DNA of 64,000 bases, from the NCBI RefSeq assembly GCF_030378165.1, contig NZ_CP119766.1, positions 5,704,001-5,768,000 on the forward strand, written 5' to 3'. Within the stretch, counting starts at the first letter, position 1; every line of letters begins with the position of its first letter. This DNA comes from Flavobacterium panacagri. Its GTDB lineage: Bacteria; Bacteroidota; Bacteroidia; Flavobacteriales; Flavobacteriaceae. The notes beneath the pieces were generated by a model that did not search any database, had not been told where the DNA came from, and saw nothing but the letters and a program-made list of their open reading frames with translations. Position numbers and translations under genes: made by a program. Of this stretch, positions 1 through 64,000 are shown in pieces.

Positions 1-1724
1 TGCGTAAAATCTTCATCCACTTTATACAACTCCCATTTTTGTTTATCTGGATCAAACGCACCACGATTTGGATTCCAAGGAGCAAATGACAACGCCGATG
101 CCATCCAGCCATTATGATAAATTCCTCTGTTAACCCCCAATTCAAAATATTGTGTAGTGTGTTTTTCTTTGGCTTTAGCATCGTTAAATGTATAAGCAAA
201 ACTTACTCCTTCAATAGGTTTTTGGGTAATTCCGTTTATAGTTTCTGGAGGTGTAATTCCAATAATCTCATACAGTGTTGGCACAATATCTATGGTATGT
301 GTAAACTGGCTTCTTAAACTGCCTTTATCTTTAATTTTTGAAGGCCATGAAATAATCATCGGATTTCGTGTCCCTCCAAAATGACTTGCGACTTGTTTTG
401 TCCATTGGAAAGGCGCACACATAGCCCATGCCCATTCGGCCGTAAAATGGTTAAAATGTTTCGGTCCTCCCAATTCATCAATCGCTTTAATATTGTCCTG
501 CCATTTTTCTGAAATTCCATTAAAAAATAGATTTTCGTTTACAGATCCTTCAAGACCGCCTTCTGCACTTGCACCGTTATCCCCAGCTATGTAAATAATT
601 ATAGTATTATCTGCATCGGGCAGTTGTTTTACAGCCTCCACTACTCTTCCCATTTCGTAATCACAGTGAGAAGCATATCCCGCAAATACTTCCATCATTT
701 TAGCATACAATCTTTTCTGATCTGCATTAAGCGAATTCCAAGCTGGAAGACTTTCTGGTCTTGCAGTTAGTTTGGCATTGGCAGGAATAACGCCTAATTT
801 CTTTTGTCTTTCAAATGCTTGTTCTCTGTAGGCATCCCAGCCCATATCAAACTTTCCTGTGTATTTATCAATCCATTCCTGTGGTGCATGATGAGGAGAA
901 TGCGCTGCGCCGGGAGCTAAATACAAGAAATAAGGTTTGTCAGGCGCTATCGATTTTACTTTTCTAACCCAAGAAATAGCATGGTCTGCAAGATCAACTG
1001 TCATATGATAATTGGGATCTTTTGAAGCTGGAACTAAATTTCTGTTTTCATATAATACAGGATTCCAATGGTTCATGTCACCAGCATTAAATCCGTAAAA
1101 ATATTCAAACCCAAGTCCGTTTGCCCAACGGTCAAAAGGTCCGGCATCACTTGTTTCCCATGGAGGCGTATTATGATTTTTACCAATCCAGGCTGTCATA
1201 TAACCATTTTGTTTCAGCACTTCTCCAATCGTTCCACAGCTTCTTGGAAGCACGCAAGTGTAACCATCGTAGCCAGTTGCCGTTTCAGAAATAACACCAA
1301 AAGTAGCAGAATGATGATTTCTCCCCGTTATTAAAGCCGCACGAGTTGGACTGCAAAGCGCCGTTGTGTGAAATTTATTGTAACGGATTCCTTCTGCTGC
1401 CAATCGATCCATTGTTGGGGAAGGAACGCCTCCGCCAAAAGTACTGAACTGGCCAAATCCTGAATCGTCCAATAAAATTAGCACAACATTCGGAGCCCCT
1501 TTTGGCGCTTTTATTGGCTGCGGAAACTGTGGCGGATCTGAGTCTACATAAGTTCTTCCTATGTAACCCGGAAAATGAAAATCAGGTTGAGGCAGGACTT
1601 TTGGAGTTCCTAATTTACTGTTCTCTTGGCTCAATCCTGTCTGGAGGCAAAAAATGACAAACACGAACCAAACTCTGTTTTGTATAAAAACCAAAACAGC
1701 TTTAAAAGTGGTATTTCTTTTCAT
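1..1724 (-). CDS. Arylsulfatase, S1 family (3' end outside window)
   Basis: Formylglycine-dependent sulfatase that would hydrolyse sulfate esters in the periplasm. The minus strand is open from the ATG at 1722-1724 to the window edge, about 574 codons, so the C-terminus is missing. Visible features are an N-terminal hydrophobic export segment, a metal-site LLDDSGFG motif, and the sulfatase signature CSPTR with Cys124 as the residue to be converted to formylglycine, followed by TGRNHH. Further on come a GKNH segment and an AGDNG motif. The length and sequence fit the large arylsulfatase type. The substrate cannot be inferred. A perfect palindrome lies 69 bp upstream of the start and may be its operator. 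Confidence 0.92.
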   Translation of the reverse strand, partial: MKRNTTFKAVLVFIQNRVWFVFVIFCLQTGLSQENSKLGTPKVLPQPDFHFPGYIGRTYVDSDPPQFPQPIKAPKGAPNVVLILLDDSGFGQFSTFGGGVPSPTMDRLAAEGIRYNKFHTTALCSPTRAALITGRNHHSATFGVISETATGYDGYTCVLPRSCGTIGEVLKQNGYMTAWIGKNHNTPPWETSDAGPFDRWANGLGFEYFYGFNAGDMNHWNPVLYENRNLVPASKDPNYHMTVDLADHAISWVRKVKSIAPDKPYFLYLAPGAAHSPHHAPQEWIDKYTGKFDMGWDAYREQAFERQKKLGVIPANAKLTARPESLPAWNSLNADQKRLYAKMMEVFAGYASHCDYEMGRVVEAVKQLPDADNTIIIYIAGDNGASAEGGLEGSVNENLFFNGISEKWQDNIKAIDELGGPKHFNHFTAEWAWAMCAPFQWTKQVASHFGGTRNPMIISWPSKIKDKGSLRSQFTHTIDIVPTLYEIIGITPPETINGITQKPIEGVSFAYTFNDAKAKEKHTTQYFELGVNRGIYHNGWMASALSFAPWNPNRGAFDPDKQKWELYKVDEDFT

Positions 1725-1792
1725 AGTCTGTTGCTTTTATTTATATGGCAGACTAAATTACAACTTACTATAAATCAAAATCTTGTGAAGAT

Positions 1793-1814
1793 GTTTCATT
1801 TTACAAAATGAAAC
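1793..1814. promoter_or_regulatory. Palindromic operator candidate upstream of sulfatase
   Basis: Perfect inverted repeat with 10-bp arms GTTTCATTTT and AAAATGAAAC separated by AC. It sits in the spacer between the sulfatase and the divergent membrane protein gene at 1930. A nearly identical 22-bp site (20 of 22 positions) occurs at 7496-7517, upstream of the DUF2490 gene. The recurrence of one palindrome at two promoters suggests a transcription factor site. The regulator is not identified. Confidence 0.55.
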
Positions 1815-1929
1815 CAGTTTTTACTCCTAAAACAATGAAAATTATATAAACACAAATTATAATGATATAACAAAAAATATTATTTTAAAATTAACTTTGA
1901 AATAAAGTTATGATCTAAATAAGGATTTT

Positions 1930-2412
1930 ATGGATATTTATGTGATTATAGAACTACTTTTAATTTCAATTGGCGCGACATCTGCCATGACTTGGTTTAG
2001 TTATGCAATGTCAGGGAGCTTTAGAGAATTGTACAAAGAGCCAGTCCTTTTAAGCTTTGCTTTAGAAAGAACACATGTTAGTCATTCACAACGTTTTGAA
2101 GAAACATGGGGATGGCTGATGCATTATGTTATTGGATTCCTATTTGTAATGGGATACCACATTATATGGGTAGAGAATATTTTGCCTCTTACGCTGTTAA
2201 GTACTCTTATACTAGGTGTTACAAGCGGTGCAATTGGTATATTCAGCTGGATATTTATATTTAAAATAACCAGATATCGAGCCCCAATTGATTTTAATGG
2301 TTGTTATATTCAGCTGTTCTTTGCCCATATTTTTTTCGCTCTTGTAGTGGCTTCATTTAATTCTATATCAGAGATTCTTTCAATTGTTGTCAATAATCAT
2401 ATCATTTTTTAA
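1930..2412 (+). CDS. Hypothetical multi-pass membrane protein
   Basis: I do not recognise this 160-residue protein. It is strongly hydrophobic with about four predicted membrane segments: near the N-terminus, around residues 62-80, around 88-110, and around 125-150. The segment between the first two is polar and includes an ERTHVSHSQRFEE stretch. No catalytic motif is visible. It is divergent from the sulfatase and ends at a strong bidirectional terminator. The ATG is preceded by an A-rich stretch, as is usual for this genome. Confidence 0.7.
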   Translation: MDIYVIIELLLISIGATSAMTWFSYAMSGSFRELYKEPVLLSFALERTHVSHSQRFEETWGWLMHYVIGFLFVMGYHIIWVENILPLTLLSTLILGVTSGAIGIFSWIFIFKITRYRAPIDFNGCYIQLFFAHIFFALVVASFNSISEILSIVVNNHIIF

Positions 2413-2460
2413 GAGACAATAAAAGAAAAACACAAAATATTGATGTCCTTTCCAGACAAA

Positions 2461-2499
2461 AAAGAGGGCTGTTTCTTTTTGAAACAGCCCTCTTTTTTG
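2461..2499. terminator. Bidirectional intrinsic terminator
   Basis: A 15-bp stem AAAGAGGGCTGTTTC, a TTTTT loop, and its exact complement, followed by a T-run. A-runs on the other side make it usable on both strands. It serves the converging genes at 1930 and metQ. Confidence 0.9.
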
Positions 2500-2517
2500 T
2501 ATTCAATACTCTAAAAA

Positions 2518-3330
2518 TTACCAGCCTTTTACCGCTCCGCCTTTAAATTCTTGTTCAGCAGCTTTCTCTACTTCTGGAGATTGAAAAGCCTGTAAAAACT
2601 GTTTTACCTTTTCATCATTTTTATTGTCTTCACGACTTACAACCAAATTCACATAAGGAGATTCTTTATCTTCAACGAATAAAGCATCGCGAGAAGGAAC
2701 CAATCCCGCTGCAGAAGCAAAAGTATTATTGATAATTGCAATAGAAACATTTTCATCGTCCAAAGCTCTAGGCAATTGAGGCGCTTCTAATTCTAAAATT
2801 TTTAAATTCTTTGGATTACTAACAATGTCGGTTACTTTTGGAAGCAATCCAACACCCTCTTTCAATTTCAATAAACCATTCTTTTGTAAAAGCAATAAAG
2901 AACGTCCGCCGTTTGTTGGATCATTCGGAATAATGATGGTACTTTCGTTTTTCAGTTCAGAAAGATTTTTGATTTTTTTAGAATAGGCCGCAATTGGATA
3001 TACAAATGTTTTTCCGATAATAGCCAGTTTGTAACCACGCTGTTTAGATTGTTCATCCATATATGGTTTGTGCTGAAAAGCATTAGCATCAATATCTCCC
3101 TGACTCAAAGCTTCGTTTGGAATTACATAATCATTGAAAGAAACTAATTCTACTTCTAAACCAAATTTTTCTTTCGCTACTTTTTTTGCTGCTTCCGCTA
3201 CTTTTAATTCTGGACCAGAAGCCACTCCTACTTTTATAAAATGCGGATCATTGTTTTTACTTTTTCCACAGTTTGACAACACAAGAGCCAAAGCCAAAAC
3301 TCCAGCAGTTTTCCAAATATTTAATTTCAT
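2518..3330 (-). CDS. metQ: Methionine ABC transporter substrate-binding lipoprotein MetQ
   Basis: NlpA/MetQ-family lipoprotein that captures methionine for the MetNI importer. It has 270 residues, usual for the family. The signal peptide ends in a lipobox LVLSNC with Cys21, so it should be lipid-anchored on the periplasmic side. Family features include VGVASGPELKVAEAAKKVAK at the start of the mature domain, FQHKPYMDEQ, and IPNDPTNGGRSL. It is the last gene of metN-metI-metQ, 34 bp after metI, on the same strand. Specificity for D- or L-methionine cannot be read from the sequence. Confidence 0.93.
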   Translation of the reverse strand: MKLNIWKTAGVLALALVLSNCGKSKNNDPHFIKVGVASGPELKVAEAAKKVAKEKFGLEVELVSFNDYVIPNEALSQGDIDANAFQHKPYMDEQSKQRGYKLAIIGKTFVYPIAAYSKKIKNLSELKNESTIIIPNDPTNGGRSLLLLQKNGLLKLKEGVGLLPKVTDIVSNPKNLKILELEAPQLPRALDDENVSIAIINNTFASAAGLVPSRDALFVEDKESPYVNLVVSREDNKNDEKVKQFLQAFQSPEVEKAAEQEFKGGAVKGW

Positions 3331-3364
3331 AATTGTTATTTTTTAATTCTAAATTTTTAATTGA

Positions 3365-4018
3365 TTATCGGTGGTCAAATCGTTTTGACAATCGGTCTCC
3401 CACAAACTGAATCAGGAATACTAAAAGCACTAATAAAGCCAATACCGAGTTCATCGTCACGGCATCATAACCAATATATCCATATTGATATCCTACTTGT
3501 CCAAGTCCGCCCGCTCCAACTGCTCCACCCATTGCAGAATAACCTACAAGAGTAATTAAAGTAATCGATGCTGCATTGATTAACGAAGGCAGTGCTTCTG
3601 GCAATAATACTTTATATACAATTTGAAAAGGTGTTGCTCCTAAAGCTCTTGCTGCTTCTATTAATCCTGATGGAAGACCTAACAAACTATTTTCGACCAA
3701 ACGAGCAATAAATGGCGCTGCACCAATACTCAGCGGCACCAAAGCTGCGCTTACTCCAATTGAAGTTCCAACAATGGCACGCGTAAACGGAATCATCCAA
3801 ACAATTAAAATAATGAATGGAATTGAACGAAAAACATTTACCAAAACCGATAAAGTCCTATTTAAAAAAGGCTGTTCTAAAATTTGATTTTTACGAGTCA
3901 GAAACAATAAAATTCCTGTTGGAAGACCAATTAAAAAACCAAAAAAGCCCGATACAAAAGTCATTACAATGGTTTCCCATGTTCCTTTTAACAATAAATC
4001 TATAAGAGAATCAGACAT
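3365..4018 (-). CDS. metI: Methionine ABC transporter permease MetI
   Basis: Inner-membrane permease subunit of the methionine importer, 217 residues with about five membrane segments. The cytoplasmic coupling loop, residues about 125-150, reads [24 protein letters not shown] and has the conserved EAA-type pattern that docks on the ATPase. The start codon at 4016-4018 lies inside the end of metN, an 8-bp overlap, which points to translational coupling. Confidence 0.94.
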
Positions 4019-5042
4019 AACCTAAAATTTCTGTTTTTATGTGTTTTGAATTAAAATATTGAATTGCCGCATCGTAATTTTCGCGTTTTCCTGATAATTC
4101 AATCAGCATTACACCAAAATTCACTTCGCCTGCCTGATCCATTTGTGCGCTTACGATTTTGAAATCGGTATCGAAAAGTCTTGAAACTTCTGAGATAACG
4201 GGTTCGTTAACCGATTTCCCAGTCATTTCCAGTTTCAATAACGGATTAAGGTTTCCGTTATCTTCTTTCTGTAATTTTTCCTGATAAACAGACGGAATTT
4301 CAATATGAAGAGAAGATGAAATGAATTCTCTAGTCAATTCATGTTTCGGATCTGCGAATATTTCGCCCACACTTCCCTGCTCAATTAATTTTCCATGACT
4401 GATAACGGCCACTTCATCACAAATTGATTTTACCACTTCCATTTGATGCGTAATCAATAAAACGGTAATATTAAGTCGTTTGTTAATGTCTTTCAGTAAA
4501 TTCAAAATCGATCTTGTGGTTGCAGGATCCAGCGCACTTGTCGCTTCATCGCACAAAAGCACTTTTGGATTATTGGCTAAAGTTCTGGCAATTGCAACAC
4601 GTTGTTTTTGTCCGCCAGAAAGACTTGCTGGATAGTCATTTGCTTTTTCTGCCAAACCAACCAATTGAAGCAATTCTAAAACTCTAGTTTTAATTTCGGA
4701 TTTTGAAGTTCCTGCCAATTCCAAAGGAAAAGCAACATTTTCGAAAACCGTTCTCGAAGAAAGCAGATTAAAATGCTGAAAAATCATTCCGATTTGTCTT
4801 CTTTCAATTGCCAATTCAGAATTTGATAATTGCATTAAAGCTTTTCCATCTACAATAATTTCGCCCGATGTAGGTCTTTCCAATAAATTCACACAGCGAA
4901 TTAAAGTACTTTTTCCAGCACCTGAAGTTCCAATTACACCAAAAATTTTTCCAGAAGGAACATGCAGCGAAACATCAGACAAAGCCGATACAATTCTATC
5001 TTTCTGATGAAAAGTTTTGGTTACATTTTTTAATTCAATCAT
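4011..5042 (-). CDS. metN: Methionine ABC transporter ATP-binding protein MetN
   Basis: Cytoplasmic ATPase of the methionine importer, 343 residues. The nucleotide-binding domain has Walker [10 protein letters not shown] (residues 38-46), signature LSGGQKQR, Walker [12 protein letters not shown], and an H-loop ITHQ. The C-terminal ~90 residues form the NIL (ACT-like) domain that in known MetN proteins binds methionine for feedback inhibition. It is first in the metNIQ operon. A terminator hairpin 20 bp upstream and a short Met/Cys-rich reading frame before it suggest transcription attenuation. Confidence 0.95.
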
Positions 5043-5061
5043 TAATTAAGATTTAAAAACA

Positions 5062-5095
5062 AAAAAGCCTTTCAACTATTTATGAAAGGCTTTTT
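5062..5095 (-). terminator. Attenuator-like terminator in metN leader
   Basis: On the minus strand, stem AAAAAGCCTTTCA pairs with TGAAAGGCTTTTT (13 bp, 8-nt loop), followed by a T-rich tail ending about 20 nt before the metN ATG. It lies downstream of a short reading frame rich in Met and Cys codons, so it is best read as an attenuator. It could instead be a distant terminator for nagA, whose stop is about 255 nt upstream on this strand. Confidence 0.75.
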
Positions 5096-5113
5096 CAAAT
5101 AAATTATATCATT

Positions 5114-5209
5114 TTATATATAAGCCAGATCACTAAATTCCATAGCAATATTACAGCACATCATACTGCTGCTATAATAATTCTTCATATTCTGGTTGTT
5201 ATTTCTCAT
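5114..5209 (-). CDS. Putative metNIQ leader peptide (Met/Cys-rich)
   Basis: A 31-codon frame running from ATG at 5207-5209 to TAA at 5114-5116, with an alternative in-frame ATG at 5186-5188 (24 codons). Its middle reads SSSMMCC, two tandem Met codons followed by two tandem Cys codons, with a further Met downstream. The stop is about 20 nt before the attenuator hairpin. That arrangement fits ribosome-stalling control by charged Met or Cys tRNA. There is no homology evidence, and the call rests on composition and position only. Confidence 0.55.
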   Translation of the reverse strand: MRNNNQNMKNYYSSSMMCCNIAMEFSDLAYI

Positions 5210-5217
5210 TGGTGCTG

Positions 5218-5225
5218 CAAATTTA
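5218..5225 (-). promoter_or_regulatory. Promoter -7 element of metN leader
   Basis: The minus strand reads TAAATTTG, an exact match to the Bacteroidetes TAnnTTTG -7 consensus. It is 8 nt upstream of the first leader-peptide ATG, so the leader mRNA would be nearly leaderless. TTG-containing candidates for a -33 element lie upstream, but none is at ideal spacing. Confidence 0.5.
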
Positions 5226-5349
5226 AACAGTAATTTTCAATTTTAAAGCAAAAATCTTCAAAACTTTTATTTCCCTATCAAAATTATAGATTATTAAAAT
5301 AATTGATTATAAACAAATTGCTGTAGATTTTTCTTGATCTTAAGTTTAT

Positions 5350-6468
5350 TTAATAAAAGTTAAATGTTTCTATTTTACTTAAATCAGCATTGAACTGGAC
5401 AAAACAGGCAGGGAAACCAGCTTGAATTTTTCCGATTTTATCCTGCATACCAATTGCAGCAGCTACTCTTGTGGTTGCCATTTTTATAGCCTCATCTACA
5501 GAAACATTCAGATGATTGTAAGCATTCTGCACCGCTTCTGTCATAGATATGGTAGCTCCGGCAAGATTGCCTTCATCATTTCTATAAAAACCATTTTCTA
5601 AATGCGCATCAAAATTATCCCATTTAAAATTTTCAACCTTTCGACCTAAAAAAGTAGCATCGCTGATTAGAAAAAATTTATCTTGTTTTAATTTGTAGGC
5701 AATTTTTGCCGCAGCGTAATCACAATGTGCACCGTCTAGAATAACTGGCGCATAAACTGCTTCGTTTTCTAAAACAGCTCCAACCAGACCTGGTTCACGA
5801 TGCCCAAACTGTGTCATAGCATTAAACAAATGTGTTACCAAATTAATTCCTTTTGCAAAATAAGGTTGTGCTTCTTTATGAGTAATAGTAGTATGTCCAA
5901 TCGAAATGGTAATACCGCTTTCAATAAGCTTATTTAATTGTTCTTCCGTAAAACATTCTGGCGCAATTGTAATGACTTTGATGACATCTTTTCCTTTTTG
6001 GATAATCTCTTCCAATTCTTCATCAGTCGGTTTTCGCACTTGGTCAATACTGTGCGCACCACGTCGTAACGGATTTAAAAATGGTCCTTCTAAATGCATT
6101 CCAATTACTCCGTTATCATGTTTTTTCATGTAAGCTCGAACGGCTTCGATTCCTTCTAAAATGGTTTCTTTTGAAGAAGATATCAAACAAGGTAAAACAT
6201 GTGTTGTACCATATTTCAAACTGGCATCGTAAATGTCCTGAATGGTTTCTTCGTTTGGAGTCTGGCTGAAATAAAGTTTTTCTCCGCCATTAATCTGAAT
6301 ATCTATAAATCCTGCTGAAAGATGATTCCCGCCCAAATCAATTTTTTCAATATCGCTTGGAATTTCCTTTTGCACTGAAATAATTTTTCCGTTTTCTACA
6401 ATTACAACTCCGTTTTCAATTATTTCATCGCCTGTATGTACAACAGCATTTACAATTGCTTGCTTCAT
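5350..6468 (-). CDS. nagA: N-acetylglucosamine-6-phosphate deacetylase NagA
   Basis: Converts N-acetylglucosamine-6-phosphate to glucosamine-6-phosphate and acetate, linking chitin and murein sugar catabolism to central metabolism. It has 372 residues, usual for the family. Amidohydrolase features are HLEGPFLNP with the metal-binding Glu, GHT, HLFNAM, GHREPGLVGA, DGAHCD, and ISDAT carrying the catalytic Asp. The N- and C-terminal strands make the small beta domain typical of NagA. No nagB or transporter gene is adjacent, so it appears monocistronic. Confidence 0.94.
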   Translation of the reverse strand: MKQAIVNAVVHTGDEIIENGVVIVENGKIISVQKEIPSDIEKIDLGGNHLSAGFIDIQINGGEKLYFSQTPNEETIQDIYDASLKYGTTHVLPCLISSSKETILEGIEAVRAYMKKHDNGVIGMHLEGPFLNPLRRGAHSIDQVRKPTDEELEEIIQKGKDVIKVITIAPECFTEEQLNKLIESGITISIGHTTITHKEAQPYFAKGINLVTHLFNAMTQFGHREPGLVGAVLENEAVYAPVILDGAHCDYAAAKIAYKLKQDKFFLISDATFLGRKVENFKWDNFDAHLENGFYRNDEGNLAGATISMTEAVQNAYNHLNVSVDEAIKMATTRVAAAIGMQDKIGKIQAGFPACFVQFNADLSKIETFNFY

Positions 6469-6607
6469 GATTTTAATCTTTCTTTATAGGATGATTTATA
6501 TTTCCAAATTTAAGATGGAAGATTGAATTAATTTATGTTCAAAGCAAAATAATTACTTTTTACATAATCTTACCTTTTTGGTGTTTGAAAAAAAATCGAA
6601 AGAAAAA

Positions 6608-7411
6608 TTAATCTGCCCCGCCATCAACACTATCAAAGGTTTCGCGTTCTTTTGGTTTAACACTGTATTTAAGAGAAAACATTGGTCCATAATACACATC
6701 AAACTGAGTTCCGTTGGTACGTAATTGCATCTGCCCGATTACACCTGCAAGGAAATGAAGATTTGGTGTAATTCCTGCGCTGTAGTAAACCGACAATCTG
6801 AAAATATCGAAATGTTCATCGGCATAATCTTTCGAAGCAAATTTCAGCATCAGCTCTGTGTAATATCCAATATTGGGTGCTAAAAAAATAGGTTTCTCTT
6901 TGTTTTGTCTCAAAAAATGATTGACACCAAAACGAGCTCTTAATCTCGGTATGGTTTGATGATTTCCGTTTCGGTCATCAAAAAATTTGGTTTCAAAACG
7001 TACCTGTTCGAAAATAGATCCTTTGGGCATGTTTTGAGAAAGTGTTCCCATTATGATCAATCGGTTTTCTAAGGTTTTATAATTTCCTGCTTCTTCAACT
7101 GCATATTTCTGATTGTGTGCATATCCGAGCCATAATTTTAAATTTTTAAAACCCGAATACATCAGCCAAGGTCTAATTACTTTTCGCTGTGTGTATTCAA
7201 AAGGATTGTCGTTTGTGTAAGCTCCTTGTGTAACTAACTGCACATCGACCTGACCGCTGAGATGCCATTTTTCGATTAATGGAAAGGCTACATCTACTTC
7301 TTCAATAGAAGCTGGAATAAATCCCATGGAATACGGAGCATCCTGCGCTTTTAATATCTGCGTCATGAAAATGAAGCCAAAAAAAATCAAACTTCTTTTA
7401 AATAAATCCAT
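6608..7411 (-). CDS. DUF2490-type outer-membrane protein
   Basis: Predicted outer-membrane beta-barrel protein, 267 residues from the chosen start. An upstream in-frame start at 7441 adds ten residues before the signal peptide. The ATG at 7411 is preferred because it puts a basic N-region directly before the hydrophobic core that ends in LKAQDAP. The rest alternates aromatic and polar residues, for example RPWLMYSGFKNLKLWLGYA, NRLIIMGTL, and RLRARFGVNHFLR, as in the DUF2490 family. Function is unknown. It shares a palindromic operator candidate with the sulfatase. Confidence 0.75.
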   Translation of the reverse strand: MDLFKRSLIFFGFIFMTQILKAQDAPYSMGFIPASIEEVDVAFPLIEKWHLSGQVDVQLVTQGAYTNDNPFEYTQRKVIRPWLMYSGFKNLKLWLGYAHNQKYAVEEAGNYKTLENRLIIMGTLSQNMPKGSIFEQVRFETKFFDDRNGNHQTIPRLRARFGVNHFLRQNKEKPIFLAPNIGYYTELMLKFASKDYADEHFDIFRLSVYYSAGITPNLHFLAGVIGQMQLRTNGTQFDVYYGPMFSLKYSVKPKERETFDSVDGGAD

Positions 7412-7495
7412 AGTATTCAATATTAAATTATTGATTATCAAATAGAAATAAGAATCAAATTTAAAGAAAGAAGCAAATCACAAATGAAAAAAGCG

Positions 7496-7517
7496 GTTTC
7501 ATATTATAAAATGAAAC
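7496..7517. promoter_or_regulatory. Palindromic operator candidate upstream of DUF2490 gene
   Basis: Inverted repeat with arms GGTTTCAT and ATGAAACC around an AT-rich centre. It matches the site upstream of the sulfatase at 20 of 22 positions and lies about 85 bp before the gene's ATG. Confidence 0.5.
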
Positions 7518-7574
7518 CATCTTTAAATACGATTTCATAAAAAATGAAGATAAAATATGAGCTCATTTTTGCAA

Positions 7575-7731
7575 GCTTCGGAGAAGCGAAATATTTATAG
7601 AACAATTTAGTTCCATTGAAAAAAAGTTCTGGAGGAGTGAAATATATTATAATTCAAAAAAATGTCGCTCCGCTGGAGCTTTTGTATCAGCAATAAAAAC
7701 AATTTCTATAAATATTTCGCTTCTCCGAAGC
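7575..7731. repeat. Intergenic inverted repeat (CTATAAATATTT family)
   Basis: Two perfect 28-bp arms, 7575-7602 and 7704-7731, face each other around about 100 bp. Each arm pairs a small GC-rich palindrome (GCTTCGGAGAAGC) with the box GAAATATTTATAGAA. Shorter related pieces occur between them (GGAGTGAAATATATT, GCTCCGCTGGAGC). A related element sits at 46147-46251. This looks like a dispersed non-coding repeat of the REP/MITE kind. Confidence 0.75.
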
Positions 7732-7750
7732 TAATTATTTAAAATCAAAA

Positions 7751-7782
7751 AGACCATCCAAAACTTTCTTGGATGGCCTCTT
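7751..7782 (-). terminator. Terminator after TolC-HlyD-ABC operon
   Basis: On the minus strand, GGCCATCCA and TGGATGGTC form a stem followed by TTTTTGATTTT. It lies about 65 bp after the stop of the TolC-like gene. Confidence 0.75.
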
Positions 7783-7846
7783 TAAAAAAAAATAAACTCT
7801 GAAAATTAATAGTATGCAGACAGGTACGAACTGCATATTTTTATAA

Positions 7847-9244
7847 TTAATCTGGATTTGCCAATATTTTATACAATTCGGCATTCGAAATGTAAAACTG
7901 ATTTTCTAAACTAATCTGAGATAACTTAGCGCTTACCAAATTATTTTCTCTTGAATTGATTAAGAAAATAGAACTTTCTCCAAATGAGAATAGTTTTTCT
8001 TCTGAGTTTAACATCGTCATATAATCGGTTACCAAATTATCAATTACGATTTTTTGTCTTCGTAAAGAAGCAATTTCGGTCTGCTGTGCTTTGATTTTAT
8101 TTTTAAGTTCTAAACGCTGCTGACCAATATCAAACTGCAAATCCTGAATCTTCAATTTTGCCATTTTTAAGTTTCCTCTTTCTTTTCTTAAGAAAATTGG
8201 AAAGCTGAAATCGATATTGAATTTATAATCATCGGCATTAAATGTATTCCAATAATTCGGTTCAGAAATATAATTATAACCTACGTTTACTTTTGGCAAA
8301 AGCGAGTTGGCTTTCAACTGTCGGTTTACTTCCAAAATATCCATTTTGGTTTCCAAAGACTGTATTTTAGGATGTGAATCCAAAGATTCCACATCGACCA
8401 TCATGGCATCCGTTCTTAGCGTTTCTTCGATTGTCTGAATTAAATTCTGCTCTGGTTTTACCACATCGCCTAATTCAACTGGAACATTTTCGATCCATAA
8501 AAAATTAGACAATTTCAGTTTTGCTTTCGCTAATTTCAAATTTCCGTTCTCCACATTTAACTCTCTGTTTCTAACGGTAATTTTAGCTTCAACGCTGTCA
8601 ATTGCAGCACCATCACCTGCGTCAATAAGTTTTTTAACACCTTGAAAACGAGTGCTGGCAAAACCTAAATAATTTCTATACAATTCAGCTTCATTGTAAC
8701 TTCTTCTCCACTCAAAATACGCTTCGCTTGCCTGATACAAAACTTCGATAGCTCTTAGTTTTCGCTGTGCGTCACTTAATTTTATGTTCAGTTTTCCTTC
8801 TCTCACATCAGCCATACGCTGATTGATAAACATTCCCTGACCTAAGGCAACAGTAATTCCAAGCGAAGCTAAACCAGCTTCTGGCGTACGATTCTGCGGA
8901 TTGTAATACTGTCCGTCTGTATCATCAAAACCTGCTTTGATCTCTACTCCGTACCAAGTTGGAATTTTGAAACTGCTGTTTAGTAACGAATAATATTCTG
9001 TGCCTTTAAATTCTTTCTTATTGTAATCTACTTCAATTTTTGGATCAAATCCGCCTCGCGCAGCCATTAATTTAGCCTGCGCATTGGTCACTTCAAGATT
9101 GGCTTGTTTTACCAGCGGATGGTATTTTTTGACATATCCCAAAAACTCGCTGAAAGTAAGTTCTTCTTGATTAAAGTTCTGACTTTGAAGCGAAGAAAAA
9201 CTAAGCAACAATAAGAAAGAAAACATTTTTACAAGATTTCTCAT
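7847..9244 (-). CDS. TolC-family outer-membrane efflux protein
   Basis: Outer-membrane channel component, 465 residues from the ATG at 9244. That start is chosen because it begins a clear signal peptide (MRNLVKMFSFLLLLSFSSLQSQ) and sits one base after the stop of the adaptor gene, while the longer frame overlaps that gene. Long amphipathic helices (ELTFSEFLGYVKKYHPLVKQA, AQAKLMAARGGFDPKIE) match the TolC fold. It is the last gene of a three-gene export operon. Confidence 0.88.
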   Translation of the reverse strand: MRNLVKMFSFLLLLSFSSLQSQNFNQEELTFSEFLGYVKKYHPLVKQANLEVTNAQAKLMAARGGFDPKIEVDYNKKEFKGTEYYSLLNSSFKIPTWYGVEIKAGFDDTDGQYYNPQNRTPEAGLASLGITVALGQGMFINQRMADVREGKLNIKLSDAQRKLRAIEVLYQASEAYFEWRRSYNEAELYRNYLGFASTRFQGVKKLIDAGDGAAIDSVEAKITVRNRELNVENGNLKLAKAKLKLSNFLWIENVPVELGDVVKPEQNLIQTIEETLRTDAMMVDVESLDSHPKIQSLETKMDILEVNRQLKANSLLPKVNVGYNYISEPNYWNTFNADDYKFNIDFSFPIFLRKERGNLKMAKLKIQDLQFDIGQQRLELKNKIKAQQTEIASLRRQKIVIDNLVTDYMTMLNSEEKLFSFGESSIFLINSRENNLVSAKLSQISLENQFYISNAELYKILANPD

Positions 9245-9245
9245 T

Positions 9246-10598
9246 TTACTTTTTCTCCTTTCCTTTTGCTTCTTTTTCTCCTGAATTATAATAATTTGGC
9301 GGGAAACCATTTAAGTTTCGCCAAATCTCATACCATACCGAAACGGTTTCCAGCAATGCAATACTTTGCGCACCGGCACCAATACTCAATTCTTTTGGCC
9401 AGTGACGATCTTCTCCATCTGGCGAAACTAAAATTCGGTATTTTCCATTCGAACTGATAAAGTTTTCAATTGCAACCACTTTACCACCGTAAGTTCCGTA
9501 AGATAATCCCGGCCAGCCAGAAAATACAATTCGCGGCCATCCGTCAAACCAAACACGAACTTTTGCACCACGGTGAACCAATGGTAAATCGATAGGATCT
9601 ACATAGGTTTCTACCGCAATATCATAACTAGAAGGCATAATACTTACTACTGGAGTTCCTTCTTTTATCGTTTCTCCAAGACCTGCTAATAAAGCACGGT
9701 TTACATAACCGCTTTGTGGTGCTGTAATGTAATACAAACCGTTTCTTAATCTGTAATTAGTATACTGATTTTCTAACTTATTTACCTGAGCTTCTGTATC
9801 GTATTGGGTACTTAATGCCGTAAATTTATCACTTCTGGATTTTGAAATTTTCTCCGCATATTCAGCTGTAATTCTGTTGATCTCCACTTTCGCATTGATC
9901 AATTCATTTCTACTGCTCAATAATTTATTTTCCTGCGTAATAATATACGCTTCCGATTCCTGCAGTTTTAACCTTTTCTGCTCGACGTCTGTCATTGGCT
10001 TTAAGCCTTCTTTATTTAAAGCTGTTGAACGGTCAAATTGTGTTTGTGCAATTCGGAGCTGCGTTCTTACCGCAACCAAATCCATACTGTCGCTTTTTAT
10101 TTTCAGTCTTGCTTGTCTTATTTTATTTCCCGCTTGTTCCAATTTCAATTGTCTTTCAGTATTCAAAGACTGTGCTTGAACATCAAGAGAGTTGACTTTA
10201 TCGCCGTACGATTCAACGGCCATTTTTTTAGCATCAACTTGTTGTTTGGTATTTCCAACCAAATTCGGATCCAGGTAATCTTCTTTGATCTCCGAAATAA
10301 AAAGGATTGTATCTCCTTTTTTTACATAATCTCCTTCTTTTACAAACCATTTTTCAATTCGTCCTGCAATAGCATTATGAACTGTCTGTGGTCTTTGATC
10401 TGGTTTTAAAGTCGTTACAGAACCGCTTCCCGAAATATTTTGTGTCCACGGTAGAAAAAGGCAGCAAACACAGAAGATCAAAAATCCGATTATGACTTTA
10501 TTTAAAATTCTATAATGAGGTCTGCGGGCAACACTTGTAATCGATTTGTATTGACCCGGAGTTATAAGTACGTTATTATCTTTAGATATATTGAGCAT
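9246..10598 (-). CDS. HlyD-family membrane fusion protein
   Basis: Periplasmic adaptor linking the ABC exporter to the TolC-like channel, 450 residues. One membrane segment near residues 33-52 (VIIGFLIFCVCCLFLPW) is followed by a biotinyl-lipoyl half motif (GRIEKWFVKEGDYVKKGDTIL), a long coiled-coil hairpin from about residue 120 to 280, and the second half motif (YYITAPQSGYVNRALLAGLGETIKEGTPV). It lies 2 bp after the ABC gene. Confidence 0.9.
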   Translation of the reverse strand: MLNISKDNNVLITPGQYKSITSVARRPHYRILNKVIIGFLIFCVCCLFLPWTQNISGSGSVTTLKPDQRPQTVHNAIAGRIEKWFVKEGDYVKKGDTILFISEIKEDYLDPNLVGNTKQQVDAKKMAVESYGDKVNSLDVQAQSLNTERQLKLEQAGNKIRQARLKIKSDSMDLVAVRTQLRIAQTQFDRSTALNKEGLKPMTDVEQKRLKLQESEAYIITQENKLLSSRNELINAKVEINRITAEYAEKISKSRSDKFTALSTQYDTEAQVNKLENQYTNYRLRNGLYYITAPQSGYVNRALLAGLGETIKEGTPVVSIMPSSYDIAVETYVDPIDLPLVHRGAKVRVWFDGWPRIVFSGWPGLSYGTYGGKVVAIENFISSNGKYRILVSPDGEDRHWPKELSIGAGAQSIALLETVSVWYEIWRNLNGFPPNYYNSGEKEAKGKEKK

Positions 10599-10600
10599 GA

Positions 10601-12256
10601 TTAAAGCTTTATGTCGTTAATAATTTTTCCGTCATCAATCGTGATCATACGACTGCATTTGCTCTTCCAAACATCACTTTTAGAAGTTACAATTACCGTC
10701 CAGTCATTTTCTTCGGAAAGTAAAAAATCAACAATTTTATTCGAAGTCAATTCATCCATTTTATCCACTGGATCTTCTAAGAATAAGATATTTGGTTTAC
10801 CCACAATACTTCTTGCCAAAAGAATTTTTTGCACATCAGAAGCAGAAAGTTCACGTCCTCCCGGATGAATTTGATTTTCTAATCCATTCTCGAAAGTTTT
10901 GATGTAAGGCGTAAGCCCAACATTATCTAAAGCCCATTTTAAATCGTCGCTGTTTAAAGTTTCATTTCCAAAAACAATATTCTCGCGAATTGTTCCTGCA
11001 AATAAGGTATCGCCCTGAAGAAACGTTCCTGCCTGAGCTCTATAGGTGTCTTCGCTTAAGCGATTCATATAATTATCTGTCACATACATGGCACCGCTTT
11101 CTGGCTCTAAAACTCCAGATAAAAGTCTTAGCAAAGTACTTTTTCCAGCTCCGTTGGTACCCGAAAGAATAATTTTTTCTCCCTGAGAAATTTTCAGGTT
11201 GATGTTCTTAAGCGACTTTTTATTGTGGTCTGGATAATTGTAATTGATGCTTTCGGTTTCAATGTTAATTCCTTTTTCTGTTTTACCAGAAGTTTCTGGA
11301 ATACATGAAATTTCCATATCCGTTACCTGCCCGATTTTTTCAACCGAAGTTAAAACATCATAGAAAGATTCCAATCCGAAAATGATTTTTTCTACAGAGT
11401 TAATCAAAAGTACAATTACGATCTCAGCTGCTACGAACTGCCCTATGTTCATTTGGTGGTGAATTACCAGAAAACCACCGATCGACAATAAGGCAGCAGT
11501 AACAATTACTTTAAAAATAGTCAGCTGAATGTATTGTTTTTTCATTACCTGAAAGTGCTTTTCACGGTAATTGATGTAGCTGCTTACATAGCCATCATTT
11601 CTATCCAAAGCATAGTCAAAAGCTGCTTTTTTGCGGAAACTTTCACGGTTCCGTGCAATTTCCTGAAGCCAAGCCGCCACTTTATATTTAAACTTCGATT
11701 CGTTCAAACTGGTTTCTAAACCATCTTTATAAGAAAATTTAAAAATAACCCATAAGATAACTATGAAAAGAAGTCCAATTACCATAAAGAAAGAATGGTA
11801 AAGTACTAATAAAATAATCCCCAGACCAACCTGCAGAAATGCAGTACAGAAATCAAGCAGTAATTTTGCCGTTCCCTTCTGCACCATCAAAGTATCGAAG
11901 AAACGATTGGCTTTTTCTGGAGCATATTCCGTATACAATTCCTTAAATTTAATTAAAGGCATTCTGTAGGCAAACTCAAAAGAAGAACGCACAAAGATTC
12001 GTTGCTGTAGATTCTCTACAATACGCAATTGTAAAATAGTTAAAACCCCACCAAAACCAACTCCTATCGTAACTAGAATTACCAGAACAATCCAAGAAAC
12101 ACTAAGCTGTCCGCTTTGAATGAAGTTAATAATAGCCTGAATTCCTAAAGGCAGAGAAAGGTTTACTAAACCCGCAAATGCAGCATAGAAGATAATTTGA
12201 TATACATCGCGCTTATCGAGCTGCAATAAGTTGTAAAATCGTTTAAATGGTGTCAT
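10601..12256 (-). CDS. ABC exporter (permease-ATPase fusion) with degenerate ATPase motifs
   Basis: Half-transporter of 551 residues: an N-terminal membrane domain with five to six segments, residues about 20-300, then a nucleotide-binding domain. Walker A (SGTNGAGKST) and the Q-loop (GTFLQGD) are intact. The signature reads LSASD instead of LSGGQ. The Walker B region ends FLEDPVDKMD, reversing the usual Asp-Glu order. The H-loop position reads VTSKSD with no His. It heads an operon with the HlyD adaptor and TolC channel, so a type-I-like export role is likely. ATPase activity may be weak or depend on a partner. Confidence 0.85.
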   Translation of the reverse strand: MTPFKRFYNLLQLDKRDVYQIIFYAAFAGLVNLSLPLGIQAIINFIQSGQLSVSWIVLVILVTIGVGFGGVLTILQLRIVENLQQRIFVRSSFEFAYRMPLIKFKELYTEYAPEKANRFFDTLMVQKGTAKLLLDFCTAFLQVGLGIILLVLYHSFFMVIGLLFIVILWVIFKFSYKDGLETSLNESKFKYKVAAWLQEIARNRESFRKKAAFDYALDRNDGYVSSYINYREKHFQVMKKQYIQLTIFKVIVTAALLSIGGFLVIHHQMNIGQFVAAEIVIVLLINSVEKIIFGLESFYDVLTSVEKIGQVTDMEISCIPETSGKTEKGINIETESINYNYPDHNKKSLKNINLKISQGEKIILSGTNGAGKSTLLRLLSGVLEPESGAMYVTDNYMNRLSEDTYRAQAGTFLQGDTLFAGTIRENIVFGNETLNSDDLKWALDNVGLTPYIKTFENGLENQIHPGGRELSASDVQKILLARSIVGKPNILFLEDPVDKMDELTSNKIVDFLLSEENDWTVIVTSKSDVWKSKCSRMITIDDGKIINDIKL

Positions 12257-12357
12257 GAATTTAGATATAAATACAAGATTATTACATAGAATAAATATAC
12301 GGCAAAAACCGCATTCGAGATTAAGATTTTTTCTTCTTATCCCTAAAAAACAAGTAT

Positions 12358-12762
12358 TTATGAATTCATCCGAGGAGGCGGTATGTCTATTTTACCATGA
12401 AAACCAAATGAGAAGTTTGTATTATCAATATACTTTTTTCCTTTCTGTTCGATTAGAAAATACAGGTTAGGCATTATTGATTCTGAAGAAATCAAATATT
12501 CCATTAAAGGAATTCCTTTTGCTAATTTGGCCGTTTTAGTATCTTTTGTTTTGTAGTCATCCACTTCTTCTGGAATCCCGTCGCATTTGAAGATTTTTTT
12601 CAGAAAATTACAAGTTATTCCTTTTACAGTATAGGTTTCAGCATTATTATTGATGATTCGAATAACCCCATTTGAAATGTTTAAACTGCTAATTAAAAAA
12701 TAGCCGACTAGCAACACCTGAAGGCATTTACATAAAAAGCTATTTTTAATTTTATTCAACAT
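12358..12762 (-). CDS. Hypothetical protein with N-terminal membrane anchor
   Basis: I do not recognise this 134-residue protein. Residues about 14-30 (LQVLLVGYFLISSLNIS) form a hydrophobic anchor or uncleaved signal. The remainder is polar with two Cys (CNFLKKIFKC) and a proline-rich tail IDIPPPRMNS. It is separated from the ABC exporter gene by about 100 bp on the same strand and may be independent of it. Confidence 0.6.
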   Translation of the reverse strand: MLNKIKNSFLCKCLQVLLVGYFLISSLNISNGVIRIINNNAETYTVKGITCNFLKKIFKCDGIPEEVDDYKTKDTKTAKLAKGIPLMEYLISSESIMPNLYFLIEQKGKKYIDNTNFSFGFHGKIDIPPPRMNS

Positions 12763-13123
12763 ACTCTAAAAGGCGAAGATTTAAAATTAAATCACTGAAA
12801 TTGAATTCCAAACTCCAGTGATTTAAGGCAATTATCTTGATTTTTCTGAGCGCGCAAGTTAGAGCCATTTTTTTTCTGGAACATTAAAATAACATTAGAA
12901 TTTAGAATCATTCAAAACTTTACAAAGAAATTAACAAGACATTCTTACACTCAAACAATTGTCGAAATTATATAAAAACCAAGCATAATTCTATAACTCA
13001 AAAATTGGATTGGAGTCTACTTTTGGATATCGAAAATTCGAAGAAAAATAATCCCGAAATTTAAGATAAGTGTTACCTGAAATAGAAACCCGATTTACAA
13101 ACCATTTAATAGATGATCTCAAT
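12763..13123. other. Intergenic spacer, 361 bp
   Basis: AT-rich spacer between two divergent genes, expected to hold both promoters. I see no convincing reading frame, repeat family or hairpin. The GTG at 13070 opens the downstream frame early, but this stretch does not resemble the family's N-terminus. Confidence 0.5.
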
Positions 13124-13582
13124 ATGATTTATGCAAAAAATGATTTGACCCGATTTTTAGACGCCCAAAACAAATTGTACTTAACGGCCTATTCTGAGCT
13201 TAAGAAAGGTAAAAAAGAAACCAATTGGATGTGGTTCATTTTTCCCCAAATTCAAGGTTTAGGAAAAAGTACTCTTTCTGATTATTATGCTGTAGCTAAT
13301 TTAGAAGAAGCAACAGCCTATCTTAATCATCCCGTTTTAGCAAAACACTTAATTGAGATTTCGAAGTTATTACTGACTTTCAAAAAGAAATCCGCCGAAG
13401 GTATTCTAGGCGAACTTGACGCTCGAAAACTGCATTCGTCTATGAGCTTGTTTGTTCAGGTAGAAAATGCTAATCCAGTTTTTCAAGAAGTTCTGGATAC
13501 TTTTTTCTACGGTCATTTAGATCAAATGACTTTAAACTTTACTAAAAAAACTGTTGTCCTGCCAGAGACAGTACTTTCTTAA
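13124..13582 (+). CDS. DUF1810 family protein
   Basis: Cytoplasmic protein of the DUF1810 family, 152 residues from the ATG at 13124. The family core is clear: NDLTRFLDAQNKLYLTAYSELKKGKK, then NWMWFIFPQIQGLGKS, then SMSLFVQ and DTFFYGHLDQMT. Family members normally begin just before NDL, so the ATG at 13124 is preferred over the GTG at 13070. The biochemical function is not known. It is monocistronic with a terminator-like hairpin after it. Confidence 0.88.
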   Translation: MIYAKNDLTRFLDAQNKLYLTAYSELKKGKKETNWMWFIFPQIQGLGKSTLSDYYAVANLEEATAYLNHPVLAKHLIEISKLLLTFKKKSAEGILGELDARKLHSSMSLFVQVENANPVFQEVLDTFFYGHLDQMTLNFTKKTVVLPETVLS

Positions 13583-13597
13583 TACTCTTAGAAATCT

Positions 13598-13637
13598 GAA
13601 AAAGCGGTTGTCTCAAAAAATGAGATGACCGTTTTTT
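13598..13637 (+). terminator. Intrinsic terminator
   Basis: Stem CGGTTGTCTCA with TGAGATGACCG (9 of 11 paired strictly) around an A-rich loop, followed by a run of seven T. It lies shortly after the DUF1810 stop. Confidence 0.75.
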
Positions 13638-13879
13638 TTATAAAAATAAGGCGCAGAAAAAAATCTGCAGCTCAATTTCTTATTTCGAGTCAAAATACTA
13701 CTTTTTTAGCAGCTATTACATCTGAAGTTATTTATCCTTTTAAAAACCACAAAACCTTTTAAAATACTGAATATAAGTTTATTTCGCATAGAAAAGATTT
13801 AAAAGGTATTTTTCACTTATAATTATTGTAAATTTGGACTATCTAAACCAATTTAAAAACCCAAAAATAACCAGTCCAG

Positions 13880-15292
13880 ATGCTTCGTCCTTGGCCATTA
13901 GAAATTCAGCTTGACAAAAAATCAGATAAAGCGATTTACCTTCAAATTGCCGATGCCGTAATTGATGCGATAAAAACTGGAAAGTTAATTGGCGGAAACG
14001 CGCTTCCTGGAAGCAGACAGCTTGCCGAACTATTAAAGGTCAATCGAAACACTGTAGTGGAAGCTTTAGACGTTTTAATTGCCGAAGGCTGGCTGATCTC
14101 AGTTGACCGAAAAGGAACTTTTGTAACGCATTCACTTCCAAAATTTTCCCTTCTTTCTGAAAATAAAAAAGAACAACCAACTGTTATTGAAGAATCTAAA
14201 AGTTATTTAGTTTTTGATGACGGTCTTCCCGACAGCCGATTGGCACCAATGAATGATCTCGCGAGAGCCTACAGAGAATTATTCAGCCGAAAATCACGCT
14301 GGCAGATTATGGGGTACAGCAGTGAACTGGGAAATCCCGAATTCAGAAAAGCGATTGCCCAAATGCTGAATTTTAAACGAGGCATGAGTGTTTCGCAGGA
14401 TCAAATCTGTATTACCCGCGGCAGCCAGATGGCTATGTATCTTGCTTCGCATTGCATTTTAAAATCGGGAGATTTTGTGTTAGTTGAAAATCCTGGCTAC
14501 AAACCTGCTTGGGAAACTTTTGAAAATGCTGGGGCAAAACTACTTCCAGTAGACTTAGAGGCTGACGGATTAAATATCAATCAGGTTGAAGAATATCTGC
14601 TAAAGCATGAAAACGTAAAAGCGATTTATGTAACACCTCATCATCAGTTTCCAACTACCGTAACTTTGTCTTTAAAAAAGAGATTAAAACTTATCGAATT
14701 ATCCAACCAATATGGTTTTACGATTATTGAAGACGATTACGATAATGAGTTTCATTTTGGACAACGCCCAATTTTGCCGCTTTCCAGTTATTCGGCTTTA
14801 AAAAATTACATCTATATTGGAACCTTCAGTAAAATTGTGGCGCCGGCTTTACGTATTGGTTATTTGGCAACTTCATCTGAAAACATTCAGAAAATAGCCA
14901 AACACAGAAAAATCATTGATGTTCAAGGTGACAATATTATGGAAGAAGCGGTTTTAAACCTCATCAACGAAGGTAAAATAAAACGTCATCTTAAAAAAGC
15001 TAATCTGGTTTACAAAAGCAAAAGAGATTATTTTGAAAATCTCTTAAACCAATATCTCCAAAATAAAATTACTTTCATAAAACCCGAAGGCGGACTTGCT
15101 TTTTGGATTGTTCCTAATGCTGAAATTAATGTTTTACAGGTCTATGAAAAACTAAAATCGCAGGGTATTCAGATTATGAATCCGGAAAGATTTAGCTTCA
15201 GCGAAACGATAAAAGGATTTCGTTTAGGTTATGCTTCTCTTTCAGAAAAACAAATGGAAGAAGGGATTAAGTCGCTTGCCAAGCTTTTGTAA
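13880..15292 (+). CDS. MocR/PdxR-type GntR regulator with aminotransferase domain
   Basis: Regulator of 470 residues combining a GntR winged helix (about 12-80, KAIYLQIADAVIDAIKTGKL, LPGSRQLAELLKVNRNTV) with a class I aminotransferase-like domain. The cofactor-binding lysine is in GTFSKIVAPALRIGYL, and the Asp-Tyr pair in IEDDYDNEF is present, so pyridoxal phosphate binding is likely. Such proteins often control vitamin B6, GABA or taurine genes. A YggS-type PLP protein is two genes downstream. The 180 bp before the gene is short and no clear operator could be assigned. Confidence 0.9.
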   Translation: MLRPWPLEIQLDKKSDKAIYLQIADAVIDAIKTGKLIGGNALPGSRQLAELLKVNRNTVVEALDVLIAEGWLISVDRKGTFVTHSLPKFSLLSENKKEQPTVIEESKSYLVFDDGLPDSRLAPMNDLARAYRELFSRKSRWQIMGYSSELGNPEFRKAIAQMLNFKRGMSVSQDQICITRGSQMAMYLASHCILKSGDFVLVENPGYKPAWETFENAGAKLLPVDLEADGLNINQVEEYLLKHENVKAIYVTPHHQFPTTVTLSLKKRLKLIELSNQYGFTIIEDDYDNEFHFGQRPILPLSSYSALKNYIYIGTFSKIVAPALRIGYLATSSENIQKIAKHRKIIDVQGDNIMEEAVLNLINEGKIKRHLKKANLVYKSKRDYFENLLNQYLQNKITFIKPEGGLAFWIVPNAEINVLQVYEKLKSQGIQIMNPERFSFSETIKGFRLGYASLSEKQMEEGIKSLAKLL

Positions 15293-15319
15293 AAAGCCTA
15301 TTTACAACACCCCATGTTT

Positions 15320-15426
15320 AGACGCGGATTTTACGGATTTGCTATCGCAAAGACGCGGAAAATTACGGATTTTTAAATCTGCGTCAATCAGCGTTTTCGC
15401 GATAGCGGATCCGTTTTATCCGTGTG
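15320..15426. repeat. Intergenic inverted repeat (CGGAT family)
   Basis: Imperfect inverted repeat between converging genes. The left side contains GACGCGGATTTTACGGATTT with GCTATCGCAAAGACGCGG. The right side contains the opposing GCGTTTTCGCGATAGC and GGATCCGTTTTATCCGTG. There is no coding potential. It reads as a dispersed repeat unit able to fold into a long hairpin. Confidence 0.6.
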
Positions 15427-15429
15427 TCA

Positions 15430-15693
15430 TTAATTACAGTTTTCCATTTCAATAATAGAAAACCCATTTTCTCGAATTTGGTTTTCAACCTCAATCGGTG
15501 CTTTATCAATATGGCAGAAACGGCATTCTTTAGACGATAAAGTCTGTCCTTCTTGCGCTACAGTTTTTAGGTATATTTTACCATATTCATACACTTGTTC
15601 GGCATCATTGACATTTTCATCAACCAAAATATCAAAGTGCATTATTTTTCCGTCTTTGCGGGTTACATAAGTATCCCAAACTGCTATTTTCAT
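15430..15693 (-). CDS. DUF2024 family protein
   Basis: Small cytoplasmic protein of 87 residues matching DUF2024: MKIAVWDTYVTRKDGKIMHFDILV at the start, a central YGKIYLKTVAQEGQ helix, and ECRFCHIDKA with a Cys-x-x-Cys pair. Function is unknown. It is monocistronic and converges on the MocR gene. The Cys pair could bind a metal, but this is only a suggestion from the motif. Confidence 0.85.
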   Translation of the reverse strand: MKIAVWDTYVTRKDGKIMHFDILVDENVNDAEQVYEYGKIYLKTVAQEGQTLSSKECRFCHIDKAPIEVENQIRENGFSIIEMENCN

Positions 15694-15868
15694 TTTTTTT
15701 CTTTTTAAAGATTCTAAGCTACTAAGTAGCTATCCCGATAACTATCGGGACTAAGTTTTTACTCTGCAAATTTAGATTGGTTTTAAAATTGCGAAATCAT
15801 CCAGTTTTTTCATTTTTTGAAATATACTGGTCTAGTAAAATTTTCATGCTTAAACCTAATTTTACAGC

Positions 15869-16600
15869 ATGAAAAACGAAATCATTTTTAATTTACTAAA
15901 GGTGCATCAACGGATTGAAAATGCCTGCATAGCTTCTGGAAGAAATCCGTCTGATGTTCAGCTTTTACTGGCTACAAAAACAGTTCCGGCAGACCGGATC
16001 AAAATTGCCATTGAAGCTGGAGAAACTTTAATGGGCGAAAACAAAATGCAGGAATTTCGGGATAAAGATACTGCATTGAAACATCTTCCTATCGAACGTC
16101 ACTTTATTGGACATCTTCAAACCAATAAAGTAAAAGATGTTCTCAAATATGCGAGCTGTATTCAATCTCTTGACCGCTTGAATCTGGCTGATGAATTACA
16201 CAAACAGCTTCTAAATCAAAACAGGAAACTGGATGTTTTTGTGCAGGTAAATACTTCTTATGAAGAAAGTAAATTCGGTCTGGAACCTTCATCTGTTTTG
16301 GATTTCATCAAAAAAATAAAATCGTACGAAACTTTAAACATTAAAGGTTTAATGACCATAGGTTTATTGGATGTTGAGAAAGAAAAAATGATTCCGTCCT
16401 TAAGACTTTTAAGAACGATTCGGGATGAAATTTATTCGGAAGGAATTGAAGGTTTACAAGATTTAAAACTTTCGATGGGAATGTCTCAGGATTTGGAACT
16501 AGCTATTGCCGAAGGCTCCAATATGGTTCGAATTGGTACTTCGATCTTTGGAAACCGCTTTCTCGGAAAAGAAATCTGGAACGAAAACATTGCAGAATAA
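15869..16600 (+). CDS. YggS/PROSC-type PLP homeostasis protein
   Basis: Pyridoxal-phosphate-binding protein of the YggS family, 243 residues. It has the alanine-racemase-like barrel: LLATKTVPADRIKIAIEAG carries the PLP lysine, followed by GENKMQEF, HFIGHLQTNKVKDVL, SLDRLNLADEL, QVNTSYEESKFG, GLMTIG, LSMGMSQDLELAIAEGSNMVRIGTSIFG. Known members buffer free PLP and have no established catalytic activity. It is followed 30 bp later by an AAA+ ATPase gene on the same strand. Confidence 0.93.
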   Translation: MKNEIIFNLLKVHQRIENACIASGRNPSDVQLLLATKTVPADRIKIAIEAGETLMGENKMQEFRDKDTALKHLPIERHFIGHLQTNKVKDVLKYASCIQSLDRLNLADELHKQLLNQNRKLDVFVQVNTSYEESKFGLEPSSVLDFIKKIKSYETLNIKGLMTIGLLDVEKEKMIPSLRLLRTIRDEIYSEGIEGLQDLKLSMGMSQDLELAIAEGSNMVRIGTSIFGNRFLGKEIWNENIAE

Positions 16601-16630
16601 AACTTAATTTTGCAGCAAATTAAACAGCAG

Positions 16631-17344
16631 ATGAACCTGAATGATCTTACAGTAAACGATACCGAAAAAATTGCTTTAGACGATTTGTTCTTTAGCAATG
16701 AAAACAAAACTACTTTATTACAGATTATCAAAGAACACCAATATATAGAAGAACTTAAAAAGTATAATCTTAAAGTTGATAATAAAATTCTACTGCACGG
16801 AAGTTCCGGCTGCGGTAAAACGACAACGGCAAAAGCGATTGCTCATACGCTAAACAAAAAGATTATTATTGTTAACCTCAGCACCATAATCGACTCTAGA
16901 ATTGGTGAAACTTCAAAAAATCTAAAAGCAATTTTTGACAAAACAATCCGTGAAAGAGCAGTTTTATTTTTGGACGAATTTGATCAAATCGGAAAAAGCC
17001 GTGACAGCGACGATAAAGACGTTGGAGAAATGCGACGTTTGGTAAATACGATTATCCAGCTTTTTGATTATTTTCCTGCTGATAGTTTATTGATTTGTGC
17101 TACGAATCATTACGAAATCATTGACAGTGCTTTGCTTAGAAGATTTCAGCTTCGTTTGAAATATGAAATGCCAGCAGACGATCAGCTGAATGTTTATTAT
17201 GATAAAATTTTGAGCGGATTTCCGTCAGAATATCAAAACATCAAAAGACATTATGCAATCTCTTATGCTGAAGCTCTGGATTATATTCATACCACAATGA
17301 AAAAGCAGATTATTGCATCATTAGATTTAAATCAAAACACATAA
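16631..17344 (+). CDS. AAA+ ATPase
   Basis: Single-domain AAA+ ATPase of 237 residues from the ATG at 16631. The TTG at 16610 only adds a Gln-rich extension. Walker A is GSSGCGKTT, Walker B LFLDEFD, sensor 1 CATNHYE, and an arginine-finger-like LLRRF follows. A short helical tail takes the place of the full lid. It resembles ATPases of the FtsH/spastin type without a protease or substrate domain. The client is unknown. It is likely co-transcribed with the YggS-type gene. Confidence 0.85.
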   Translation: MNLNDLTVNDTEKIALDDLFFSNENKTTLLQIIKEHQYIEELKKYNLKVDNKILLHGSSGCGKTTTAKAIAHTLNKKIIIVNLSTIIDSRIGETSKNLKAIFDKTIRERAVLFLDEFDQIGKSRDSDDKDVGEMRRLVNTIIQLFDYFPADSLLICATNHYEIIDSALLRRFQLRLKYEMPADDQLNVYYDKILSGFPSEYQNIKRHYAISYAEALDYIHTTMKKQIIASLDLNQNT

Positions 17345-17366
17345 TGACAAACCATATAAAAATGAC

Positions 17367-17631
17367 AACAATTGTTCCGTAGCAACATTTCATCGGTAAA
17401 AAAATCAAAACGCATTAAAAACAATCCATCTACAGACAGCGACAATTGTTCCGTAGGAACATTTCATCGGTAGAAAAAAAATATATTGATATTCATTTTT
17501 TTTTTTCCGTAGGAACGTTTCATTTTGACATTGTTTTTTTAATTATCCAATACATCAAACGTTCCTACGGAACGTAAATGTCTAGGGGTTATCATTTTTT
17601 TACCAATGAAACATTCCTACGGAATGATTGC
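17367..17631. repeat. Cluster of five TTCCGTAGGAA repeat units
   Basis: Three direct and two inverted copies of a unit with palindromic core TTCCGTAGGAA next to TTTCATCGGTA: at about 17367-17397, 17440-17475 and 17503-17530, then inverted at 17558-17580 and 17599-17631. Flanks between units differ and are AT-rich. No open frame covers it. This is a dispersed-repeat nest rather than a CRISPR array, because unit spacing and orientation vary. Confidence 0.7.
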
Positions 17632-17675
17632 TGAACATAAAAAATGAAAAGCTATGCTTTCCATACAAACATAAT

Positions 17676-17711
17676 AAAGGGGTTGTATCAAAATTGATAC
17701 AACCCCTTTTT
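17676..17711. terminator. Bidirectional terminator
   Basis: Perfect stem AAAGGGGTTGTATCA with TGATACAACCCCTTT around AAAT, followed by a T-run. It sits 39 bp beyond the stop of the minus-strand glycosyltransferase and downstream of the repeat cluster. Confidence 0.88.
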
Positions 17712-17749
17712 CTTGGGTGGAGTTTTATATAGAAATATAGTGTACTAAA

Positions 17750-19195
17750 TTATAAACCTCTTGTCAACCAGCCTTTTTTATTTGCTGTTGCAATAGCATA
17801 AGGTGCAATCCAGAATAAACTGAAAGTGTAGAAAACACTGTATGAATAGGCCCAGAAAGACTCAGCCAAATTGTATCTTTTGGCATAGAACAACATTGAA
17901 AAACTAGAGAAAATTAAAATTGCCAAGAATGTTGAACTTATGAACAATATTGGATGGATTGCAATAAAGTAGAACATAAATAAGATAAAAGGATATGTCA
18001 TTGCGATTTTAAAGAATTGATTAGCGAATAACATTCTCGCTCCAAATTTTGATCCTTTTCTAAAATCTGTGAAAACATATTTTGCCATCATCAGGTTTTC
18101 ACGAACGTTACTTCTCGCCCATCTAATGAACATTTTATATAATCCTTTGTATTCTTCAGGAACATTAGTCAATACCACTGCGTTTCTTTGGAATTTAACT
18201 TCAAAACCTTGTTTCAAAATCATATTAGTCAAAGCACGATCTTCTCCAATATCTGATGGTTCTCCCATAAAAGTCTGATTGATCCATTCTGGAAGACAGT
18301 TGAATACTGCATCTCTTTTATACGCTGCCAAAGCTCCCGGAGTACATAATACAGATCCTAATTCGCTTTCAGCAGAACGTTGGAATTCAAAACTCATTAC
18401 AAAACTTACATTCAGCATTTTTGGTAAAATAGCCGATTTGTTGTTTAAAACCTGAACGTTTCCTGCAACAGCACCGCATTTTTTGTTTACCACAAACGGA
18501 CTAACTAAGTTTCTCAAAGTATCTTTTTTCACAATAGAATCACTGTCAACCGTTACAAAGATTTCTCCTGTTCCTAGTTTAAATCCTCTGTACAAAGCCT
18601 GACGTTTTCCTTGGTTTTTTGGCTGCTGGAAAATCGTTACACGATCTCCTAATTTTGCTTTGGCTTCCTGCATCCAGTACCAAGTATCATCTTTACTTCC
18701 ATCGTCAATAGCTAAAAGCTGTAATTTTTCTGCTGGATAATCACTGTCTGCAAGACTTAATAAAGTATCCCAAACTAATTTTCCTTCGTTGTAAGCCGGA
18801 ACGATAATCGTACAAGTTGGCAGTAAATCATCTGAAACAGATTCGATTGGTTTGTATCTTAAATACAAGTATGAACTGTACAAGAAAACCCCTGTTTGAT
18901 AAAAGAACAAAATCGTTGTGATGATTAAAAATGGTAATCCCCAAGTTGAAGCGATTCTTTCAAAATGAAATTGTTCGAAATCGTCTTGCAAAAGATACAC
19001 TGCATAACCTCCTGCCAGCATTAGCACAAATGTTCCAATAAGAACAGCTAATCCAAACGGACTTGTCGGTCTTTCTACGTGTATTTTTTTTGATTTTTCT
19101 TTAGTTCCGAAAATAGAACTGTTTACTGATTTTTTGCTGATAGCCGAACTTCCGTTCGAATAAAATTGTTCTGAGATAAATGTTTCGCTTTCCAT
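17750..19195 (-). CDS. Membrane GT2 glycosyltransferase (polysaccharide synthase type)
   Basis: Processive-type family 2 glycosyltransferase, 481 residues. Two membrane segments (about 47-70 and 86-112) precede the catalytic domain: D164-D165-G166, D217-S218-D219 for metal and nucleotide sugar, EDRALTNMIL, and FIRWARSN near the QxxRW position. Three to four C-terminal membrane segments follow. The layout matches chitin, hyaluronan and PNAG-type synthases, so it probably builds a beta-linked exported polymer. No deacetylase, export or cellulose genes are adjacent, so the product is unknown. Confidence 0.88.
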   Translation of the reverse strand: MESETFISEQFYSNGSSAISKKSVNSSIFGTKEKSKKIHVERPTSPFGLAVLIGTFVLMLAGGYAVYLLQDDFEQFHFERIASTWGLPFLIITTILFFYQTGVFLYSSYLYLRYKPIESVSDDLLPTCTIIVPAYNEGKLVWDTLLSLADSDYPAEKLQLLAIDDGSKDDTWYWMQEAKAKLGDRVTIFQQPKNQGKRQALYRGFKLGTGEIFVTVDSDSIVKKDTLRNLVSPFVVNKKCGAVAGNVQVLNNKSAILPKMLNVSFVMSFEFQRSAESELGSVLCTPGALAAYKRDAVFNCLPEWINQTFMGEPSDIGEDRALTNMILKQGFEVKFQRNAVVLTNVPEEYKGLYKMFIRWARSNVRENLMMAKYVFTDFRKGSKFGARMLFANQFFKIAMTYPFILFMFYFIAIHPILFISSTFLAILIFSSFSMLFYAKRYNLAESFWAYSYSVFYTFSLFWIAPYAIATANKKGWLTRGL

Positions 19196-19704
19196 GCTTA
19201 TACTCCTTTTTTTGATTGCTTAATTATGGCTTTTAGTAAAATCTTTTCTTTTCTGATTTATTGATGACTCGTATGGGAGAAACAATAAAAAACTAACACA
19301 TCAAAGATTTTGACATAAACATAATTTGCAAGCGGCGTGCCAATACGGTTTAAAGCTGGTATAGAGCATTTTATAAAAAATAAACCCAAAAATAGTGTAT
19401 AATTATTTTACACTTTATGGATACAGTAAACAATAGAACTGTGTTTTTTGAAAAAAAAAGGCCGGATTTTGGCGGGATTTCTAGAGATTGGGTACTCTTT
19501 TATTGACTTATTTTGTCAGAGGACTGCAGAAATATTTCAAACGTATTTTTTAAAATAAAATTGCATCTATTTAAGAAAATCTATTTTGGCTGTTTAAAAA
19601 TTTTGCTTTCCAAAAAAACATTCTTCCTAAAAAAACAGAAAATCTGATCGAAAAAAGTTAAATTTATCGAAACAAATATAACCCTAAATTGAGAATATAA
19701 GAAA
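19196..19704. other. Intergenic spacer, 509 bp
   Basis: AT-rich spacer between the divergent glycosyltransferase and response regulator genes, expected to contain both promoters. There are several poly-A runs and a GC-richer patch near 19465-19490 (GGCCGGATTTTGGCGGG). I see no reading frame, repeat family or stable hairpin. Confidence 0.5.
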
Positions 19705-20154
19705 ATGAATACAGAGCGTTATAATCTTTTACTAGCTGATGACGATGATGATGACTGTCTTTTCTTTAAAGAAGCTCTCGACGAAACTTCAATTAATGCA
19801 GCTCTTACTATAGTCCATGATGGGGTACAATTAATGGACTATTTAAAAACAAACACTTCAAATAATTTTCCTGATGTACTTTTCCTTGATTTAAACATGC
19901 CTAGAAAAAATGGTTTAGAATGTTTGGCAGAAATAAAGACAGATGAAAAATTAAAGGAACTGCCCGTTATTATTTTTTCGACTTCATTAGACAGCGAAAT
20001 TGTAAACAACTTATACAAAAATGGTGCTTCGTATTATATTCGAAAACCTGGCGATTTTTCGAAATTGAAAAAGGTAATCGAAATTGCCTTAACTACTGCA
20101 TCTGAGAATAATTTCAAACAGCCCGAAAGAGCTCATTTCATTCTGCAACCCTAA
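19705..20154 (+). CDS. Single-domain response regulator (Rcp1-like)
   Basis: Receiver-only protein of 149 residues with acidic pocket LLADDDDDD (residues 9-17), phosphoacceptor Asp62 in LFLDLNMPRKNG, the switch Ser in IIFSTS, and Lys in YIRKPG. No output domain is present, so it likely acts by protein contact or phosphotransfer. It lies 12 bp before a large PAS histidine kinase on the same strand, its probable partner. This arrangement resembles phytochrome-Rcp1 pairs. Confidence 0.93.
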   Translation: MNTERYNLLLADDDDDDCLFFKEALDETSINAALTIVHDGVQLMDYLKTNTSNNFPDVLFLDLNMPRKNGLECLAEIKTDEKLKELPVIIFSTSLDSEIVNNLYKNGASYYIRKPGDFSKLKKVIEIALTTASENNFKQPERAHFILQP

Positions 20155-20166
20155 ATCTTCTCTGGA

Positions 20167-23100
20167 ATGAACCGCAACAAAAAGGAACATTATTTTCTTT
20201 CCGGAGGAGGAGAAATGGGAAGCCTAATACGTTCCGCAGATTGGAGCAAAACTCCTTTGGGTAATCCAGAAAAATGGCCGCAAAGTTTAAAAACTATGAC
20301 TGCCATGATACTTGGCAATCCTTTTGGAATGTACATTGCATGGGGCAAAAATTATACGCAGTTATACAACGATGCTTTCCGTCCAATTTTGGGTGTCTCA
20401 AAACATCCTGAAGCTTTAGGTAGCAGCTCTCAAAATACATTTGGAGAAATCTGGGATACAATCGGCCCAATGTTTGCCGATGTTATGAAAGGAAAAGCGG
20501 TAAGTTTCCCTGATTTTAAAGTTTCACTTCATCGAAACGGTTATACGGAAGACTGCTTTTTTGATTTTTCGTATAGTCCCATCAAAATAGAAGACGGTTC
20601 TGTTGGTGGTATTTTAGTTACTGTAATTGAAACCACAGAAAAGAAAATTGTTGCCGATGCATTACAGGAAAGTAATGCACGATTCGTAAATAATATCATG
20701 CAGGCACCGGTTGCAATGTGTATTTTTAGAGGAAAAAATCATGTAGTTGAAATCGCCAATGAACAAATGATTGAGCTCTGGGAAACAACAGAAAACAATA
20801 TTATCAATAAACCAATTTTTGAAACGATCCCTGAATTAAGGGAACAAGGCCTTGAAGAAATTCTTCAGAACGTTTTTACAACTGGTAAAAAAATCACAAC
20901 AGATGAGCTTTTTGTCCAACTCAGTCGAAATGGACAAACTGAAAATACTTATGTTAATTTTGTTTACGAAGCCCTTAGAGAAGCAGATGGAACAATTTCT
21001 GGCGTTGCTGCAATTGCAACCGAAGTTACTGCTCAGGTTTTGGCACGTTCTAAAGTGGAAGAAAGTGAACAAAAAATTCGTCAATTGGTAGAAAATACGC
21101 CTTTTCCGATCGCAGTTTATGTTGGGAAAGAAATGCGTATCGAACTGGCAAATGATTCTATTATAAAGATTTGGGGAAAAGGCCCAGATGTAATCGGGAA
21201 AACTTATAAAGAAATTCTTCCCGAATTAAAAAACCAGTCCATATTTGAACAAGTTGAGGCAGTATTTGAAACAGGACAATCTTTTCATTCTAAAAATACC
21301 CGCATTGATATTGTCATAGATAATGTATTGCAGTCTTTTTACTTTGATTACAGTTTTACCCCTTTATATGATATCAATGGTAAAATTTACGGCGTAATGA
21401 ACACCGCTGCAGAAGTAACCGATTTATATCTGGCCAAACAAAAAATCGAAGAAAGCGACAAACGTTTCCGCAATACCGTAAAACAAGCTCCTGTTGGAAT
21501 CACCATTCTTCGTGGTTCCGATTATGTAGTCGAAATGGCCAATGAAGCCTATCTAAAATTGATAGACCGAGAAGAAGATACTTTTGCCGGCAGGCCTTTG
21601 TATGATTCTCTTCCTGAGGTAAAAGATACAGTCAGTACTTTACTAGATGGTGTTTTAAATACTGGAATTCCTTTTCGTGGAAATGAAGTTCCTGTTCCAA
21701 TAAACCGATACGGGAAAATTGAAACCTGTTATTTTGACTTTCTTTATCATCCTCTAAAAGAAGAAAGCGGAATTATTTCAGGCATTTTAGTCACTGTCAC
21801 AGAAGTAAGCGAAAAAGTAGAAGCCCGAAAAAAAATCGAGCTAAACGAAGACCGTCTTAAAATTGTGGTCGAAGCCAGTGAATTAGGAACCTGGGAATTG
21901 AATGTTAAAACTAGAAATCCGATTTATTCTAAAAGATACCTAGAAATTATAGGCGGTTACACCGAAGATGTTTCGTTAACACACGAGGAATTACTCGCTC
22001 ATCTTCATCCTGATGATTTACATGTTAGAAATAAAGGATTTAAAGATGCTTTAAGTTCCGGCTTTTTAAATTATGAAGTCCGTGTGATTTGGAAAGACAA
22101 ATCGATACATTGGGTGGAAGGAAAAGGTAAAGTTTTTTATGATGAAAACAATGAGCCGGCAAAGCTTATTGGAACAATTCGTGATATTACCGAAGAAAAA
22201 AAATACAAGCAGAAAATTGAAGAAAACGAAAAAAAACTGCGAAATCTTATCATGCAGTCGCCTGTGCCAAAAGCAATTTTGCGTGGCGATGACTTTGTAA
22301 TCGAAATGGCCAATTTTGTGCTGTTAAATAATATCTGGAAAAAAGAAGAAATAGATGTTCAAGGAAAAAAACTATTAGAACTATTTCCAGAATTAGAAGA
22401 ACAGAAATATGCCAAATTACTGCAACAAGTTTATGAAACAGGAAAAGTATATTCTGAAGCTGAATCACTTCTTTATATTGAAAACGAAAGCAGTCAATTT
22501 TATGTAGATTTTGAATTTGCTCCACTTCGTGAAAGTGACGATTCTATTTCGGGAGTCAGAATGACACTTATTGATGTTACTGAAAAAGTCGAAGCCCGAA
22601 AAAAAATCGAAGAAAGCGAAATGCGATTCCGTTCCCTGACCGAAAGTATTCCACAGTTAATTTGGGAAACCGATGCTGAAGGAAATGCTTTGTTTACTTC
22701 TGGAAAATGGCTGGAATATACTGGAATTCAGCCTGGTGTTGAAGGTTCTTGGGAAGCTATGATTCATCCAGATGATTTTGAAGAAAATGTTAGAATCTGG
22801 CAAAATGCACTGGCAACTGGCGAAATGTATCGATGTGATGTGAGAATGCGCAGAAGAGACGGCAGCTACAGATGGCATACCGTTATTGGAGAACCTGTTT
22901 ACAATATTGAGAATAAAATTATAAAATGGGTGGGCGCTTTTACAGATATTCATACCGAAAAAGCTTTTACACACGAACTGGAACAGCAAGTTACAGCACG
23001 AACGAGAGAATTAATCCAGATCAATGAATCGCTCCGAAAAAGTGAAGAACGCTATCATTTAATGGTTGAAGAGATTCAGGAATATGCGATTATATATCTC

Positions 23101-24180
23101 AACCGAGAGGGTATAATTGAAAACTGGAATGTTGGAGCCGAAAAAATAAAAGGGTATAAAGCAGACGAAATTATAGGGAAATACTTTGCTGTTTTTTATA
23201 CCAACGAAGATCAAAAAAACAATCTCCCACAAACGCTTTTACAGCGTGCAAGAGACAATGGAAAAGCAATTCATGAAGGCTGGCGTACCCGTAAAAACGG
23301 AAATTTATTTTGGGCAAGTGTTGTCATCACCGCTGTTCATAATAAACAGGGAGAAGTAATTGGTTTTTCAAAAGTGACTCACGATTTAACCGATAAAAAA
23401 AGAGCAGACGATACTTTAAAATTGAATGCAATGGAGCTCGAGCAGAAAAACAACGAGCTGGAAGAAATGAATAAGGAACTCCAGTCATTTGCTTATATTT
23501 CCAGTCATGATTTGCAGGAACCGCTCCGAAAAATACAGACTTTTGCTTCGCAGATTATCGAAAAAGAAGCCGTTAATTTATCTGAAAATGGTTTAGATAA
23601 ATTCAGAAGAATGCAAAACGCCGCACAGCGAATGCAGACTTTGATTAACGATTTACTTTCGTATTCGAGAACAAACGTCCAAGAACGTATTTTCATCAAA
23701 ACCGATCTTTCTGAAATTATCGAAGAAGTTAAAGAAGATTTAAAAGAAGAATTGGAGCAAAAAAGTGCTGTTATTGAAGTAGAAAAAACATCAGAAGTTG
23801 ATGTAATTCCGTTTCAGTTCAAACAGCTATTATACAATTTGATCAGCAACTCATTAAAATTCTCCGACCCAAATGTTCCAATTAAAATCAAAATCACAAG
23901 TAAAATAGAGAATGGAAAAGATTTAAATATTGAAAAACTAATTTCCTATAAAAATTACTGCCATATTCAAGTTTCAGACAACGGAATAGGTTTTGAATCG
24001 CAGTACAATAAAAAGATTTTTGAAGTTTTTCAGCGTTTACACGGAAGAGACCGTTACAACGGAACTGGAATCGGTCTGGCCATCGTAAAGAAAATTGTAG
24101 AAAACCATAACGGAGTTATCACAGCTTCTGGCATTCAGAATGAAGGTGCTTCTTTTGATATTTATATTCCGGTTAACTAA
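20167..24180 (+). CDS. Multi-PAS sensor histidine kinase
   Basis: Soluble kinase of 1337 residues with no membrane segment. About seven to eight PAS/PAC units fill residues 1-1080. Several share a repeating wording (APVAMCIFRG, TPFPIAVYVG, APVGITILRG, SPVPKAILRG, each followed by an EMAN-like motif), so they look like internal duplications. PAC ends recur as VTEKVEARKKIEE. A coiled coil leads to the dimerisation domain with His1114 in ISSHDLQEPLRK, then N-box LISNSLKFSD, DNGIGF, and GTGIGLAIVKKI. The signal is unknown. It is coupled to the response regulator 12 bp upstream. Confidence 0.93.
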   Translation: MNRNKKEHYFLSGGGEMGSLIRSADWSKTPLGNPEKWPQSLKTMTAMILGNPFGMYIAWGKNYTQLYNDAFRPILGVSKHPEALGSSSQNTFGEIWDTIGPMFADVMKGKAVSFPDFKVSLHRNGYTEDCFFDFSYSPIKIEDGSVGGILVTVIETTEKKIVADALQESNARFVNNIMQAPVAMCIFRGKNHVVEIANEQMIELWETTENNIINKPIFETIPELREQGLEEILQNVFTTGKKITTDELFVQLSRNGQTENTYVNFVYEALREADGTISGVAAIATEVTAQVLARSKVEESEQKIRQLVENTPFPIAVYVGKEMRIELANDSIIKIWGKGPDVIGKTYKEILPELKNQSIFEQVEAVFETGQSFHSKNTRIDIVIDNVLQSFYFDYSFTPLYDINGKIYGVMNTAAEVTDLYLAKQKIEESDKRFRNTVKQAPVGITILRGSDYVVEMANEAYLKLIDREEDTFAGRPLYDSLPEVKDTVSTLLDGVLNTGIPFRGNEVPVPINRYGKIETCYFDFLYHPLKEESGIISGILVTVTEVSEKVEARKKIELNEDRLKIVVEASELGTWELNVKTRNPIYSKRYLEIIGGYTEDVSLTHEELLAHLHPDDLHVRNKGFKDALSSGFLNYEVRVIWKDKSIHWVEGKGKVFYDENNEPAKLIGTIRDITEEKKYKQKIEENEKKLRNLIMQSPVPKAILRGDDFVIEMANFVLLNNIWKKEEIDVQGKKLLELFPELEEQKYAKLLQQVYETGKVYSEAESLLYIENESSQFYVDFEFAPLRESDDSISGVRMTLIDVTEKVEARKKIEESEMRFRSLTESIPQLIWETDAEGNALFTSGKWLEYTGIQPGVEGSWEAMIHPDDFEENVRIWQNALATGEMYRCDVRMRRRDGSYRWHTVIGEPVYNIENKIIKWVGAFTDIHTEKAFTHELEQQVTARTRELIQINESLRKSEERYHLMVEEIQEYAIIYLNREGIIENWNVGAEKIKGYKADEIIGKYFAVFYTNEDQKNNLPQTLLQRARDNGKAIHEGWRTRKNGNLFWASVVITAVHNKQGEVIGFSKVTHDLTDKKRADDTLKLNAMELEQKNNELEEMNKELQSFAYISSHDLQEPLRKIQTFASQIIEKEAVNLSENGLDKFRRMQNAAQRMQTLINDLLSYSRTNVQERIFIKTDLSEIIEEVKEDLKEELEQKSAVIEVEKTSEVDVIPFQFKQLLYNLISNSLKFSDPNVPIKIKITSKIENGKDLNIEKLISYKNYCHIQVSDNGIGFESQYNKKIFEVFQRLHGRDRYNGTGIGLAIVKKIVENHNGVITASGIQNEGASFDIYIPVN

Positions 24181-24212
24181 AAATTTTCAAATTCTAAATT
24201 TCAATTAAAAAA

Positions 24213-24244
24213 AACGGAAATAACTTTAGAGCTATTTCCGTTTT
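24213..24244. terminator. Bidirectional terminator
   Basis: Stem ACGGAAATA with TATTTCCGT around a short loop, with A-runs on the left and T-runs on the right. It lies between the converging kinase and lipoprotein genes. Confidence 0.85.
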
Positions 24245-24264
24245 TATTTTTTTTAGCAGATCAA

Positions 24265-24687
24265 TTATCTAGAGTAAACTGTAATTACACCAGTTGTTTT
24301 ATCTTTTAATTTTAACTCTTTGTTGGTGAGGTTCATGATGTCGCTGGTTGTACTAGCGTTACCCACAGTAATTGTTAAATCATTGTGAGATCTTACGTAA
24401 GTTCCAGTAGTTTCTACCAATGCGCAATTACTGCCATTATAATCTCCATAAACTGCAGTATTACTTAGTTTTAGTTCTAAATAATCTCCTGGACAGCCAG
24501 CCTGATTTGCTGGAGCATCAATTAATACTTCTTGTCCTTGAGCATTAACTGTTCCTGTTTGTCTTAGGTTATATTTTCCTTGTATCGGAATTATTGTTTC
24601 CCCTTCATTATCATCGTTACTGCATGATGTTGTGGCGAATAATCCTAAGCTTAAGGCTGATACGAATAATAAATTTCTAGTTTTCAT
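24265..24687 (-). CDS. Lipocalin-like lipoprotein
   Basis: Exported lipoprotein of 140 residues. The signal peptide ends in the lipobox FATTSC, followed by an acidic SNDDNEGE linker. The mature part begins IQGKYNLRQTGTV and alternates short beta strands, with Cys pairs (QAGCPGDYLELKL, NCALVETTGTY) as in small Bacteroidetes lipocalin-like proteins. Ligand and partner are unknown. It is monocistronic. Confidence 0.7.
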   Translation of the reverse strand: MKTRNLLFVSALSLGLFATTSCSNDDNEGETIIPIQGKYNLRQTGTVNAQGQEVLIDAPANQAGCPGDYLELKLSNTAVYGDYNGSNCALVETTGTYVRSHNDLTITVGNASTTSDIMNLTNKELKLKDKTTGVITVYSR

Positions 24688-24800
24688 TTTTGTTTGTTTT
24701 TTTGTTGATATAATTTAATAATGCTAAATTAAAAGTATATACCTACAAAAAATTTCATGATTTAAAGAATTTATTACATAAATCGCATTTTAACTTAATT

Positions 24801-25787
24801 TTATTTTCTTACATATTTATTGATAATATAGGAAGTTACCGGCCTTAATGCTTTTCCATTTTCGGGATGCATCCCATGTGTATTGAAAAACTCTACACTG
24901 TCCCCTACTTTAGCATACCAAACAATGGCTTTTTCATTCTTAAAAAATTCTGTTGTATCGCAAACCTTAATTCTTCGAAGATTTATAATTCTTTCATCAT
25001 AAGATTGTGGTGAGTTAAATGTTCCAATTCCTTCTATTTTTAAATCACAGCTTATCTCTTCATAATGATCGCCAGACCATTGCATGCATTCTTTTTTGGA
25101 CAAATTAAAATAAATGATTAATCCTAATCCGAAAATAATTACAGCTATAATTCCTACAGATCTCCAATTACCAGGATTTGTTCCTCCATCTATGGGAGTA
25201 AAAGCAGCTACAGAAATTGATGTTGGCTGTGATTCTTCATCTTGAATCGGTTCCGAGTCTTGATTTGGAATTTCTTCGGAATCTTCCTTATCGAAAGTTT
25301 CTTTTGGCTCAATCGCATTTTCAGTTTCTACCTCATCAATTAAATCATCAGAAGAAACTATCTTACTTGAAAAATTAGTATCTCTTAGATCATTTATTAA
25401 GACTTCCTCATCTTTCTCATGCTGTTTTATAAACTCTCTAAAAGGTCTTGGCCGAAGATCTACTAATATTGCCGCTAATTGAATCGTATCTTCAGCAGGT
25501 TTTTCTGTTTTACCCAAAAGAAACCGCTTAACAGCTTCTAATTTATTCAGCTCGTCATCTCCAAACAAGTTTTTTTTATCCTTATCAAATGGAAAATCGA
25601 AAAAAGATTCAAAGGCACTTAAATCTTCTTTATTATTGTTTGACTGGAATCTTTTAATACATAATTTTTTAAGCTTTGCCGGTGTTGGGGAACTTAAATT
25701 ATTTGAATACTCTCCATTTATTTCTTCTTCATATTTAGCTTTAATAGCTTTTTTATAATCTTCAATAGTATAGTTTGACATAGGCAT
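24801..25787 (-). CDS. Cassette copy 1: divergent single-pass membrane protein
   Basis: I do not recognise the family. The 328-residue protein has a ~120-residue N-terminal domain (EDYKKAIKAKYEEE, PAKLKKLCIKRF, LAAILVDLRPRPFREF), an acidic linker about 125-195, one membrane segment about 208-230 (GIIAVIIFGLGLIIYF), and a C-terminal ~100-residue presumably periplasmic domain with Cys and WSGDHYEE. A paralogue at 33599-34225 shares the N-domain. The layout recalls signalling proteins with cytoplasmic and periplasmic halves. A second ATG at 25781 aligns better with the paralogue. It is divergent from the lipoprotein-kinase operon. Confidence 0.75.
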   Translation of the reverse strand: MPMSNYTIEDYKKAIKAKYEEEINGEYSNNLSSPTPAKLKKLCIKRFQSNNNKEDLSAFESFFDFPFDKDKKNLFGDDELNKLEAVKRFLLGKTEKPAEDTIQLAAILVDLRPRPFREFIKQHEKDEEVLINDLRDTNFSSKIVSSDDLIDEVETENAIEPKETFDKEDSEEIPNQDSEPIQDEESQPTSISVAAFTPIDGGTNPGNWRSVGIIAVIIFGLGLIIYFNLSKKECMQWSGDHYEEISCDLKIEGIGTFNSPQSYDERIINLRRIKVCDTTEFFKNEKAIVWYAKVGDSVEFFNTHGMHPENGKALRPVTSYIINKYVRK

Positions 25788-25792
25788 TTTGA

Positions 25793-25892
25793 ACTTTTTA
25801 AAACTTTTCTAAAGTACTTTATTCTACTTTTTACGACTTTCTAGAACTTATTCAAACTTTAGAGAAATACATTAAACTTTCCTGACTTTCTA
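25793..25892. promoter_or_regulatory. Cassette copy 1: helically phased ACTTT array
   Basis: The word ACTT(T) starts at 25793, 25803, 25816, 25826, 25836, 25846, 25856, 25876 and 25885, mostly 10 bp apart with one degenerate step at 25866. Such spacing puts every copy on the same DNA face, as expected for cooperative binding of a regulator or for a bent region. It lies between two divergent genes, about 30 bp before a TTTGC promoter-like box. The copy 2 cassette has an equivalent array with a different word. Confidence 0.6.
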
Positions 25893-25920
25893 ATCAATGC
25901 AGGCTCAAAACCGTTGTTAC

Positions 25921-26070
25921 TTTGCTCCAACAAAATTAGTTATCGTTTTGATCTGCAGGTCAAAAACAAATGTACAAAACTAGTTAAGTAACCAAGTGCG
26001 GAAAACCGTAAAACGGAGTTTATCCGGGAAGTATAAATAAAATTTTATAGTTCTACGCACTTCACTTCCC
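25921..26070 (+). ncRNA. Cassette copy 1: conserved leader with predicted pseudoknot
   Basis: Conserved with 34552-34697. Predicted helices are P1 AAGTGC (25994-25999) with GCACTT (26057-26062), P2 AAC.GTAAAA (26004-26013) with TTTTAT.GTT (26043-26052), P3 CGGA with TCCG (26014-26026), and a crossing helix GGAAGT (26027-26032) with ACTTCC (26064-26069), giving a pseudoknot. An upstream hairpin TTTTGATC-TGCA-GGTCAAAA sits at 25946-25965. P1, P2 and P3 carry compensatory changes in copy 2. It could be a cis-regulatory leader of the lipoprotein-kinase operon or a separate small RNA. No known riboswitch class is recognised. Confidence 0.6.
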
Positions 26071-26078
26071 AAACAAGT

Positions 26079-26125
26079 GGGCAATGCCATAACAAAGTTC
26101 AGAACCTTTCTGAACGGCAAAGCCC
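26079..26125 (+). other. Cassette copy 1: tiered hairpin before lipoprotein gene
   Basis: GGGC and GCCC enclose an AA/AA internal loop, then TGCC with GGCA, then a hairpin GTTCAG with CTGAAC. It ends 28 nt before the lipoprotein ATG. Copy 2 has a hairpin at the same distance (GGTGT/ACACC with TCTGG/CCGGA inside). Confidence 0.5.
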
Positions 26126-26153
26126 TTTTACTAAATCTTAAATCATAAAAAAA

Positions 26154-26339
26154 ATGAAAACAGTATTTATATTGGGAGCGTGCGCGCTATTGAGTTTGAC
26201 TATTTTTTCTTGTACTGCTGACGAATTTGAAACAGCTACAGATAAAACTGAAATAAAAAAAGATCTTAATCAGTTAAAAGCCGATGGGCCAGACGATGAT
26301 CCAATTGTGGTTCCAAAACCACCTATCAAAAATCCATAA
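26154..26339 (+). CDS. Cassette copy 1: ~60-residue lipoprotein
   Basis: Small exported lipoprotein of 61 residues. The signal peptide ends in the lipobox TIFSC, and Cys20 would be lipidated. The 42-residue mature part is acidic at first (TADEFETATD), then KKDLNQLKADGPDDD, ending in a Pro/Lys tail VVPKPPIKNP. Copy 2 encodes the same plan. It lies directly upstream of a TPR sensor kinase whose sensing domain should also be outside the cytoplasm, so it may be a ligand, a signal precursor or a regulator of that kinase. This role is inference only. Confidence 0.75.
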   Translation: MKTVFILGACALLSLTIFSCTADEFETATDKTEIKKDLNQLKADGPDDDPIVVPKPPIKNP

Positions 26340-26378
26340 AATCAAAATACCATGATTTTATAAAATAATTATTATTTT

Positions 26379-26417
26379 CGGGGAAAGTAACGCTTATGCT
26401 ACGATCCCCGTTTTTTT
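26379..26417 (+). promoter_or_regulatory. Cassette copy 1: hairpin plus T-run over kinase start
   Basis: CGGGGA (26379-26384) pairs with TCCCCG (26405-26410), followed by seven T. The kinase ATG at 26396-26398 lies in the loop and the T-run is inside codons 6-8. It looks like an intrinsic terminator or start-codon-masking hairpin that would lower kinase output relative to the lipoprotein. Copy 2 has the same arrangement. Confidence 0.65.
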
Positions 26418-28084
26418 GTTTGCTATTTTTTTTATTACTGTTTTCTTGTACAGAAAAAGCACCATTATCTGTTGATACAAAAAAAGCAACAAAAGAAGCT
26501 ATTGCCTTCAGAGAAAAGGCAGAATCAAGCTTTCAAAATAAAAACTACAATACCTCTTTTTACAATTTCAACAAATCTAAAATAGCTTTTGAAATTGCAA
26601 AAGATAGTGCTAATGTTGTCTATAATTTGATCCAAATGGCTTCTATCCAGCAGATAAATGGTGATTATTATGGCAGTAAAGAAACACTAACAGAAGCATT
26701 GCCTTATATTAAAAAGAAAGATATTTACAGTGCTGCCATTAATAATTATTTTGGAATCGCCGATAAAGAACTTTCGCTTTATAATGATGCCTTTTTTTAT
26801 TATAATGAAGCTCTAAAGGATTCAAATGACGAAACATCAAAAATATCCCCACTGAATAATATTGCCGTTATTTATACTCATCAAAAAAAATATAACGAAG
26901 CCATACAAATTCTAGAATCTATTTTGTCTAAAAACGAAATTTCGGAGAAAAGCAAAGCCCGCGCATTAGACAATCTTGGATTTGCCTATTTCAAAAAAGG
27001 ATTAGATAAAAAAGGTCTTCCGTTTTTAAATGGAGGTTTACAATTAAGAACACAAGCGAATGATTCTTATGCATGTATTGGAAGTTATTTGCACTTAGCT
27101 GAATTCTTCTCTAAAACCAATACAAACGAATCAAATAAATATGCCAGAAAAGCTTATGAAATAGCAACAAATTTCAATAGTGTTGATGAACGTTTGAAAG
27201 CATTATCTTTTCTAATTGCCAATGGTTCGGGAACAAAATATGCGCAAAAATATATTTCCATTAATGACAGTATTATTAGTGTTCGAAATAATTTTAAAAA
27301 CAAGTTTGCCAAAATCAAATACGATTCTAAGAAAGAAAAAGACGAAAATCAGAAACTTCGCTTAGAAAAAGCCGAAAATGAATTAGCACTTCAGAAAGCA
27401 TTTTATCAAAAAATATTTTTCATAATTGGTATAATAGGTCTTTTTATAGTTCTTATAAATTTGAAAAGACGTTATGAAAACCGAAATCGAATAGAGAAAA
27501 TCAAAACAGCCTACGATACTGAAACAAGAATTGCGAAAGATATTCATGACGAATTAGCAAATGATGTCTTTAACACAATCACTTTTACTCAGACTCAAGC
27601 GCTTACATCTCAAGATAACAAAGAAACATTATTACAAAAACTAGATTATATTTATTCTAGAGTTCGTGGCATTTCAAGAGAAAATAATGACATCGATACG
27701 GGCGTAAATTATTCCAATAATCTAAAAGAAATGCTTTCTACCTATAATAGCGAAAAAACAAATGTTCTAATTAACAGCATTGAAAAAGTAAACTGGGATC
27801 TAATTGAAGATTTGAAAAAAATTACGCTTCAAAGGGTTTTGCAGGAATTGATGGTTAATATGAAAAAACATAGTGAAGCTTCTGTAGTTGTTTTAAAGTT
27901 CGAAACAGACACTAATAAAATATTTATACACTACAGCGACAACGGAAAAGGCTGTGAAAAATCAAAAATTATAAAAAATGGTTTACAAAATATGGAAAAC
28001 CGTATTCTAGCCATAAAAGGAACTATTACTTTTGAAACTGAACCCAATAAAGGTTTTAAAGTCAAAATAACAATGCCTAAATAA
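26396..28084 (+). CDS. Cassette copy 1: TPR sensor histidine kinase with lipobox
   Basis: 562 residues. The N-terminus is a lipoprotein-type signal with lipobox LLFSC, and TPR-like helices (YNTSFYNFNKSKIAFEIAKD, YNDAFFYYNEALKD, YNEAIQILESIL) fill about 35-270. A coiled coil leads to a membrane segment about 340-357. The cytoplasmic part is of the HisKA_3/NarX type: His384 in AKDIHDELAND, then an N-box-like LQELMVNMKKHSEA, SDNGKGCE, and a shortened ATP lid. The sensing half should be periplasmic. It is followed 6 bp later by a response regulator. Confidence 0.87.
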   Translation: MLRSPFFCLLFFLLLFSCTEKAPLSVDTKKATKEAIAFREKAESSFQNKNYNTSFYNFNKSKIAFEIAKDSANVVYNLIQMASIQQINGDYYGSKETLTEALPYIKKKDIYSAAINNYFGIADKELSLYNDAFFYYNEALKDSNDETSKISPLNNIAVIYTHQKKYNEAIQILESILSKNEISEKSKARALDNLGFAYFKKGLDKKGLPFLNGGLQLRTQANDSYACIGSYLHLAEFFSKTNTNESNKYARKAYEIATNFNSVDERLKALSFLIANGSGTKYAQKYISINDSIISVRNNFKNKFAKIKYDSKKEKDENQKLRLEKAENELALQKAFYQKIFFIIGIIGLFIVLINLKRRYENRNRIEKIKTAYDTETRIAKDIHDELANDVFNTITFTQTQALTSQDNKETLLQKLDYIYSRVRGISRENNDIDTGVNYSNNLKEMLSTYNSEKTNVLINSIEKVNWDLIEDLKKITLQRVLQELMVNMKKHSEASVVVLKFETDTNKIFIHYSDNGKGCEKSKIIKNGLQNMENRILAIKGTITFETEPNKGFKVKITMPK

Positions 28085-28090
28085 AAGCCT

Positions 28091-28759
28091 ATGTTTAAAA
28101 AAGTAATAATAGCTGAGGATTTTGAAGAATTCAATTTAGCTGTAAAACAAACTTTAAATGATCTTAACATTGACAATTTTCAGCACGCAAAATATTGTGA
28201 TGATGCTTTTCTAAAAATAAGAAAAGCTATTCAGGATAATGAGCCATACGATTTATTAATTAGTGATCTTTCTTTTAAAAAAGATCATCGTGAAGTAAAA
28301 ATTGGCAGTGGCGATGAGTTAATTCAAAAAGTCCGTGAACTGCAACCCGACATTAAAATTATTGCCTACTCTATCGAAGATAAAAATGCTCGTATAAAAT
28401 CACTTTTTGAGGATTCTGAAATCGATGCTTTTGTACTAAAAGGCAGAAATAGTATTGAAGAGCTCAAAAAGGCACTTACTATAATTTCAGCTTCTGATCA
28501 AAAATTTATTTCACCAGAAGTTGCTTCCGCTCTTCAAGAAAAAGGCAATTATGAAATTGACGATGTCGATATTAAAATCCTGAAATATTTAGCTGCTGGA
28601 ACTTCACAGGATGAAATTATTGAGATTTTTAAAAGCTCAGATGTTAAGCCAAATAGCAAAAGTGCCATGGAGAAAAGATTATCTAAACTCAAAGACTTTT
28701 TTAAAGCTAATAATACTGTTCATTTGGTTTCTATTGTAAAAGATATGGGAATTATTTAA
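28091..28759 (+). CDS. Cassette copy 1: response regulator with LuxR-like output
   Basis: 222 residues. The receiver domain has E9-D10, phosphoacceptor Asp59 in LLISDLSF, and a Lys in FVLKGR. The C-terminal ~65 residues (DIKILKYLAAGTSQDEIIEIF, SAMEKRLSKLKDFF) fit a LuxR/NarL-type helix-turn-helix with a divergent sequence. It lies 6 bp after the TPR kinase, its probable partner. The phased ACTTT array upstream of the operon is a candidate target. No equivalent gene follows the copy 2 kinase. Confidence 0.87.
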   Translation: MFKKVIIAEDFEEFNLAVKQTLNDLNIDNFQHAKYCDDAFLKIRKAIQDNEPYDLLISDLSFKKDHREVKIGSGDELIQKVRELQPDIKIIAYSIEDKNARIKSLFEDSEIDAFVLKGRNSIEELKKALTIISASDQKFISPEVASALQEKGNYEIDDVDIKILKYLAAGTSQDEIIEIFKSSDVKPNSKSAMEKRLSKLKDFFKANNTVHLVSIVKDMGII

Positions 28760-28779
28760 AATTCTTTTGCTCCATTTTT

Positions 28780-28803
28780 AAAGCTCCTTCGGGGGCTTTT
28801 TTA
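28780..28803 (+). terminator. Intrinsic terminator after response regulator
   Basis: AAAGCTCC, a TTCG tetraloop, and GGGGCTTT, followed by T-rich sequence, 20 bp beyond the stop. Confidence 0.85.
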
Positions 28804-28897
28804 TTTCTTCTATTTGATTTTTATGGATTATGGATTTCCGTAAAATACTGGTTTTGATTGGGATTACTTTTGAATCAATAATTTAAATGACAAACCA

Positions 28898-29953
28898 ATG
28901 GAAATGAATATTCAACTAAAATCGTTAGCCGATAAAATAAATCAGCTGAAAAGTAAAATTGAAACTGAAGAATCTACTAAACACGCTTTTGTTCTTCCTT
29001 TTATACATATTTTGGGTTACGATGCTTTTAATCCGCTCGAAGTAGTTCCTGAATTTACAGCCGATCTTGGACTAAAAAAAGGAGAAAAAGTAGACTATGC
29101 CATTTTTCAAAATGGAGAACCTATAATCATTGTAGAATGCAAAAGCTGGAAAGAAAAACTTACTGTGCATAATTCACAGTTATTCCGCTATTTCCATGTT
29201 ACAAAAACTCGTTTTGCACTTTTAACAAATGGAATCAATTATCAATTTTTTACCGATTTAGATGATCAAAACAAAATGGATGAAAAACCATTTCTGGAAT
29301 TTGATATTTGCAACCTGAAAGAAAATACAATAACAGAAATTGCAAAATTTCACAAAGCCAATTTTGATGTAAATAATATCGTAAGCAACGCCAGCTCTTT
29401 AAAATACATTAAAGAAATTAAAAAGCTTATTAATGCCGAATTGGAAAGTCCATCAAACGATTTTACAAAACTATTTGCTAGTAAAATATATACAGGAAGA
29501 TTAACTGAAAAAGTTATTGATGAATTTAAAGATTTAGTTCAGAAATCAGTTAGTCAATTTATAAATGATAAAATCAACGATCGATTAAATGCTGCTTTAA
29601 CCAAAGAAACAATTAAGCAGCAAGACGAGGAAATTTCGATAGTTGAAGAGGATAATAAAATTAATACTACAGAAGAAGAACTTGAAGGTTATCGCATTGC
29701 CGTAGCTATTTTACGCAGAAAACTACCAACAAGCCGAATTGTCCACCGTGACACACAATCTTATTTTGGAATCTTACTGGATGATAACAATCGTAAACCT
29801 TTATGCAGACTTCATTTAAATGGAAGTAAGAAATACATAAGTCTATTTAATGATAATAAAACTGAATCAAAAATTTCTATTTCATCAATTGATGATATTT
29901 ATCAATTTGAAAAGGAGTTATTAGATACAGTTGCTCTTTACGAAACCGAATAA
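28898..29953 (+). CDS. HsdR N-terminal-domain-like protein
   Basis: 351-residue cytoplasmic protein with an N-terminal restriction-endonuclease-like domain of the HSDR_N type: FVLPFIHILGYDAFNP, then VDYAIFQNGEPIIIVECKSW with the PD-(D/E)xK pattern of D, E and K, then QLFRYFHVTKTRFALLTNGINYQFF. The C-terminal 100 residues contain an IVHRDTQSYFGILLDDNNRKP segment often joined to this domain. No modification or specificity subunit is nearby, so it is not a full type I system. A two-codon later ATG is equally possible as start. Confidence 0.8.
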   Translation: MEMNIQLKSLADKINQLKSKIETEESTKHAFVLPFIHILGYDAFNPLEVVPEFTADLGLKKGEKVDYAIFQNGEPIIIVECKSWKEKLTVHNSQLFRYFHVTKTRFALLTNGINYQFFTDLDDQNKMDEKPFLEFDICNLKENTITEIAKFHKANFDVNNIVSNASSLKYIKEIKKLINAELESPSNDFTKLFASKIYTGRLTEKVIDEFKDLVQKSVSQFINDKINDRLNAALTKETIKQQDEEISIVEEDNKINTTEEELEGYRIAVAILRRKLPTSRIVHRDTQSYFGILLDDNNRKPLCRLHLNGSKKYISLFNDNKTESKISISSIDDIYQFEKELLDTVALYETE

Positions 29954-29977
29954 ATCAAACCTAAAAAATTTAAAATT

Positions 29978-30208
29978 ATGGAATACAAAGTAGTCCCATT
30001 CGTAGCTTCAATCGATCCTAAAAAAGGAACTTCAGATCATGTAGCTGAACAACTTGAAAGTTTAATAAAAAATTTCACTAATCAAGGCTGGCAATATGTG
30101 CGTTTAGAAAGTGTATCAACATTTGTTCATCCTGACAATGGATGTTTTGGATTTGGAGCCAAACCTGGTTACACAACAAATAGTCAAATGGTTGTTTTTC
30201 AAAAATAA
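29978..30208 (+). CDS. Small DUF4177-like protein
   Basis: 76-residue cytoplasmic protein, MEYKVVPFVASI at the start, a helix VAEQLESLIKNF, then NQGWQYVRLESVSTFV and a Gly-rich CFGFGAKPGYTT tail. The GW.YV pattern resembles DUF4177. Function is unknown. It lies 24 bp after the HsdR-N-like gene and its stop directly abuts the start of the next gene, suggesting co-transcription. Confidence 0.7.
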   Translation: MEYKVVPFVASIDPKKGTSDHVAEQLESLIKNFTNQGWQYVRLESVSTFVHPDNGCFGFGAKPGYTTNSQMVVFQK

Positions 30209-30499
30209 ATGAAATATTTCATCTTACTAATTATTCGATTGTATTGGATTTTAATTCCTAAATCTAAAAGAAAAAAATGCATTTTTAGAAAATCGTGTTC
30301 AAATTATGTGTTTGAAATAACTCAAAAAGAAGGTTTTATAAATGGATTAAAAGCATTTCGATTTAGATATAATAATTGCCGAAATGGTTTTCAAGTTTTT
30401 AAAAATCCTGTTACTAATAAAATCCAATTAATTCTTCCTTCTCTTGTTATAGTGGAGAAGGAAGAAATTGCTGAAAGATTAATCGAAAATCAAGTATAA
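30209..30499 (+). CDS. YidD-family membrane protein insertion factor paralogue
   Basis: 96 residues with the YidD family pattern: an N-terminal hydrophobic helix (FILLIIRLYWILIP), C-IFRKSCSNYVFE with the conserved Cys residues, then GFINGLKAFRFRYNNCRNG. The family normally sits beside rpmH-rnpA-yidC, which is not the case here, so this is probably a second, relocated copy. It begins immediately after the preceding stop codon. Confidence 0.8.
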   Translation: MKYFILLIIRLYWILIPKSKRKKCIFRKSCSNYVFEITQKEGFINGLKAFRFRYNNCRNGFQVFKNPVTNKIQLILPSLVIVEKEEIAERLIENQV

Positions 30500-30597
30500 G
30501 TACGTATTCCACAAAAGAGCTTTCTAACTAGATTTATCCTTAATATTATATTTTAAAATAGTAGTATCCCAACTCTAACCAAATACCACAACCGCCT

Positions 30598-31008
30598 ATG
30601 CAAAAAAACTACCTCATCTTATTTTTTGTACTTCTTTTTTTATCCTGTAAACATGCTGATGCTCCTCCGCCTCCAGCAGAAATAAATTCATTTTACAAGC
30701 CTGTAATTACTGCCGACGACCGTAAAACAATTACGCCCGAAGAAGCCAAAACCTATCATGTAAATACCACTTATAAGTACAAATACAGAACTGGAAATCC
30801 TGGGCATTATAAATACAATTATGATGTGAAAGGAATAAATACAACTGGAGACTCCGTTTTTGGGAATATAATTGTTCAAGGAAAATTTGGAGCTGGAATC
30901 TTAATTGACAGCCTGAATGAAACAGAAATTAATACCGAATGGATTGCTCACGGAAAACTAAAAGCTCTTGATAAACATGGAAATGAATTCCATTTAATTG
31001 TTAAATAA
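30598..31008 (+). CDS. Hypothetical lipoprotein
   Basis: 136 residues with signal peptide and lipobox LFLSC, then a proline-rich KHADAPPPPAE linker. The mature part includes KYKYRTGNPGHYKYNYDVKGIN and a beta-rich second half ending in LDKHGNEFHLIVK. I do not recognise the family. It is the first of two small exported proteins spaced 9 bp apart. Confidence 0.65.
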   Translation: MQKNYLILFFVLLFLSCKHADAPPPPAEINSFYKPVITADDRKTITPEEAKTYHVNTTYKYKYRTGNPGHYKYNYDVKGINTTGDSVFGNIIVQGKFGAGILIDSLNETEINTEWIAHGKLKALDKHGNEFHLIVK

Positions 31009-31017
31009 AACTATCGA

Positions 31018-31227
31018 ATGAAATATACTTTACTCTTATTTTTTGTTTTCGCCACTTCATTTTGTCCACCCGAAACCACAGTATATATCTGCGGATCGAC
31101 TGGTGCGAAAAAATATCACCTCAAAGAACATTGCCGCGGTTTATCAAGCTGTCGGAGCGAAACTGTAAAAACATCACTCAAACAAGCTAAAGGCTTAGGT
31201 TTATCACTTTGCGGATGGGAAGATTAA
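31018..31227 (+). CDS. Small exported Cys-rich protein
   Basis: 69 residues with an N-terminal signal (LLLFFVFATSFC). The mature part reads VYICGSTGAKKYHLKEHCRGLSSC, then a helix and SLCGWED. The Cys pattern (C-x-H..CRGL..C...C) recurs in small Bacteroidetes proteins and could bind metal or form disulfides. Function is unknown. It lies 9 bp after the lipoprotein gene. Confidence 0.65.
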   Translation: MKYTLLLFFVFATSFCPPETTVYICGSTGAKKYHLKEHCRGLSSCRSETVKTSLKQAKGLGLSLCGWED

Positions 31228-31318
31228 TTCTTCCCTTTTTTTATATTTAATTATCTGATAATAATCACTTTACAATAAATTCACATTAGTTTTATTAATT
31301 TGAGTAAAACTAATTGTT

Positions 31319-31402
31319 ATGAAACTATTTAATCTAAATTTTCTGGTATCATTCAAAGAATGGCTTTTTTTAAGAGCTATGCAATCTTCTTTCCTACACT
31401 AA
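31319..31402 (+). CDS. Possible 27-codon peptide upstream of GH1
   Basis: Frame beginning MKLFNLNFLVSFKEWLFL and ending LH, with its stop 36 nt before the GH1 start. It contains one hydrophobic helix. It may be an upstream peptide or chance, and only its position supports it. Confidence 0.25.
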   Translation: MKLFNLNFLVSFKEWLFLRAMQSSFLH

Positions 31403-31438
31403 TAGAAACGTTTAAAAAACAAAGGAAAGTCTTATTGA

Positions 31439-32791
31439 ATGAATAAAATTGAAAACTCATTTTTGAACAAAAACCAATTTGGGGAAGGTTTCTTGTGGGG
31501 TGTTTCTACCGCCGCTTTCCAAATTGAGGGTGCACATGATTCTGACGGAAAAGGTTCTTCTATCTGGGATGTTTTTACTTCTCAAAAAGGAAAAATAAAA
31601 AACGGGCATCATGCCCTAACCGCTTGTGATTTCTATAATTCTTATCAAGATGATATCGATCTGATTCGGGAATTAAACATTCCAAATTTTAGGTTCTCCA
31701 TCAGCTGGCCTAGAATTATGCCAACTGGAGTTCATCCTATAAATCAAGCTGGAATTGATTACTACAATAAAATAATAGATTCGCTACTTGGATCTGGAAT
31801 CGAACCTTGGATAACCCTTTATCATTGGGACTTACCACACGAACTCGAATTAAAAGGAGGCTGGACGAACCGTCAATCGGTTTCTTGGTTTTCAGAATAT
31901 GTTGAAGTTTGTGTACAGCATTTTGGTGATCGTGTCAAAAACTGGATGGTTATTAATGAGCCTTCTGTTTTTACTGGAGCGGGTTACTTTTTAGGCATTC
32001 ACGCACCAGGTAAAAAAGGAATTACCAATTACTTAAAAGCGATGCATCATGTAACTTTGGCAACAGCTGCAGGCGCAAAAATTATTCGCAATAAAATTCC
32101 GCATGCCAACATTGGAACTACTTTTTCCTGCACACATATTGAGCCCGCTACAGAAAGCACTAAAGATATTGAAGCGGCAAAACGAGTGGATACTTTATTG
32201 AATCGGACTTTTATAGAACCCATTCTAGGATTAGGCTATCCACAGAAAGATCTTCCGGTTCTTAAAAAACTCAACAATTATATTCTAGAAGACGATTTAG
32301 ACAATCTAGCATTCGATTTTGATTTTATCGGACTTCAATGCTACACACGCGAAGTCGTTAAATCGGCAATGCTGATTCCGTATATTGGTGCCGAATTAGT
32401 CAGTGCCGAAAAAAGAAATGTCATTTCGACTGAAATGGGCTGGGAAGTATATCCGCCAGCTTTATATCATGTTCTAAAAAAATTCAATGAATACGAAGGA
32501 ATTCGAAAAATCATTATTACCGAAAATGGCGCTGCTTTTCCAGATACGGTAACCAATGGAAAGGTTTTCGACATCAAAAGAACGCATTATATTCAAGATC
32601 ATCTGGAACAGATTTTAAAGGCTAAAAATGAAGGTTTAAATGTCGAAGGCTACTTTGTATGGAGTTTAACCGATAATTTCGAATGGGCAGAAGGTTACAA
32701 CGCCCGATTCGGATTAATTCATGTCGATTTTGAAACGCAGAAACGAACCATCAAAAATTCTGGATTATGGTTTAAAGACTTTTTATCTTAA
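31439..32791 (+). CDS. GH1 beta-glucosidase
   Basis: Family 1 glycoside hydrolase of 450 residues, hydrolysing beta-glucosides or related disaccharides in the cytoplasm, as no signal peptide is present. Motifs are FLWGVSTAAFQIEGA, LYHWDLPHELE, acid/base Glu174 in INEPSVF, nucleophile Glu362 in ITENGAAF, and GYFVWSLTDNFEWAEGY with the sugar-contact residues. No transporter or susCD pair is adjacent, so the substrate is not clear. Confidence 0.94.
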   Translation: MNKIENSFLNKNQFGEGFLWGVSTAAFQIEGAHDSDGKGSSIWDVFTSQKGKIKNGHHALTACDFYNSYQDDIDLIRELNIPNFRFSISWPRIMPTGVHPINQAGIDYYNKIIDSLLGSGIEPWITLYHWDLPHELELKGGWTNRQSVSWFSEYVEVCVQHFGDRVKNWMVINEPSVFTGAGYFLGIHAPGKKGITNYLKAMHHVTLATAAGAKIIRNKIPHANIGTTFSCTHIEPATESTKDIEAAKRVDTLLNRTFIEPILGLGYPQKDLPVLKKLNNYILEDDLDNLAFDFDFIGLQCYTREVVKSAMLIPYIGAELVSAEKRNVISTEMGWEVYPPALYHVLKKFNEYEGIRKIIITENGAAFPDTVTNGKVFDIKRTHYIQDHLEQILKAKNEGLNVEGYFVWSLTDNFEWAEGYNARFGLIHVDFETQKRTIKNSGLWFKDFLS

Positions 32792-32812
32792 AAACTCATA
32801 CTAAAAAAAATC

Positions 32813-32849
32813 AAAAAGCCTTTCGCAAAATTGTGAAAGGCTTTTTTTT
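32813..32849. terminator. Bidirectional terminator (AAAGCCTTTC type)
   Basis: AAAAAGCCTTTC pairs with GAAAGGCTTTTT around a 10-nt loop, followed by T-run. It is one of several terminators in this window built on the same AAAGCCTTTC stem. Confidence 0.88.
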
Positions 32850-32871
32850 AAATTTATCAGCGTCAAATGGA

Positions 32872-33237
32872 TCAACGCAGTCTGTATTTATAATTTTGCT
32901 TTAAAATCCCGATATGGACTTTCCCATTCGCTTTTAGGTGTGCTGTTACCAAAACATATCTTTCCTCAGGATATTTTATAGTATAGCTGTAAATAGTATC
33001 TTTTACTTTAACTTGAAGCAGATGGTTTCCATCATCTGATACTGATATTGCCGTTGTTTCATAAGTAGGCATTGCTTCTGTGGCTTTTAAGGTAATTTCT
33101 TTTACTTTTTCTTTATCTAGAAAAACTTCCAATTTTAAATTATCCAATTTCAGATCTGTTGGCTGTTCAAATGAGACAACATATTTTTTACAACCGAACG
33201 CGCATAAAACAATTAATAATACCAGAAGCTTTTTCAT
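32872..33237 (-). CDS. Hypothetical lipoprotein
   Basis: 121 residues from the ATG at 33237. The longer frame adds 42 residues without function before the signal, so the later start is chosen. The signal peptide ends in the lipobox CAFGC. The mature domain is beta-rich (LKLDNLKLEVFLDKEKVKEITLK, HLLQVKVKDTIYSYTIKYP, YVLVTAHL), like small immunoglobulin-fold proteins. No family is recognised. Confidence 0.65.
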   Translation of the reverse strand: MKKLLVLLIVLCAFGCKKYVVSFEQPTDLKLDNLKLEVFLDKEKVKEITLKATEAMPTYETTAISVSDDGNHLLQVKVKDTIYSYTIKYPEERYVLVTAHLKANGKVHIGILKQNYKYRLR

Positions 33238-33598
33238 GAAATGTGTTTTTAAAGTAATACTCTTAGAAATCGAAATCTCTTTTAATGTTTTATAAATATA
33301 GATAATTTTATTAGACCTCAAAACAGTAAAAAAACAATCCTGATTTTCTTTAAAAATCGCCATAAAAAAGAAGCAGAATTAAGACGAAAAAAAAGCTTTT
33401 TTTTAGTAAAAAAACCACTTATTTAATTGATTTTATTAGGTTTACCGATATTTTTTTCTTATCTTTATAGTGTAAATAACAGTAAATATATGCCGAAAAA
33501 CAAACTTTTTAAACGCCAGGATTACACTTCAAAAAATTATTCTTTTTTGCATTTTATGTTTCAAAATGCTTTCCTGTTTCACATCGAAACAATTCTTT

Positions 33599-34225
33599 TT
33601 AATCTTTTTTCTGCACAAAGTAAAAACAAGCAGAAGACACTAGGGCAACCGCTCCAATTGCAACCGTAATTATTTTACGAGGATATATTTTCTGAACTAT
33701 TTTTTTAGAGAATAAAGCTCCAAAATTAAACAAAAGATTTCCTCTTTTAGGAACCTCTTTTGACTCTTCATGTTCATTATTCACCAAAACAACTTTTTCT
33801 ATGCCATTATTTTCTACTTCTGCAATTACATTCGCTGCGTTTTCATTTTTTTTAGCTGCACCAATTCTACATTTTTCATTAAATTTTTTAAAAGGACGCG
33901 GCTGAAAATCAACTATCACTGCCGCAAGATTTATGGCATCAATATTTGATGGGTCTGTTTCGCCTTTAAAAAAGGTTTCGATAGGTCTAAACTTATCTTT
34001 TTGTTCCTTAAACTTATTCTTTTTAGAATGATCAAAATCTAAACAGAGTAAATTTTTAAACACATTTAGATCATCTTGAGTGGGGTTGTTTTCAAAAATA
34101 AGCCAGCACAAATCACGGAGTTTTCCTCGGGAAGGGTTGTACAAATAATCAAAGTGTTCGCCCTCTTTTTCGAGTTCGTATTTAATTTTAATCGCCTTTT
34201 TATATTCCTCTAATGTATTATTCAT
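33599..34225 (-). CDS. Cassette copy 2: divergent membrane protein, shortened
   Basis: 208-residue paralogue of the protein at 24801-25787. The N-domain aligns closely (EEYKKAIKIKYELE, GKLRDLCWLIF, INLAAVIVDFQPRPFKKF). The linker is basic and the single membrane segment (IITVAIGAVALVSSACFYF) is nearly C-terminal, so the periplasmic domain of copy 1 is missing. Translating past the stop gives KELFRCETGKHFE, which resembles KECMQWSGDHYEE of copy 1, so the domain may have been lost by a stop mutation. It is divergent from the lipoprotein-kinase pair. Confidence 0.7.
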   Translation of the reverse strand: MNNTLEEYKKAIKIKYELEKEGEHFDYLYNPSRGKLRDLCWLIFENNPTQDDLNVFKNLLCLDFDHSKKNKFKEQKDKFRPIETFFKGETDPSNIDAINLAAVIVDFQPRPFKKFNEKCRIGAAKKNENAANVIAEVENNGIEKVVLVNNEHEESKEVPKRGNLLFNFGALFSKKIVQKIYPRKIITVAIGAVALVSSACFYFVQKKD

Positions 34226-34474
34226 CTTGCCTTTTTTAGAAAACTCATTGAACCCTTTATTTTTTTATTCACCAAAATATTTTTTATATGCACTTATTTA
34301 CGACTTCTCAAATTCAAATGCTTACCAACACTTTCAATTTTTATTCCAATTTATATATTATTTCTATATTTTTTTTACTTGTTCAACCAACTTTTTTGAG
34401 AGTTACTGCATCTATTAAAATAGAGATTTATTTCAGCTTAAATACTAACTAACCATTCAAACCAGACTTAGATT

Positions 34475-34518
34475 GGGAATTCTAGGGAATCTCGGGAAAA
34501 CGCGGGAATTCTGGGAAT
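34475..34518. promoter_or_regulatory. Cassette copy 2: helically phased GGGAA array
   Basis: GGGAA starts at 34475, 34485, 34494, 34504 and 34513, spaced 10, 9, 10 and 9 bp. It occupies the same place as the ACTTT array of copy 1, about 30 bp before a TTTGC box. The word differs, so a different regulator or specificity is implied. Confidence 0.55.
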
Positions 34519-34551
34519 TCCTTATCTACAAAGGCTTCAAAGTGCCTTTCC

Positions 34552-34697
34552 TTTGCATCAGAAATTAGTTCAAGTTTTGTCTGCAGACTAAAACAAAAAT
34601 AAAAAACTAGTTCTAATTAACCTTGTGGAAAACCGTAAGACCGAGTTTATTCGGGAAGTATAAATTACGTCTTACAGTTCTACACAGTTACTTCCCC
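34552..34697 (+). ncRNA. Cassette copy 2: conserved leader with predicted pseudoknot
   Basis: Second copy of the structured leader at 25921-26070. Helices are P1 AAC(CT)TGT (34619-34626) with ACAGTT (34684-34689), P2 AAC.GTAAGAC (34631-34641) with GTCTTAC.GTT (34669-34679), P3 CGA with TCG (34642-34653), and the crossing GGAAGT (34654-34659) with ACTTCC (34690-34695). Unpaired stretches GGAAAACCGTAA, GAGTTTAT, AAGTATAAAT and TTCTAC are almost identical to copy 1. An upstream hairpin sits at 34574-34594. It precedes the lipoprotein gene by about 80 nt. Confidence 0.6.
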
Positions 34698-34779
34698 AAA
34701 AACAATTTGGTGTCGCCAAAATAAACTCTGGATCATTCCGGACAGCCACACCTATGTCTAATTTCTAAATTAAATCAAA

Positions 34780-34962
34780 ATGAAAAAACTAATACTATTG
34801 TTCGCTTTTGCAACATTATTTACTATATTTTCTTGTACTCCTGATGAGTATGAGACTCAGCCAACTAAAAAAATCGAAAAGAATGTCGATAAGTTACGCG
34901 CTGACGGTGACGATGGTCCTGGTGATAAAACACCGCCACCAATCAAACCACCTACTGAATAA
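34780..34962 (+). CDS. Cassette copy 2: ~60-residue lipoprotein
   Basis: 60-residue paralogue of the protein at 26154. Signal peptide with lipobox TIFSC, then mature TPDEYETQPTKKIEKNVDKL, RADGDDGPGDK and a proline-rich tail PPPIKPPTE. The shared features with copy 1 are the SCT.DE(F/Y)ET start, a lysine-rich middle, (R/K)ADG with acidic residues, and the Pro tail. Function is unknown. Position before a paralogous kinase supports a linked role. Confidence 0.75.
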   Translation: MKKLILLFAFATLFTIFSCTPDEYETQPTKKIEKNVDKLRADGDDGPGDKTPPPIKPPTE

Positions 34963-34995
34963 ATATATTTTTAGTGTGGAATTAATTACTATTTT

Positions 34996-35035
34996 CGGGG
35001 AAAGTAAATTTATATGTTACGGTCCCCGTTTTTTT
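34996..35035 (+). promoter_or_regulatory. Cassette copy 2: hairpin plus T-run over kinase start
   Basis: CGGGGA (34996-35001) pairs with TCCCCG (35023-35028), followed by seven T. An inner GTAA with TTAC adds to the stem. The kinase ATG at 35014-35016 is in the loop. It is equivalent to the element at 26379-26417, and the coded residues MLRSPFF are identical. Confidence 0.65.
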
Positions 35036-36750
35036 ATTTAACAATACTCTTTTTTCTCGTGTCCTGTGAAGAAAAAAAAACCGTTGATCCTACTACCAAA
35101 GTAATACGTAAGGAAGCAATTAGTTTAAGAGAAAAAGCAGATGAAAATTTTCAAAAGCAAAACTTAAATACCGCTTTTTATGAGTTTAATAAATCAAAAG
35201 CAATTTTTGAAAGTTTAAAAGATAGCGCCAATATTGGATATATTCTTATTCAGATGGCATCTATTCAACAAATTAACGGAGATTACTATGGCAGTAAAGA
35301 GACTGTGACCGAAGCATTACCTTATGTTGAAAAAAATAGAAATTATAAAGCATCCATCAATAATTTATTAGGTATTGCAGACAAAGAGCTTTCTCTTTAT
35401 GATGATGCCATTTTTTTCTACAAAGAAGCTTTAAAAGACTACACAGACACTATCCAAAAACAAGCACCAGTACAAAACATTGCTGCTGTTTACATCCAAC
35501 AAAAAAAATATGATCAGGCTATTCCTTTATTAGAATCTCTTTTAGAATCAATTTCAAGCAAAGAATTAAGGGATAAAACTAAACCAAATGATAAATCCAT
35601 AATTCTTGATAACTTAGGTTATGCTTATTTTAAAAAAGGATTGGAAGAAAAAGGATTTCATCTAATGGCTGAGGGACTTCAAATCAGAATTGAAAGTGAT
35701 GACACTTATGGAAGTATCGAAAGTTATCTTCACCTTGCTGATTATTATTCTAAAAAAGATTTACAGAAATCAGATGAAAATGCTCTTGCCGCTTACGCTA
35801 TAGCCACAAAACTAAATAGTGTTGACGAAAGGTTAGAAGCACTGCAAATTTTAATTTCAAACAATCACAGCGCGAATACCGCCAAATATACTCAAAAGTA
35901 TTTTACACTAAATGACAGCATCATAAAGACCAGAAACAACTTTAAAAATAAGTTTGCCAAAATCAAATACGATTCTAAAAAAGAAAAAGACGAAAACGAA
36001 AAACTTCGTTTAGAAAAAGCAGAAAATGAACTGTCGCTGCAAAAAGCCAGTTATATGCGTATTGTATTTGTGATTGTTTTTGTTTTCTTAGTCATTTTAA
36101 TTGCGATACTGATCCGTTATTATAAAAATAAAAACAAATCTATAGAACTAAAGACTTCTTATGATACTGAAACCAGAATTGCAAAAAAAATCCACGACGA
36201 ATTGGCAAACGATGTCTTTCAAGTAATTGCTTTTGCCGAATCCCAGTCTTTAAATACCGCAAACACCAAAGAAAACCTGCTTCAAAAATTGGATGATATT
36301 TATGGCCGCGTGAGAGGAATTTCAAGAGAAAATAATAGTATCGATACGGGAACCAATTTTACCCGAAGCATCAAAGAAATGCTTGCTGCTTATAATACAC
36401 AGGAGAGAAACATCATTGTGACCAATCTAGAAGAAATAAACTGGGAGACTATTGATGATATGAAAAAGATCACCATCAGCCGAATTTTACAGGAATTGAT
36501 GGTAAATATGAAAAAACACAGCAAAGCAAATCTTGTAGTCATAAAATTCGAAAGCGACCTAAAATCAATCCTAATCAATTATATGGACAATGGTGTAGGC
36601 TGTGAGAAAAGCACTATTGTAAAAAATGGTCTGCAAAACATGGTCAATCGTATTCTGGCTGTTAACGGAACTATTGATATTGATACAGAACCTGAAAAAG
36701 GATTTAGAGTGAAAATAATTATGCCGGAACAAACACAGATTAAAGTTTAA
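35014..36750 (+). CDS. Cassette copy 2: TPR sensor histidine kinase with lipobox
   Basis: 578-residue paralogue of the kinase at 26396. Signal with lipobox LVSC, TPR-like helices over about 35-285, a coiled coil (FAKIKYDSKKEKDENEKLR, near-identical in copy 1), a membrane segment about 347-368, then His394 in AKKIHDELAND, LQELMVNMKKHSKA, MDNGVGCE and a short ATP lid. No response regulator follows. The next gene is on the opposite strand, so its partner is elsewhere or shared. Confidence 0.87.
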   Translation: MLRSPFFYLTILFFLVSCEEKKTVDPTTKVIRKEAISLREKADENFQKQNLNTAFYEFNKSKAIFESLKDSANIGYILIQMASIQQINGDYYGSKETVTEALPYVEKNRNYKASINNLLGIADKELSLYDDAIFFYKEALKDYTDTIQKQAPVQNIAAVYIQQKKYDQAIPLLESLLESISSKELRDKTKPNDKSIILDNLGYAYFKKGLEEKGFHLMAEGLQIRIESDDTYGSIESYLHLADYYSKKDLQKSDENALAAYAIATKLNSVDERLEALQILISNNHSANTAKYTQKYFTLNDSIIKTRNNFKNKFAKIKYDSKKEKDENEKLRLEKAENELSLQKASYMRIVFVIVFVFLVILIAILIRYYKNKNKSIELKTSYDTETRIAKKIHDELANDVFQVIAFAESQSLNTANTKENLLQKLDDIYGRVRGISRENNSIDTGTNFTRSIKEMLAAYNTQERNIIVTNLEEINWETIDDMKKITISRILQELMVNMKKHSKANLVVIKFESDLKSILINYMDNGVGCEKSTIVKNGLQNMVNRILAVNGTIDIDTEPEKGFRVKIIMPEQTQIKV

Positions 36751-36754
36751 AATA

Positions 36755-36786
36755 AAAAGCCTTTCAGAATCTTCCGAAAGGCTTTT
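36755..36786. terminator. Bidirectional terminator (AAAGCCTTTC type)
   Basis: AAAAGCCTTTC and GAAAGGCTTTT around a 10-nt loop, between the kinase and the converging nucleotidase gene. Confidence 0.87.
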
Positions 36787-36824
36787 CTCTTCAAAAAAAA
36801 AATAAAATTATAACCTTTTTAAGC

Positions 36825-37358
36825 TTATAATGTTTCGTTTAAAACCGCAACAGCTTCTTTCCAATTATTGACTCTTAAATGATGCGTTTTATTTATATTA
36901 TGAAATGCTGTAAACATAATCGGTTTACCAATACAATAATCTAGATTTTTACAATGATCATCAATCAGATAATCGGTTTTGATGATTCTTTTACTGCCAC
37001 ATAAAACAATATTTTCCCATTTAATAAAAGGAAAATGTTCTGCGAGCCATGCTACTTTTTCGGCAAGTGATACTGGAAATTCTGTGGCTGCCGAAACAAT
37101 AAAAATCTCAAAGTTCTTTTGTAATTCCCGTACACTTTCAACAGCATTTTGCATTACAGGAAGAGACCTGAAAAAATTATCTCTATTTAAAACTTTGACT
37201 AATAAATCTCTATCCTTAAAAGCCTCATCTTCACTTAATCCTTGAATACTCTCTTTTGTTAAACTAGTTCCGTATGCGGTATTATAATGCTCTAATAGCT
37301 GAGATTCAAAATCAGCCAATACACCATCCATATCGATTGCAATTGTTTTCTTATTCAT
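36825..37358 (-). CDS. 5'(3')-deoxyribonucleotidase (NT5C family)
   Basis: HAD-fold phosphatase of 177 residues that dephosphorylates deoxyribonucleoside monophosphates. The nucleophile and acid are Asp9 and Asp11 in IAIDMDGVLADF. Later motifs are IVSAATEFP, GSKRIIKTDYLIDD with the metal-binding Asp pair, and a C-terminal NNWKEA. It is divergent from a DeoR regulator gene with a shared palindromic intergenic region. Confidence 0.88.
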   Translation of the reverse strand: MNKKTIAIDMDGVLADFESQLLEHYNTAYGTSLTKESIQGLSEDEAFKDRDLLVKVLNRDNFFRSLPVMQNAVESVRELQKNFEIFIVSAATEFPVSLAEKVAWLAEHFPFIKWENIVLCGSKRIIKTDYLIDDHCKNLDYCIGKPIMFTAFHNINKTHHLRVNNWKEAVAVLNETL

Positions 37359-37387
37359 TGTAAATTTATTTTGCGGTAAAATTATGC

Positions 37388-37413
37388 AAAAATTGCAACA
37401 TATTGCAATTTTT
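37388..37413. promoter_or_regulatory. Palindromic operator candidate for DeoR-type regulator
   Basis: Perfect 11-bp inverted repeat AAAAATTGCAA-CATA-TTGCAATTTTT, with a further TTGCAA half-site at 37423-37428. It lies in the 88-bp spacer between the nucleotidase and regulator genes, so it probably controls both, including autoregulation. Confidence 0.65.
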
Positions 37414-37446
37414 AACTTATTTTTGCAATATAAAACCGCAAAAAGA

Positions 37447-38196
37447 ATGAAAAAGGAAGAACGTCAACAAGCCATTTTAGAATATTTAGCAAAAGAACAT
37501 CGCGTAACCTCCATAGAATTAAGCGAATACCTTAGCGTTTCAGAAGATACAATAAGACGCGATTTAAAAGAACTTTCAGATCAGGGGCTTTTAAAAGCCG
37601 TTCGGGGCGGTGCGGTTGCTCCTTCCCCAATTCCGCTGCATTATAGAAAGAGAGAAAAACACGATATCGAAAACAAAAAGATTATTGCGCAAAAAGCAAT
37701 TTCGTATTTAAAAGACGGACAAGTAGTTTTTATTGACGGAGGGACAACTTCTTTAGCTTTAGTAGCAAGCTTTCCTTACGATCTAAAATTAACGGTTATT
37801 ACCAATAGTTTTCCGGTTGCTTCATTAGTGGAAGATTTACCGAATATCGATTTAATTTTTGCAGGCGGTAAAATGTGTAAAACCTCTTTCACCACTTCTA
37901 GTATCGAAACTATGGATTTCTTTAGAAATTTTAGAGCCGATGTCTGCATTTTAGGAATCTGCAGTATTCATCATGAACGTGGTATTACAGGAATTTTATA
38001 TGATGATTCGATGCTGAAAAAGAATATGGTTCAGAATTCCAACTTTGTTATTGCATTAAGTTCCATCGAAAAAGTAGAAACAGCCGAGTCTTATTTTGTC
38101 TGTCCGATAAACGATATTAATGTTTTAGTAACGAATGTTTCACCTGAAGAGGAGATTTTGAAAGCATATAAAAATACAGGATTAAAAGTTCTTTAA
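37447..38196 (+). CDS. DeoR-family transcriptional regulator
   Basis: 249 residues from the ATG at 37447. The upstream start at 37384 is inside the operator and is rejected. The N-terminal helix-turn-helix (EERQQAILEYLAKEHRVTSIELSEYL, SEDTIRRDLKELSDQGLLKAVRGGAV) is typical. The C-terminal sugar-phosphate-sensing domain has FIDGGTTSLAL, ITNSFPVA and GGKM. The ligand is likely a phosphorylated sugar, possibly deoxyribose related given the divergent nucleotidase, but this is inference. Confidence 0.9.
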   Translation: MKKEERQQAILEYLAKEHRVTSIELSEYLSVSEDTIRRDLKELSDQGLLKAVRGGAVAPSPIPLHYRKREKHDIENKKIIAQKAISYLKDGQVVFIDGGTTSLALVASFPYDLKLTVITNSFPVASLVEDLPNIDLIFAGGKMCKTSFTTSSIETMDFFRNFRADVCILGICSIHHERGITGILYDDSMLKKNMVQNSNFVIALSSIEKVETAESYFVCPINDINVLVTNVSPEEEILKAYKNTGLKVL

Positions 38197-38211
38197 TTTT
38201 TAGAATTATAA

Positions 38212-38307
38212 GGAGCTATTTCCAGCCATCCGCTATATCTTTTCCTGCCTAAAGAAGGCAGAAAAAGGATACCGCTTCTGTCTGGGCTAGGGCACTCGGT
38301 TTCATAA
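38212..38307. repeat. Intergenic repeat (GAGCTATTTCC...GGGCTAGGGCACTCG)
   Basis: Non-coding stretch beginning GGAGCTATTTCCAGCCATCC and ending GGGCTAGGGCACTCGG, with an internal CTGCCT/AGGCAG hairpin. It has the look of a dispersed Flavobacterium intergenic repeat. There is only one copy in this window. Confidence 0.5.
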
Positions 38308-38340
38308 GAACCTTTTTTTAAAATCATTATTTCAAAACAC

Positions 38341-38381
38341 AAAAAAGCCTTTCAGAATTTTACTCCTGAAAGGCTTTCTTT
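38341..38381. terminator. Terminator (AAAGCCTTTC type)
   Basis: AAAAAAGCCTTTCAG and CTGAAAGGCTTTCTTT around a 10-nt loop, 20 bp beyond the stop of the efflux outer-membrane gene on the minus strand. Confidence 0.85.
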
Positions 38382-38401
38382 CTACAAATTAACAGGCAAT
38401 A

Positions 38402-39853
38402 TTATTTCCATCCGCCGCCTAGGTCTCTATAAACATGGACAGCAGCATTAAGTTGTTCTTTTTTAGTATCGATTAATTCCAGTTTTGCTTCCAAAGCATC
38501 TCTCTGCGTCATTAAAACCTCAAAATAATCTACTCTAGCCGATTTAAACAAATCGTTTGAAACATCAATAGAAGTATTTAAAGCGTCTACTTGTTTTGAT
38601 TTCAAATCGTAACCTTTTTGAAGATTTTCAATCTTAGACAATTGATTGGACACTTCTAAATAAGCATTTAAAACCGTACGATCGTAATTGTATAAAGCTT
38701 GAAGCTGTCTCGCATTGGCACTAGCAAACTCTGCTTTGATTGCATTTCTGTTAATTAAAGGAGCCACAAGATCTCCAGCTAATGAATACAGTAATGATTC
38801 TGGCATTGTAAACAAATAAGAAGGTTTAAATGCATTTACTCCAATCGCAGCAGTAATATCCAAAGAAGGATAAAACTCAGCACGAGCCACTTTTACGTCT
38901 AATTTTGAAGCTACCAATTCCAATTCGGCTTGTTTTACGTCTGGACGATTCTGCAACAATTGAGATGGAATTCCAGAAGTAACAACAGCTGGTAATAAAC
39001 TTAAGAAATTGTTGTCGCTTGTTCTTTTGATTTCCTGCGGATATCTACCCAATAAAAAGTTGATCTTGTTTTCGGTTTCTTTAATCTGCTGTAAAATATC
39101 AAACTCCATGCTTTGTGAAGTTAAAACTTCTGCTTCAAATTTCTTAACGCCCAATTCAGTTGCCCTTGCTGCCTGTTTTTGAACTTTTACAATTTCCAAA
39201 GCATTAGTCTGCAATTTGATCGTTTGTTTTACAATCTCCAACTGATTGTCTAAAGCCATTAATTCATAATAAGAATCAGCTACTTCAGCGATGAGGTTTG
39301 TAATGACAAAGTTTTTACCTTCAACTGTAGCCAAATATCTATTTAAAGCCGCTTTTTTAGAATTACGCAGTTTTTTCCAGATATCTACTTCCCAGTTTGC
39401 ATAGGCAGAAATAGTAAAATCTCCCAGAGGATCTGGCATTTCTTTGCCTGGTTTAATTTCTGTAGAAGCATCACCCGCACCTTGGCTTGTATATCTACCT
39501 ACTTTTTCTACTCCAGCTCCAGCACGTAATCCTGCAGTTGGCAATAAAAGTCCTTTTTTAACACGAATATCATTTTTTGCAATTTCGATTTCCTGCAAAG
39601 TAATATTTAGTTCCTGATTATTTTTAAGAGCAATATCAATTAAATCTACTAGATTTTGATCTTTAAAATAATCTTTCCAAGCTAAAGCAGCTGTATTGTT
39701 ATTGGCATCCTGCGTTTGGACTGTTTTGCCAAACGAATCAGGAACTGGAGCACTTGTTGTTACTGCTGCCTCAGGTGCAGGGGTTTTACACCCTGCAACT
39801 GCTAGACATACAGCTAATGCAATACTATATTGATATGATTTAACTTTATACAT
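38402..39853 (-). CDS. RND efflux outer-membrane factor (TolC/OprM family)
   Basis: Outer-membrane channel lipoprotein, 483 residues from the ATG at 39853. The signal peptide ends in the lipobox LAVAGC. Typical OprM/NodT features are WKDYFKDQNLVDLIDIALKNNQEL, NWEVDIWKKLRNSKKAALN, GIPSQLLQNRPDVKQAELELVASKLDVKVARAEFYPSL. It overlaps the RND pump gene by 8 bp, indicating coupling. It exports compounds passed by the pump. Confidence 0.9.
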   Translation of the reverse strand: MYKVKSYQYSIALAVCLAVAGCKTPAPEAAVTTSAPVPDSFGKTVQTQDANNNTAALAWKDYFKDQNLVDLIDIALKNNQELNITLQEIEIAKNDIRVKKGLLLPTAGLRAGAGVEKVGRYTSQGAGDASTEIKPGKEMPDPLGDFTISAYANWEVDIWKKLRNSKKAALNRYLATVEGKNFVITNLIAEVADSYYELMALDNQLEIVKQTIKLQTNALEIVKVQKQAARATELGVKKFEAEVLTSQSMEFDILQQIKETENKINFLLGRYPQEIKRTSDNNFLSLLPAVVTSGIPSQLLQNRPDVKQAELELVASKLDVKVARAEFYPSLDITAAIGVNAFKPSYLFTMPESLLYSLAGDLVAPLINRNAIKAEFASANARQLQALYNYDRTVLNAYLEVSNQLSKIENLQKGYDLKSKQVDALNTSIDVSNDLFKSARVDYFEVLMTQRDALEAKLELIDTKKEQLNAAVHVYRDLGGGWK

Positions 39854-42800
39854 GATTGTTATCAATTTCTTCTGTTAATGGATTTTCTTCTTCATGTTTT
39901 ACCAGTTTATATTTCTCGGCAACCTTAGCGAATATGAAATACAATCCTGGAATCACAAAGACTCCGCAAATAGTTCCGATAAGCATACCTCCGGCCGCAG
40001 CAGTACCAATAGTTCTGTTTCCAATTTTACCTGGGCCTGTTGCAAAAGCAAGTGGTAATAGACCAGCAATAAATGCAAATGAAGTCATCAAAATTGGACG
40101 GAACCTTGCTTTTGCTCCTTCCATTGCAGCTTGTAATACCGATAATCCTGCAGCATGTCTTTGAATAGCAAACTCTACAATCAAAACGGCATTTTTACCT
40201 AATAGACCGATAAGCATTACCATTGCCACCTGAGCATAAATATTGTTTTCTAATCCTGTTAATTTCAATAAAAGGAAAGCTCCAAAAATACCTGCTGGCA
40301 AAGAAAGAATAACTGATAATGGCAGAATAAAACTTTCATACTGCGCCGCTAATACCAAGTAAACGAATCCTAAACAAATCAAGAATACCCAGATTGCCTG
40401 ATTACCCTGCGCCACCTCATCGGCAGAAATACCTGCCCAGTCAATGTCATATCCTCTCGGTAATTTTTCAGCAGCTATTCTCTGAATTACTTTAATTGCT
40501 GTACCAGAACTATAACCCGCTGCTGGAGAACCACTGATCTGTGTTGAGGTATACATATTATGACGAGTGATTTCTGAAAGTCCATATACTTTTTCTAATT
40601 TCATAAAAGCAGAATAAGGCACCATTTCATCACGATCGTTTTTCACATACAGTTTCAAGATATCATCTGGCTGTGCACGATATTCTGGCGAAGCCTGAAC
40701 AATAACTTTGTAGTTGATACCAAACTTAATGAAACTGATCTCATAGTTACTTCCTACAAGCGTTGACAAAGTATTCATCGCATTCTCGATAGAAACACCT
40801 TTTTGCTGTGCCAAGTCATTATCGACCTTCATCATGTATTGAGGGAAACTAGAACTATAGAAACTAAACACATTCGATAATTCTGGCTGTTTATTCAATT
40901 CAGCAACAAAGTCGTTGTTTACCTGTTCCATTCTCTTATAATCCACAGAACCAGTTTTATCTAATAAACGAAGCTCAAATCCTCCGGCAGCACCGTATCC
41001 AGGTACAGCAGGCGGTTGGAAAAATTCGATATTAGCACCTGTAATATCTTTACATTTTTCCTCCATTTCGTGCATAATCTCCAAAACAGATTCTTTACGG
41101 TCGCTCCAGTCTTTAAGATTCACCAAACACGTTCCTGAGTTGGCTCCTGTCCCTTCAGAAAGAATCTCATAACCTGCCAATGAAGAAACCGATTTTACTC
41201 CATCAATATCTTCAGCGATTTTTTGAACTCTCTCTGCAATATTATTTGTTCTTTCTAAAGATGAACCTGGAGGTGTCTGAATTACGGCATAAAACATTCC
41301 CTGATCCTCATTCGGAATAAATCCAGAAGGAACCGAACTGCTTATGATCCATGTTCCAATACAGAAACCTACAAGCGCCACAATAGTAACCACTCTTCTA
41401 TCAACAATTTTACCTAATAGATTTTGGTATTTCCCTTGTGCTAAATTGAATTTTTCGTTGAAAGCATCAATAAATCTATTCGCAGGTGTTTTCTTTTTAG
41501 GTGTTCCATGATTGTTTTTTAACATCATCGCACAAAGCGCTGGTGTCAATGTCAAAGCCACAATACCAGAAAGGATAATTGCAGTTGCCATTGTTACAGA
41601 AAATTGTCTGTAGAATACTCCAACAGGACCAGACATAAATGCAACTGGAATAAATACTGCCGCCATCAAGAAGGTAATGGCAATAATTGCCCCCGCGATT
41701 TCATGCATTGCTTTCTTAGTTGCTTTGAATGGCGACAGATGTTCTTCTTCCATTTTGGCGTGAACGGCCTCGATAACCACAATCGCATCATCGACCACGA
41801 CCCCAATTGCTAATACTAAAGCAAATAATGTGATTAAGTTCAAAGAAATATCGAAGAATGTCATAAACACAAAAGTTCCCACCAACGATACTGGTACCGC
41901 AATTGCCGGAATAACCGTAGAACGCCAGTCTCCTAAGAAAAGGAAAACTACTAAACCTACTAAGATAAAAGCTTCAACCAAAGTGTGGATTACTTTTTCG
42001 ATAGAAGCATCAAGGAATTTAGAAACGTCATATGAAATTTCATAATCCATTCCTTTTGGAAATCTTGTTTTGATTTTTTCCAATTTAGCCTTAACCTCTT
42101 CAATAACCTGATTTGCGTTACTTCCAAAAGATTGTTTCAATACAATCGCTGCAGATGGTCTTCCATTCAAATTAGAATAGATATCGTACATCGAGCTTCC
42201 AAATTCAACTTTAGCAACATCTTTCAATCTTAAAAGCTCTCCGTTTGCATTTGCTTTTACTACGATATTCTCATACTGTTCTTTTGTTGTAAAACGACCA
42301 GAATACTTCAATACATATTCGAATGCTTGAGAACGTTTACCAGAACTTTCTCCCGTTTTACCTGGAGATGCTTCCAAACTCTGACTAGACAATGCTTCCA
42401 TTATCTCATCAGCAGAAATTTTATAGGCTAACATACGATCTGGTTTCAGCCAAATACGCATGGCATATTCACGTGTCCCTAAGATATCTCCAGAACCAAT
42501 ACCATTTACCCTTTTCAATTCAGAAAGTACGTTGATATCAGCATAGTTATACAAGAACTTCATGTCTGTATTTTTGTCTGTACTGTAAAGGTTTACGTAC
42601 ATCAACATACTTGGTACTTCTCGCGTAATTTTAATACCTTCACGAATTACTAAAGGAGGTAATTTGTTAGTAACAGAAGCCACACGGTTCTGAACGTTAA
42701 TAGCGGCTTGGTTAGGATCTGTTCCTAGATTGAAAACTACTTTAATTGTAGCTTCACCATCATTACCAGCATCAGAAGCCATATATTTCATTCCTGGAAC

Positions 42801-43013
42801 ACCATTTAAGGCTCTTTCCAAGGGAATAACAACTGCTTTAACCATCAATTCACCGTTAGATCCTGGATAATCTGCGGTAACATTCACCATTGGAGGTGAA
42901 ATGGTTGGGAATTGTGTAATTGGTAAATTCAATACAGACAAAACCCCTAAAAAGACAATTATCAACGATATTACTATCGACAATACTGGTCTTTGAATAA
43001 ATTTATTAAACAT
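39846..43013 (-). CDS. RND multidrug efflux pump (HAE1 family)
   Basis: Inner-membrane proton-driven pump of 1055 residues, standard length. Features are the N-terminal FIQRPVLSIVISLIIVFLGV, ITREVPSMLMYVNL, a TM4 ALVLAIGVVVDDAIVVIEAVHAKM carrying the two Asp of the proton relay, and a TM10-11 region LIGLLGKNAVLIVEFA with the Lys. Two large periplasmic loops follow TM1 and TM7. It exports drugs or toxic amphiphiles with the neighbouring adaptor and channel. The substrate is not readable. Confidence 0.96.
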   Translation of the reverse strand: MFNKFIQRPVLSIVISLIIVFLGVLSVLNLPITQFPTISPPMVNVTADYPGSNGELMVKAVVIPLERALNGVPGMKYMASDAGNDGEATIKVVFNLGTDPNQAAINVQNRVASVTNKLPPLVIREGIKITREVPSMLMYVNLYSTDKNTDMKFLYNYADINVLSELKRVNGIGSGDILGTREYAMRIWLKPDRMLAYKISADEIMEALSSQSLEASPGKTGESSGKRSQAFEYVLKYSGRFTTKEQYENIVVKANANGELLRLKDVAKVEFGSSMYDIYSNLNGRPSAAIVLKQSFGSNANQVIEEVKAKLEKIKTRFPKGMDYEISYDVSKFLDASIEKVIHTLVEAFILVGLVVFLFLGDWRSTVIPAIAVPVSLVGTFVFMTFFDISLNLITLFALVLAIGVVVDDAIVVIEAVHAKMEEEHLSPFKATKKAMHEIAGAIIAITFLMAAVFIPVAFMSGPVGVFYRQFSVTMATAIILSGIVALTLTPALCAMMLKNNHGTPKKKTPANRFIDAFNEKFNLAQGKYQNLLGKIVDRRVVTIVALVGFCIGTWIISSSVPSGFIPNEDQGMFYAVIQTPPGSSLERTNNIAERVQKIAEDIDGVKSVSSLAGYEILSEGTGANSGTCLVNLKDWSDRKESVLEIMHEMEEKCKDITGANIEFFQPPAVPGYGAAGGFELRLLDKTGSVDYKRMEQVNNDFVAELNKQPELSNVFSFYSSSFPQYMMKVDNDLAQQKGVSIENAMNTLSTLVGSNYEISFIKFGINYKVIVQASPEYRAQPDDILKLYVKNDRDEMVPYSAFMKLEKVYGLSEITRHNMYTSTQISGSPAAGYSSGTAIKVIQRIAAEKLPRGYDIDWAGISADEVAQGNQAIWVFLICLGFVYLVLAAQYESFILPLSVILSLPAGIFGAFLLLKLTGLENNIYAQVAMVMLIGLLGKNAVLIVEFAIQRHAAGLSVLQAAMEGAKARFRPILMTSFAFIAGLLPLAFATGPGKIGNRTIGTAAAGGMLIGTICGVFVIPGLYFIFAKVAEKYKLVKHEEENPLTEEIDNNHV

Positions 43014-43118
43014 TTTATATCTTTTAAATGATTAAACTAAAAGGAAATCAATAAGTCAGCACAATTCTATAGTTTCAAAATAAAACTGAATACTTAAAAC
43101 TGAGACTGAACACTAATT

Positions 43119-44201
43119 TTACTCCGCTTTTAAGCGCAGGTTATTAATTACCTTTTTAGGAGATTCAAATTCGTATTTAATTTTATCGTTCTCTTTTACT
43201 TTCTGAACTCCTTCAAGTAAGATTTTGTCGTTTTCGTTCAGTCCGCTTTTAATTACGTATAAATCAGGGATTTCACCAGTAATCGTGATTTCTCTAGAAC
43301 TTACTTTATCATCTTTACCTACAATGAAAACATATTTTTTATCCTGAATTTCATAAGTAGCTTTCTGTGGAATTACAATAGCATTTTTCAACGGAACATT
43401 CATCTGAACTTGTCCTGTTTCACCATTTCTAAGCAATTTACTTGAATTTGGGAATCTTGCTCTAAAAGCGATATTTCCAGTTTCACTGTTAAATTCACTT
43501 TCTATAACTTCAACATTTCCTTTGTCTTTGAAAATGTCTCCATTAGCCAAAACCAAATTCACTTTGTTATCAGCACGATCTTTAATGTTTGTTTCATAGC
43601 TGATATATTCTGGCTCAGAAACATTGAAATAAGCAAACATCTGACTGTTGTCTGAAAGACTTGTCAATAATTCACCTTCATCAATTAAACTTCCTAGTTT
43701 TAAAGGAATTCTATCAATTGTTCCATCAAATGGCGCTCTGATTTCTGTGAATGATAAATGCAGTTTTGCCAATGCCACTTCAGCTTTTGCAGACTGTAAT
43801 TTTGCTTGAGCTGAACTCAATTCGTTTTTAGAAACGATATTTTTATCAGCCAAAAGTTTTGAATTTTGCAATTCGATTTCTACAGATTTTTGTTCTGCCT
43901 GAGCCTTAAGTAATTCAGACTGATACATGTTTGGCATAATTCTAAACAACAGCTGCCCTTTTTTTACAAACTGTCCTTCATCAACATAAATGTTTTGCAA
44001 AAACCCTTTTTCCTGGGCACGGATTTCGATGTTTCGCACAGATCTAATCTGCGAAACGTATTCCTTCGTAAACGAAGTATCGATTTTTACTGGATTAGTT
44101 ACGGTGAACTTTTCCTCTTCTTCTTTTTCTTCTTTTTTTTGTGTACAACTGGTTAAGCACACTAAGGCCATAAAGCCTGTGATCAAGATGATTCTTTTCA
44201 T
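43119..44201 (-). CDS. RND efflux periplasmic adaptor (lipoprotein)
   Basis: Membrane fusion protein of 360 residues. The signal peptide ends in the lipobox CLTSC, followed by an acidic/lysine-rich stretch. Lipoyl halves (IEIRAQEKGFLQNIYVDEGQFVKKGQLLF and FTEIRAPFDGTIDRIPLKLGSLIDEGELLTSL) flank a helical hairpin, then beta-barrel and membrane-proximal domains. It is first of the RND operon, 105 bp before the pump gene. Confidence 0.93.
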   Translation of the reverse strand: MKRIILITGFMALVCLTSCTQKKEEKEEEEKFTVTNPVKIDTSFTKEYVSQIRSVRNIEIRAQEKGFLQNIYVDEGQFVKKGQLLFRIMPNMYQSELLKAQAEQKSVEIELQNSKLLADKNIVSKNELSSAQAKLQSAKAEVALAKLHLSFTEIRAPFDGTIDRIPLKLGSLIDEGELLTSLSDNSQMFAYFNVSEPEYISYETNIKDRADNKVNLVLANGDIFKDKGNVEVIESEFNSETGNIAFRARFPNSSKLLRNGETGQVQMNVPLKNAIVIPQKATYEIQDKKYVFIVGKDDKVSSREITITGEIPDLYVIKSGLNENDKILLEGVQKVKENDKIKYEFESPKKVINNLRLKAE

Positions 44202-44381
44202 GATGTTTAAATGGAAATTAAGCGATTGAATGCTTGGAATACAAAGATTCCTTAAAGATGGAATGTAACATCAGTAAGCTTTAGTCTGACCTTAATTGTC
44301 ATATAAGCGGCAATAAGAAAAAAATATACAGCAGCAAGATATGCAGGATCGCAACTTAGGCAAACAATGTATATTTTAAAA

Positions 44382-44765
44382 TCAAATTCTTAATACTCGT
44401 TGAGTAATGTATAAAGGATTTGAATTCCCAAAGGAAGGCGTCGAAAATTTAAAACGATTGGAATCATTTGCAGCAGATTGATCTGATAATGTCAGATACA
44501 ATTCATCTATTAAGCTGTAAGAGGCTGCGAAAAATTTATTCGTAAGTCCATCAACATCATCGTTTCCTAGAAGATCTTCTTCGATATCAATATCAGTAGC
44601 ATCCTCAATAGTCGAAGATCCTCGTTCATGATTCGTGAATTTTACTCGATGTTTCTTTTCAAAATTATGGTGCTGAGATAAGCCAAAAGTATTTGCATTA
44701 AGATATTGGCCTCCGCCGAACAGAAGCATATTCATGAATACTAAAAAGACTATTAACTTTCTCAT
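44382..44765 (-). CDS. Hypothetical exported protein
   Basis: 127 residues from the ATG at 44765, chosen because it starts a clean signal peptide (MRKLIVFLVFMNMLLFGGGQYLNA). A 20-residue hydrophobic extension upstream is possible. The mature part has a basic HHNFEKKHRVKFTNHERG stretch, an acidic DATDIDIEEDLLGNDD stretch and a C-terminal YITQRVLRI. I do not recognise the family. Confidence 0.6.
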   Translation of the reverse strand: MRKLIVFLVFMNMLLFGGGQYLNANTFGLSQHHNFEKKHRVKFTNHERGSSTIEDATDIDIEEDLLGNDDVDGLTNKFFAASYSLIDELYLTLSDQSAANDSNRFKFSTPSFGNSNPLYITQRVLRI

Positions 44766-44921
44766 TTGGGTGCGAAAGTAATAAAAGATTGGAATAAAAA
44801 AAATAAAATAAGAAATCCTTAACATGTTATTGCAAACGAAAACGATTTCAGTTTAAAAGAAATTCAAATTTGATGGTTTTAACAAATCCAAAAAACACAT
44901 AAAACATTAAAAAACAACAAC

Positions 44922-45326
44922 TTAAATCGTGATTTCCATAATAGTAAATTCCTGTCCAGCCTTGTTAAAAACTTCTCCAGTAGCATACATGCCAAATTTT
45001 TCGTAGAATTGTTTTTTTTCTGTTCTAGCATTACACCAAATTTTTTTAATTCCTTTTTCTTGTGCTGTTTTAAAAATATGCTTCAATAGTAAAGATGCTA
45101 TTCCTCTGCCTTGATAAGAATTTAAAGTAGCTAACTTTCTAAACTGCATCACATCTCCTTCTGTAAAACAAGAAACAATTGAAACTAATTGATTCTCATC
45201 AAAAACCCCATAATGCGATCCAAAATCATCTTCTGCAAGCTGAACAAATTCAAATGGCTGATCCGGCCACATTACTTCATGACGTATTTTCCAGGTTTCT
45301 GATGCTTTGATTTTTTTAATTTCCAT
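44922..45326 (-). CDS. GNAT acetyltransferase
   Basis: 134-residue N-acetyltransferase. The acetyl-CoA loop reads YQGRGIASLLLKHIF, preceded by the beta4 strand MQFRKLATL and followed by IKKIWCNARTEKKQFYEKFGM. Substrate unknown. It appears monocistronic. Confidence 0.85.
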   Translation of the reverse strand: MEIKKIKASETWKIRHEVMWPDQPFEFVQLAEDDFGSHYGVFDENQLVSIVSCFTEGDVMQFRKLATLNSYQGRGIASLLLKHIFKTAQEKGIKKIWCNARTEKKQFYEKFGMYATGEVFNKAGQEFTIMEITI

Positions 45327-45500
45327 ACTACTCTAATTTTCAACTGATTCAAAAATAATTATTTACGAGAAACCTAAAAAATATCAAAAGGCTTTACTCT
45401 TGCTTTATTCCAAAAAATCACAAAAAATAAATCAGATAATTCATTCATTACAAATCAATTATGAGTATTTTTATAAAACTAAAATCAAATCCAATCTGTT

Positions 45501-46064
45501 ATGAAAAAAATATTTTTAGCAGTTTTTTTATGTATTTGTGCAAATGGATTCGCACAATTGATACAAGTTGGACCACAGATTTCTACTAATATTACTTCTA
45601 TAAATACCAGTAATTTTAGTTCAGATCATACTAATACAGGAATTGGTTTTGCTGCATTTGCCAGAGTAAATCTTTTGCTTTTTTATGGTCAGGCCGAATT
45701 TGGTTATGCAAAATCCAATTTCAGCGTTTACCAAAATGGTGTGGGTGAAACCGAATTTAAATTAGGAGGAACTGATGCTTCTCTGATCGCCGGATATAAA
45801 CTTGTTCCATTAGGAAAACTGGGCAATGTAAGGTTATTTGTTGGTTACAACTGGAAAAACTACTCAGACATTAGTAAAAACAATGGTCTGAATTCTATCA
45901 CAATAGAAAAAAACAACCATAGCCTAATTGGCGGCGTTGGAGTTGATGTTTGGAAATTAACTTTTGATGTAAGATACCTTGCAGGATTAACAGATATTGA
46001 TTCTTCTAATGGCGAGATTAAAACAGGCGTTACAAACTTCTCTCTTGGATTTAAATTCCTTTAA
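45501..46064 (+). CDS. Outer-membrane beta-barrel protein
   Basis: 187 residues with a cleavable signal (MKKIFLAVFLCICANGFAQ). About eight alternating strands follow, such as GIGFAAFARVNLLLFYGQAEFGYA, VRLFVGYNWKNYSD, and a terminal VTNFSLGFKFL ending in Phe-Leu, as in OmpW/PorT-like eight-stranded barrels. Function is unknown. Confidence 0.8.
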   Translation: MKKIFLAVFLCICANGFAQLIQVGPQISTNITSINTSNFSSDHTNTGIGFAAFARVNLLLFYGQAEFGYAKSNFSVYQNGVGETEFKLGGTDASLIAGYKLVPLGKLGNVRLFVGYNWKNYSDISKNNGLNSITIEKNNHSLIGGVGVDVWKLTFDVRYLAGLTDIDSSNGEIKTGVTNFSLGFKFL

Positions 46065-46146
46065 ATATATTTTAGAAAAAGCTTTGTCAAAGTAACAGTC
46101 TAATTTATTTGACATACTATTCGCAAAAAATATTTAATCAGTAAAA

Positions 46147-46251
46147 CCCCAGCGGGATGAAATATTTATAGAATTTCAATAAAACAAAATATATGTAGCT
46201 CCGCATGCAAGACATGTATTCTTTTCTATAAATATTTAGCTTCTTAGAAGC
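46147..46251. repeat. Intergenic inverted repeat (CTATAAATATTT family)
   Basis: Boxes GATGAAATATTTATAGAA (left) and TTCTATAAATATTTAGC (right) face each other around about 50 bp, next to small palindromes (CCAGCGGG, GCTTCTTAGAAGC). It is related to the element at 7575-7731 but more diverged. Confidence 0.65.
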
Positions 46252-46253
46252 AT

Positions 46254-46282
46254 AAAAAAAAAGGAATCATTTGATTCCCTTT
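46254..46282. terminator. Terminator for 46287 gene
   Basis: AAGGAATCA and TGATTCCCTT form a short stem. A-runs on the left give a T-run on the minus strand. Confidence 0.7.
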
Positions 46283-46286
46283 TCTT

Positions 46287-46901
46287 TTAAAACTTAGTAT
46301 AATAAGTTTCTTCGTTATCATTTTTTACTTTTTCGATTCCATCTTCGGTTTTAACAGCAACATTGATAACATGAAGGACATTTGCTTTTTCATTAAAACT
46401 GCAGTTCCAGATGGTTCCATCAGAAAGAATAATCTCCGAAAATAATGATACTGTATTATTGGCATCATTGTAAATTAAATCTTCTGTTTTTAAAAGTTTC
46501 TTAGCTTTCGTTTTTTTATCTAATTCGTAAAATAAAATCTTATCTTCTTTAATTTCAATCAGTTCTTCAACTGTAGATTGATTCCCTTGATTTACAGCTG
46601 TACTTGCCCAAACTGGCTGGCTTCCAGACTTTTTCCAAGTACCAACTGCTTGATCCAAGATTTCTTTTCGTAACACTTCACGTAAAGTATCTACTTTTTT
46701 TATTGCTTGCTGTGCAATTTCATTTTCAGGTTTAATTTTAGCCGCTAAAGAGAATAAATCGATAGCTTTAACAAAATCAGCTTTTTTGTAATAGGAAATA
46801 GCTAATTCATACTTGCTTTTTTGAAATGCGGCCTTTTGATCATTTTGTCCAAAAAACTGAAGGCTAATCAAAAAAACAATTAGGGGTAGTGTTTTTTTCA
46901 T
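46287..46901 (-). CDS. Hypothetical exported protein with TPR-like start
   Basis: 204 residues with signal peptide (MKKTLPLIVFLISLQFFGQ), then a helical pair YELAISYYKKADFVKAIDLFSLAAKIKPENEIA resembling one TPR, and a beta-rich C-terminal half (VGTWKKSGSQPVW, IWNCSFNEKANVLHVINV). Function is unknown. It is monocistronic. Confidence 0.7.
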   Translation of the reverse strand: MKKTLPLIVFLISLQFFGQNDQKAAFQKSKYELAISYYKKADFVKAIDLFSLAAKIKPENEIAQQAIKKVDTLREVLRKEILDQAVGTWKKSGSQPVWASTAVNQGNQSTVEELIEIKEDKILFYELDKKTKAKKLLKTEDLIYNDANNTVSLFSEIILSDGTIWNCSFNEKANVLHVINVAVKTEDGIEKVKNDNEETYYTKF

Positions 46902-47004
46902 TTATAGTTGGGGGGATTGATTTATTGCTTGCAAACCTAATTTTTTTGAATAAAGTTTCCTACTTTTTGCGCACTATTTTTAATTATTTAAAATGAATCA
47001 AAAT

Positions 47005-47037
47005 AAAAAAGAACCTAAAATATTAGGTTCTTTTTTA
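47005..47037. terminator. Bidirectional terminator
   Basis: AAAAAAGAACCTAA and TTAGGTTCTTTTTT form a strong stem with T-runs on both strands, 20 bp beyond the stop of the ACT-domain gene. Confidence 0.88.
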
Positions 47038-47055
47038 TTTTAGCAAAATCTGTTA

Positions 47056-47448
47056 TTAATTTGAAAAAGAAATCAAGATTTCGAACGCTTTTTTTGCATC
47101 TTTTTTATTTACAAAAATATGATCATGATAATAAGCCGCAACAACATTACAACTGATTTCATTCTCTGAAAGTGCTTTCGAAAATGCCGCTGTTAACCCA
47201 ACAGCTTCTAAAGACGAATGTACTGTCAGCGTTATCCAAGCCATTACAACTGAATATTCTAGTTGCAATACATCGGCAGTTTCTTTTTTTAGGATTAAAG
47301 TAATTGCTTCTTTTTCTCTAAAAAACATTTCTACAGTATCTGGATCAATGTTTCCTAACTTTTCTACTTGACAAAAAACATAATTTCCTGAATTCAATTC
47401 AGGTTTCATGCTTTTTAATAATTCCTTTAAATCTTTTTCTCCAGACAT
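47056..47448 (-). CDS. ACT-domain protein
   Basis: 130-residue protein of the ACT_3/ACT_7 type: GNYVFCQVE, ITLILKKETAD, WITLTVHSSLEAVGLTAAFSKALSENEISCNVVAAYYHDHIFV. These domains often bind amino acids, but no specific ligand is known here. It lies 5 bp after the M1 peptidase gene on the same strand, so the two are probably one transcript. Confidence 0.85.
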   Translation of the reverse strand: MSGEKDLKELLKSMKPELNSGNYVFCQVEKLGNIDPDTVEMFFREKEAITLILKKETADVLQLEYSVVMAWITLTVHSSLEAVGLTAAFSKALSENEISCNVVAAYYHDHIFVNKKDAKKAFEILISFSN

Positions 47449-47453
47449 TTTAA

Positions 47454-49331
47454 TTACTTCACAATTAGACTGTTGTTTTTAGGAGTTGCATCCATAAAAA
47501 TACCACCGTCAAGTTCTACTTGTTTAATTTTCTTTGTGTTTTTCAACACAATTTTGGCTGTTTTTTGATTCTTTTCCCAAATTACAGGTGTTTGATGCAA
47601 GGTTACTTTTGAATTATCTGCATAAGTAATAGTAACATCAAAAGGAATCGCAAAACCACCAATATTCTCTACTGTAATAACTTTATTATCAGCAGAAACA
47701 CTTTTAACAGCAAGATCTAAATAATGGTTTGTGAAGAACCAATTATTGAAAAACCAATTTAAATTCTTTCCTGTTGAGGTATTAAAAGAATTAAAATAAT
47801 CCCATGGAATTGGATGTTTTCCGTTCCAAGTATCCATGTAATCGTGTAATGCTTTTTTGAACATTTCATCGCCTAACATATCTTTTAAAGCCAGATAAGA
47901 CAACGAAGCTTTTCCGTATGAATTATTCCCGTAACCCGCACCAGAAACCTGTGTTGACATCGAGATAATCGGCTGATCTTCTTCAGTAGAACGGTCGTTG
48001 ATATAGCCTTTTACTCTAAAATTTTTATAGAATTTATCTGCCTCTTCTTTCCCATGCTCATCAATTCCAATTAAATACTCAAAAGTAGTTGCCCAGCCTT
48101 CATCCATAAAAGCATAACGTGTTTCATTAATTCCCATATAAAAAGGAAAATAAGTATGCGCTACTTCATGATCTTGTACCAATTGGGCAAATTTTGCATC
48201 TCCCATCTGCGAATCGTTGCACATCATTGGATATTCCATATCGGCAAAACCTTGAAAAGCTGTCATTTTTGAAAACGGGTACGGAACTCCTGGCCAGTGA
48301 TTAGAAAACCAATCTAAAGCATATTGATTGTTTTTAACGGAATTTACGAAATCTGTTCCCTTAATATCATAAGCGGCCTGAACACTTGCACGTCGATTAT
48401 TTTTTTTATCAACTATAACACTGCTTGCGTCCCACAAATAATGATCGCTCAAACCAAAAGTAACATCGGTAATATTTTTAGCTTCAAACTTCCAAACATT
48501 CCAATCATATTGTTTCGTTACAATACCGCTTTTCATTTCCTGTTCGTTTGCGATATGCAAAATCTCATCTGTTGTGTAAGATTTCTTTAAACGAGCTGCA
48601 AACTCTGGCTGTAAAACCTCATCAGGATTTAATAAATCTCCCGTTGCATAAACAATATAATTCTTAGGTGCTTTTACAGAGAAAACATAATCATTAAAAT
48701 CATTATAAAATTCCTGACGATCTGTATGCGGTAACAGATCCCAGCCATTATAATCATCATAAACCGAAACTCGTGGATAACTATAGGCTACAAAAAAAGT
48801 AGTCTCGTCTATTTGACCTTCTCTACCGCTTTCTTTAGACAATGGATAACTCCATTGAATATTGATGATGGTTTTAGTGTTCGGTAAAATGGCTTTTTTC
48901 AATTTTACCGTTCCCACCGTTCCCCATTTTCTGGCATTTTCTTTATAAACTTCGTCCTCTATTTTTAGTAACGAAATAGTTAATCCATCACTTAAAAAAT
49001 CGTCACTTACACTACTTCCACGAGGCGAAGAAGGTTTGTGAAGATTGTTTACAAATCGGATAGCCAGACTTTTTAAAGTATCTTTACTGTTATTTTCGTA
49101 GATAATAGTTTCTGTTCCACTTACAATTTTCGTTACAGGATCAACAGCAATTTCCATGTTGTATTTCCCATGATTCTGCCAATAATTTTTTCCTGGTTTT
49201 CCGTCTTTAGAACGTGTCCCTTCTTCAAAAGCTTGTTTTATATTTCTTGGCATGTAAAGCTCTTGGGCAAAGTTATTTTGAGTAAAAAAAACAAATGCTA
49301 TTACTGCAAAATGCAATATTCTCTTTTTCAT
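47454..49331 (-). CDS. M1 family metallopeptidase
   Basis: Zinc aminopeptidase-type protein of 625 residues with a signal peptide ending in NNFAQE, so it is exported. The zinc site is His388-Glu389-x-x-His392 in DHEVAHTYF with Glu411 in DEGWAT. The segment ADMEYPMM sits where most members have GMENP. The N-terminal domain is the usual beta sandwich. It probably removes N-terminal residues from peptides in the periplasm or at the surface. Specificity is not clear. Confidence 0.92.
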   Translation of the reverse strand: MKKRILHFAVIAFVFFTQNNFAQELYMPRNIKQAFEEGTRSKDGKPGKNYWQNHGKYNMEIAVDPVTKIVSGTETIIYENNSKDTLKSLAIRFVNNLHKPSSPRGSSVSDDFLSDGLTISLLKIEDEVYKENARKWGTVGTVKLKKAILPNTKTIINIQWSYPLSKESGREGQIDETTFFVAYSYPRVSVYDDYNGWDLLPHTDRQEFYNDFNDYVFSVKAPKNYIVYATGDLLNPDEVLQPEFAARLKKSYTTDEILHIANEQEMKSGIVTKQYDWNVWKFEAKNITDVTFGLSDHYLWDASSVIVDKKNNRRASVQAAYDIKGTDFVNSVKNNQYALDWFSNHWPGVPYPFSKMTAFQGFADMEYPMMCNDSQMGDAKFAQLVQDHEVAHTYFPFYMGINETRYAFMDEGWATTFEYLIGIDEHGKEEADKFYKNFRVKGYINDRSTEEDQPIISMSTQVSGAGYGNNSYGKASLSYLALKDMLGDEMFKKALHDYMDTWNGKHPIPWDYFNSFNTSTGKNLNWFFNNWFFTNHYLDLAVKSVSADNKVITVENIGGFAIPFDVTITYADNSKVTLHQTPVIWEKNQKTAKIVLKNTKKIKQVELDGGIFMDATPKNNSLIVK

Positions 49332-49577
49332 AAGTTATTCTTAGGTCTTTTAAAAAATATTTTTTGATAACAAATTAGTGCATTTCTCTCTCTAAATGTT
49401 ACAACGCAATGCAAATTTAATTATTAATTATTAGAGGTTGATGTTTTGTAGTTTATAGTTAATTGTTTATCGTTTTAAAAAACTTAGAATCTTAGTATCT
49501 CAGTGTCCTAAACAAAGAAAAACCGTCTGCCACTAAAGCGACAAACGGTATCTACAGTTAATATATAACCTTGATGA

Positions 49578-51158
49578 CTACAAAATATAATCGGTATTAA
49601 TAAAATTCGATTCTTTGCTGTTAAGCAATTCCTGCAGAATCTCATTATTGTAATCGATATCTTTTGAAGCTACAAACGTACGAATTGAGAAAGAACGCAA
49701 AGCATCTGGAATACTCAAAGTTCCTACAGCCGAATCTTTACGCCCCGTAAAAGGGAAAGCATCTGGTCCTCTTTGGCAAGAACTGTTCAGGTTTACTCTG
49801 CAAACTAAGTTTACTAAAGCGTCAATAAGCGGCGCAAGTGTTTTAATATCTTTTCCAAACAAACTCACTTGCTGACCATAGTTTGATTCAGCCATATCCT
49901 TTAATGGTTCTTTAATATCTTTAAATGAAAGAACTGGAACTACCGGCCCAAACTGTTCTTCGTGGTAAACACGCATTTCTTTGTTTACAGGATACAAAAC
50001 GGCTGGGAAAATATAATTATCGGTATGTTTCCCTCCTTTTTCATTGATGATTTTTGCACCTTTTCCTGTTGCATCGTCAATTAATCCTTGAATATAACTT
50101 GGTTTTTCAGATTCTGGAAGCGGTGTTAAAGAAACTCCTTTTTCCCAAGGATTTCCGAAAACTAAACTATCTACTTTCTCTGCAAAACGTTTATTGAATT
50201 CTTCTCTAATAGATTCATGAACGTATAGTACTTTTAAAGCTGTACAACGCTGTCCGTTAAAAGACAAACTTCCGGTAATACATTCTTGAATAGCCAAATC
50301 TAAATCGGCATCTGGAAGAATGATCGCTGGATTTTTAGCTTCTAACCCTAAAATCAAACGAAGTCTGTTTTTATTTGGGTGCTGATCCTGTAAAGCAATC
50401 GCCGATTTACTGTTTCCGATTAATGCCAAAACATCAATCTTTCCAGATTTCATAATTGGAGAAGCGACTTCACGTCCTCTACCGTAAACAATATTAATTA
50501 CACCTTTTGGGAAACTGCTTCTAAACGCTTCTAATAATGGTGAAATACATAAAACACCATGTTTAGCTGGTTTAAAAATCACAGTATTTCCCATAATTAA
50601 AGCTGGGATTAATAATGAAAAAGTCTCATTTAAAGGATAATTATAAGGCCCAAGGCACAATACAACACCAAGAGGTCCACGGCGGATCATAGCGTTTACG
50701 CCTTGTACTTTTTCAAAATGTGAACTTCTACCGTTTAATTCTTTATAACTGGCAATAGTATCGTAGATGTATTCTACAGTTCTGTCGAATTCTTTCTGCG
50801 AATCTCCCAATGATTTCCCAATTTCCCACATCAAGTATTTTACCACTTCTTCGCGGGTCTCTTTCATTTGTTTCACAAAATTCTCCATGCTTTTAATACG
50901 ATCGGCAACTTTCATAGTTGGCCATAAGCCCTGCCCCATATCGTAAGCATTCGTTGCAGCTTCAACAACTTCTGCTGCTTCTTTCTCTCCCATAAAAGGA
51001 ATCGACCCTAATAAAGTCGGCGAATATTTTTCTGTTGAAGAAATAGTTGAAAACACAGGTGTGGTTTGCCCTGTCCATTGTTTCAATTCTCCATTTACAA
51101 GATAAGTATCTTGATTGATCAGCGCATTAATCTGATATTCTTCTGGTATAAAACTCAT
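49578..51158 (-). CDS. gapN: NADP-dependent glyceraldehyde-3-phosphate dehydrogenase (aldehyde dehydrogenase family)
   Basis: Non-phosphorylating dehydrogenase oxidising glyceraldehyde-3-phosphate to 3-phosphoglycerate with NADP. It has 526 residues from the ATG at 51158. The longer frame reads into the rhodanese gene and is rejected. The catalytic Cys305 is in [11 protein letters not shown], with the partner Glu in [12 protein letters not shown]-terminal [21 protein letters not shown] is typical of GapN. It follows the rhodanese gene but a terminator lies between them. Confidence 0.87.
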
Positions 51159-51198
51159 AATTTGGTTATTTAATGGTCTGGTAATTCTATAATCAAAA

Positions 51199-51224
51199 GA
51201 AAAAAGAGGCTTTTTTATGCCTCT
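51199..51224 (-). terminator. Terminator between rhodanese and gapN genes
   Basis: On the minus strand GAGGC and GCCTC flank an A-rich loop, followed by a T-run. It ends about 40 nt before the gapN start, so gapN probably has its own promoter or depends on read-through. Confidence 0.65.
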
Positions 51225-51231
51225 TCTTCTT

Positions 51232-51543
51232 TTATGGTTGTACTGTTTCGCCTTCCCAATCCAGGATCCCGCCAAGCAGATTGTAGGCATTTTGTATACC
51301 CAATTCGTTCATGATCTGACAAGCTTTTGCGCTTCTAGCACCTGAACGGCAGTATACATAATAATTTTTATTTTTGTCTAATTCTTCGATTTCATAGATG
51401 AACCCCTGCCCTTTATTGATATCAATGTTTAAAGCATTCTCAATGTAGCCGTCATTAAATTCGTCTTCAGTTCTTACGTCAAGTATAACTGCATTTTCGT
51501 CAGCTTCTAACTGAGCAACCCAATCTTCTTGTGATAAATTCAT
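51232..51543 (-). CDS. Single-domain rhodanese
   Basis: Sulfurtransferase-type protein of 103 residues, cytoplasmic. The active-site Cys65 lies in [11 protein letters not shown], and the family start [22 protein letters not shown] is complete. It likely carries persulfide sulfur. It is divergent from a Crp/Fnr regulator across a 407-bp spacer and belongs with the other sulfur genes in 51-62 kb. Confidence 0.88.
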
Positions 51544-51950
51544 AATAAAATGTGTTTTTGTAAAATTACGACGTTTCTATTTATAAAAAACGTACCAAAT
51601 GCGATTTCGATTATTATTCTCAGAAAACGTTTTAGAGAAAGTATTATAATCAGTGATTTACAAATTTAGTTACTATTTTTAAAAATTCAGTCTACAAAAT
51701 CGGTAGAAAATAGGATTTTTTCATTTTCATAAAATTCATCTTAAATCCAGTTTCTTGACAATTAATACCAACTCAAACTATTATCTTTGTAACAAATTAT
51801 AATTTTTAATCTCTTTTTGATAAAATCAAAAAGAGAAAAATATTAAAGTTTTTTAATTCCAACCATTAAGAAATGAAGAAAAATTAAGCTTAATGAAACT
51901 TAATCTCTAAATGGTTAAAATATTGTTTTCTATTTTTATAAATATCTCTA
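51544..51950. other. Intergenic spacer, 407 bp
   Basis: Promoter region of the divergent rhodanese and Crp/Fnr genes. TATCTTTG at 51782-51789 matches TAnnTTTG and could be the -7 box of the regulator, leaving a long 5' leader of about 155 nt. I see no frame, repeat or stable hairpin otherwise. Confidence 0.5.
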
Positions 51951-52577
51951 ATGCAAAATTCATTAAAAACCATCTTTCCTAATTTCTCCAACGAACTTAT
52001 TGCTACTATCGAAGAAAATGGAAGTCTTCAGGATTTTGAGACCGGAACTATTTTAATGCGTACAGGACAATACATCAAGAATACGGCATTAATTACCAAA
52101 GGTAAAATCAAAATTTATCGTCAGGGCGAAGATGGTGGTGAATTTTTATTGTATTATTTACAGCCAGGCCAAGCTTGCGCAATTTCAATGATCTGCACGG
52201 CAAAAAGCGAAAAAAGCCAAATTATGGCCAAAGTGGTTGAAGATGTTTCGGTAATGATGATTCCGTTGCAATCTATGGACAAATGGATGATGGAACATAG
52301 AAGCTGGTACGAATTTGTTATTGAAACTTACAGAAGTCGTTTTGAAGAAGTCTTGGAAGTAGTTGATAACATTGCTTTCCGTTCTATGGACGAAAGATTA
52401 GAGTTTTATTTAAAAAGACATTCTGATGCCTGCGGCTGTTCTGAAGTAAATCTTTCGCACCAAGAAATTGCAACCGAATTAAATACTTCCCGCGAAGTAG
52501 TTTCTAGATTACTCAAAAAAATGGAACAACGCGGTCTGGTCAAACTCAACCGAAACCAAATTGAGTTATTGAAATAG
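51951..52577 (+). CDS. Crp/Fnr-family transcriptional regulator
   Basis: 208 residues: a cyclic-nucleotide-fold sensor domain (about 10-120), a long dimer helix, and a C-terminal winged helix LSHQEIATELNTSREVVSRLLKKMEQRGLV. Four Cys stand out: Cys76 and Cys82 in GQACAISMICTA, and Cys161 and Cys163 in DACGCSE. No cAMP-binding consensus is evident. A shared Crp-type site upstream of the TauE/SafE and persulfide dioxygenase genes suggests it activates sulfur handling, perhaps sensing sulfide or persulfide through these Cys. That last step is inference. Confidence 0.9.
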   Translation: MQNSLKTIFPNFSNELIATIEENGSLQDFETGTILMRTGQYIKNTALITKGKIKIYRQGEDGGEFLLYYLQPGQACAISMICTAKSEKSQIMAKVVEDVSVMMIPLQSMDKWMMEHRSWYEFVIETYRSRFEEVLEVVDNIAFRSMDERLEFYLKRHSDACGCSEVNLSHQEIATELNTSREVVSRLLKKMEQRGLVKLNRNQIELLK

Positions 52578-52596
52578 TTTTTTCTGTTGTCAGGCT

Positions 52597-52634
52597 GAGC
52601 GAAGTCGAAGCCCGGAAGCATTTCGACTTTGCTC
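52597..52634. repeat. Intergenic inverted repeat (GAGCGAAGTCGAA)
   Basis: Arms GAGCGAAGTCGAA and TTCGACTTTGCTC, 12 of 13 complementary, around CCCGGAAGCA. It lies 19 bp after the Crp/Fnr stop and has no T-run, so it is a dispersed repeat more than a terminator. An adjacent TGAAAATTCGTGAATTCGTGG word recurs partly at 55815-55833. Confidence 0.6.
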
Positions 52635-52690
52635 AATGTGATAAAATAATTCATGAAAATTCGTGAATTCGTGGCAAAAAAAAACCTTCT

Positions 52691-52704
52691 GTGATAAATG
52701 TTAC
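52691..52704. promoter_or_regulatory. Crp-type operator upstream of TauE/SafE gene
   Basis: GTGAT-AAAT-GTTAC, matching the dyad pattern GTnAC-N4-GTnAC. It starts exactly 36 bp before a CAACTTTG -7 box, about -42 from the expected transcript start, the class II activator position. An identical spacing is found at 59377. Confidence 0.6.
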
Positions 52705-52726
52705 TGTAGGATTCTAATTTCCGAAG

Positions 52727-52734
52727 CAACTTTG
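52727..52734 (+). promoter_or_regulatory. Promoter -7 box, TauE/SafE gene
   Basis: CAACTTTG, one base from TAnnTTTG, 17 bp before the ATG. The weak first base fits an activator-dependent promoter. Confidence 0.5.
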
Positions 52735-52750
52735 CATTAAAATAGATGCA

Positions 52751-53536
52751 ATGGAATATTTAGGCTTTTTTGCTTCAATCATAATCGGAATCACACTTGG
52801 CTTAATAGGCGGAGGCGGATCGATATTGACCATTCCAATTTTAGTTTATTTATTTAAGGTAAATCCTGATCAAGCTACTTCCTATTCCTTATTCATTGTA
52901 GGCCTAACAGCTTTGTCTGGTAGTTACAGCCATTACAAAATGGGGAATCTAAAACTAAAATCTGCTTTATATTTTGCTGTTCCTTCAGTCATTTCCATTC
53001 TGATAATCCGTGAAGTAATTTTTCCTCAAATTGCCAAGACTTTATTTTGCGTAGCATCATATACAGTTTCAAAAGATTTCCTGATTATGGTAATCTTTTC
53101 TGTCTTAATGATTACTGCTGCCATTTCGATGATAAAAAAGAACCAGCCTGAAATAAAAACCACAGAAACCAACTATATGCAATTAAGTATAATCGGATTT
53201 TTAGTTGGAATTGTAACTGGCTTTCTTGGAGCAGGTGGTGGCTTTTTAATTATTCCTGCTTTACTTTTTTTTGCCAATTTACCAATGAAACAAGCCGTTG
53301 GAACGTCTTTATTGATCATTACAATTAACTCATCAATAGGTTTTGCTGGTGATTTATACATTGGAACACCAATAAATTATACTTTTCTATTAAGTGTTTC
53401 GGCAATGGCTTTGATCGGAATGCTGATTGGAAGCCAGCTTTCTAAAAAAATAGACGGCGCTAAGCTGAAACCGCTTTTTGGGTGGTTTGTCCTTGTAATG
53501 GGATTTTACATCATTACAAAAGAAGTTTTGTTTTAG
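52751..53536 (+). CDS. TauE/SafE-family sulfite/sulfur-anion exporter
   Basis: Inner-membrane permease of the TSUP family, 261 residues with about eight membrane segments. The two family repeats are visible: IIIGITLGLIGGGGSILTIPILVYL near the N-terminus and IGFLVGIVTGFLGAGGGFLIIPALLFF after residue 140, both followed by QA.SYS or QAVGTS. It likely exports sulfite, thiosulfate or organosulfonates. Adjacent regulator and operator suggest control by sulfur stress. Confidence 0.88.
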   Translation: MEYLGFFASIIIGITLGLIGGGGSILTIPILVYLFKVNPDQATSYSLFIVGLTALSGSYSHYKMGNLKLKSALYFAVPSVISILIIREVIFPQIAKTLFCVASYTVSKDFLIMVIFSVLMITAAISMIKKNQPEIKTTETNYMQLSIIGFLVGIVTGFLGAGGGFLIIPALLFFANLPMKQAVGTSLLIITINSSIGFAGDLYIGTPINYTFLLSVSAMALIGMLIGSQLSKKIDGAKLKPLFGWFVLVMGFYIITKEVLF

Positions 53537-53613
53537 AATTTAATATTTATCACTGATTGAGCAATCGGTATAGATTTTTAAATATTTTGAATTTAGTTAT
53601 ACTTGTAGAGTAA

Positions 53614-53643
53614 TCTTTGTCAAAGCTCAGCTTTGACAAAGAT
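53614..53643. repeat. Long perfect hairpin (CAAAGCTCAGCTTTG)
   Basis: About 15-bp arms ATCTTTGTCAAAGCT and AGCTTTGACAAAGAT with a single central base. No T-run follows. It lies between converging genes, just before the terminator at 53651. Confidence 0.65.
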
Positions 53644-53650
53644 GAAACTA

Positions 53651-53690
53651 AAAAAATCCGTTTATCCTTTAAGATAAACGGATTTTTTTT
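53651..53690. terminator. Bidirectional terminator
   Basis: AAATCCGTTTATC and GATAAACGGATTT around CTTTAA with A- and T-runs. It separates TauE/SafE from the converging GNAT gene. Confidence 0.9.
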
Positions 53691-53762
53691 CAAGAGATGG
53701 ATTTTATATTATAGACAGTTTTGAACAAAAATTAAAATCAATTCTAACATCTAATCTCTATC

Positions 53763-54218
53763 TTATTTTTCTGTTTTCCACCAATGGTAATAATTGTGAA
53801 GTCCATCATATTCAAATCCACAACGAGGATATAATTGATTGCCTATAACATTTGTTTTTTCTGTTTCCAGCATTAAACCACATGCTCCAGTTTCTTCACA
53901 CCATAGTTTACTGCGATCAATTAATGCGACAGATAACCCTTTACCACGATACTCTGGATGAACAAAAAGATCACTTAACAACCATTGCTTTTGCAGTTTT
54001 GTATAATGAAACAATTTGTAGAGTTGTACAAAACCAACTGCTTTTTCATCTGCAATTGCTAAAAAAATATCCGATTCATTATTCAACAATCGATCTTTTA
54101 GAAATGCTTTTCCTTTTTCTACATCAGATTCCTGACGATAGAAAACACGATAAAGATTAAAAAGTACTGCCGTTTCATTGAGATCTTCAATACTTGCTTT
54201 TTTGATTTTGTAATCCAT
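53763..54218 (-). CDS. GNAT acetyltransferase
   Basis: 151-residue N-acetyltransferase: SIEDLNETAVLFNLYRVFY start, WLLSDLFVHPEYRGKGLSVALIDRSKLWCEETG with the acetyl-CoA loop, and NVIGNQLYPRCGFEYDGLHNYYHWW. The substrate is unknown. Confidence 0.87.
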   Translation of the reverse strand: MDYKIKKASIEDLNETAVLFNLYRVFYRQESDVEKGKAFLKDRLLNNESDIFLAIADEKAVGFVQLYKLFHYTKLQKQWLLSDLFVHPEYRGKGLSVALIDRSKLWCEETGACGLMLETEKTNVIGNQLYPRCGFEYDGLHNYYHWWKTEK

Positions 54219-54310
54219 TGCTTTAAATTTTTTAGTTAAAAAGCGAAAGTATTATAAAGAAGAAACCAACTTCCAGTCCAGTTTATAAAAAACAAGCTCG
54301 TCCAGCAATT

Positions 54311-54709
54311 TCATATCTCTCCAAATTTTATTTTATAACGTTGAAGTTCATTCTCCGTTCTGTTTAAGAGCTTTTCTAACAATTGAATTTTATCTTCATA
54401 AAGTTCTCTTAAGACCGAAGAATTATCAGAATTAATTGATATATTTCCGTTATTATTTCCGTTGTTATTTCCTGTGATTTTATTAAAATTGCTAAAATAT
54501 TTATCATACTCAAAGCTAATTATATCTTCAACACTGACATCTAAAATCCTTCCTATTTCTACCAATTTTTCATAACTCAAAGAAGTCTTTCCTTTTTCAA
54601 TTTTGCTGTAACCTGCTTGCGTTACACCTAATTTATCTGCCATGTATTCTTGAGTATAATTTTTTAACTCTCTAATGTTTCTGATTTTGTTTTTAATTGT
54701 TGCGGCCAT
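54311..54709 (-). CDS. XRE-family helix-turn-helix regulator
   Basis: 132 residues from the ATG at 54709. The HTH is NYTQEYMADKLGVTQAGYSKIEKGKTSLSYEKL, followed by an Asn/Gly-rich linker (GNNNGNNNGN, coded by a tandem short repeat) and a C-terminal coiled coil (LYEDKIQLLEKLLNRTENELQRYK). It is likely a DNA-binding dimer. The target is unknown. Confidence 0.85.
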   Translation of the reverse strand: MAATIKNKIRNIRELKNYTQEYMADKLGVTQAGYSKIEKGKTSLSYEKLVEIGRILDVSVEDIISFEYDKYFSNFNKITGNNNGNNNGNISINSDNSSVLRELYEDKIQLLEKLLNRTENELQRYKIKFGEI

Positions 54710-54839
54710 ATTGTTTTTGTGATTTGGGGTCATGTATAGTTAAAACAGCCAGCCGTTAAAATACTAACGGCATAACTATACTTATTTTTGGGTATTCTAA
54801 AGCTACTACATTCTATGTAATTTATATAGTAGTACTTGG

Positions 54840-54929
54840 TTAATTTTTTCTTTTGGTAATAAAATAACCGTACATCAAAGCTGCCATTATGAACACAAAG
54901 TCATAAAGGTCAATCTCAAATACAAACAT
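54840..54929 (-). CDS. Possible 29-residue membrane peptide
   Basis: Frame MFVFEIDLYDFVFIMAALMYGYFITKRKN, beginning 16 bp after the stop of the gene at 54945. It has one hydrophobic span and a basic C-terminal end, as in small membrane proteins. Only composition and position support it. Confidence 0.35.
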   Translation of the reverse strand: MFVFEIDLYDFVFIMAALMYGYFITKRKN

Positions 54930-54944
54930 TTTTGAATTATTTTA

Positions 54945-55349
54945 TTACGCAGTTCTTCTTATGTTTCTTTCAAACTGAAGACCTAAATACTGATCAATTT
55001 GTTTACCAATTAAAACACGATCTTTTGTTGCAATTTTTGTTCTTATTTCTTTTTTGTAAATATCTTTTACAAAAATAAAATACTCGAATTCATTATTATT
55101 TTTAAACCGTGATGCTATAATGAAGGCATAGCATAAAAGTGCTGGAATAATATAATACAAATCCATTAAGTTGGAAAAAATCATGCAATAATAAGTTGCT
55201 GCAGTTACAGCAATAAAAGCACCATTTTCTAGAAAATACTTTTTCTTTTTTTTGAGCAGTCTGAGTTCTCTAATTTCATCAAATTGATACTGCCATTCTT
55301 TAGAATTGTAATCGAATTTAATCTTGTCGGGTAAAATTTTTAAGGGCAT
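54945..55349 (-). CDS. Hypothetical membrane protein
   Basis: 134 residues, unrecognised. Two adjacent membrane segments, about 42-60 and 66-80, are enclosed by polar domains. The N-terminal DEIRELRLLKKKKKYF and C-terminal FIFVKDIYKKEIRTKIATKDRV suggest a PH-like fold split by the hairpin, as in some small bacterial membrane proteins, but this is a weak suggestion. Confidence 0.6.
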   Translation of the reverse strand: MPLKILPDKIKFDYNSKEWQYQFDEIRELRLLKKKKKYFLENGAFIAVTAATYYCMIFSNLMDLYYIIPALLCYAFIIASRFKNNNEFEYFIFVKDIYKKEIRTKIATKDRVLIGKQIDQYLGLQFERNIRRTA

Positions 55350-55763
55350 AATTCTTGGTAAGTAAAAAAATAAATTTAAGTTTTTTTGGAAATTACTTTT
55401 CTAAGAATCTAGGGGAAAAATTCTTAGATACACAATATTAAGCAATAACTTCTTTTTTTTCTTACACCATAAATTATAGAATATAACTATTAGTTGTAAT
55501 TAAATCTTTAACAAACAATTATACTTATAAAATGTGCTAATTAAGGACATTTTATTTTTTAATTCTGTCAAAAATCAAAATAAAATTCCGTTTATTATCA
55601 GACAGCAAACTGATTCTTTACTTGGATTTTTTTTTAAAATATTTTTTTTCAGAAGTTTATATAAATACTCTGCTTTGTCTTTCTTTACCTTACCCAGAAT
55701 TTTTTAATATTCCGCAAATCTAAATAATTTCACATAAATTCTTTTTAAACAAATCTATACAAA
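55350..55763. other. Intergenic spacer, ~410 bp
   Basis: Very AT-rich spacer between two same-strand genes. I see no credible frame or repeat family member. It presumably contains the promoter of the gene at 54945. Confidence 0.45.
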
Positions 55764-55792
55764 CAAAAAAACCTCCAGTTAAAACTGGAGGC
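55764..55792 (-). terminator. Terminator after cydAB
   Basis: On the minus strand GCCTCCAGTT and AACTGGAGG form a stem followed by a T-run. It lies about 50 bp after the cydB stop. Confidence 0.85.
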
Positions 55793-55841
55793 AATTCATT
55801 TCATATTAAAATAAAAATTCGTGAATTCGTAGCTGTAAAAA

Positions 55842-56918
55842 TCAATGTTCCCCATACCCAATATCATCCATCTTCCCGCTGAAAACACGATACTGAATTA
55901 TAAAATAAATAATTACTAGAAACAAAGCCACAAAAAACCAGCTCAAACCAGCATTTAAACCATATTCGTGCGCAGCAGTATTATAGATTGTTAATGATGG
56001 ATTCACTTTATTAGTTGAAGGCAGGACATTAGGAAAAATTGAAACCGCTGTCGAAGCAAATCCACCAACCAAAAATAAGGTTGAAAATATAAATCCATGA
56101 CCGTCTTTTTTAAAGGAACGCACTTTAAACAATCCCAAAATCCCAACAAAGGTCATTAAAGGAAAAAACCAAAGAATCGGATTTTCAACGAAATTATGAA
56201 ATGGCTTTGGTTCAATAAAATGCCAAATCTGAAGTGAAATACAAACCAAAACCAGCAACACAATATTCAATGCAAAAACTACTTTTTTAAGTTTCGGATT
56301 CAATGATGAATTCGTTTTATAAATAATCCAGTTTGCGCCGTGAATTGTCAAAGCGACAACACTTACAACACCAAGAAAAAGCGTAAACCAGTCAATAATT
56401 CCCAGTTCATTTGCCTGCGGACTAAAAGTAGGGTTCCATAACGGCAGAAAGAAAAAATGCGGTTCTTGTGTAGAAACTCCATTTTGAACCATTCCAAGAT
56501 TTACGCCACGGACAATATTTCCTAAGGCAATTCCAAAGAATAAAGCCAAAAGTAAACTCGCAATTCCAAAGGCTTTATCCCAAATACTCTCCCACATATG
56601 ATTATGTACCTGACCGCGCATCTCCAATCCGATGGCGCGAAAAATCAAAAGCCATAAAATCATAATCAAAGGAAGATAAAATCCGCTGAAAGAAGAAGCG
56701 TATAAAGTCGGAAAAGCAAAAAACAAAACGCCACCAGCAGCAATAAGCCAAACTTCATTGGCATCCCAAAACGGACCAATAGCATTTGTAATTGCTTTTT
56801 TATCTTTTTCTGTATCGGCAAAAAATAAATGAATAATTCCTGCGCCAAAATCATAACCGTCTAAAACCAGATAAACAGCCAAAATTCCCATTAAAACTAC
56901 GTACCAAAAAAATTCCAT
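55842..56918 (-). CDS. cydB: Cytochrome bd oxidase subunit II CydB
   Basis: Membrane subunit of the high-affinity quinol oxidase, 358 residues with about eight to nine membrane segments. Family marks are LDGYDFGAGIIHLF, GPFWDANEVWLIAAGGVLFFAFP, RAIGLEMRGQV and ALTIHGANWIIYKT. It lies 2 bp after cydA. No cydX-size frame was identified after it. Confidence 0.95.
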   Translation of the reverse strand: MEFFWYVVLMGILAVYLVLDGYDFGAGIIHLFFADTEKDKKAITNAIGPFWDANEVWLIAAGGVLFFAFPTLYASSFSGFYLPLIMILWLLIFRAIGLEMRGQVHNHMWESIWDKAFGIASLLLALFFGIALGNIVRGVNLGMVQNGVSTQEPHFFFLPLWNPTFSPQANELGIIDWFTLFLGVVSVVALTIHGANWIIYKTNSSLNPKLKKVVFALNIVLLVLVCISLQIWHFIEPKPFHNFVENPILWFFPLMTFVGILGLFKVRSFKKDGHGFIFSTLFLVGGFASTAVSIFPNVLPSTNKVNPSLTIYNTAAHEYGLNAGLSWFFVALFLVIIYFIIQYRVFSGKMDDIGYGEH

Positions 56919-56920
56919 AC

Positions 56921-58267
56921 TTATATTTTTTCTGTTGAAAGTTCCACATTGTGCGGTCCTTTATTGATAATTTTTCCAACTAAAAGTAAAAACAGCATGC
57001 CTAGCAAAAGATACAGTCCAATAAATCCAAGTAATGTAAACAAGGTGTTTCCAGAAGAAACCGTTGGTGAGGCTCCTGCTGCTGTTCGCAGTAAATTATA
57101 AACCAGCCACGGCTGCCTTCCTAATTCAGCAGTATACCAGCCTGTTGTATTAGCAATATATGGAAATGGCATCATAAACATAAGTGACCATAAAATCCAT
57201 TTGGTTTCAAATAGTTTTCCTCGTATTAATTGAAAAAGCGAAATTACCATTAAACCTATAAAAACTGTTCCAAGCCCTACCATAATATGATAAGCGTAAT
57301 ACAACCCAGAAATATTAGTAGGATGCAGATCTTCCTCGTACTGATCCAAACCTTTTATTTCCTGATCCCAGTTTCCGTAAGTCAGGAAACTCAGAATGTT
57401 TGGAACAGCAATCTTATTATCTAGTTTTTTGTCTTTAACATCAGGCTGACCGATCAAGACAATTTCAGAACCTTTCTCTTCCGTATGAAAAATTCCTTCC
57501 ATAGCGGCAAAAGTAACAGGCTGATATTTTACAACATTTTTAGCCAATAAATCTCCTGTTGGCATTGCAACAATTAAACTCGAAATCAATCCAAAAATAA
57601 CACCTGTTTTAAGAAACAATTTCCCGAACGAAACATTCTTTTTACTTAAAATATAGAACGCTCCAATTCCTGCCACAACAAAAGAACTTGTTACCAAAGA
57701 AGCGGCCTGATTGTGCAGATAAGAAGGCCAAAGCCACGGATTTAAAAATAAAGCCTGAAAATTATTCAGCACAAATTTTCCGTTTTCCAGAATTTCATAA
57801 CCAACGGGATTCTGCATCCACGAATGTGTGGCAATAATTAAAAATCCGCTGGCCCAGGAACCAATCATGATTAATAATCCGGTTACAAAATGCCATTTAT
57901 GTCCTAGGAGTTTTTCACCAAACAAAAACAAACCTAAAAACGACGATTCGAGAAAAAAAGAAAACATTCCTTCCATTGCGAGTGTCTGACCAATAATCCC
58001 TCCTGTTAATTCAGAGAATTTTGCCCAGTTGGTTCCAAATTGAAACTCCATTGGAATTCCAGTTACCACACCCATTGCAAAATTGAGGGCAAAGATTTTC
58101 ATCCAGAAATGGGTGGCGTGATTGTATTGTTCGTCTTTAGTTTTGAGAAATTTCCATTTGAAGTACACAATGATCAACGAAAGACCCATTGTAAGCTGTG
58201 GAAAAAGGTAATGAAAAGTAATGGTGAACGCGAACTGCATTCGATCATAAAAGAGCATTTCTTCCAT
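56921..58267 (-). CDS. cydA: Cytochrome bd oxidase subunit I CydA
   Basis: Heme-carrying catalytic subunit that oxidises quinol and reduces oxygen, 448 residues from the ATG at 58267. An upstream ATG at 58297 is possible, but MEEMLFYDRMQFAFTITFHYLFP is the usual start. Marks are FHYLFPQLTMG with the heme b595 His, MEFQFGTNWAKFS, the NTTGWYTAELGRQPW motif, and a compact Q-loop. The enzyme supports respiration under low oxygen and tolerates sulfide in other bacteria, which fits the neighbouring sulfur genes. Confidence 0.95.
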   Translation of the reverse strand: MEEMLFYDRMQFAFTITFHYLFPQLTMGLSLIIVYFKWKFLKTKDEQYNHATHFWMKIFALNFAMGVVTGIPMEFQFGTNWAKFSELTGGIIGQTLAMEGMFSFFLESSFLGLFLFGEKLLGHKWHFVTGLLIMIGSWASGFLIIATHSWMQNPVGYEILENGKFVLNNFQALFLNPWLWPSYLHNQAASLVTSSFVVAGIGAFYILSKKNVSFGKLFLKTGVIFGLISSLIVAMPTGDLLAKNVVKYQPVTFAAMEGIFHTEEKGSEIVLIGQPDVKDKKLDNKIAVPNILSFLTYGNWDQEIKGLDQYEEDLHPTNISGLYYAYHIMVGLGTVFIGLMVISLFQLIRGKLFETKWILWSLMFMMPFPYIANTTGWYTAELGRQPWLVYNLLRTAAGASPTVSSGNTLFTLLGFIGLYLLLGMLFLLLVGKIINKGPHNVELSTEKI

Positions 58268-58420
58268 AAGTGGTAATTTGTTTATGAAGTTCCACAAATT
58301 TAACCATTACAACCCGAATTAACGCCCTTTAAAAAAAGTTTATCGCCTGATATTTGTTAAACTTTTCAACAATTTGAAAAGTAGAAATTACACTTGTTCT
58401 TTTTTACACTTACGCTCAGT

Positions 58421-58526
58421 TTGTCATTTCGACCGAAGGGAGAAATCGCACACGAAACTCGACAAAGATTGACGATATACATTGCAGAATTCCGTCTGCG
58501 ATTTCTCCCTTCGGTCGAAATGACAA
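58421..58526. repeat. Intergenic inverted repeat, perfect 30-bp arms
   Basis: Arms at 58421-58450 (GTCATTTCGACCGAAGGGAG core) and 58497-58526 are exact complements, separated by 46 bp. There is no frame. This is a dispersed repeat of a kind frequent in Flavobacterium intergenic DNA. Confidence 0.75.
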
Positions 58527-58554
58527 TATTGTGTGTAGATTTACGTGCTTAAAC

Positions 58555-58628
58555 ATAGCCCGTGTTTTCAACCACGGGAAATGTATGGTGATAAAAATTG
58601 TGTTCTTGCGGTTGAAACCGCAGGCTAT
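58555..58628. repeat. Second intergenic inverted repeat (ATAGCC family)
   Basis: Arms ATAGCCCGTGTTTTCAACCA and the opposing GGTTGAAACCGCAGGCTAT are about 75% complementary around 26 bp. It follows the perfect repeat at 58421-58526 directly, so two families are stacked. Confidence 0.55.
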
Positions 58629-58644
58629 ATTTAATTATGTTTGA

Positions 58645-59235
58645 TTATTTCTTCAAAATTCCCTTTTCAACGCTTTCATTGATCAAACCTTCAGCATAAT
58701 TCCATAAAGATGCTGAACCATTTTTAATGACACTTTTTTTCTCGTATACCTTATCATAAGTCACTCCAAACTCTTTCCAGGTTCCGCCGTTGTTAGAAGT
58801 ATTCTGTAATAAAGGCTCTAATCTGTCCATCGATCTTGCAAATTTGGCTTCGTTTGTTTCGCCTGCTTCAAATTCTTCCCAGATGGCGATTAATTCTTCT
58901 GCTTGTTTTTTAGGCAGTAAACCAAAAATTCTATTTGCAGCCAATCTTTCTTCATCTGTATTATTGTGACTTTTTACAGTATCATAAATAAAAACATCTC
59001 CTGCATCAATCTCTACAATATCGTGTATCAAAACCATTTTTACGACTTTCAAAACATCAATTGGTGTATTGGAATGTTCGACCAAAACAATTGCCATTAA
59101 TGCTAAATGCCAGCTGTGTTCAGCATCATTTTCGCATCGATCGCTGTTGAACAATTTCGTTTTACGCTGAATATATTTTACTTTATCAATCTCTTTTATA
59201 AAAGCAATTTGATCTAATAAATCTTGGTTGTTCAT
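58645..59235 (-). CDS. HD-domain phosphohydrolase
   Basis: 196 residues from the ATG at 59235. The longer frame from 59268 adds 11 residues without family resemblance. The HD pattern is complete: AEHSWHLALMAIVL, VLIHDIVEIDAGDVF and a later Asp in ARSMDRLEPLLQN. It resembles YfbR-like 5'-deoxynucleotidases. Substrate and role are not certain. Confidence 0.85.
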   Translation of the reverse strand: MNNQDLLDQIAFIKEIDKVKYIQRKTKLFNSDRCENDAEHSWHLALMAIVLVEHSNTPIDVLKVVKMVLIHDIVEIDAGDVFIYDTVKSHNNTDEERLAANRIFGLLPKKQAEELIAIWEEFEAGETNEAKFARSMDRLEPLLQNTSNNGGTWKEFGVTYDKVYEKKSVIKNGSASLWNYAEGLINESVEKGILKK

Positions 59236-59376
59236 ATAACTGATTATTTTTTTTCTTAAAAATGACATTCGTCATATGCAAAATTAAAGCTTAAAGCGTA
59301 ATTGCCCTACTTTAAATCACTTTATATAACTCCTATGACAAAATCCACATTATTTTTTAACAGAAATCAAATTTCT

Positions 59377-59390
59377 GTAACATTAGTCAC
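59377..59390. promoter_or_regulatory. Crp-type operator upstream of persulfide dioxygenase gene
   Basis: GTAAC-ATTA-GTCAC, a full GTnAC-N4-GTnAC dyad. It starts 36 bp before the TATCTTTG -7 box, exactly as at the TauE/SafE promoter. Confidence 0.65.
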
Positions 59391-59412
59391 CTATTTTAAT
59401 GGAAAACAAAGT

Positions 59413-59420
59413 TATCTTTG
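59413..59420 (+). promoter_or_regulatory. Promoter -7 box, persulfide dioxygenase operon
   Basis: TATCTTTG matches TAnnTTTG exactly, 27 bp before the ATG at 59448. Confidence 0.6.
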
Positions 59421-59447
59421 TACCCCACATATTTTAGATTTCATATC

Positions 59448-60866
59448 ATGAAAATAGAACAAATTTACACCGGATGTTTAGCACAAGGTGCTTATTATAT
59501 TACCTCAGATGGTGAAGCCGCTATAATTGATCCTCTTAGAGAAACACAGCCTTATTTAGATCGTCTGGAACGTGACGGCGTAAAGCTGAAATATATTTTT
59601 GAAACACATTTCCACGCCGATTTCGTTTCTGGCCACGTTGATTTAAGCAAAGAAACAGGCGCTCCAATTGTTTATGGACCAAACGCTGCCTGCGAATTTG
59701 ACTGCATTTCTGCAAAAGACGGACAAGAATTTAAAATCGGAAAAGTAATTATTAAAGTACTACATACTCCAGGTCACACTATGGAGAGTACGACGTTTTT
59801 ACTTATAGACGAAAACGGAAAAGATCACGCCATTTTTTCTGGAGATACTTTATTTATCGGAGATGTTGGCCGTCCAGATTTAGCGCAGAAAGCAGCTGGA
59901 ATGACGCAAGATCAATTGGCAGGGATTTTATTTCATTCTTTAAGAGATAAAATCATGAAACTTGCCGATGATGTTATTGTTTATCCTGCACACGGTGCTG
60001 GAAGTGCCTGCGGGAAAAACATGAGTAAAGAAACCGTTTCAACTATCGGAAACCAAAAAGCAACAAATTATGCTTTGCGCGCGAACATGACTGAAGCTGA
60101 ATTTATTGAAGAAGTGACAGATGGTTTATTGCCTCCTCCTGCCTATTTCAGTATGAATGTAGCCATGAATAAAGGCGGATACGAAAGTTTTGAAACCGTT
60201 TTACATAACGGAATGAAAGCTATTAACGTAAACGAATTTGAAGCAGTTGCAGAAGAAACAGGAGCTCTAATTTTAGATACAAGAAGCGCCGCTGAATTCC
60301 ACAAAGGTTTTATTCCACAATCTATTAATATTGGAATAAATGGTGATTTCGCTCCTTGGGTTGGAACCTTAATTGCCGATGTAAAACAGCCCATTATTCT
60401 GGTTACAACAGTTGGAATGGAAGAAGAAACTGTTACCCGTTTAAGCCGTGTTGGTTTTGATACGATTATCGGACATTTGGAAGGTGGTTTTGATGCTTGG
60501 CAGAAAGCAGGTTTTGAAATTGATACCGTAAACCGAATCACAGCAGAACAATTTGCAAAAGAAGTGAATATTGAAACGGACAAAATTGTAGACATCCGTA
60601 AAGAAACAGAATACGCCGCAGAACATATTGAAGATGCGTACAGTAAACCTTTAGCTTATATTAATGACTGGGTAAAAGACATTAATCCAAATGAGCATTT
60701 TTATATGCACTGTGCCGGCGGATACAGAAGTATGATTGCTGCTTCGATTTTACAAGCACGCGGTTTCAGAAATTTCTCTGAAGTGGAAGGTGGTTTTGGA
60801 GCGATCTCAAAAACCAACCTCCCTAAATCAGATTTTGTTTGTCAAAGCAAGGTTTTAAAAGCATAA
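59448..60866 (+). CDS. Persulfide dioxygenase-like metallo-beta-lactamase fused to two rhodanese domains
   Basis: 472 residues from the ATG at 59448. The earlier TTG start lies in the -7 box and is rejected. The N-terminal metallo-beta-lactamase fold (about 1-240) has His54, His56 and Asp58 in THFHADF, HTPGHTMES, and GDTLFIGDVGRPDL. Two rhodanese domains follow. The first, about 260-355, has no Cys at its active loop (VTTVGMEEE). The second has Cys in YMHCAGGYRS. It likely oxidises glutathione or low-molecular persulfide to sulfite and moves sulfur between partners. Confidence 0.88.
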   Translation: MKIEQIYTGCLAQGAYYITSDGEAAIIDPLRETQPYLDRLERDGVKLKYIFETHFHADFVSGHVDLSKETGAPIVYGPNAACEFDCISAKDGQEFKIGKVIIKVLHTPGHTMESTTFLLIDENGKDHAIFSGDTLFIGDVGRPDLAQKAAGMTQDQLAGILFHSLRDKIMKLADDVIVYPAHGAGSACGKNMSKETVSTIGNQKATNYALRANMTEAEFIEEVTDGLLPPPAYFSMNVAMNKGGYESFETVLHNGMKAINVNEFEAVAEETGALILDTRSAAEFHKGFIPQSINIGINGDFAPWVGTLIADVKQPIILVTTVGMEEETVTRLSRVGFDTIIGHLEGGFDAWQKAGFEIDTVNRITAEQFAKEVNIETDKIVDIRKETEYAAEHIEDAYSKPLAYINDWVKDINPNEHFYMHCAGGYRSMIAASILQARGFRNFSEVEGGFGAISKTNLPKSDFVCQSKVLKA

Positions 60867-60885
60867 ACATTGAACATAAATTTTA

Positions 60886-60985
60886 ACCATATAAGTTATG
60901 TAAGTTCATTTTAGCAGGCGTTAATTAGCTTCAGCTTATATTTAATACATCGGTTTATAATTTCTTATATCACTTATATGGTTAA
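60886..60985. repeat. Inverted repeat flanking an intergenic spacer
   Basis: AACCATATAAGTTATGTAAG on the left and the complement of AACCATATAAGTGATATAAG on the right, 18 of 20 matching, around about 60 bp. It lies between the dioxygenase and YeeE/YedE genes, so a long hairpin could form in a shared transcript. Confidence 0.6.
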
Positions 60986-61003
60986 AAAAAATAAATTAAT
61001 AAC

Positions 61004-61573
61004 ATGAATCTACTGGAAATTTTAAGGGAACCATGGCCTTGGTACGTAGCAGGCCCGCTTATTGGATTAACTGTTCCTATTTTATTAATAATTGGAAATA
61101 AATCTTTCGGGATTAGTTCGTCACTTCGTCATATTTGTGCGGCTTGTATTCCGGCAAATATCTCCTTCTTTAAATACGACTGGAAAAAAGAAAGTTGGAA
61201 TTTATTTTTCGTTTTAGGAATTTTCTTTGGCGGAGTTATAGCTGCTTATTTGCTTTCTAATCCGAATCCAGTTGAAATTGCTCCAGAACTTTCACAGCAG
61301 TTAGCAGGTTACGGAATCACGAATCATACCGGTTTAGTTCCTGTTCAGCTATTTTCTTGGGAAAGTTTATTTACGCTTCGCGGATTCATTATGATGGTTG
61401 TGGGCGGATTTTTAGTTGGTTTCGGAACACGTTATGCAGGTGGATGTACCAGCGGACATGCGATTATGGGACTTTCAAATTTACAATGGCCGTCTTTAGT
61501 TGCTACAATCTGTTTTATGATTGGCGGTTTTGTAATGTCACTTTTGATTTTACCTTATATTCTTTCACTTTAA
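61004..61573 (+). CDS. YeeE/YedE-family thiosulfate transporter, half 1
   Basis: 189-residue inner-membrane protein with about five segments. The Cys-bearing motif GFGTRYAGGCTSGHAIMGLS is the family signature for sulfur-anion transport. It is half the length of full YeeE/YedE and is followed 10 bp later by the second half, so a functional transporter probably needs both. Confidence 0.9.
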   Translation: MNLLEILREPWPWYVAGPLIGLTVPILLIIGNKSFGISSSLRHICAACIPANISFFKYDWKKESWNLFFVLGIFFGGVIAAYLLSNPNPVEIAPELSQQLAGYGITNHTGLVPVQLFSWESLFTLRGFIMMVVGGFLVGFGTRYAGGCTSGHAIMGLSNLQWPSLVATICFMIGGFVMSLLILPYILSL

Positions 61574-61583
61574 AATTTCAAAA

Positions 61584-62063
61584 ATGAGCAATCTAGAAAA
61601 TAAAAATACAGACAGCGAAGGAATTAACGCCAGCCATAAAAAAGAAACTGCATTCGCAAACCTTAAATATTTAATAGTCGGCATCTTTTTCGGAATTGTA
61701 TTCGTAAAAGCCGAAATCATCAGCTGGTTCCGTATTCAGGAAATGTTTCACTTTCAGTCGTTTCACATGTATGGCGTAATTGGATGTGCTGTTGTAGTTG
61801 GATTAATATCTGTGCAATTGATTAAAAAATTCAACATCAAAACTCTTGATGGCGAAAAAATCGAAATCCAGCCAAAGACTTTCAGCAAAGGGCAAATCTA
61901 CGGCGGATTGATGTTCGGTTTCGGATGGGCAATTACTGGAGCTTGTCCAGGGCCGCTTTTCGCGCAAATTGGAACTGGAGCAACGGTTATTGTAGTTACT
62001 TTAGTAAGTGCCATTTTTGGTACTTGGGTTTACGGATTAATTAAAGATAAATTGCCGCATTAA
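61584..62063 (+). CDS. YeeE/YedE-family thiosulfate transporter, half 2 (DUF6691-like)
   Basis: 159-residue membrane protein with about four segments and the partner motif GFGWAITGACPGPLFAQIG, containing its own Cys. It lies 10 bp after half 1. Together the two halves would import thiosulfate or a related anion to feed the persulfide and rhodanese enzymes upstream. Confidence 0.88.
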   Translation: MSNLENKNTDSEGINASHKKETAFANLKYLIVGIFFGIVFVKAEIISWFRIQEMFHFQSFHMYGVIGCAVVVGLISVQLIKKFNIKTLDGEKIEIQPKTFSKGQIYGGLMFGFGWAITGACPGPLFAQIGTGATVIVVTLVSAIFGTWVYGLIKDKLPH

Positions 62064-62080
62064 AATTTGTTTCAAGTTGA

Positions 62081-62203
62081 TTTAACCGCAAAGAACGCAA
62101 AGAAATAATACGCAAAGTTCGCAAAGTTTATTTATAAAGCTTTGCGAACTTTGCGCTTTATACGACCTTATTAGGAAAGAATCTTGCGTGCTTTGCGGTT
62201 AAA
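62081..62203. repeat. Intergenic inverted repeat (AACCGCAAAG family)
   Basis: Outer arms TTTAACCGCAAAG and CTTTGCGGTTAAA, with inner GCAAAGTTCGCAAAG facing CTTTGCGAACTTTGC. It fills the spacer between YeeE/YedE half 2 and glpD. It is a dispersed non-coding repeat able to form a long hairpin. Confidence 0.7.
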
Positions 62204-62272
62204 TATTTTTCTTCATCAATTTTTAATTTCATTTCGTTAAGTTTGCTTTAAACAAATAAGTCCCATAAAAAT

Positions 62273-63880
62273 ATGAACCGTTCAGAGCAGTTATCCAAAC
62301 TACAAAATACCGAAAATTGGGACGTAATAATTATTGGCGGTGGAGCAAGCGGACTTGGAACTGCTATTGATGCTGCCAGCCGAGGTTATAAAACCATTTT
62401 ATTAGAAGCCGTAGATTTTGCAAAAGGGACTTCCAGCCGAAGTACTAAATTGGTTCACGGCGGTGTGCGCTATCTCGAACAAGGAAATGTGCATTTGGTA
62501 AGAGAAGCATTAAAAGAAAGAGGTTTAATGACACAAAATGCTGGACATTTAGTCAAAAATCAATCTTTTGTAATTCCGAACTACAATTGGTGGAGCGGTT
62601 ACTTTTACACTATCGGATTAAAAATCTATGATTTATTATCGGGTTGTTTGAGTTTAGGAAGCTCTAGATACATTTCAAAAAAGAAAACTATTGAAATGCT
62701 TCCAAACGTAGAAGAAAACGGATTGGTAAATGGAGTTATTTATCATGACGGACAATTTGACGATTCTCGTCTGGCGGTCAATCTTGCACAGACTGCTGTA
62801 GAAAATGGAGCTTGTGTTTTAAACTATACAAAAGTTGTCAATTTATTAAAAGACAATAATAATCAAATAATTGGTGTTGAGGTAACCGATCAGGAAACTG
62901 GAATTACTTATAGCCTAAAAGCTTCTACTGTAATAAATGCTACAGGCGTTTTTACGAATGCCATTATGAAGTTAAATGATACCGTTTATAAAAAATATAT
63001 TGTTCCAAGTCAGGGAATTCATTTGGTATTCGACAAATCGTTTCTTCCGGGCGAACATGCCCTGATGATTCCGAAAACCAAAGATGGAAGAGTTTTATTT
63101 GCTGTTCCGTGGCATAATCGCATTGTAGTTGGCACAACTGATACTTTAATCAAAAAGCAAAGTCTGGAACCAATTGCTTTGGAAAGCGAAATCCAATTTG
63201 TCTTGGAAACCGCTCAGCGCTTCTTAGCCAAAAAACCAACAAGATCTGATGTGCTTTCTGTTTTTGCTGGATTACGTCCGTTGGCAGCGCCAAAAGAAGA
63301 AGGAAAAAGCACCAAAGAAGTTTCGAGAAGTCATAAGATTATTGTTTCTGAAACTGGCTTAATAACCATTACAGGTGGAAAATGGACAACCTACAGAAAA
63401 ATGGCGGAAGAAATAATTGATAAAGCTATTTTAAAAGGAAAGCTTCCTAAAAAATCTTGCCTGACAGAACACTTAGCGATTCACGGAAATAAATTAACTA
63501 CAACCCAAGACAGAGAAAATCACTTATATATATACGGCAGCGATATTTCAGAAATACTAAAACTACAGGAAAATGAACCTGAATTAAAAGAAAAACTTCA
63601 TCCAGATCATGAATTTACAATGGCAGAAGTTGTTTGGGCTGTACGTTACGAAATGGCAAGAACTATTGATGATGTATTGGCAAGACGTGTTCGTTTATTA
63701 TTTTTAGATGCCAGAGCAGCAATTGAGTCTTCTGAAAAAACAGCTCGAATTATGGCTAAAGAATTGAATCGTGATGAAAATTGGATCAGTAAAGAAATTG
63801 AAGATTTCAATGAAATTTCTAAAGGTTTTCTACTCGCAGAGTTCAGAGAGAGCTCAAAAATGGATTTTCAGAAGCTATAA
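62273..63880 (+). CDS. glpD: Glycerol-3-phosphate dehydrogenase/oxidase GlpD
   Basis: FAD-dependent enzyme oxidising glycerol-3-phosphate to dihydroxyacetone phosphate, feeding electrons to the quinone pool. It has 535 residues. The FAD dinucleotide motif is VIIIGGGASGLGTAIDAASRG. SSRSTKLVHGGVRYLEQGN, FAGLRPLAAP and ISITGGKWTTYRKMAE-like LITITGGKWTTYRKMAE are diagnostic. The C-terminal helical domain (DHEFTMAEVVWAVRYEMARTIDDVLARRVRLLFLD) is complete. No glpF or glpK gene is seen before the window ends. Confidence 0.95.
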   Translation: MNRSEQLSKLQNTENWDVIIIGGGASGLGTAIDAASRGYKTILLEAVDFAKGTSSRSTKLVHGGVRYLEQGNVHLVREALKERGLMTQNAGHLVKNQSFVIPNYNWWSGYFYTIGLKIYDLLSGCLSLGSSRYISKKKTIEMLPNVEENGLVNGVIYHDGQFDDSRLAVNLAQTAVENGACVLNYTKVVNLLKDNNNQIIGVEVTDQETGITYSLKASTVINATGVFTNAIMKLNDTVYKKYIVPSQGIHLVFDKSFLPGEHALMIPKTKDGRVLFAVPWHNRIVVGTTDTLIKKQSLEPIALESEIQFVLETAQRFLAKKPTRSDVLSVFAGLRPLAAPKEEGKSTKEVSRSHKIIVSETGLITITGGKWTTYRKMAEEIIDKAILKGKLPKKSCLTEHLAIHGNKLTTTQDRENHLYIYGSDISEILKLQENEPELKEKLHPDHEFTMAEVVWAVRYEMARTIDDVLARRVRLLFLDARAAIESSEKTARIMAKELNRDENWISKEIEDFNEISKGFLLAEFRESSKMDFQKL

Positions 63881-64000
63881 ATTTCATAAGTAAAACAAAA
63901 ATCGAGAAAACTTTTATCGTTTTTATTATTCATCCTACTTCAAACGAAGCTTATGGAGTAATTAATTTCACGTCATTACATTTCAATATCACTTTTAAGT

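Follow-up and report, generated by a model that had tools for sequence, protein, structure and literature searches.

The DNA analysed here (the window) is a stretch of 64,000 nucleotides within the 5.98-Mb genome of Flavobacterium panacagri. Two copies of a structured element were located at the places given in a preliminary description of this DNA, copy 1 at 25920-26070 and the core of copy 2 at 34551-34696. Copy 1 lies between a divergent gene and genes for a small lipoprotein, a TPR histidine kinase and a response regulator, all four being present at this locus. Copy 2 precedes a second pair of lipoprotein and kinase genes; here the divergent gene is shorter and lacks the conserved C-terminal domain, and no regulator gene is present. 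The coordinates of the genes, helices and flanking features are given in Table 1.

Table 1. Features of the two element loci in window coordinates.
Feature	Position	Strand	Basis or remark
Divergent gene	24801..25787	-	single-pass membrane protein by inspection; conserved C-terminal domain
ACTTT repeat array, copy 1	25793..25892	+	upstream of promoter
-7-like promoter box, copy 1	25918..25925	+	TACTTTGC, directly 5' of RNA
Domain I, copy 1	25934..25985	+	covariation
Pa, copy 1	25934-25941/25978-25985	+	AAUUAGUU/AACUAGUU
Pb, copy 1 (inner hairpin)	25945-25951/25960-25967	+	A25962 bulged
Domain II, copy 1	25994..26070	+	covariation and folds
P1, copy 1	25994-26000/26056-26062	+	
P2, copy 1	26008-26013/26043-26048	+	folds; columns poorly aligned across subgroups
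P3, copy 1	26018-26023/26033-26038	+	conserved form GUUUAU/AUAAAU, around pseudoknot strand
Pseudoknot, copy 1	26026-26032/26064-26070	+	
Domain III, copy 1	26079..26125	+	z -4.40; folding basis
P4, copy 1	26079-26082/26122-26125 and 26085-26088/26116-26119	+	predicted fold
P5 hairpin, copy 1	26097-26104/26108-26115	+	predicted fold
Small lipoprotein gene, copy 1	26154..26339	+	61 aa, MKTVFILGACALLSLTIFSC...; lipobox by inspection
Terminator-like hairpin, copy 1	26379..26417	+	CGGGGA/TCCCCG + T7; encloses kinase start 26396; z -2.3
TPR histidine kinase 1	26396..28084	+	lipoprotein-type signal peptide by inspection
Response regulator	28091..28759	+	receiver domain; C-terminal HTH by inspection
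Terminator-like hairpin 3' of regulator gene	28780..28799	+	simple scan: 2 terminator-like sites vs 1.6 expected in shuffles
GGGAAT-type repeats, copy 2	34475..34521	+	starts 34475, 34485, 34494, 34504, 34513
RNA copy 2	34551..34696	+	
Pa, copy 2	34563-34570/34605-34612	+	
P1, copy 2	34624-34627/34683-34686	+	
P2, copy 2	34635-34641/34669-34675	+	
P3, copy 2	34645-34650/34660-34665	+	
Pseudoknot, copy 2	34653-34659/34690-34696	+	
Small lipoprotein gene, copy 2	34780..34962	+	60 aa
Terminator-like hairpin, copy 2	34996..35035	+	CGGGGA/UCCCCG type + T7; encloses start codon 35014 of kinase 2; z -1.8
TPR histidine kinase 2	35014..36750	+	60% identity with kinase 1; not followed by a response regulator

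The candidate promoter box of copy 1 resembles the flavobacterial -7 boxes TAnnTTTG and TAnnTTGY that appear in the excerpted text of PMC9723704. A TTTG box (once TTTA) stands directly 5' of the element in 119 of the 121 rows of the collected homologues, which represent 119 distinct loci with L069 and L070 occurring twice. Upstream of the box in copy 1 the ACTTT repeats start at 25793, 25803, 25816, 25826, 25836, 25846 (ACTTA), 25856, 25876 and 25885, mostly 10 bases apart, and are likely to form a putative regulator-binding array. The type of repeat differs between loci, being GGAAT in many of them and ACTTT in copy 1. When GGAA spacing was counted over the 121 rows, many of which are related, spacings of 9 and 10 occurred 135 and 88 times respectively, compared with 0.1 in mononucleotide shuffles. 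This helical phasing suggests that the upstream repeats are probably sites of a cooperative regulator. Arrays of three GGAAT repeats are rare in the F. panacagri genome, with six matches at five places, one of which is copy 2; a strict three-repeat ACTTT pattern gave no match in the same genome, the copy 1 array itself included.

The element is composed of three domains. Domain I is formed by helix Pa and the inner hairpin Pb, and contains the conserved strand CAAATGTACAAA; between the two helices runs a conserved CAAAUGUACAAA strand. Domain II is an irregular P1-P2-P3 stem in which the P3 loop GGGAAGU pairs with ACUUCCC, 0-4 nt 3' of P1. This crossing helix, GGGAAGT/ACTTCCC in the DNA, was present as first described in the sequences that were read and aligned, and P1 (AAGTGCG/CGCACTT in copy 1, AAC..TGTG/CACA..GTT in copy 2) and P2 (GTAAAA/TTTTAT and GTAAGAC/GTCTTAC, respectively) were also found as drawn. 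The third helix had been drawn as CGGA/TCCG, which is used by the lowest-energy fold of copy 1 taken alone but is not general: in a sequence-only alignment it paired in 196 of 386 cells, about half, against 466 of 545 for GUUUAU/AUAAAU, and CGGA/UCCG was therefore rejected as the general P3 and regarded as a group-specific alternative. The near-invariance attributed to the joining segments GGAAAACCGTAA and TTCTAC is confined to one subgroup, and a further joining segment, GAGTTTAT, includes the 5' strand of P3. The strand connecting P1 and P2 also differs by subgroup, being GGAAAACC in one and another sequence elsewhere. A possible pairing of GGAAAACC(G/T) in the leader with (C/A)GGTTTTCC elsewhere in the locus was rejected, as the two co-occur in 1 of 121 rows. 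The extent of 25921-26070 given in the preliminary description was too short, overlooking the 5' hairpin domain and the 3' domain; the observation was right and the find is larger than was described.

Folding of the two cores with the pseudoknot left out gave z-scores of -2.78 and -2.77. Domain III is predicted to fold ahead of the lipoprotein start codon, and folding alone gave similar structures of variable sequence at many other loci. P2 and domain III are predictions that draw only on folds and on their recurrence among loci. No conserved terminator or obvious sequestration of the start codon was found in the segment that separates domain III from the lipoprotein gene.

The proposed helices were examined for compensatory changes in 98 aligned homologues, where 91.5% of cells were paired compared with 82.9% in shuffles. 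Doubly changed cells numbered 242, against 50.1 in shuffles and 46-69 in slid controls, and none of 500 shuffles reached this value. Changes on both sides were seen in 28 of the 33 pairs tallied and GU pairs were frequent; the last pair of P1 (26000-26056) was paired in less than half of the cells. Since this alignment had been fitted to four helices (Pa, Pb, P1, P3), it is biased towards them; the pseudoknot was left out of the covariance models. A sequence-only alignment agreed, with paired cells amounting to 727/778 for Pa, 410/479 for Pb, 489/577 for P1 and 640/678 for the pseudoknot, in addition to the value for P3 given above.

The covariation check proposed in the preliminary description was run with a home-made phylogenetic test in place of R-scape, using a tree-based null with 60 simulations on 78 rows, after 14 of 92 matches of the second covariance model had been removed (E above 0.01, overlapping or on the wrong strand). 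The signal was strong: the top 10 of 9730 column pairs all fell within the proposed helices and none was equalled in the null. Single pseudoknot pairs gave E-values of 1.8 and 2.8 because these pairs vary little. On the tree the two pseudoknot strands changed 20 and 21 times, and in 15 cases over the 154 branches both strands changed on one and the same branch, where about 0.7 would be expected by arithmetic from per-pair counts. In the 28 rows from outside the genus AU replaces GC in 3, 8 and 6 rows at three pseudoknot pairs, with zero unpaired cells there. With 58 closer sequences no pair had reached significance in a first test (lowest E 0.53), and the signal became clear only after more divergent homologues were added. 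Taken at the level of compared sequences, covariation shows Pa, Pb, P1, P3 and the pseudoknot, and the latter is of the H-type, since a strand from the hairpin loop pairs beyond that hairpin and the pairing shows compensatory changes.

Of 199 genus genomes covered by a blastn-type search, 70 carry the element. Before the early alignments L072 (a false blastn extension), L003 (coinciding in position with L001) and the additional matches of L048 and L057 were removed; exclusion of L043 by a start-motif rule and of four near-identical sequences then gave 64, of which 57 together with the window copy were used for the first covariance model, R1 (58 sequences). At E ≤0.001 R1 matched 183 of 398 genus genomes and 10 of 397 genomes of a family sample. 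The second model, R2 (98 sequences), matched 44 of the 397 family-sample genomes at E ≤0.01, 41 of them outside the genus, and these matches cover 39 of 237 genera, the genus itself included. In a phylum sample of 148 genomes R2 matched 10, comprising seven from the genus, two from the family and one from another family of the order, and gave no match in the remainder. These genome counts are lower bounds because of the strict filters applied in searches over 40 genomes. Among named genomes a DNA-pattern scan gave at least 80 loci, and those listed are labelled Flavobacterium, unclassified Flavobacteriaceae or [Flexibacter] sp.; among the matches listed, one sequenced strain of F. johnsoniae carries the element (L153). 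A divergent form of the RNA was recognised by eye in 5 of 20 stretches read, four of them from model-negative genomes (L341, L344, L348, L350). A search for copies of the element in phages gave no match.

A small secreted-type ORF lies 3' of the element in 120 of the 121 rows, the sole exception (L044) having a 38-aa ORF there, and a long ORF then follows in 111 of 121 rows, the 10 misses including several short flanks. These ORF counts come from a permissive rule applied without a random control, but the proteins themselves were inspected at one locus after another as well. Among the loci listed the distance from the pseudoknot to the small ORF is 66 to about 120 nt. Wherever the long ORF was tested it proved to be a TPR histidine kinase. 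Relatives of the kinase and then of the response regulator follow in 13 of 14 extended loci. At L301 the RNA and the small ORF are present without a kinase or regulator within 9 kb. Of 12 model-positive genomes tested, 11 have the regulator immediately 3' of the element and the twelfth has it on another contig, while a regulator match in 16 of 38 model-negative genomes indicates that the RNA is not at every regulator locus. Among the 20 stretches read, several of which could not be judged, three (L333, L334, L337) have neither the small ORF nor the RNA. At L347 a small lipoprotein is present but no RNA could be recognised by eye, and no clear lipobox was seen at L287. In L012 and L030 one leader is followed by two tandem small lipoprotein genes. 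The inspected loci, which cover 28 of the 41 outside-genus genomes matched by R2, represent one operon type. In relatives the element has a candidate promoter on its 5' side and a gene of the same type on its 3' side, as would be expected of a leader. Within the signal-peptide codons of the lipoprotein CGGTTTTCC is kept at the nucleotide level in several genera (L105, L263, L279-L282, L288; L341, L344, L348, L350, L352), apparently beyond the demand of the protein.

The divergent gene was found in 14 of 14 extended loci and appears by inspection to encode a membrane protein. At L289-L302 it contains the C-terminal motif CMxW..HYE.V.C..WY.K..G.HPETGK.LKPIT.YII.KY. For the proteins of the window and the relative at L300 no Pfam or PADLOC match rose above the cut-offs, and the kinase gave no match to PDB sequences at E ≤1e-5. 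The genes beyond the operon vary and include an HSDR_N-type protein, a TerB-like protein, and type I methylase and specificity subunits. A location within defence islands was considered and found to hold in part only, for the type I methylase and specificity genes of L301 and the HSDR_N-type protein of the window; other downstream genes tested gave weak or no PADLOC matches.

Comparison with Rfam 15 at gathering score gave nothing at either copy, and a permissive low-score scan of the locus returned chance-like matches only, on which ground a known family at low score was rejected. Across 19 diverse loci Rfam gave just two sub-threshold matches to miRNA families, away from the element. A published description of the element was not found in open PMC papers. 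The element therefore appears to be a family outside Rfam 15, a new family of structured leader, and covariation together with the Rfam scans supports the earlier proposal of a structured leader with a pseudoknot that Rfam does not cover. The sole Rfam match in the window is Flavo-1 RNA (RF01705), on the minus strand at 38215-38292 with 73.8 bits. Flavo-1 is likewise a computationally found RNA of Flavobacteriaceae, but has 76 positions, lies elsewhere in the window and is not matched by the element. The H-type pseudoknot riboswitches, which include preQ1, SAM-II and others, resemble the element in that a loop strand of a stem pairs with the 3' flank within a leader, whereas the element has a long P1-P2-P3 stem and additional 5' and 3' domains, occurs with one operon type in the inspected loci and has no Rfam match. 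The 64 structured 5' regions of F. psychrophilum reported in the excerpted text of PMC9723704 are similar as flavobacterial leaders without Rfam hits; the examples named there belong to other genes (pheA, hisG, ftsY, acsA, alaS, rimP), and it is by these named examples alone that the element is set apart. The homo-oligomeric RNAs ROOL, GOLLD and OLE, as presented in an excerpt of PMC12286853, may be similar in the possible self-association of a natural bacterial RNA, but they are large while the core of the element is about 145 nt and lies in a probable leader.

The start codon of the kinase is enclosed by a hairpin that fits the pattern of an intrinsic terminator, with a predicted GC-rich stem and a U-run. 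At a stem score of ≥12 it was found in 73 of 111 rows, each of which has five or more T in the next eight bases, compared with 1.1% of mononucleotide shuffles passing the stem criterion. The remaining 38 rows fall under the cut and include both window copies, whose z-scores are modest; outside the genus the stem is weak or absent in 10 of 26 rows. An earlier, cruder rule had given a stem in 61 of 74 loci. The arms vary across genera in a compensated way (UCGGGAAAUG/CAUUUCCCGA, AGAGGGAUG/CAUCCCUCU, AGAGGAAUG/CAUUCCUCU), so the N-terminus of the kinase seems to be constrained by RNA.

We consider it probable that the element represents a new family of pseudoknotted mRNA leaders acting in cis, forming the approximately 230-nt 5' UTR of a self-contained signalling operon in which a small secreted lipoprotein is followed by a TPR histidine kinase and a response regulator. 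Transcription would start at Pa or a few bases 5' of it, and the RNA would act on its own message, determining how stable this is and how far the small lipoprotein is translated. The stem, about 19-27 pairs long, leaves only 0-4 nt to the 3' strand of the pseudoknot, so that a full stem and a full pseudoknot could hardly coexist in one molecule; on this geometric argument the two would be alternative, switchable states. The RNA would probably be acted on by a protein, or by another factor, from the operon. Transcription may often end at the kinase-start hairpin, in which case the main product would be a short message of leader and lipoprotein, with the kinase at a lower level. Signal peptides and gene order suggest that the small lipoprotein may partner the TPR domain of the kinase in the periplasm.

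The compact pseudoknotted core in a probable leader, in which loop residues including CAAATGTACAAA and the pseudoknot strand are strongly conserved, could alternatively be a riboswitch that binds a small molecule and controls the operon, as had been suggested from the joining segments. This suggestion is not supported and is unlikely, since the inspected copies precede the same kind of gene pair and not varied genes of one metabolic pathway, a single context that argues against an ordinary riboswitch; the operon has no metabolic genes, the P1-P2 strand is not conserved across subgroups (GGAAAACC in one), and no Rfam family matches. The very strong conservation of the loops would also suit a trans-acting non-coding RNA that shares the promoter of the lipoprotein gene, for example by being cut or terminated before it, and base-pairs through GGGAAGU or other loops. 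The stable domain III hairpin ahead of the gene is compatible with such an RNA, and Rfp18, a genus-conserved structured sRNA, is known in F. psychrophilum from the excerpted text of PMC9723704. A simple plus-strand scan of copy 1, however, gave no terminator-like site between the leader and the lipoprotein gene, and the distance from the pseudoknot to the small ORF among the loci listed also argues against this explanation, which we judge quite unlikely. That the conservation reflects DNA sites, either an operator or a recombination site, rather than RNA is barely credible: the phased GGAA repeats and nearby palindromes resemble protein-binding DNA, but the compensatory changes track helices separated by loops, the crossing helix among them, and include frequent GU pairs.

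The palindromes bear on a further alternative, in which the RNA forms a homodimer or oligomer by swapping pseudoknot strands between two molecules that are joined by self-complementary loops. In domain I (TTGTACAA, TTCTAGAA, TAGCGCTA) and 3' of the pseudoknot (GGAGTACTCC, GAGACGTCTC, ACAGAGCGCTCTGT and others) the sequence of the palindromes changes while the symmetry is kept, and palindromes of ≥10 nt occur in the 45 nt 3' of the pseudoknot in 27 of 121 rows, compared with 4.2 on average and at most 8 in mononucleotide shuffles. The stem geometry is also consistent with exchange. Against this, the commonest palindrome counted in the domain I region, AACTAGTT, is part of Pa, so that this helix partly explains the excess there; by eye, copy 2 has neither palindrome and the second is missing from most of the Flavobacterium subgroup to which copy 1 belongs; and the symmetry may equally indicate a DNA site of a dimeric regulator or a short hairpin. 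Dimerisation is judged distinctly unlikely. Palindromes without a loop were seen within 45 nt after the pseudoknot, among them GGAGTACTCC, AGAGACGTCTCT and AAAGAGAGGCCTCTCTTT, at L106, L107, L109, L270, L271, L273, L275, L281, L282, L288 and other loci. A more elaborate and very doubtful proposal is a self-associating switch, in which palindromic loops and an exchanged pseudoknot would join two transcripts or compete with intramolecular folding, so that transcript dose would set the amount of lipoprotein and the kinase-start terminator the ratio of lipoprotein to kinase.

As a probable cis-acting leader, the element represents an additional pseudoknotted RNA family, strongly supported by its evolution across many flavobacterial genera and closely tied to an uncharacterised module of lipoprotein, sensor kinase and response regulator. 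Flavobacterial mRNAs as a rule carry short leaders, the median being 24 nt over 890 genes of F. psychrophilum in the excerpted text of PMC9723704, and a structured leader of about 230 nt therefore stands out. The kinase start codon within a conserved terminator-like hairpin provides a second, separate candidate regulatory device. Were the self-associating switch to prove true, the operon would be an RNA-regulated, self-measuring two-component system.
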